Shown: positions 1 to 21,907 of the stretch, in pieces
Numbering within the stretch: the first letter of the stretch is position 1
Layout of the letters: each line of letters begins with the position of its first letter
Source of the DNA: a virus
DNA: 21,907 nucleotides
Strand: one strand, 5' to 3'
Virus record (IMG/VR): IMGVR_UViG_3300033146_004416
Span: 1 to 21,907 of that record
Translations under genes and position numbers: made by a program
Notes under the pieces: model-generated
Told to the model about the DNA's origin: nothing
The model's input: only the letters and a program-made list of their open reading frames with translations
The model's database searches: none

Positions 1-126
1 TTGAACAAGAAGTTCCTCTGCGTTAGATAAATTAGTATTATCTTCACTATACCGATAAACGTTCTTATCGTTAATTATCGCATCTTTAATTGCTGCTACA
101 GCGTTTACTATTTCTTTCCTACTCAT
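1..126 (-). CDS. Small hypothetical protein, 3' end outside window
   Basis: This leftward reading frame starts with ATG at 126 and runs off the left edge without a stop, so only its first 42 residues are visible (begins MSRKEIVNAVAAIKDA). The start is well supported: AAGAGG lies at 135-140, eight bases upstream, in the same cassette that precedes the next two genes. The visible part is mixed-charge and probably helical, with no motif or membrane segment that I recognise. It is the last visible member of a row of tiny leftward genes each carrying its own promoter, a layout typical of phage early host-takeover or accessory genes. No function can be assigned. Confidence 0.6.
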   Translation of the reverse strand, partial: MSRKEIVNAVAAIKDAIINDKNVYRYSEDNTNLSNAEELLVQ

Positions 127-134
127 CTTTATTA

Positions 135-175
135 CCTCTTGATACTATTATACTATATTACTATAATTCTCTATT
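135..175 (-). promoter_or_regulatory. Promoter/ribosome-site cassette A
   Basis: On the minus strand, TATAAT (147-152) is followed by AGTATC and AAGAGG (135-140). The sequence from about 160 down to the start codon is nearly identical to the cassettes before the genes starting at 404 and 659. Seventeen bases upstream of TATAAT is AATAGA (170-175), a weaker version of the TTTAGA found at the sister promoters; the spacer begins GAATTATA as in two of them. Confidence 0.55.
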
Positions 176-404
176 CAAAAAATGAAAATATATCCTCTGC
201 CATCTCACTATTTTTTTTATATAACCTTTCACCTTTTATCTTATAAACAGCCAAAGATCTCCTGTTAGGATAAGTTGCCTGTATGCAAATATATCTATTG
301 TTTCCATACTTGAAAAACCTTATATCATCATGTCTGTAAAGAGGAGCACTATCTTCTCTTAAAAACCTTTTTTCTGCCTTTGCTTTCAACTCAATATCTG
401 TCAT
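171..404 (-). CDS. Hypothetical small phage protein (77 aa)
   Basis: A 77-residue charged protein beginning MTDIELKAKAEKRF, with a basic, aromatic middle (RHDDIRFFKYGNNRYICIQ) and ending SFFE. A longer GTG start at 413 and an ATG at 410 exist, but the ribosome site AAGAGG (413-418) sits eight bases before the ATG at 404, exactly as in the neighbouring cassettes, so 404 is preferred. The predicted pattern is helix followed by beta strands, compatible with a small globular protein. I recognise no family. It is one of three adjacent small leftward genes with duplicated control regions, which suggests independent early expression of accessory functions. Confidence 0.6.
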   Translation of the reverse strand: MTDIELKAKAEKRFLREDSAPLYRHDDIRFFKYGNNRYICIQATYPNRRSLAVYKIKGERLYKKNSEMAEDIFSFFE

Positions 405-412
405 CTTCATCA

Positions 413-443
413 CCTCTTGATACTATTATACTATATCTCTAAA
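413..443 (-). promoter_or_regulatory. Promoter/ribosome-site cassette B
   Basis: TATAAT (425-430, minus strand) is followed by AAGAGG (413-418), matching the sister cassettes almost base for base. TTTAGA (438-443) is only seven bases from TATAAT here, as if about ten bases of spacer (one helical turn) had been deleted relative to cassette C. The promoter may therefore be weaker or use another upstream contact. Confidence 0.5.
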
Positions 444-659
444 TTATTTCTTTAATATTTCGGAAAAATATTGGTTAAACCAAGTAGAAAAGAACTTGCT
501 TAAAAAAATACTCTTCATCTGATCAAAGTCTTTAAAACCAAAAGTAATAGCAATATCTTCCTGTTCATCAATATCTATCTTGGATATAATATCTTCTGCA
601 CTATTACCCAGATAAGCTAAAATATCACCATGTTCTCTAATAATACTTGCAATTGTCAT
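444..659 (-). CDS. Hypothetical small acidic phage protein (71 aa)
   Basis: A 71-residue protein beginning MTIASIIREHGDILAYLG and ending FSEILKK. It has an acidic middle (DIDEQEDIAITFGF) and an aromatic C-terminal helix (FFSTWFNQYFSEIL). A GTG start three codons earlier is possible, but AAGAGG at 668-673 gives the standard eight-base spacing to the ATG at 659. No motif is recognisable. The gene's 3' end contains part of the promoter region of the next small gene, so the row is extremely compact. It could be an early host-interaction protein, but that is inferred only from its size, promoter and position. Confidence 0.6.
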   Translation of the reverse strand: MTIASIIREHGDILAYLGNSAEDIISKIDIDEQEDIAITFGFKDFDQMKSIFLSKFFSTWFNQYFSEILKK

Positions 660-667
660 CTTTATCA

Positions 668-708
668 CCTCTTGATACTATTATACTATATCTCTATAAT
701 TCTCTAAA
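668..708 (-). promoter_or_regulatory. Promoter/ribosome-site cassette C (best-formed copy)
   Basis: On the minus strand TTTAGA (703-708), a 17-base spacer, TATAAT (680-685) and AAGAGG (668-673) lie in order before the ATG at 659. The -10 region sits in a near-tandem ATAGTAT-A-ATAGTAT, which could also be an operator. The hexamers and spacing fit a sigma70-type promoter with a very short leader. Confidence 0.6.
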
Positions 709-779
709 TTAAATAATAGATATTATTATTAATAACTTCTAATATTCTTTCAAAGGATAATAGAACTTCTTATACTACT

Positions 780-808
780 ATTATAAACTATGGATATAAT
801 TCTCTAAA
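780..808 (-). promoter_or_regulatory. Orphan leftward promoter
   Basis: TTTAGA (803-808), a 17-base spacer beginning GAATTATA, and TATAAT (780-785) repeat the cassette C promoter on the minus strand. Between this promoter and cassette C (about 70-110 bases) there is no ATG or GTG frame and the only TTG frame stops within five codons. It would make a leader of about 110 bases in front of the 71-aa gene or a short non-coding transcript. Confidence 0.45.
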
Positions 809-809
809 T

Positions 810-836
810 AAAAAAACCCTCTTATTTCTAAGAGGG
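810..836 (-). terminator. Rho-independent terminator (leftward)
   Basis: Arms 817-824 and 829-836 form a perfect 8-bp stem (CCCTCTTA / TAAGAGGG) with a 4-base loop. On the minus strand it is followed by seven T (810-816). It lies about 70 bases past the stop of the secreted-protein gene and ends the replication operon before the orphan promoter. Confidence 0.9.
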
Positions 837-872
837 CTAAAAATATAATACAATTAAGATATATATAACTAT

Positions 873-898
873 GCAAAGTTACTATTAGTAACTTTTGC
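873..898. repeat. Inverted repeat (hairpin) between gene end and terminator
   Basis: AAAGTTACT (875-883) and AGTAACTTT (887-895) form a perfect 9-bp stem with a 3-base loop, extendable by GC at each end with one bulge. It lacks a T-run in either direction, so it is not a classic terminator. Its core is GTTACTA-T-TAGTAAC, an inverted pair of the heptamer seen before four virion genes. Confidence 0.6.
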
Positions 899-906
899 TT
901 TCTTAG

Positions 907-1269
907 TTACTCTACTCTATCGAAAATTAATACATCATACTCTTCAAAAGAAGGTACCCAACACATCAATATGTACTTGTCAGTTGCCTCACTATAAGAG
1001 AAAGAGTTATTATAGATATCACCTATAGCAAAACGTCTCTCTCCATCTACCTCTAGTGTTTTCCATCCATACATATCCTGTGTCTTATTATCAACTAGGA
1101 TGATCTTGTCTTCTATTAGATAGATAGTATAAATATAGTCAGCAGGATGAATAGTTCCCAAAGTAAAAGATGTACCATCACTCTGAAACTTGCCGTTATC
1201 AAGTGAGAATACACTCACAACCGAAATAACTAAAAGGGTGAATATTGCTATTGTTCTTTTCATATTCAT
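907..1269 (-). CDS. Secreted protein with N-terminal signal peptide (120 aa)
   Basis: The N-terminus has a basic start (MNMKRT), a hydrophobic stretch (IAIFTLLVISVVSVF) and a likely signal-peptidase site after VFS, so the mature protein of roughly 97 residues should be exported. No cysteine follows the site, so it is not a lipoprotein. The mature part is beta-rich and acidic with aromatics (ADYIYTIYLIEDKIILVD) and has no recognised domain. The start at 1269 has AGGTAG upstream; a second ATG at 1263 is possible. It ends the replication operon just before a strong terminator. Exported phage proteins made outside the virion module are often superinfection-exclusion or cell-surface-modifying proteins, but nothing in the sequence proves that here. 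Confidence 0.7.
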   Translation of the reverse strand: MNMKRTIAIFTLLVISVVSVFSLDNGKFQSDGTSFTLGTIHPADYIYTIYLIEDKIILVDNKTQDMYGWKTLEVDGERRFAIGDIYNNSFSYSEATDKYILMCWVPSFEEYDVLIFDRVE

Positions 1270-1298
1270 ATTATACTACCTATTACCGTTTCTCTAAA
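1270..1298 (-). promoter_or_regulatory. Candidate promoter for the secreted-protein gene
   Basis: TTTAGA (1293-1298), a 17-base spacer and TATAAT (1270-1275) occur on the minus strand, matching the orphan promoter and cassette C in hexamers and spacing. It lies inside the 3' end of the 42-aa gene. TATAAT touches the first ATG, so a transcript from here would start near the second ATG (1263) and be almost leaderless. Confidence 0.4.
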
Positions 1299-1411
1299 TT
1301 ATCCATTACATAATTACTAAGATCTCTGACATCCCACTCTAATTGTTCTATTCTACTATTTAACTCTGAAATAATATCTACTAGTATCTTGATCTTCTTA
1401 TCATCTTCCAT
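1283..1411 (-). CDS. Short coiled-coil-like protein (42 aa)
   Basis: A 42-residue frame beginning MEDDKKIKILVDIISELN and ending MDNLEKR. Hydrophobic residues recur at about three- and four-residue steps (I, L, I, L, I, L, W, V, L), as in an amphipathic helix or short coiled coil. It starts 17 bases after the stop of the replication initiator gene, and AGGAG overlaps that stop (1424-1430 region), so translation is probably coupled. The AGGAG-to-ATG distance of about 12 bases is long, though the intervening bases are purine-rich. No transmembrane segment is present. It may be a small partner of the replication protein or simply a short hypothetical protein. Confidence 0.5.
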   Translation of the reverse strand: MEDDKKIKILVDIISELNSRIEQLEWDVRDLSNYVMDNLEKR

Positions 1412-1427
1412 TTTTCTTCTTCTTCTC

Positions 1428-2726
1428 CTAATTATTTTCGGCGTCTATTAACTTCAACGCCTCACGCAGTTCATCATCAATTTCTTGTTGAGTTACTGGT
1501 TTTGCTTTTTCTAATTCTTTTGCTTTTTCTAATTCTTGTTCTTGCTTTATTTCTAATAAAGTTTTCTCTAATAACTCTTCATGTGTTGTTTCCTCTTGAT
1601 ATAATTTTTCTTTAATTAATAAATACATCTTATCACGAACTTGGATATGCTTATTATTATCACGAGTATAATAATTTTCAGGAACATCCAAATTTAAAAT
1701 ACTACATATTGCATGTTGATATTCATAGTTATCATACATATAATTATTTCCATGAAAATATTCTTTACCTATTTGATCTATTACATCCTTGTATATTAGG
1801 TATATATAATTATCTTCATATATCTTTATTACTTTATTTTTCCATATTTCCTGTTTTTTTTGAAGTTTTATATATTTTTTAATATCTATTTGATCTCTTG
1901 CATAGTTTGATAAATTATTCCAGTGTTTTATTAATAAATATATTTTAGCAGTATGATCTTGATCAAACTTATCTAATTCTTTATATTTTAAAGAACCTTT
2001 CCAATATTGAATATATGAAAGTAATTCTTTTTTATATTTGAATAATTTATATTCTTTTATATCTTTGGTATTTGGTACATAATTCTTTTGAATATGGTAG
2101 TCAAATACTTTTAATAATTTAGTAAATTGCTCAGCTTCTTGTTTATTCAGTTTATTTCCAAAAGTAGTAGTAGTATCTTCTGTACTACTACTTGATCTAA
2201 TACCCTGTTCTAATAGGGTGCCATTTTCGTCATCGTTTTTGCATCGTTTTGGCATCGTTTTTGCACCGTTTTGGCAGGTATGCCGAGTTTTGGCATCATC
2301 TTTATTCGTTAAAATAGTAACAGTATTATCTATATCTGGCTCATAGTTAATATATTTCTGTTTTTTTAGAAAGGGTGATAATTTCATAAACATAATATTG
2401 TGTGTCTTCAAAGTATTCTTTTCTTTTATTACCATGACGTCAATATATGTTAATTTAATTAATTTCTTTATACTTCTTTTTACACTTCTAATAGATGTAT
2501 TAGTCATATTTGATATTGTTTCTTGTGATGCCCAGGATGCAAGTTTTGTTGATGCGAACCTATATAATATTATTAATACTTTTAGATCTGTTTTATTAAG
2601 TCTATCATCAGATGCAACTTTTTCTGGAACTGCCGCATAAGGTAAAGTTGTATTTTCAGTCTCAGAAATTATCTGATAATTATTTTCTTTTAAATAATTA
2701 TTTATTTCTTTATCAATTTTTTTCAT
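1428..2726 (-). CDS. Phage replication initiator / replisome organizer candidate with winged-helix domain
   Basis: The 432-aa protein has a likely winged-helix domain at about residues 40-115: a DDRLNKTDLKVLIILYRFAS helix, SQETISNMTNTSIRSVKRSI as the helix-turn-helix, then LIKLTYIDV. This resembles the N-terminal DNA-binding region of phage replication initiators of the lambda O / DnaD-organizer type. A low-complexity linker (about 130-190, with SSSSTEDTTTT) follows, then a Lys/Tyr-rich domain and a charged C-terminal helix (about 385-432). The DNA encoding residues 151-165 consists of 11-bp tandem repeats, as expected of an initiator gene that contains its own origin. The start overlaps the upstream stop by ATGA (2723-2726). 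The family call comes from sequence pattern and context, not from a database match; a transcription regulator is the alternative. Confidence 0.65.
   Translation of the reverse strand: MKKIDKEINNYLKENNYQIISETENTTLPYAAVPEKVASDDRLNKTDLKVLIILYRFASTKLASWASQETISNMTNTSIRSVKRSIKKLIKLTYIDVMVIKEKNTLKTHNIMFMKLSPFLKKQKYINYEPDIDNTVTILTNKDDAKTRHTCQNGAKTMPKRCKNDDENGTLLEQGIRSSSSTEDTTTTFGNKLNKQEAEQFTKLLKVFDYHIQKNYVPNTKDIKEYKLFKYKKELLSYIQYWKGSLKYKELDKFDQDHTAKIYLLIKHWNNLSNYARDQIDIKKYIKLQKKQEIWKNKVIKIYEDNYIYLIYKDVIDQIGKEYFHGNNYMYDNYEYQHAICSILNLDVPENYYTRDNNKHIQVRDKMYLLIKEKLYQEETTHEELLEKTLLEIKQEQELEKAKELEKAKPVTQQEIDDELREALKLIDAENN
2232..2294. other. Iteron array, candidate origin of replication
   Basis: Four head-to-tail 11-bp units follow one another without gaps: ATCGTTTTTGC (2232-2242), ATCGTTTTGGC (2243-2253), ATCGTTTTTGC (2254-2264) and ACCGTTTTGGC (2265-2275). 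A degenerate fifth, ending GTTTTGGC, lies at 2284-2294. Eleven bases is not a codon multiple, so the encoded linker is not a peptide repeat and the conservation is at DNA level. The period places each unit on the same helix face. Lambda-like phages carry the origin as iterons in the linker region of the initiator gene, and this layout is the same. Confidence 0.65.
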
Positions 2727-3202
2727 ATGCTTCTGACTTTTAATAAATTACTTGCCTTTTTTGCAATTACATCTTTTACCATATCATCAACTAATTCTTT
2801 ATTTCTTTCTTGATCTACTTCTTCTTTGATAGTTTTCCAGGAAATTACTGATCCATCAATAACTCTGCATCTTTTACAAATAGATATTACATCCCCCAGG
2901 TTTTCTTTCCCCTTGGTTTCCCAGCTTTTCATGAATACTTTTCTTGCCTTATTGCCGCATCCTTCGCATATTGGAGTTTCTTTTAATTTTTCTTGAACTA
3001 TATTTTTCCAGTGTCTTGTATTAAGATAGTCCCAATATTTCATATTTTCATAGTCAGTTTCATCTAATAAATTATCAAAGTCATAATTATCTAAATTATC
3101 TATAGACTGTTTTGTTATTTTATCATATATTCCTATATCGAATTCTTCATCTAATAATTCTATTAATAATTCTATTACTTGTAATATCTCTTTTCTTTCC
3201 AT
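2723..3202 (-). CDS. HNH-like zinc-finger protein with altered catalytic residues (159 aa)
   Basis: Residues about 63-113 follow the spacing of an HNH nuclease finger: RHWKNIVQEKL, CEGC (C79, C82), then ENLGDVISICKRC (C109, C112). The four cysteines should bind zinc. Where active HNH enzymes carry His-His (before the Asn) and CxxCH at the end, this protein reads FMKSW and CKRCR, so the usual metal-binding and catalytic histidines are missing. The acidic, helical N-terminus (1-60) has no known motif. AAGGAG precedes the ATG at 3202, and the stop overlaps the initiator start, giving a two-gene coupled unit. A DNA-binding accessory role in replication or regulation fits better than cleavage. Confidence 0.55.
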   Translation of the reverse strand: MERKEILQVIELLIELLDEEFDIGIYDKITKQSIDNLDNYDFDNLLDETDYENMKYWDYLNTRHWKNIVQEKLKETPICEGCGNKARKVFMKSWETKGKENLGDVISICKRCRVIDGSVISWKTIKEEVDQERNKELVDDMVKDVIAKKASNLLKVRSI

Positions 3203-3349
3203 CTTCTTCTCCTTATATGGTATAATATATGCTATCGATGTATAACATTTAATGTTATTATTAAAAATAAATTAGTAATAACATAAAATACAACATTTGG
3301 TTGCATACTTATAGATGTAAGACAATAAAAAAAAAGGGGAGAATAGAAG
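3203..3349. promoter_or_regulatory. Divergent control region between the leftward and rightward arms
   Basis: This 147-bp gap separates the - strand replication operon from the + strand genes and must supply promoters in both directions. A leftward TATTAT-like -10 with AAGGAG lies near 3205-3225. A rightward candidate is TTGGTT (3297-3302), 18 bases, GACAAT (3321-3326); both matches are weak. The region also holds the 3242-3258 palindrome and further AACAT half-sites near 3278-3284 and 3291-3298. Confidence 0.5.
3242..3258. promoter_or_regulatory. Palindromic operator candidate
   Basis: ATAACATT-T-AATGTTAT is a perfect 8-bp inverted repeat around a single central base. It lies about 40 bases upstream of the leftward ATG at 3202, over the probable leftward -35 area. 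ATAACAT recurs at 3278-3284. The adjacent 3350-3562 gene encodes a ribbon-helix-helix-like protein that could bind it. Confidence 0.5.
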
Positions 3350-3562
3350 ATGTCAGAAAAGAGAAAAAGAAAGACTATACCTGAGGGATATGTAGTAACA
3401 AGGCTATTAATTCCAATAGAGTTAAATGAAATGTACAAGCAATTAGTAAAGAAACAAGGTTGGACTAAAGACTTTGCCATGACAAAGATGATAACAGATC
3501 TTATTATAGAATTAGAAAATAAAGATACTGACTATAAACAAGAGTTTCTTGCTAAAGTATAG
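3350..3562 (+). CDS. Ribbon-helix-helix-like DNA-binding protein candidate (70 aa)
   Basis: The first rightward gene encodes a 70-aa protein with a basic N-terminus (SEKRKRKTIPEGY). A likely beta strand (VTRLLIPI) and two helices (ELNEMYKQLVKKQGW and FAMTKMITDLIIELE) follow. Strand-helix-helix in this size class is typical of ribbon-helix-helix repressors, in which two strands pair in the dimer and enter the DNA major groove. AGGGGAGAATAGAAG before the ATG provides the ribosome site. Its position next to the divergent promoter region suggests control of one or both arms. The fold is inferred from pattern only; it could be another small helical phage protein. Confidence 0.5.
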   Translation: MSEKRKRKTIPEGYVVTRLLIPIELNEMYKQLVKKQGWTKDFAMTKMITDLIIELENKDTDYKQEFLAKV

Positions 3563-3595
3563 TTAGATCTTAATATCATACAAGGAGGTATCAAT

Positions 3596-3952
3596 TTGAT
3601 ACCAAAAGAAGAAGAAGGTTACTATTCTGAAGAAGGTTACTATTCTGAAGAAGAGATAGTAAAGAGAAAACAAAAATGGGCAGCGCTATTAGAAGAAGTT
3701 TGGATGTTACTTCCAGATGAAGAATACACTAATAACGGAGAGAATTGTAATGGTTGTAAACATTATTACTATCTGCATTCAGAAGAGTCTCTTATTCCAT
3801 TGTGTAAATTAGGGGATAATATAACTCAGGGTAAACATTGTTCCAAGTTTGAACCAGGACCAAGACCTAGTTTAGAAGATCAGGTCAATTTCATTGATAG
3901 TGAAATAAGAAAACTCATGTTAGATCTAGATGGGATAGCACCAGATGTATAA
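3596..3952 (+). CDS. Four-cysteine metal-binding-like protein (118 aa)
   Basis: Translation most likely begins at TTG 3596, because AAGGAGG (3582-3588) lies seven bases upstream and no ATG is close. The N-terminus carries a duplicated acidic-aromatic unit (EEGYYSEEGYYSEEE). A central domain has C51 and C54 (CNGC), C70 and C82, spaced as in a zinc- or iron-sulfur-binding knuckle, followed by a proline/glycine turn (EPGPRPS) and a C-terminal amphipathic helix. I do not recognise the family. The gene ends overlapping the next start by eight bases, so the two are probably co-translated. Confidence 0.55.
   Translation: MIPKEEEGYYSEEGYYSEEEIVKRKQKWAALLEEVWMLLPDEEYTNNGENCNGCKHYYYLHSEESLIPLCKLGDNITQGKHCSKFEPGPRPSLEDQVNFIDSEIRKLMLDLDGIAPDV
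3611..3646 (+). repeat. Perfect 18-bp tandem duplication
   Basis: Two identical 18-bp units (3611-3628 and 3629-3646) sit in frame at the start of the 4-Cys gene, duplicating the peptide EEGYYS. The identity at every base suggests a recent slippage event. Each unit also contains the heptamer GTTACTA, here probably by coincidence of codons. Confidence 0.8.
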
Positions 3953-4382
3953 TAATAAAGCTAAAGATGCCCAATGGGCAAGGAAAGAAACAGCCAAGTT
4001 TATTATTAATAACCCTCAATATTCTATATCTAGTGGAAGAGGTGATATAATAGATGGAAATACAGAGATATTTATCAGACATATTAAGTCTGACTATCCA
4101 CGTGTATTTCTAGAACGTGAGCCAACACCTATTTTACATCCTAACCAATTACCTTGGATGTTAACTCTAGATATCCACAAGGGTGATAAGGTAATATTCA
4201 AGATGCCAACCTGGTCAGAGAGATATGATCTTTTCAAATTAAGAAACTGGTATCTGAGTTTATTACTCGCTGATGATGGCCAAGAAATATTATCAACTCT
4301 CGGACGGTGGTATCCGGGTAATAGATATAATGGTTCTGGCTGGAATATTAACAAGGAAGACCTAAGTAGGTTCATCTCATAA
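3945..4382 (+). CDS. Hypothetical protein (145 aa)
   Basis: A 145-residue protein starting at the ATG that overlaps the previous stop. No strong ribosome site is visible (GGGATAG about nine bases upstream), so translation is probably coupled. It mixes helix (AKDAQWARKETAKFI) with aromatic, basic segments (SDYPRVFLEREPTP, LPWMLTLDIHKGDKVIF) and ends with WYPGNRYNGSGWN and a short helix. It has no cysteine, signal or membrane stretch. I do not recognise it. It is the last gene before the terminator at 4411, and its neighbours are small regulatory-looking genes. Confidence 0.55.
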   Translation: MYNNKAKDAQWARKETAKFIINNPQYSISSGRGDIIDGNTEIFIRHIKSDYPRVFLEREPTPILHPNQLPWMLTLDIHKGDKVIFKMPTWSERYDLFKLRNWYLSLLLADDGQEILSTLGRWYPGNRYNGSGWNINKEDLSRFIS

Positions 4383-4410
4383 TTCTTTTTCTAAATAAAC
4401 TAATAGTTTC

Positions 4411-4438
4411 CCCTCTTCTACTCCGGAAGAGGGTTTTT
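4411..4438 (+). terminator. Rho-independent terminator (rightward)
   Basis: Arms CCCTCTTC (4411-4418) and GAAGAGGG (4426-4433) form an 8-bp stem with a 7-base loop, followed by TTTTT (4434-4438). The ribosome site of the next gene begins straight after the T-run, with no obvious promoter between. Read-through, antitermination or an overlapping promoter must feed the genes downstream. Confidence 0.85.
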
Positions 4439-4457
4439 AAGGAGAAGGAGGGAGACA

Positions 4458-4613
4458 ATGATAGATAAGGCAAAATATTTATTAGAATATGGTGAAAATG
4501 AAGTACCATTTGACATAGTTAATTACATAGAAAGTGAATTAATAGATCCACCACCAATTTCAGTAATAAGAGATATATTACTCTTATATAGGGATATAAT
4601 TGATCAATATTAG
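4458..4613 (+). CDS. Small hypothetical protein (51 aa)
   Basis: A 51-residue frame beginning MIDKAKYLLEYGENEVPFD and ending LLLYRDIIDQY. AAGGAGGG (about 4445-4452) precedes the ATG at a good distance. The protein is acidic and predicted helical, with a proline turn (IDPPPIS) in the middle, and has no recognised motif. It is the first gene after the 4411 terminator and its end overlaps the next gene by 14 bases, so it probably acts as the leading cistron for the sigma-like gene. Confidence 0.5.
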   Translation: MIDKAKYLLEYGENEVPFDIVNYIESELIDPPPISVIRDILLLYRDIIDQY

Positions 4614-5151
4614 ATATGCAGAGTTTATTAAAGAAAATAATAGTACTACATTTGCTAATTTATATAGTGAGTTACTACCCATATCTATTCGAGTAGCCAG
4701 ATCCCAATTAAAAAAGAAAAGTATCTATTCTTATAATAAAACCAAGATAGATGAATTAGCTCACGATATGAGCACAGAGTTTATACTCGAACAAATTAAA
4801 AACCCAGATAGAAGAGTCCGTAATATACCATCCTGGCTCCACTTTATATTCAAGAAAATAGTATACAAGAGAAGTAATATCAGACATGATAAAGAAGTAG
4901 AGTTTGATACAACCTGGATGAGTAAAACAGTAGATAATATATCTACTCTCCCTATACTTCAAGATAGTGAAACTGACTATATTAATATTATCAAAGAACA
5001 TCCACAATATAGGTGGATATTATATTATCTTTCAAAACCTTATTCATATAGGAGAACATTCACACTATTAATGAATATTGGAGTAACCAAGAAATATATA
5101 AGAGATAATAGTACTATTTTAATTAGGGTAAAAAAGGAGTTACAACATTGA
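4600..5151 (+). CDS. Sigma-factor-like (region 2) regulatory protein candidate (183 aa)
   Basis: Residues about 16-95 read like region 2 of a small sigma factor. A first helix (FANLYSELLPISIRVARSQL) leads to an acidic second helix (IDELAHDMSTEFILEQI), then the aromatic segment VRNIPSWLHFIFKKIVYKRS, comparable with the Trp-containing -10-recognition helix of ECF-type factors. A basic tail follows. Residues 136-180 (YRWILYYLSK...VTKKYIRDN...IRVKKEL) could be a shortened helix-turn-helix. Translation starts at TTG 4600, with AGGG six bases upstream, inside the end of the 51-aa gene; no in-frame ATG lies nearby. If it binds host RNA polymerase it could direct the virion genes. The call is by pattern only; an unrelated helical regulator remains possible. 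Confidence 0.45.
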   Translation: MINIRYAEFIKENNSTTFANLYSELLPISIRVARSQLKKKSIYSYNKTKIDELAHDMSTEFILEQIKNPDRRVRNIPSWLHFIFKKIVYKRSNIRHDKEVEFDTTWMSKTVDNISTLPILQDSETDYINIIKEHPQYRWILYYLSKPYSYRRTFTLLMNIGVTKKYIRDNSTILIRVKKELQH

Positions 5152-5294
5152 AACGTTTAACTATAGTAAATATAGATGATGAAAAGTATGAGATATTAAA
5201 AGAAATATTAAAATTAAGGGAGATGAATGCTTCTGATATATTCCTCCCTTATATTGACTACATAATAGAGTTATTCTTAAAAGGAGAATTATGA
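5148..5294 (+). CDS. Small ribbon-helix-helix-like protein candidate (48 aa)
   Basis: A 48-residue frame beginning with TTG at 5148, with AGGAG nine bases upstream (5135-5139 region). It overlaps the previous stop by TTGA and the next start by ATGA. The sequence KRLTIVNID suggests a beta strand; DEKYEILKEILKLREM and SDIFLPYIDYIIELFL suggest two helices, the compact strand-helix-helix plan of Arc/CopG-like regulators. There is no other domain. Four-base overlaps on both sides indicate strict translational coupling in a regulatory block. It could form a dimeric repressor or antirepressor; this is inferred from shape only. Confidence 0.5.
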   Translation: MKRLTIVNIDDEKYEILKEILKLREMNASDIFLPYIDYIIELFLKGEL

Positions 5295-5602
5295 AAGAGA
5301 AAATATTTAGAAAACTATCTAAAACAATTGGACCCATGGCAGCATCTACACTATTTAATTTAATAGAACAGTTAGGAGAAGATAATACTCCTATAGTAGA
5401 GTATAATGATGAACTGTTCTGGTTCCATCCTAAACAAAGAATTATTATTAAAAACCTAGGTGTCAGTAAACCAGTATATTATAAATTACTCAGTATCCTA
5501 GCTGATAATGGTTATATATCCAAGGTTATAGAAAAGAAAAGAATGATAGTAAAGATCCACTTTGAAAAGATAAATGAGGTACTAGTTGGATCAGAAGAGT
5601 AG
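5291..5602 (+). CDS. Winged-helix DNA-binding protein candidate (103 aa)
   Basis: The 103-aa protein begins with ATG at 5291, preceded by AAGGAG. Its order of elements fits a winged helix: a first helix (GPMAASTLFNLIEQLG), an aromatic strand (DELFWFHPKQR), the helix-turn-helix (IIIKNLGVSKPVYYKLLSILADNGYI) and a two-stranded wing (SKVIEKKRMIVKIHFEKI). This pattern resembles the N-terminal domain of phage replisome organizers and MarR/DnaD-like regulators. There is no C-terminal effector domain, so it probably acts as a transcription regulator or DNA-binding adaptor. It is coupled to the preceding small regulator and overlaps the HNH gene by 17 bases. Confidence 0.55.
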   Translation: MKEKIFRKLSKTIGPMAASTLFNLIEQLGEDNTPIVEYNDELFWFHPKQRIIIKNLGVSKPVYYKLLSILADNGYISKVIEKKRMIVKIHFEKINEVLVGSEE

Positions 5603-5900
5603 AACCAAGTTTAGACAGTCAGGCAAGTGGAAAAAGTTTAGAAAGATAATGTTAAGTAGAGTTAACAATAGATGTGAAATATGTGGTATTTATCATAAAA
5701 AAGGACTTAATGTTCACCATCATAACCCCCATGAATATGATAATTTAAATATTCAAGACTTTTCTGTACTTTGCAAGTCTTGTCATAGAGAAGTAGAAAG
5801 ACTCCTTAGTAGAACTTCTAACCGAGTAGATATAGATAAATATATATCTAACCTTAAAAGAGTATATGAGGAGAGTCTGAAGTATACTCAAAATAAATGA
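5586..5900 (+). CDS. HNH endonuclease
   Basis: The 104-aa protein has the full HNH/zinc signature: CEIC (C30, C33), the HHH triplet (44-46), an Asn in the following loop, and CKSCH (C63, C66, H67). These residues form the beta-beta-alpha-metal nuclease site. The start is TTG 5586, with GAGGT six bases upstream, inside the preceding gene. HNH proteins placed directly before the large terminase are known in many tailed phages (HK97 gp74 type) to help terminase cut concatemeric DNA, so a packaging role is more likely here than homing. It ends 43 bases before the terminase start. Confidence 0.9.
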   Translation: MDQKSRTKFRQSGKWKKFRKIMLSRVNNRCEICGIYHKKGLNVHHHNPHEYDNLNIQDFSVLCKSCHREVERLLSRTSNRVDIDKYISNLKRVYEESLKYTQNK

Positions 5901-5901
5901 G

Positions 5902-5908
5902 GTTACTA
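5902..5908 (+). promoter_or_regulatory. GTTACTA element before terminase gene
   Basis: GTTACTA lies in the 42-base gap between the HNH and terminase genes, 41 bases before the ATG. The same heptamer is found in three other gaps before virion genes (7570, 9705, 11753). A late promoter part or regulator site is inferred. Confidence 0.35.
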
Positions 5909-5942
5909 AACAATTGATAAACAAGAGAAGAAGGAGTATATT

Positions 5943-7556
5943 ATGGCTAAAAAGAAAAGTCCTGGTAGAGTAGCTAATGCTAAAAAGAACCTTCAACAAA
6001 AAGGACAACCATCTAATAGTCCTGGTAGAACTCCTGGTACTGGATACAAACAGTTTACACAGGAATTATTTGCATCCATGTTAGATAGGGATGTAACTTA
6101 TAATAAAAAGAAAGTAAAGTTTTCTGAAGCATTTATACAACAAGTAATGGAGAGTGTTAGAACTGGAGGATGGGCAGCACGCCTATTCTTTGAAAGAATG
6201 TTCTCTGAAAATATATTAGATGATATAGATAATTTATTAGACAAGAGTAGGAGAGAAGATGAAGACTTTCTTTCTTATAGAATACTCAAGATGGCACACG
6301 ACTATCAACAAAGAGTAATATTAACCAAGAAAAAAAAGATCTATAATATGGCAGGAAGACGTGCCGGTAAAACAGAGGCTAATATATTAAAAGTAGTAGA
6401 AAAGTTTATTACCATCAAGGATGCACGTATATTAATACTAGGCCTTACATTCTCTACAACAGTAGATCTATATTTTAATAGTGTAATATCTTATCTAGAT
6501 GATCTAGGATATTCTAACTTTGATGAGAAGAGCAAGAGTGATGGTACTATAGTATTAGGTAAAAAGGAAATACACTTCAAGGGTAATTCTACTGTAGATG
6601 AAAGAGAGAAAGTAAGGGGTAGTAATTGGGATCTGGTAGTAATAGATGAGGCCCAGTCACAAAAGGCTCTTCCTTATTTAATAGACTCTATAGTAGAACC
6701 TACACTACTCGATAAGAATGGACAATTAGTATTAACAGGTACAGGGCCTAGAGTAAGAGGAACATATTGGGAAGAACTATGGACGAGAGAAGATAATAAT
6801 GTACTCAAGTTAAATTGGAATATTTCTGATAACCCATTCATACCTAATTATCAAGAGATATTAGAAGAGATAAAAAAGAACAAGGGTATAGATGAAACTA
6901 ATTCTTTATTTATTAGAGAATATCTAGGACAGATAGCCTATGATGATGACGCCCTAGTATATAGAATAGAAGATGATAATATTATAGATGAAAAGGTAAT
7001 GAAAGAATGGATAGATAGTAAACCTGTAACAGATGTACACTTTTCTGCAGGTTTAGACTATGGTTTTAATGATGCAGATGCATTCGGTATTATAATGTAT
7101 GCAGACAATGATCCAACACTTTGGTTAATATATGAATATAGAAATAATAGAACAGGGATAACAGAATTAGTAGATGAGATAAAGAAAGGAATAGAATATA
7201 TTAATACAGATCCTCTCTATTCAAAATTAGAAGATCGACACTTTAATATTTTTGCTGATACAGGTGGAGCAGGAAAGAAGATAAGTTTTGAATTAGCAAC
7301 ACAACACTCTCTTCCAGTACTCGATGCTTACAAAGCTAACAAGGATCTAGGTGTAGAAATGCTACAAGAAGATGTGAGAAAGAAAACATTCAAGATAAGA
7401 AAAGATGGTATATTTGCAGATGAGGCCCTGAGAACAGTATTTGCACGTAATGAGAAAGATGAATTAACAAGAGTAGTAGATGATAATACATTCCATCCAG
7501 ATCTCCTCGATGCAGTACTTTATGCACTCAGACCTATATATATGTTTAACCAATAG
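5943..7556 (+). CDS. terL: Terminase large subunit (DNA-packaging ATPase/nuclease)
   Basis: This 537-aa enzyme pumps phage DNA into the procapsid and cuts it to length. The ATPase half shows Walker A AGRRAGKT (137-144), Walker B LVVIDEA (231-237) and the coupling motif LTGTG (264-268). The RNase-H-like nuclease half shows the acidic residues of GLDYG (D372), FADTGG (D439) and HPDLLDA (D520, D523). The first 110 residues are basic and Pro/Gly-rich (SPGRTPGTGYKQF), then helical, as in terminases that carry an N-terminal extension; no separate small-subunit gene is obvious upstream. AAGGAG lies seven bases before the ATG. The length and motif order are typical of the family. Confidence 0.95.
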   Translation: MAKKKSPGRVANAKKNLQQKGQPSNSPGRTPGTGYKQFTQELFASMLDRDVTYNKKKVKFSEAFIQQVMESVRTGGWAARLFFERMFSENILDDIDNLLDKSRREDEDFLSYRILKMAHDYQQRVILTKKKKIYNMAGRRAGKTEANILKVVEKFITIKDARILILGLTFSTTVDLYFNSVISYLDDLGYSNFDEKSKSDGTIVLGKKEIHFKGNSTVDEREKVRGSNWDLVVIDEAQSQKALPYLIDSIVEPTLLDKNGQLVLTGTGPRVRGTYWEELWTREDNNVLKLNWNISDNPFIPNYQEILEEIKKNKGIDETNSLFIREYLGQIAYDDDALVYRIEDDNIIDEKVMKEWIDSKPVTDVHFSAGLDYGFNDADAFGIIMYADNDPTLWLIYEYRNNRTGITELVDEIKKGIEYINTDPLYSKLEDRHFNIFADTGGAGKKISFELATQHSLPVLDAYKANKDLGVEMLQEDVRKKTFKIRKDGIFADEALRTVFARNEKDELTRVVDDNTFHPDLLDAVLYALRPIYMFNQ

Positions 7557-7569
7557 AACATCCCAAACT

Positions 7570-7576
7570 GTTACTA
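7570..7576 (+). promoter_or_regulatory. GTTACTA element before the 82-aa/portal genes
   Basis: GTTACTA in the 43-base gap after terminase, 30 bases before the TTG start. Its extension TTACTATAG differs at one position from TCACTATAG, the core of T7-type single-subunit RNA polymerase promoters, but the other three copies diverge after ACTA. Confidence 0.35.
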
Positions 7577-7599
7577 TAGTATAAAGGAGAATAATTAAA

Positions 7600-7848
7600 T
7601 TGTTCAAAAGAAATAAAATACCAAAAGAATTAAGAGCCAAGGCTATTGAAATATTTGAAGAAAGTATGAAGAAACAAATGGCCTATGAAGAGTTAGTAAA
7701 AGAACCCCTCAAATATAATATATTACAAGATCTTGTTAATGCTGCAGTCCCTGGTACTGTAATAGAGGTAACACTTGCTGATGGATCTAAATTGGTAATA
7801 AAGAGGAATACATCATACGATGACTATCTCGATGGAGCAAATTATTAA
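7600..7848 (+). CDS. Hypothetical protein between terminase and portal (82 aa)
   Basis: An 82-residue frame starting with TTG 7600, with AAAGGAG about ten bases upstream; the first codons (FKRNKIPKELRAKA) contain no ATG alternative. A helical, charged N-terminal half (AIEIFEESMKKQMAYEELV) is followed by a beta-rich half (GTVIEVTLADGSKLVIKR). There is no recognised motif. Genes in this position in podoviruses are often small virion or packaging accessories, but no specific role can be claimed. The portal gene starts 19 bases after its stop, so the two are probably translated from one message. Confidence 0.6.
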   Translation: MFKRNKIPKELRAKAIEIFEESMKKQMAYEELVKEPLKYNILQDLVNAAVPGTVIEVTLADGSKLVIKRNTSYDDYLDGANY

Positions 7849-7866
7849 AATAGGAGAGAAAAGTCA

Positions 7867-9696
7867 ATGACTAAAGAAAATGTAGCCAATGATATATCTT
7901 CACTCGTTAGACACTTTAATACGAGAGAAGACAAGTATAGAAGAAACTTTAATAGGTTTGTTTCTAATGGTCATAGGAGTGAAGATATTTGGGAGAAGAG
8001 AATACAACCTCTTACATATAATAGACTATTAAACCAGAAAGATGTACCAACATATAATGTTATCAGATCATCTATTAATACTATCATATCTAAATTATCA
8101 CAAACTAAAGTAAGACCATTCTTTAACCCGGTTAATGGTACGTATAAAACACAGAGAGTGTGTAGAGATGCACAAATATTCTTTGATGAATATTTTGATC
8201 AAGAAAAGATATATGCTAAAGCTGTAGAGGCTGTAAAAGATGCTGCAATATTTGAATTCGGTGCAATGTGGATAGATGATGCAACAATGGAAGTAAAGTT
8301 ATTAAAGCCTTGGGAATATTACTTTGATCCTGCAGAATTACAAGAAGGTAAATTAACTAGATGTTTTGTAAGAAAGAAACAATATCCTATATCTTATCTA
8401 AAAGAAATAATACAACCAAGAAGTAAAAAGAACCCAGAATTAGCAGATCTATTATCTAATAATAGAAATGCCTATGTTAATTATACTGTATATTATGATC
8501 TTGTCGATAAAAAGAAATACCATATTATTAATGGTAATTTTATAAAGATAGAGAGTATACAATATGAAATACCACCAGTAGTAATGATATGGTATGATCC
8601 TCCGGTAAAAGGTGGAACATCTACATCTATAGTAGATAACCTTTATGATATTCAGAGAGCTATTGACATGTTCTCTTATAAGATACACAAGAGTGCAGAA
8701 TTATCACCTTCTAACCAGATATTTGTACCAAAAGGATCTGGTATTAAAAAGAGTATTATTACTAATGATATTGGAATGATATATGAATATCAACCAATTC
8801 CTGGTGTTGCAAGACCAGTAGAAGTTTCTACTCCTGCTATAATAGATCCAACATATATTCAATTGTTAGAGATGAATATTCAGTTTGCCTATAATATGGA
8901 AGGTATATCAGAATTATCAGCACAGAGTAAGAAACCATCAGGACTTAATTCTGGTGTAGCACTCCAAACTATGGAAGATGTAGAGAGTGAAAGACATAAT
9001 GTTATACTCCAGAATTATATTCACTTTATGATGGGTATAGCAGTAAGAGTAATAGAGATCTTTGATGACAAGGAAAATATTATACCTAAAAAGATAGGTA
9101 GAAGTAATGTAAAATGGAAAGATCTCAAGAGTGAAAGAAAACAATATTCTATTCAATTCTCTGCTTCTAATATCCTAAGTAAAGATCCCAAGGTAAAGAT
9201 GGAACAGATAGAGAAATTAATGAGTATGAACCTCATACCTCCTGCTGTTGCTGCAACATTCTTGGAATTACCAGATGAACAGGCAGCATATTCTATTATG
9301 AATGCAGCCTATGATCAGGTACAAAAGATAATAGAGAGAGCTGTAAATGCCAAAGATATTAATGATGCAGAAGCATACGAGTTCTATGAAGTAGTAGATC
9401 TTAATATGTTATATAGACAGATCGTTAATACTATTATGAGACTAGATGCTAATGATGAAGATACTAATACTATCTCTAAACTTATTGTATTATTGGTCAA
9501 GGTTAAAAACCAGATAGACTCTATTGATGAGGCAGTAGAAGAACAGGCACCAGTAGAAGAAGAGGAAGAGATGCCAGTAGAAGAGGAAGAGATGCCAGTG
9601 GAAGGTGAAGAATATCAATTAGATATTCCAGAACAACAACAAATAGTCCCCGGTGGAATGCCAGCAGGTATGCCAGCAGGAGAAATAAGCACTTAG
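7867..9696 (+). CDS. Portal protein
   Basis: The 609-aa product forms the dodecameric ring through which DNA enters and leaves the capsid. Its size, its place between terminase and scaffold, and segments such as VDNLYDIQRAIDMFSYKIHKS and SGLNSGVALQTMEDVESERHN are characteristic of podovirus-type portals. The IQRAIDMFSY helix and the SGVALQ turn correspond to the wing/stem region of this class. The C-terminal 60 residues are strongly acidic, with two 21-bp-period DNA copies encoding EEEEMPV (9559-9599) and ending GGMPAGMPAG, a likely flexible tail. AGGAG precedes the ATG. I cannot assign a narrower family without a search. Confidence 0.85.
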   Translation: MTKENVANDISSLVRHFNTREDKYRRNFNRFVSNGHRSEDIWEKRIQPLTYNRLLNQKDVPTYNVIRSSINTIISKLSQTKVRPFFNPVNGTYKTQRVCRDAQIFFDEYFDQEKIYAKAVEAVKDAAIFEFGAMWIDDATMEVKLLKPWEYYFDPAELQEGKLTRCFVRKKQYPISYLKEIIQPRSKKNPELADLLSNNRNAYVNYTVYYDLVDKKKYHIINGNFIKIESIQYEIPPVVMIWYDPPVKGGTSTSIVDNLYDIQRAIDMFSYKIHKSAELSPSNQIFVPKGSGIKKSIITNDIGMIYEYQPIPGVARPVEVSTPAIIDPTYIQLLEMNIQFAYNMEGISELSAQSKKPSGLNSGVALQTMEDVESERHNVILQNYIHFMMGIAVRVIEIFDDKENIIPKKIGRSNVKWKDLKSERKQYSIQFSASNILSKDPKVKMEQIEKLMSMNLIPPAVAATFLELPDEQAAYSIMNAAYDQVQKIIERAVNAKDINDAEAYEFYEVVDLNMLYRQIVNTIMRLDANDEDTNTISKLIVLLVKVKNQIDSIDEAVEEQAPVEEEEEMPVEEEEMPVEGEEYQLDIPEQQQIVPGGMPAGMPAGEIST

Positions 9697-9704
9697 TATA
9701 AAGT

Positions 9705-9711
9705 GTTACTA
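9705..9711 (+). promoter_or_regulatory. GTTACTA element before scaffold/capsid genes
   Basis: GTTACTA followed by TATTATTAA lies in the 41-base gap after the portal gene, 33 bases before the scaffold ATG. It is the third of four copies in the gaps before virion genes. Confidence 0.35.
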
Positions 9712-9737
9712 TATTATTAACAAGGAGTGATAAATTA

Positions 9738-10307
9738 ATGTTAGATATTAACATGTTACAAGAAGATGAAAAGAACAAACTCTTGGAAGCACTTATAGAG
9801 GAAAGAAAAAGTGGTTATTCTGCTGATACCTCTGAGCTACAAGAAGGAATTGCTTACATTGCACAAAGACTTGATCTACTAGAAAAAGTAGTAATGGATG
9901 ATCTTATCGGGGGTATTGATGAATTATATCAAGGTAACCTGAGAAAGAGTGAGATAGAAAAATTAATACAAGCTCACGGTGGAGACTTGGATGGATATAA
10001 GGATAAATACAAGTCCATGTTTGAAGGAGTTACAGGTGGAGACCTTTATGGTGATCTATTAGATACTCTTCAAGATGAAGAAAGTGAATGGGATGGAGGA
10101 GAAGATAACCCTTATAGTAGGGATATCCGTATTCCAGAATTAATTCAAACTATCAAAGAAAAGTTTGGTGATATATCAGAGATACCAGGAGTAGAAGGTA
10201 TTGCAGCCAAAATAGAAGTTGGACCAGATGAGGAAGAGGAAGAAGATCCGGTAGAAAAATTAAAGAAAAGAATAATGGAAAAAAGTAAAAAAGAGAAAAA
10301 TTATTAA
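9738..10307 (+). CDS. Scaffolding protein candidate
   Basis: The 189-aa protein is acidic and mostly helical, with a long coiled-coil-like segment (about 30-75), a Gly/Asp-rich middle and a highly charged end: an EEEEED run, then the basic helix KLKKRIMEKSKKEK. A basic C-terminal helix that docks on the coat protein is known from scaffolds such as that of P22. Its position immediately before the major capsid gene is the standard scaffold position. AAGGAG lies about ten bases before the ATG. There is no serine-protease signature, so self-cleavage is not suggested. Identification rests on composition and gene order. Confidence 0.7.
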   Translation: MLDINMLQEDEKNKLLEALIEERKSGYSADTSELQEGIAYIAQRLDLLEKVVMDDLIGGIDELYQGNLRKSEIEKLIQAHGGDLDGYKDKYKSMFEGVTGGDLYGDLLDTLQDEESEWDGGEDNPYSRDIRIPELIQTIKEKFGDISEIPGVEGIAAKIEVGPDEEEEEDPVEKLKKRIMEKSKKEKNY

Positions 10308-10322
10308 AAAGGAGATAATTGA

Positions 10323-11693
10323 ATGGCAATTACAGCAGACGCAGAATTATTGACTATTTTTAAGACTTGGTATAGTGAAGATAAACTAGAGAGTCTTTTA
10401 TTCAGGAATAGTCCCGTATTAAAAAAAATACAAAAGAAAAGAATTGGAGGTAAAGAATATGCCTTCGCTAACATGTATGGTGCCGGTGGTAATGTATCCG
10501 CATCTTATACACTCGCAGTAGCTAACGCTGCATCTTCAAGCAAGAATGCAGAATACAAGGTAACACCTGGTAAAATGTTCACTACTTATAATATCACACA
10601 ACAAGAGATATTAGCCTCTAAAGGAAACAAGGCAGCTTATGAAGATGCTCAAACAGTAAAGTTCTTTGCTGCTAATGAGAATATCAGAAAAGGTTTCGCT
10701 GCATGTCTCTATGGTTATGGTCTTGGTGATGTTGGACAAATTGGAGTAGCCGCAGCTCAAGGTGATACTACATTTAAGTTTGATGCCTATTCTTCTGCTA
10801 TTAAAGTAGATGTTGGTACAAAGTTTAAAGTAAGTGCAGACCAGTATGATCCATCCGGTACTCCTCTTGCTACTACTTATACTATTACTAAAATGAATGG
10901 ACTTGAAGTAACATTTGAACCAGCAGTTGTAGAAGCAGTCGGGTTCCAAGAACATGCATTCGTCTTTTATGAGGGTGGATCAGATAGTAATGGTCCAGCA
11001 TTTCCAATTGGTCTTGCACAATGGATCCCAGATGTCGCAGATAGAGAAGGTGCAACTTGGGATGGTTATATTTCACAACCATTCTTTGGTGTTAATAGAT
11101 CTGTTAATGCAGATCGTTTAGCAGGTGGGTTTATCTTAAGAGACGTGGCAGGAAATGAAAAATATTCTTCAGCACTCGTAAGAGGAGTACAAACTGTACG
11201 TAGACAAGGTGGAGTTCCAGATATGATCATTGTTAATGATGAAGACTGGGCTACTATTGCTGCAGAACTTGATGAACAAACTATTCATTTCCAAAGTATT
11301 AATAGTGGCGGAGATAGTAAAAAGAAAAATGCTATAGCTGCTGGGTTAGCAGACATGTCTTACATGTTCTCTACTTCATTTGTTGAGAATGTATTAGATG
11401 ACCCTTATTGTCCTAAAGGAAAAGCTTATATCTTAGATAGTAAAGTATTATCTTTCATCTCACTTAGCAATGCTAAAATGATCGATGACGGTGTAGCAGG
11501 GAATACTCCCGGATCACCTGATGTAGATGTAGATGGTTCTGCCTCTACTAATTATGAGTTAATGTTAGAAGACTATCTTGATATCAGACCAGCATCTGAT
11601 ACTGATGATGGACCTGGACAGAGAGTATCTATCTCTGTTTATGGAAACTTTGTTATTACTAATACTGCACACTGTGCCCTAGTAAAGTTCTAA
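10323..11693 (+). CDS. Major capsid protein
   Basis: The 456-aa protein is the probable shell subunit with the HK97-type fold. Residues 1-145 include a helical N-arm (ADAELLTIFKTWYSED), an extended loop rich in Gly/Ala (AFANMYGAGGNVSASY) and a spine-helix-like stretch (TVKFFAANENIRKGFAA). Residues about 148-216 form a beta-rich insert (FKFDAY..GTKFKVSAD..TYTITKMNGLEVTFEP), comparable in position with insertion domains of P22-like coats. The rest (GGVPDMIIVNDEDWATIAAEL, VLSFISLSNAKM, ISVYGNFVITN) resembles the A-domain of this class. It follows the scaffold gene by 15 bases with AAGGAG, and a strong terminator comes directly after, fitting a highly expressed gene. Confidence 0.88.
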   Translation: MAITADAELLTIFKTWYSEDKLESLLFRNSPVLKKIQKKRIGGKEYAFANMYGAGGNVSASYTLAVANAASSSKNAEYKVTPGKMFTTYNITQQEILASKGNKAAYEDAQTVKFFAANENIRKGFAACLYGYGLGDVGQIGVAAAQGDTTFKFDAYSSAIKVDVGTKFKVSADQYDPSGTPLATTYTITKMNGLEVTFEPAVVEAVGFQEHAFVFYEGGSDSNGPAFPIGLAQWIPDVADREGATWDGYISQPFFGVNRSVNADRLAGGFILRDVAGNEKYSSALVRGVQTVRRQGGVPDMIIVNDEDWATIAAELDEQTIHFQSINSGGDSKKKNAIAAGLADMSYMFSTSFVENVLDDPYCPKGKAYILDSKVLSFISLSNAKMIDDGVAGNTPGSPDVDVDGSASTNYELMLEDYLDIRPASDTDDGPGQRVSISVYGNFVITNTAHCALVKF

Positions 11694-11705
11694 TTAACTA
11701 ACTAA

Positions 11706-11729
11706 CCCCTCTTAATTGAGGGGTTTTTT
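11706..11729 (+). terminator. Rho-independent terminator after capsid gene
   Basis: CCCCTC (11706-11711) and GAGGGG (11718-11723) pair around a 6-base loop, extended by AA/TT, and six T follow (11724-11729). It lies 12 bases past the capsid stop. The stem resembles those at 817-836 and 4411-4433 (CCCTCTT). Confidence 0.88.
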
Positions 11730-11730
11730 A

Positions 11731-11780
11731 GGGTATACTCGTTTTTACCCCTGTTACTAATAATTTAAGAATAATTTAAG
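11731..11780 (+). promoter_or_regulatory. Control region after capsid terminator: hairpin, GTTACTA, 11-bp direct repeat
   Basis: GGGTA (11731-11735) pairs with TACCC (11746-11750). GTTACTA is at 11753-11759. AATAATTTAAG is then repeated exactly at 11759-11769 and 11770-11780, running into the GGAG ribosome site. Since the terminator should stop most transcripts, this is the likely promoter area for the following structural genes; no clear -35/-10 pair is visible. Confidence 0.4.
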
Positions 11781-11790
11781 GAGAACAATA

Positions 11791-12198
11791 ATGACATGTG
11801 TAAATGGATACCAAAATACTGCTATAATTGCTAAAGGGAATGCAGCAGTAAAACAAGAATTAATTGATGGATCTTTCACAGAAAGTGAAACATTGACATA
11901 TAATGATCTAAGTAAATTGAGTGGATCAGTGTATACTTCACAAACACCAACATGGGTTCATAATAGTACAAATAAAACTCAAAAATGGACACCAGATCAA
12001 TATGTATTTTCTACTGGGGCTACAATTTATGGATATATATTAATTGATGCATCAAGTAATTTAATAGATGTTCATCACTTTGTAGATCCTAATGATGGAC
12101 ATACACCAATTAGTGTATCAGTTGGACCTAGTAACCCTCTTTCAATAGGAGAAATTACATTAAATGCCGGATCATCACCACCAATAGTAATAGCATAG
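11791..12198 (+). CDS. Probable virion protein of unknown role (135 aa)
   Basis: A 135-residue, Ser/Thr/Asn-rich, mostly beta protein (begins MTCVNGYQNTAIIAKGNAAV, ends ITLNAGSSPPIVIA). It has no signal peptide, membrane helix or known motif. TTAAGGAG lies nine bases before the ATG. Lying between capsid and adaptor genes and made of beta-rich, low-charge sequence, it is probably a capsid decoration or head-fibre protein. It is the first gene after the capsid terminator and could be separately expressed. The role is inferred from position and composition only. Confidence 0.6.
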   Translation: MTCVNGYQNTAIIAKGNAAVKQELIDGSFTESETLTYNDLSKLSGSVYTSQTPTWVHNSTNKTQKWTPDQYVFSTGATIYGYILIDASSNLIDVHHFVDPNDGHTPISVSVGPSNPLSIGEITLNAGSSPPIVIA

Positions 12199-12207
12199 GA
12201 GTAAATA

Positions 12208-12486
12208 ATGTATAATATACTCGTACAAAGTGATAATGGTTTAATTAAAGACTATAATAGGGACTATATATTAACTAATAATACCATTGTTGTATTATTA
12301 GATGGTGATCACATCTTAACGTACTCTGATCTTTCTTCTGCTACTTGTAATGTACACCAGATAGAAGATGAGTTAGAGTTATTTTATGGTAATAAATATA
12401 TATATGATAATGGTAATATTACAATAGTAGAAGGATGGGAAGATCCAGAACCTATTGAACCTGGTCCAATACCAGAAGGGTTATAA
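12208..12486 (+). CDS. Hypothetical small virion-region protein (92 aa)
   Basis: A 92-residue acidic protein (begins MYNILVQSDNGLIKDYNRDY) with beta-rich character (NTIVVLLDGDHILTYSD), ending in a Pro/Glu-rich tail (EDPEPIEPGPIPEGL). AGGAG lies seven bases upstream of the ATG. The stop shares its last base with the next gene's ATG (TAATG at 12484-12488), so the two are translationally coupled. No motif is recognised; a small chaperone or partner for the following 631-aa structural protein is possible but unproven. Confidence 0.55.
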   Translation: MYNILVQSDNGLIKDYNRDYILTNNTIVVLLDGDHILTYSDLSSATCNVHQIEDELELFYGNKYIYDNGNITIVEGWEDPEPIEPGPIPEGL

Positions 12487-14381
12487 TGGCTGGAGAGATA
12501 ACATTTGGAACTCCTACTGACTTTACTACCGTATTATCATCAGAAAACCTAGTAGTAGGTATAGATGATGACAAGTTCTCAGTATTATTTGATGTTAATA
12601 GTACATCAGATGCTGCTAATGTCATCAGTGCTACTGTCTCTGGTTTAGTCCCAACTTTTGGTGTTCCTATTGCAGGATCTAGTAATACTAATAACTATTG
12701 GACTGCATCAATGATATCCCCATCACCTAATATTACTATAGGAGTATTAGGAGATAATGACCCTAATGTTGGTGTATATTCTACTACTGGGAATACTATA
12801 AAGTTTATTAGCCCTGGAAAGTTTAGTTCTAATGATAGACTTCCAGGGTTTGTTAATGTTGCTAATACCCCAACTGTAGGTACAGCATTGTTAAATGCAT
12901 CAGATGCAATATTTGTTGCATACCCTTGGACATTAGATGGATCTAATAATATAACAGTTGGAACTGTGAAATATATTAATACATCAATACCAAGGTTTGG
13001 TAGTAATGGACATTCAGGTGTTGCTCTAGACTCAGAAAGAACACTAGCAGTTTACACTGATATTAAAAACTCTAATTATGCTACAGCAATAATTATAACT
13101 AATTCATCTGGGGTTATTTCTTTTGGAACTCCTGTAGTATTTAAGAGTGAAGAGTTATTACAATATAATAATACCCATCATCAAACTTTAGCAGTATCAA
13201 AAGTAGAAGATAATAAAGTAGTAGTGTCTTATATCACTGATATTTATAATTCTGGTACTCATGAATATAGAGCTGCTATGATGCCATTAATAATTACTGG
13301 TACATCTATAACAGTAGGGACAGAAAAAGAAATTAATACTAGTTTATATAATAATTTTATTGACTCTGTTTCTACTAACGATGATGGTTCTTTCCTAGTA
13401 TCTTATCAAGTAAGTGGGCAATATATAAAAATATTTTTAGCACACCTAGATCCTACAACCAACACTATTACAAAAGAATTAGATCAGCAATTACCAGCAT
13501 ATTATTCAATTTCGGGTAGTCATGTTGTTTCATCAATGGCTAAAATACATAGTACAGAAGAAAAATATGTATTCGCTGCTAAAGACTCAGATAGTAATAA
13601 AGGTTCTGTTATAGTATTTGAGTTGAGTAGTACTACTCCAGTTAATACTTTATCATCAGAAGATACACTATTATATTCACAAATTGGTGGAAATGAGACT
13701 ATAAAATATGGAGGAGCTACTAGTAATACATTATTATTTGAAGATATTGGTAAATATTTAATAATGAATACTATCCCATCAGAAGATACTCTATTATATT
13801 CACAAAATGTGATGGGTCCTATAATAATAATTCCACCATCTGAAGATAATTTAATATTTTTTAATACTCCTGGGGAATATATTAATATTATCGATCCGAC
13901 TAGTAATACATTATTATTTAAAGATACTGGTAATAGAATTATTACAACCATATCTTCAGAAGATACCCTATTATATTCACAAAATGTTGATGGACAAAAT
14001 ATTATAATAGAACCATCTGAAAATAATTTAATATTTTTTAATTATCCAGGTCAACCAACCATTGTTAAATATATTTATCCTACTAGTGATCTATTAATAT
14101 TTAGTCAGACAGTTAATTTTCCTGTATATATAGAGTCTACTAGTGATCTATTATTCTTAAAGTCTTGGGCTCCACCAACCTATCAATATGTAACACAAGA
14201 AGATAGATATAATAATAATAATTTAATATCAATAATTGGTGAGGAATATGAGATAAAAATAAAGAATGTTAATATATTACCACAACAGAATAATATTAAC
14301 TATCTTATATTTAAAGGATGGGGTGGTAATATCACTATCCCTACTATAACAGAGGAGGAAGGCTATAATGAAAGCCAGTGA
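12486..14381 (+). CDS. Large repetitive structural protein, beta-propeller-like plus 20-aa repeats (631 aa)
   Basis: Residues 1-385 contain beta-rich units of about 55-60 aa with recurring elements such as FVAYPW, AVYTDIKNSNYATAIIITN, SFGTPVVF and FLVSYQVS, as in beta-propeller modules of phage structural proteins. Residues about 385-561 hold nine units of about 20 aa built on [PST]S-[EDN]-x-L-[LI]-[FY]. A closing domain (EEYEIKIKNVNILPQQ) follows. There is no signal peptide. The gene sits between head and adaptor genes, so it is probably a head fibre, decoration or host-binding protein. It overlaps the adaptor start by 14 bases, with the adaptor's AGGAGG inside its last codons. Confidence 0.65.
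   Translation: MAGEITFGTPTDFTTVLSSENLVVGIDDDKFSVLFDVNSTSDAANVISATVSGLVPTFGVPIAGSSNTNNYWTASMISPSPNITIGVLGDNDPNVGVYSTTGNTIKFISPGKFSSNDRLPGFVNVANTPTVGTALLNASDAIFVAYPWTLDGSNNITVGTVKYINTSIPRFGSNGHSGVALDSERTLAVYTDIKNSNYATAIIITNSSGVISFGTPVVFKSEELLQYNNTHHQTLAVSKVEDNKVVVSYITDIYNSGTHEYRAAMMPLIITGTSITVGTEKEINTSLYNNFIDSVSTNDDGSFLVSYQVSGQYIKIFLAHLDPTTNTITKELDQQLPAYYSISGSHVVSSMAKIHSTEEKYVFAAKDSDSNKGSVIVFELSSTTPVNTLSSEDTLLYSQIGGNETIKYGGATSNTLLFEDIGKYLIMNTIPSEDTLLYSQNVMGPIIIIPPSEDNLIFFNTPGEYINIIDPTSNTLLFKDTGNRIITTISSEDTLLYSQNVDGQNIIIEPSENNLIFFNYPGQPTIVKYIYPTSDLLIFSQTVNFPVYIESTSDLLFLKSWAPPTYQYVTQEDRYNNNNLISIIGEEYEIKIKNVNILPQQNNINYLIFKGWGGNITIPTITEEEGYNESQ
13640..14160 (+). repeat. 20-aa repeats arranged as a three-unit superrepeat (period 180/177 bp)
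   Basis: Nine copies of an S-[EDN]-x-L-[LI]-[FY] unit occur. Six of them form two successive A-B-C sets: TSNTLLF, SEDTLLYSQNV, SE[DN]NLIFFN. ACTAGTAATACA recurs exactly 180 bp apart (13719 and 13899); the B and C units recur 177 bp apart (13779/13956 and 13838/14015). Confidence 0.75.
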
Positions 14382-15669
14382 TATCAATAAAAGAGCGAGA
14401 AGTTTAGCAGACATGCCAAATGCAGACTTTATTACGTATGAAGATGAATTAGGTTCTCTTAATGAGAGTTGGAAAGATATATATTCTAAATTAACAGAAC
14501 AAGATGAGGACTATTTTATCAAAGAACATGAGTTTGAAGGTACTGACTATACTCTTCCATCTGATATGTTCAAATTAAGAACAGTAGATATATTTATGGG
14601 CGATAAGTGGACTATAGTAAATAAAGTATCACTATCATCACGTAATGGACTTCGTTTAGGATATAGAATTAGTGGAAAAGAGTTAATAATTGTTGGTAAT
14701 GTTAATAACAATAAAATACGTATTACTTATTATCCACCACCAGAATGGATGACTCTTCCAGATGTTTCTATTACATATAATACTAATTTGCCAACGGTTA
14801 ATGATCTATATTCAAGTTGGGGTGTTATAGACTCTTCTAATATATTAAATACTGTTAATAATTCTTGTTATCTTATACAAGAAAATGAAGATACTCCACA
14901 AGAATTATTTTCATCAGCCGGTGATATATCACATCCTCTATATTATAAAAACAGTATATTATTCATAGAAGATGGAGAAGAGTTAAAGAAAAGAACATCT
15001 GATAATACTATTATAACACTAATTGATACTGCATCCGGTGGAATTAGTCCTAATAATTATAGACCATCAATAGTAAAAGATAAATATTACTATGTTCCTA
15101 TTGATGAGAGTGCATCCAAGGTATTAGACTTGAAAACTGGAGTTATTAGTGTATACGATGATAGTATATTATATGATAGTCTCTTTGTTAACCCAATAGG
15201 AGATAAAAGATATTATCTTACTACTGATGTTTACGGTTTAACATCACTCAAGTGTAATAGTACTACCTTGGTACATCAGGGTGTAGAAGCATTCTCTTAT
15301 CCATTCTTTACAGTAGATGATGTTATTTATAGACTAGATGAAAATGATAATTTTACAGAATGGGGAAGTGGTTCTATTGGTGCCAATGGTAAAACATCTC
15401 TTATAGTAGGAGATCCATTTAGAGGTAATATTATAACAATAGGAAATGCTCAAGACTCTAACTTTAATTATCCTCTCAATATAGTACCAGAAATTATGTC
15501 TTACTCTATGGCTCTTGACTATACTCGTAAAGCACAAGGTGATCCTACACTTATTAAAACTAGGTTGGGTGAATTATGGATGAGACTAGAAGAAGTAGTA
15601 AAGAGAGATGACTATGAAACAGAAGTAATAAATAGTTCAAATGGGTGGGTTTATAATTATGGAGAATAA
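14368..15669 (+). CDS. Head-tail adaptor protein with inserted beta-rich domain
   Basis: Residues 1-133 (KASDINKRARSLADMPN, LNESWKDIYSKLTEQDEDYF, EFEGTDYTLPSDMFKLRTVD, IRITYYPPPEW) and 366-433 (MSYSMALDYTRKAQGD, LGELWMRLEEVVKRDDYE) fit the helical adaptor that joins portal and nozzle in short-tailed phages. Such adaptors are usually about 150-200 aa. Here a stretch of about 230 residues (135-365) rich in beta strands (SILFIEDGEELKKR, KYYYVPIDESASKVLDLKTG, VIYRLDENDNFTEW) is inserted and looks propeller-like. AGGAGG precedes the ATG at 14368. The gene directly precedes the nozzle genes, which supports the call; no database check was possible. Confidence 0.7.
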   Translation: MKASDINKRARSLADMPNADFITYEDELGSLNESWKDIYSKLTEQDEDYFIKEHEFEGTDYTLPSDMFKLRTVDIFMGDKWTIVNKVSLSSRNGLRLGYRISGKELIIVGNVNNNKIRITYYPPPEWMTLPDVSITYNTNLPTVNDLYSSWGVIDSSNILNTVNNSCYLIQENEDTPQELFSSAGDISHPLYYKNSILFIEDGEELKKRTSDNTIITLIDTASGGISPNNYRPSIVKDKYYYVPIDESASKVLDLKTGVISVYDDSILYDSLFVNPIGDKRYYLTTDVYGLTSLKCNSTTLVHQGVEAFSYPFFTVDDVIYRLDENDNFTEWGSGSIGANGKTSLIVGDPFRGNIITIGNAQDSNFNYPLNIVPEIMSYSMALDYTRKAQGDPTLIKTRLGELWMRLEEVVKRDDYETEVINSSNGWVYNYGE

Positions 15670-16909
15670 AACTAATATAGATCTTTTTACATCTCTTAAT
15701 ACAGAGACAGTAGATCAGAATATAGTAGAATATGGTAAACCTGCACCTTCTCTAAAGAATAATGGTATAGAAAGAGATGGGGGTATTACTAACCTCTATT
15801 CTTCTGTTACCCCTATTACTACTGATACTATTGACTTTACAGATGACGGTAAAAAGATAACTACAACAATTGTAGGCGATAATAGATGGATATATATTAA
15901 TGATAAAAAAATAGGTGAGGTAACATCTCTTGGTATAGAGAGTAAAGTAGAAATAGAAGGTGCTCTTGATATATCATTAGATAATAGTAATAATTATACT
16001 ACTCTTAATTACGCATCAGAAGAAATAATATTAAAACAGTTTACTAGTAGTGGAGTATTTATTCAAGAAAAGACATTAACATTTGAAGGTATACCAGATG
16101 AGGTAACTTCTGTATACTTTGTAAGACAAGATGATATGGAATGGGATACTCCTAAAGAGTTTATATTGAGAACTGGTAATACTGTATCATTGCTAAAAGA
16201 AGATGGTTCTTCTAAATTAGCAGTAATACGTTCTTCATCATTTGTTGACTCTGTAGTATACGATGATAAATTAGTAATATCAGATCAAGAAGGTATAGGA
16301 TATTTTGATGGAACAGAGTGGCATTGGCCAGTTGGTCATGATGATGTTCTTAATAGAATGAATAGTGCTCTCAAGGAAGGTAAATTACTAGTTTATGATA
16401 ATACTTATCTAGTAGTACTCGGTGATCAAGGTATATCTTCTTGGGATGGATATGAATGGAAAATGTTTGATGGTACAGGAACATCTGATGGACCATTTAT
16501 CAAGGATGATGATATCCCTAGTTGGAGTTATACAGAAAAATTATTATCTCTTACAGAATATAAGGGAGAGTTAGTAATAGGAATGAGTTTAGGTGTTATG
16601 AGCTGGGATGGTAGTGAATGGACATTCCAAGATGGTACTGGTGGATCTTCTGAAGTATTTTCATCATATATTACTGATGTAACAATAGTTATGAGTTATT
16701 ATGATGAGAGAGTACATGATAGTTTTCTTATAACAATATCAGGAGCAGGAAAAGATCAATTGTCTTCATTTGGATATTTTGGTAGTGGATGGAGATATAG
16801 TGATGGAACAGGAAGTGGAGCCGGACCTTATGCTCAGAACCCTGGTGGTTTGTATACAGTTTATTCTGTTGTACAACATAATTTATACTTAGTATTAGGA
16901 GGAAAATAG
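15659..16909 (+). CDS. Tail nozzle protein, N-terminal part, with propeller blades
   Basis: The N-terminus (ENKTNIDLFTSLNTETV, KNNGIERDGGITNLYSSV) resembles the start of podovirus nozzle proteins (P22 gp10 / T7 gp12 role), the tube below the adaptor. From about residue 200 come propeller-like blades: SWDGYEWKMFDGTG, SWDGSEWTFQDGTG and SGWRYSDGTGSGAGP, spaced about 55 aa. The protein stops at LVLGGK in the middle of a blade, and the next gene resumes with GIASFDGYKW. I prefer ATG 15659 (GGTGG upstream, overlapping the adaptor stop) over ATG 15641, which adds six residues and has no ribosome site. It is probably a partner of, or one half of, the protein that follows. Confidence 0.6.
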   Translation: MENKTNIDLFTSLNTETVDQNIVEYGKPAPSLKNNGIERDGGITNLYSSVTPITTDTIDFTDDGKKITTTIVGDNRWIYINDKKIGEVTSLGIESKVEIEGALDISLDNSNNYTTLNYASEEIILKQFTSSGVFIQEKTLTFEGIPDEVTSVYFVRQDDMEWDTPKEFILRTGNTVSLLKEDGSSKLAVIRSSSFVDSVVYDDKLVISDQEGIGYFDGTEWHWPVGHDDVLNRMNSALKEGKLLVYDNTYLVVLGDQGISSWDGYEWKMFDGTGTSDGPFIKDDDIPSWSYTEKLLSLTEYKGELVIGMSLGVMSWDGSEWTFQDGTGGSSEVFSSYITDVTIVMSYYDERVHDSFLITISGAGKDQLSSFGYFGSGWRYSDGTGSGAGPYAQNPGGLYTVYSVVQHNLYLVLGGK

Positions 16910-19170
16910 CATGCCAGCACCCCCACCAGCACCAGGAATAGCATCATTTGATGGTTATAAATGGAGAAATGTAGATGGAACTGGAGAAGGAACAGGGCCT
17001 TATTTAAGAGATAGTAATAATGATGTATTACCATATAAAAACTTGATATCATTTAACCAAGAGAGTATATCTACTTTCTTTCCTCTTCCTGTATCAGTTT
17101 ACTTTGGAAAGAATATTATTAGGAGATCTCCTCCTTCATATTATCACTATAATTTTACTTTAAGAGATAAAGTTATGCATATGGCATATTCTCTTACAAA
17201 TTGGGCATCATCTTCTCAACACGGAACAATAGATAATGATGCCAATTATTTAGCATACGATGATCCTCATGATATTTGGTATGCTATATCTTCTTCATTA
17301 GTTGGTTCTTATAAAATATGGAGTAAGAATGGTTTATCAGGATCTTGGAGTGAAAGAGTTAATGTATCAGGAGAAAGTCTTGTTGCAGCCAAATGTTCAT
17401 CAGCTTTGAATGGAAGGTTCTTGGCAGTAGGAACAAATGGTACTGTTATTACATCAATAGATGGAGTAAATTTTACTACTACAACTGTTTCTACTAATGA
17501 TATAGAAGATGTAGTATCTGATAATACTCAATTATATATTACAGATGGTGATACTATTAAAAGTACTACAGATGGAATTAATTTTACTGTAAAGAAAACT
17601 ATTGATGATGTAGTATTTAATTCTTTATCATGGTCTTGGGCAACTGGTTTAGTTGCCGCCGGATACAAGTACTATAGTACTCTTAATAAGTTAAGTAAAA
17701 TAGTTTACAATATTACTGACTCTGAATATTGGTTTGAAGAAGATGATCTTTATGATCCAGGGAATGGAATAGATCCTCGTTCAATAGTTTGTTCATCTTC
17801 TGGAACGAGTACTGGAAGTATTACATTTATGTATGGTAATAAGTCATTTATTAAGACTTCAATAATTAAACCATTTCAAGATAATTGGGTAGATGCTCCT
17901 GTTATGTTTGATAATATGATACTAGCAGGAGAAGATGGTACATATGAAAGAGCATTGTTTACAGACGGTGAATACACACAAGGAATGTGGGTAAATAATA
18001 AAGATAGTTATGAACAATTATTAATAGGACAGGATGGTGCTAATATATTATCTTACAAGGAAGCCAAATGGAAATTATGGGATGGTACAGGAGATGGTTC
18101 TGGTTTCTATTATAACAAGAAAGGAAAGTATACCACTCAGAACTCTTTGGTAAAATTAGTAGAATATGATAATGGTTTAACATTTATATCTGATAATTCT
18201 ATAGGGTATCACAAGAATGAACATTTTTACAACCTCTTCTCAGAAGCAAGACCAAGACTAGATCTTTACTCTGATACAACAATTGGAAGTATATCTTCTA
18301 CTTTGGTTAATGGAACATGGCAAGTATATCTTTCAAAAGATCAAAGAATATCTTCATTTGATGGCAACTCTTGGAAGTGGAGTGATGGTACCGGATCTGG
18401 TACCGGACCATATAATATGGAATATATTAATACATTAACAGGAAATGCATTTTCTGCTCTAGGACTAGGTTCTTACAAGGACTATCTTATAGTATATGGA
18501 TATTCTGGAAGAATATCTTCTTGGAATAAAGATAGTGGATGGAAATATTGGGATGGTACTGGAAGTGGTACAGGACCTTGGAATAGTGGTGATGCAATGA
18601 TATCACAAACTATTTATGATATGGAAGTAGTAGGTGATATGTTGATATTTGCTGGTGGAAGTGGTAATGTTTGTTCTTACAAGGATAGTTTGTGGGTGTA
18701 TGCAGATGGAACTAATTTTGTTAATGGAAGTGGTATGATCTATGGTGTAGGAGTTCTTGATACTGATCTTTCTTCTGTTCTTTACCAAAGAATTAAGAGT
18801 ATAAAATGGAGACCGATAAATAATACTCTTGTTGTAGGTGGTAGATATTCTAATGTTGGTCCTACTTCTTATTATCCTAGAGTATCTTCTGGTGGTATAG
18901 ATGTTAATGGGGATATGGCTTGGAAAAGAGGTGATGGAACAGATATTGGTTTACCTTTTTCTTCATGGCCTTATTCTTCTAATGTAGTAACATTAACTAG
19001 TGGTACATCTACATTTTTTCCTAATTCATATCCTATATCATGTCTTACAGTAATGAATGATGCTAAAAATACTATAGTAGTAGCCGGTGGTAATACTGGG
19101 AATATTGGCTCATTTGATGGTGATAATTGGAAAAATAGTGATGGGAGTGATATTGGTAAAGGACCATTTA
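16455..19170 (+). repeat. Propeller-blade repeat array spanning two genes
   Basis: Units with S-[FWY]-D-G-x-x-W-x-x-x-D-G-[ST]-[GD] cores, often ending GxGP, occur near 16469, 16630, 16800, 16975, 18077, 18383, 18547, 18705, 18932 and 19137. The first four are 161-175 bp apart, and this rhythm continues across the gene boundary at 16910. Confidence 0.7.
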
Positions 19171-21515
19171 GTGTAGGTGAAAACTTTAATATTACTCAAA
19201 TGCCAATAATTAATAACAAGTTAATAATTTCTGGAGCACAGATACCAAATTGGATATTTATGGATACTATCCAATATTGGGATCATGATAATATATTTAG
19301 ATCTATATCTGATATATCAGTAGGAGAATATAATAATAATTATTTCTTCAAGGATAATAAATTATATATGGTAGGACTGGATAACTTTATTCTTACTATT
19401 AATACTCAATTAGAATTAGACACATATATTGATAAGGCAATAATACCAGATGCTACTATTAAAAGTAATGAATTAAATAGTGTTTATTGTTACAAGTATA
19501 ATAATGGTAAATATTTAATGGGTGTACCAGGAAATAGTAGAGGACTTTATTCTAACTTGGATGAAGGTTTTTCTCTTGATGGAGATATAGAGTGCAAGTG
19601 GGCATTATTACAAGATAATAATACTGGATGGGTTAGACATGCTATTACTAATGATACTTGGTTAAGAGTTTCATCAGGTCAGGACTATATTAACCAATAT
19701 GGATATAATGGTTATATTAGTTTTAGTGAAGAGTTTAGTCAGGATGTAGTATGGAAAAACCCATCAGGTCTTAATATATCTAATGTATACGATGATAATA
19801 CTATATCAGGATATGGATATTCAGAAGTAATAATTAATAATAATAGTAATACTGATATCTATACAATATATTCTCCTGAATTAAGACCATCTCCCCTTGA
19901 TGGTGTAATGATCAAGAGCAATACAGATACTAATATTAATGCCTATGGTAAATTAACCAATGGACCTGGTATTAATACTGGAAATAAATTAGAGTTTAGG
20001 AGTAACTTTATTGGTAATGTTCAAGCTTATATATCAGTAGGGATGATAGATGGAGAAAGAGATAATGTTGGAACATTATTATCTGATGTAGGATATTATG
20101 ATCCAGGATGGACTCCTCTATTTTCTGATAATTCTATAGCTTATAGATATAACAACCGTTTTTATTTTATTAATATATCATCTTCTCTTTCTAATATTAT
20201 TCAAGAAGTAGATGAAAGGTTGTACAAGATAAATACTATTCATCCCCTCAATTTAATTGATACTATATCAGAAGAGATAAGGCCTGGTTCTCTTGACTAT
20301 AATGGGAGAACTATTTATACATCATTAGAAACTCCTGCTGCTACTAAAAAAGTTATAGCATCAGTATTCAATGGTGAGTTTTCTAACTCTGTAGATGTAG
20401 GAAATAAATTAGTAGCAATAGAAAATATGACTGCTGACTATTTAGAACTAGTAGGAGTAGGAATACCTTCTACTAATGTTATATTAGATGACTATATTAT
20501 AGATACTTATTTTGATAATGACTATTTTGTATCTACTCTTTCTGATAGTACAGAGATCATTGATAATAATAAATTAGATACTCTCTATATAGAGAATGAA
20601 AAATTACCTCTTTCTCTTGGTTCAGTATATGGTTTCAAGACTGCAACATCAGGAAATAATACATTCATATTATCACCAAATTATGATGGATATAAATTAG
20701 GTAATACTCTATCTGGGGACTATACTTTCTTTGAGTTATTTGGACAATTATATGGATATGATGAATTGAATATTTATCTCATGCCTATTAATAATGGAAC
20801 ATTAGGAACACCAACCAAGGTTGCAGTAGCTACTGGACTTGTATATATTGCTACAACTCCTAATGAAGCCTATTTTCTTTCAGAGTTTGATAATTCTCTT
20901 TACATCTTTACAGGTGGAAGAAGTTTGAAAAAAGCAAAGAGAATGAATAGGATGAGTAAAATAAAGAATGGCATATTCTCTGTAATAGAAAATACTCTCT
21001 TTCTTGATACCCTCGGTGATGAGATAATAGTAGTAAGAGATAGTATAGTTTCTACTATATCCAAGGATGAAGATATATCCAAGATATATAATACTACTAA
21101 TGGTATAATATATAAAGGACAGAATAATGTTTATCAATATTCTTATGAACCAACTGGAACAGTATCTCCTCTAGTATTCCAAACAGGATATTATGGTACT
21201 AATAATAATAGCAAGAGTATACTTGGAGAGTACGTTGTTACTATATTTAATGAACGCAAAGATGATGTTACAATAAAATTAATAGTACGTTCATTTGATG
21301 AAATTAATTATGGTGAAAATGAAAAGACTTTTAGGTTAAAACCTAAAGACTATGATGATAATGGTTATGCAAGAATTAGAATAAAGCCAAAGCACTCCAA
21401 GAGTTTAGGAACTAGTTTAATGGTAGAGAGTAATAGTAAAATTATATTAAGTAATATATTGGCAACATTCAAAGTTGCAGAGAAGGCAGTTATTGCGCCT
21501 TCTAGAAGTAGATAA
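16911..21515 (+). CDS. Giant tail protein, nozzle C-terminal part with multiple beta-propellers (1534 aa)
   Basis: The protein starts MPAPPPAPGIASFDGYKW, eight bases after AGGAGG (16897-16902), a strong ribosome site lying inside the preceding gene's last codons. It contains DGTGxGxGP-type blades (about residues 20, 389, 491, 546, 598, 674, 742), BNR-like units (NGTVITSIDGVNFT, STTDGINFT, about 170-235) and long beta-rich regions to about 1400. The last 110 residues (LVFQTGYYGTNN, KDDVTIKLIVRSFDE, YARIRIKPKHSKSLG, NILATFKV) resemble the closing beta domain of podovirus nozzle proteins. With the previous gene it would make one nozzle of about 1950 aa enlarged by propellers, perhaps for host binding. 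No adhesin or enzyme motif is seen. Confidence 0.6.
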   Translation: MPAPPPAPGIASFDGYKWRNVDGTGEGTGPYLRDSNNDVLPYKNLISFNQESISTFFPLPVSVYFGKNIIRRSPPSYYHYNFTLRDKVMHMAYSLTNWASSSQHGTIDNDANYLAYDDPHDIWYAISSSLVGSYKIWSKNGLSGSWSERVNVSGESLVAAKCSSALNGRFLAVGTNGTVITSIDGVNFTTTTVSTNDIEDVVSDNTQLYITDGDTIKSTTDGINFTVKKTIDDVVFNSLSWSWATGLVAAGYKYYSTLNKLSKIVYNITDSEYWFEEDDLYDPGNGIDPRSIVCSSSGTSTGSITFMYGNKSFIKTSIIKPFQDNWVDAPVMFDNMILAGEDGTYERALFTDGEYTQGMWVNNKDSYEQLLIGQDGANILSYKEAKWKLWDGTGDGSGFYYNKKGKYTTQNSLVKLVEYDNGLTFISDNSIGYHKNEHFYNLFSEARPRLDLYSDTTIGSISSTLVNGTWQVYLSKDQRISSFDGNSWKWSDGTGSGTGPYNMEYINTLTGNAFSALGLGSYKDYLIVYGYSGRISSWNKDSGWKYWDGTGSGTGPWNSGDAMISQTIYDMEVVGDMLIFAGGSGNVCSYKDSLWVYADGTNFVNGSGMIYGVGVLDTDLSSVLYQRIKSIKWRPINNTLVVGGRYSNVGPTSYYPRVSSGGIDVNGDMAWKRGDGTDIGLPFSSWPYSSNVVTLTSGTSTFFPNSYPISCLTVMNDAKNTIVVAGGNTGNIGSFDGDNWKNSDGSDIGKGPFSVGENFNITQMPIINNKLIISGAQIPNWIFMDTIQYWDHDNIFRSISDISVGEYNNNYFFKDNKLYMVGLDNFILTINTQLELDTYIDKAIIPDATIKSNELNSVYCYKYNNGKYLMGVPGNSRGLYSNLDEGFSLDGDIECKWALLQDNNTGWVRHAITNDTWLRVSSGQDYINQYGYNGYISFSEEFSQDVVWKNPSGLNISNVYDDNTISGYGYSEVIINNNSNTDIYTIYSPELRPSPLDGVMIKSNTDTNINAYGKLTNGPGINTGNKLEFRSNFIGNVQAYISVGMIDGERDNVGTLLSDVGYYDPGWTPLFSDNSIAYRYNNRFYFINISSSLSNIIQEVDERLYKINTIHPLNLIDTISEEIRPGSLDYNGRTIYTSLETPAATKKVIASVFNGEFSNSVDVGNKLVAIENMTADYLELVGVGIPSTNVILDDYIIDTYFDNDYFVSTLSDSTEIIDNNKLDTLYIENEKLPLSLGSVYGFKTATSGNNTFILSPNYDGYKLGNTLSGDYTFFELFGQLYGYDELNIYLMPINNGTLGTPTKVAVATGLVYIATTPNEAYFLSEFDNSLYIFTGGRSLKKAKRMNRMSKIKNGIFSVIENTLFLDTLGDEIIVVRDSIVSTISKDEDISKIYNTTNGIIYKGQNNVYQYSYEPTGTVSPLVFQTGYYGTNNNSKSILGEYVVTIFNERKDDVTIKLIVRSFDEINYGENEKTFRLKPKDYDDNGYARIRIKPKHSKSLGTSLMVESNSKIILSNILATFKVAEKAVIAPSRSR

Positions 21516-21529
21516 TAGGAGGAGTAATA

Positions 21530-21907
21530 ATGGGACTTTTTGGCAATTTATTTGGAAAAGAAGATAGTAATGCTGGTAGAGATACTGCAGCACAAGGTAC
21601 GGCTATATTAAAACAAGGTGCCCAAGCTGCATCTAAAGTTGGTAATACAACTGATAAAAGAGCCGGACAATATGCAACTCAGGCTGATGCTTTAACAGCA
21701 CGTAATAATGCTGATATAGGAACATCAGCCGCTGACTTTATGAACAAGCAAGATGAAGCTGCTGCTATTACAGCAGGAAAAGAAGCAGATACTGCAGCTA
21801 AAGGCTCAGCTAGAAATGCTATTAAAGCAGCTAGAACTGCTGGAGCTAATAGTGGACAAGCTGCACTTATGGCTGCACAAAATACTGGAGATACATATAC
21901 TAATGCA
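21530..21907 (+). CDS. Internal virion (ejection) protein candidate, 3' end outside window
   Basis: The frame starts at ATG 21530, with AGGAGG seven bases upstream, and is open to the right edge (126 codons visible). It begins MGLFGNLFGKEDSNAGRD and continues as a long Ala/Gly/Gln/Asn-rich helical region (AAQGTAILKQGAQAASK, SARNAIKAARTAGANSG). This composition and the short Gly-Phe-rich start are typical of podovirus internal virion or pilot proteins, which leave the capsid to form a DNA channel across the cell envelope. Its place directly after the nozzle gene matches ejection-gene positions in P22- and T7-like phages. The class is inferred; the exact family cannot be named. Confidence 0.7.
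   Translation, partial: MGLFGNLFGKEDSNAGRDTAAQGTAILKQGAQAASKVGNTTDKRAGQYATQADALTARNNADIGTSAADFMNKQDEAAAITAGKEADTAAKGSARNAIKAARTAGANSGQAALMAAQNTGDTYTNA

Follow-up and report, generated by a model that had tools for sequence, protein, structure and literature searches.

The 21,907 nucleotides of DNA from an uncultivated phage that we analyzed (the window, from IMG/VR record IMGVR_UViG_3300033146_004416) contain a gapless array of four 11-bp units within a gene for a putative replication initiator. Judging from the layout of the sequence and from comparison with other phages, these units are probably iterons bound by the initiator that their own gene encodes, and the region from about 2162 to 2296 is probably the core of a lambda-type nested origin.

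In outline, the N-terminal winged helix of the initiator would bind the four 11-bp units. As the units repeat every 11 bp, or roughly once per helical turn, the bound subunits would all sit on the same side of the DNA helix. The nucleoprotein complex would bend the DNA and open a nearby AT-rich stretch, the disordered linker of the protein would let the helical C-terminal region recruit a helicase or loader, and replication would begin at the array. The cost of the repeats would be borne by the linker, which is expected to tolerate almost any peptide. We infer these events (binding, unwinding, helicase recruitment, and the start of replication at the array) by analogy with known origins.

An 11-bp array within the putative initiator gene

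The gene lies on the minus strand at 1428-2726. According to its open reading frame, its profile matches, and a structural model, it encodes a winged-helix replication initiator of 432 amino acids, with an N-terminal winged helix, a disordered linker, and a helical C-terminal region. Amino acids 42-95 match the HTH_36 profile from Pfam (E = 2.3e-9); this putative iteron-binding domain is encoded by positions 2442-2603 of the minus strand. Among the PHROG profiles, the protein matches phrog_270 (replication initiation protein, 8.4e-10), the O-like phrog_391 (2.7e-7), and two other replication-initiation families, phrog_8102 and the DnaD-like phrog_186 (1.1e-4). A full-length AlphaFold model, which had a shallow alignment and low confidence overall, includes the winged helix, a segment from about amino acid 108 to 187 that lacks secondary structure and has the lowest confidence in the chain, and C-terminal helices from amino acid 188. 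The iterons correspond to codons 151-165, in the middle of this predicted structureless stretch, past the DNA-binding domain and ahead of the C-terminal region. An earlier, sequence-only reading had placed the array in the linker-coding part of a winged-helix replication gene, and both the HTH_36 and PHROG profiles and the predicted disorder between the domains agree with that placement.

A second, small winged-helix protein of 103 amino acids, with weak similarity to HTH_36 and phrog_270, is encoded at 5291-5602, upstream of the terminase gene. Small open reading frames are found at the matching place in several relatives (L005, L009, L026-L029, and L032). This protein may be a regulator or the small subunit of the terminase.

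The four units fill 2232-2275 head to tail. In plus-strand letters, they are ATCGTTTTTGC (2232-2242), ATCGTTTTGGC (2243-2253), ATCGTTTTTGC (2254-2264), and ACCGTTTTGGC (2265-2275). As originally described, the first three match ATCGTTTTKGC exactly and the fourth differs by one change; since the host gene is on the minus strand, the unit on the gene's strand is GCMAAAACGAT. Tandem Repeats Finder (TRF) reported periods of 11 bp and 22 bp at 2231-2276, with 95% matches for the 22-bp period. At a lag of 11, the self-match of the array is 31/35, as compared to 24 for the best of 60 dinucleotide shuffles across the whole window. In 5,000 synonymous-codon shuffles, the highest value at the array's own place was 29 and none reached 31, and this null is conservative because the repeat itself shaped the encoded peptide. 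Each of the three reading frames through the units is open. The array is a repeat of DNA, not of protein: as had been argued, repetition of the protein does not explain units with a non-triplet period whose self-match is never reached by synonymous shuffling. The iterons are also richer in GC than their surroundings, as had been reported (43% for the array versus 25% for the gene). No further copies of the 11-mer with 0 or 1 mismatch were found elsewhere in the window. A degenerate fifth unit had been proposed as well. A sequence with 8/11 matches does exist at 2284-2294, but it does not continue the array without a gap: it is separated from the array by 8 bp, out of register, and within a dyad.

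Sequences around the array

This dyad, ATGCCGAGTTTTGGCAT at 2280-2296, and another on the opposite side of the array, TACCCTGTTCTAATAGGGTG at 2201-2220, were both identified by a stem scan, and together they bracket the array; a terminator-type stem scan is expected to find 0.5 such sites per 3.6 kb. An inverted-repeat scan identified a palindrome at 2162-2193, with perfect 11-bp arms and a 10-nt loop, which is 38 bp from the array. It is the sole inverted repeat in the 21.9-kb window with arms of at least 11 and a loop of 3-20, and just 3 of 1,000 synonymous shuffles placed one of this size within 150 bp of the array. The array, the dyads, and the palindrome, which together span 2162-2296, appear to form one functional unit.

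No distinct AT-rich unwinding tract is visible beside the array, as the AT content of the sequences directly next to it is typical of this AT-rich genome. Within 1800-2700, computed stability is lowest across the 60 bp at 2003-2062, which rank among the bottom 0.1% of the window; this is a possible unwinding region but a distant one, about 170 bp from the array. The evidence falls short of the complete initiator-plus-origin module that had been suggested, both for want of a distinct adjacent AT-rich tract and because no helicase loader was recognizable in the set of genes that we searched, the record itself being incomplete. Cumulative GC skew, which had been put forward as a way to locate the origin, did not do so: its minimum falls at about 3.2 kb, at the point where the direction of transcription changes, so it is uninformative. 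There are no DnaA boxes in the window, and we found no tRNAs and, at positions 1-6000, no Rfam RNAs.

The window contains several other repeats. First, an inverted repeat at 3247-3289 (18-nt arms, 89% complementary, 7 nt apart) lies in a divergent intergenic region, just before a basic 70-aa open reading frame at 3350-3562 that weakly matches a repressor PHROG. This repeat is a candidate for the operator of an early switch. Second, a 43-bp unit is present at 121-163, 399-441, and 654-696 (86-98% identical, spaced 278 and 255 bp apart). Read on the minus strand, every copy resembles the -10 region of a promoter plus a ribosome-binding site, and two of the copies precede small minus-strand open reading frames (171-413 and 444-668), so the unit is possibly a repeated early promoter. 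Third, about 1.8 copies of a 177-bp tandem repeat (81% matches) at 13719-14042 encode SEDTLLYSQNV-like motifs within a 631-aa open reading frame (12486-14381), which probably encodes a structural protein.

Relatives of the phage and of its initiator

We searched for relatives of the initiator with tblastn and pattern scans of INPHARED phages, PLSDB plasmids, IMG/VR, and GTDB genomes, and we found none. Similarly, tblastn and pattern scans of IMG/VR found no relatives of its upstream neighbor. The terminase does have relatives in IMG/VR, which are up to 64% identical. The earlier statement that no close relative is evident is thus true of the initiator, while the phage itself does have relatives. 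A search of GTDB genomes with the terminase, aimed at the host, found nothing.

The terminase relatives carry differing replication modules. The nearest one, L005, has a 470-aa primase/helicase-like open reading frame (as read from its sequence and not from a profile match) and no strong HTH_36 or phrog_270 initiator. The initiators of other relatives belong to various classes: phrog_270/HTH_36 in L032, Lin1244_N in L010, DnaD-like in L006, and Phage_rep_org_N in L050. A small protein in which Gly-rich repeats (24- and 18-bp units) form a run is common to two related phages (L051:14150-14872 and L056:4938-5000).

We also considered whether the unit might be part of a widespread phage peptide repeat, AKTVPKRCQNG. 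Three-unit DNA patterns matched nothing in IMG/VR, and a synthetic peptide of this sequence matched mycobacterial RepA genes only, weakly and in antisense, so this candidate was rejected. A two-unit DNA pattern matched one other sequence, which is present twice, in L058 and L059. At L058:995-1047 (L059 is identical), there are about four 11-bp units (GCAGAACCGTG, GAAGAAACGTG, CCAAAACGGTG, and CCAAAACGGTG) that have a core in common with the window's unit. This array is outside of any open reading frame of at least 90 amino acids, in an unrelated phage contig with no recognized initiator nearby, and we consider it a suggestive parallel only.

Repeats after the DNA-binding domain in other initiators

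Because no relative of the initiator was available for comparing the 11-mer, we examined the position of repeats in other initiators instead. For each gene, we identified the best tandem self-match at lags of 7-26, leaving out multiples of three, and we compared it to shuffles of synonymous codons (500, 1,000, or 300 shuffles, depending on the set of genes). The window's initiator has a self-match of 31/35 at lag 11, from codon 151, which was reached by 0/500 shuffles. Among the initiators from terminase-related contigs, L032 has 34/35 (lag 23, codon 122, 0/500 shuffles), L010 has 27/35 (lag 11, codon 114, 2/500), L006 has 23/35 (lag 10, codon 130, 3/500), and L050 has 24/35 (lag 7, codon 145, 0/500). 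The initiator of L051, which is Lin1244_N-like by resemblance, has no significant repeat (19/35, p = 0.6). Overall, 5 of the 6 recognized initiators of this clade have a non-triplet repeat (p ≤ 0.006) located past the DNA-binding domain; this is not an unbiased survey, since it was a repeat scan that first drew attention to L006, L010, and L050. Each of the five has its own unit, with periods of 11, 23, 11, 10, and 7 bp (window, L032, L010, L006, and L050), and they span the HTH_36, Lin1244_N, DnaD-like, and Phage_rep_org_N types.

Beyond this clade, the RepA of a Mycobacterium prophage has a self-match of 24/35 (lag 22, codon 151, 6/500 shuffles), and the best repeat in the initiator of a Polaribacter phage was reached by 7/500 shuffles. 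Two results were borderline, with 15/500 shuffles for the initiator of an Enterococcus phage and 17/500 for that of a gut phage; the best repeat of the former starts at codon 76, where the winged helix ends. As a positive control, we used lambda O, whose best repeat has a lag of 20 at codon 113 (5/500 shuffles, p = 0.01); the lambda record (NC_001416) annotates four iterons at the place that the test recovered. As a negative control, we used other genes from the same contigs. This list had 105 genes, one of which was the L032 initiator with another start and was removed; of the other 104, 1 had p ≤ 0.01 and 3 had p ≤ 0.035. The view that this phage has a lambda-type location for the origin, within the initiator gene, thus gained support, as non-triplet repeats are found there in lambda O and in 5 of 6 clade initiators.

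The main rival to an origin is neutral tandem duplication, in which slippage in a permissive, disordered linker (for instance, by two units or 22 bp at a time) produced an array with no function in the DNA. Linkers do tolerate change, the alternation of C and A between units fits a copied 22-bp pair (as does the 95% match at that period), and the same gene contains an ordinary coding repeat of 18 bp at 1500-1537, as found by TRF. However, repeats like the array recur in several families of initiators, as compared to just one of the 104 other genes at the p ≤ 0.01 threshold; the palindrome and the dyads cluster with the array; and the GC content of the array is well above that of the gene. We therefore consider neutral duplication unlikely.

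It is less likely still that the repeats are a regulatory operator, bound by the initiator or by another phage protein so as to control transcription (by autoregulation or as a road-block) instead of replication. Winged-helix proteins are often regulators, and the fold matches for a model of the N-terminal region are to generic winged helices, including MarR-type regulators as well as TubR and the N-terminal domain of DnaD. But the array is in the middle of the gene, about 450 bp into the coding region, with no copy (at 0-1 mismatch) in the upstream or divergent promoter region, which makes a role in regulation or in partition less likely; furthermore, replication-initiator profiles outscore regulator profiles for the 432-aa protein. 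A TubR/tubC-like partition centromere that is bound by the winged helix and segregates an extrachromosomal prophage is very improbable: TubR-type proteins bind tandem repeats, and the winged helix is weakly TubR-like in sequence (E = 0.011) as well as in fold, but the protein is a multidomain initiator and not a small adaptor, and no partition NTPase was recognized among the proteins searched, which were part of the open reading frames of an incomplete record.

Across the clade, the packaging genes remain related, but the initiators turn over from one family to another, and each has its own repeats in the same position. One tentative explanation for this pattern, which we think has somewhat less than an even chance of being correct, is that the origin travels with the initiator as a cassette: initiator families would be swapped among terminase-related phages, each with its own iterons in the linker codons, and the window's gapless 11-bp form, bracketed by dyads, would be a distinct and compact architecture. 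Because related packaging genes accompany different initiators that have their own repeats, the exchange of initiator and origin as one self-contained cassette can be tested. The pattern also suggests a way to find origins in uncultivated phages from sequence alone, by looking for non-triplet direct repeats just past the DNA-binding domain of the initiator; this rule recovers the known origin of lambda.

Comparison with known origins

Origins inside phage initiator genes are long established for lambda and well characterized for SPP1, in both cases by experiment. The lambda origin is nested in the middle of the O gene, after the DNA-binding domain (PMC7466680, PMC4488673), and the amino-terminal half of O binds the iterons, distorts the DNA, and, with P, recruits the helicase (PMC4488673, PMC7466680). 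Like the window, lambda has four direct repeats in tandem whose core is an A-tract, at mid-gene and after the DNA-binding domain. However, the lambda iterons are imperfect inverted repeats of about 19 bp with spacers, whereas the window's units are 11 bp and gapless, and the lambda repeats are followed by a distinct AT-rich tract, unlike the window's array. CAAAACGA is common to the lambda iterons and the C-bearing units of the window. This sharing is just a hint, because an 8-mer of the lambda iterons is found in 4% of 44-bp segments of the window, and 1.1% of window segments align to the lambda iterons with a score as high as that of the window's units.

Another parallel to lambda is found in L032, whose terminase is 53% identical to the window's. 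At L032:3204-3285, within the gene for an HTH_36 initiator, there are 23-bp iterons of the form ATCCC-n9-GGGA with the spacer GGGATTGC, followed by an AT-rich stretch. The iterons (ATCCCCGCCAAACAGGGATTGCA) resemble those of lambda in their arms, spacing, and spacer, and the local alignment of this region to the lambda iterons scores 26, as compared to a maximum of 24 among 1,224 control segments. By its sequence, this is a lambda-type origin in an uncultivated phage. The initiators of L032 and the window are both of the HTH_36/phrog_270 type and are only distantly similar; in each, a tandem array with a non-triplet period follows the winged helix (directly, at codon 122, in L032), but the 23-bp unit of L032 is GC-rich and lambda-like, unlike the window's.

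In SPP1, gp38 binds direct repeats within its own gene, at oriL, as has been established experimentally (PMC6316719). The window similarly has direct repeats inside the initiator's own gene, which its product would bind. SPP1 differs in that another origin exists elsewhere and in that its repeats adjoin an AT-rich unwinding element; the comparison draws on the published description of this origin. RepA-like initiators also occur in extrachromosomal mycobacterial prophages (PMC7157519). These genes (as in L023) have 11-, 22-, or 33-bp repeats in the linker part, as in the window, but they belong to an unrelated family (phrog_3171), and their units are GC-rich and degenerate.

In the Lin1244_N initiator of L010, too, the part of the gene that encodes the linker contains four 11-bp units without gaps. 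The units of L010 and the window have the heptamers GATGCAA and ATGCAAA in common; L010 differs in its initiator family (PF14297), its GC-rich genome, and its unit (GCGGATGCAAA). The gapless 11-bp unit of the window is unusually compact, and this architecture, with about one helical turn per unit, is possibly shared with the Lin1244_N initiators.
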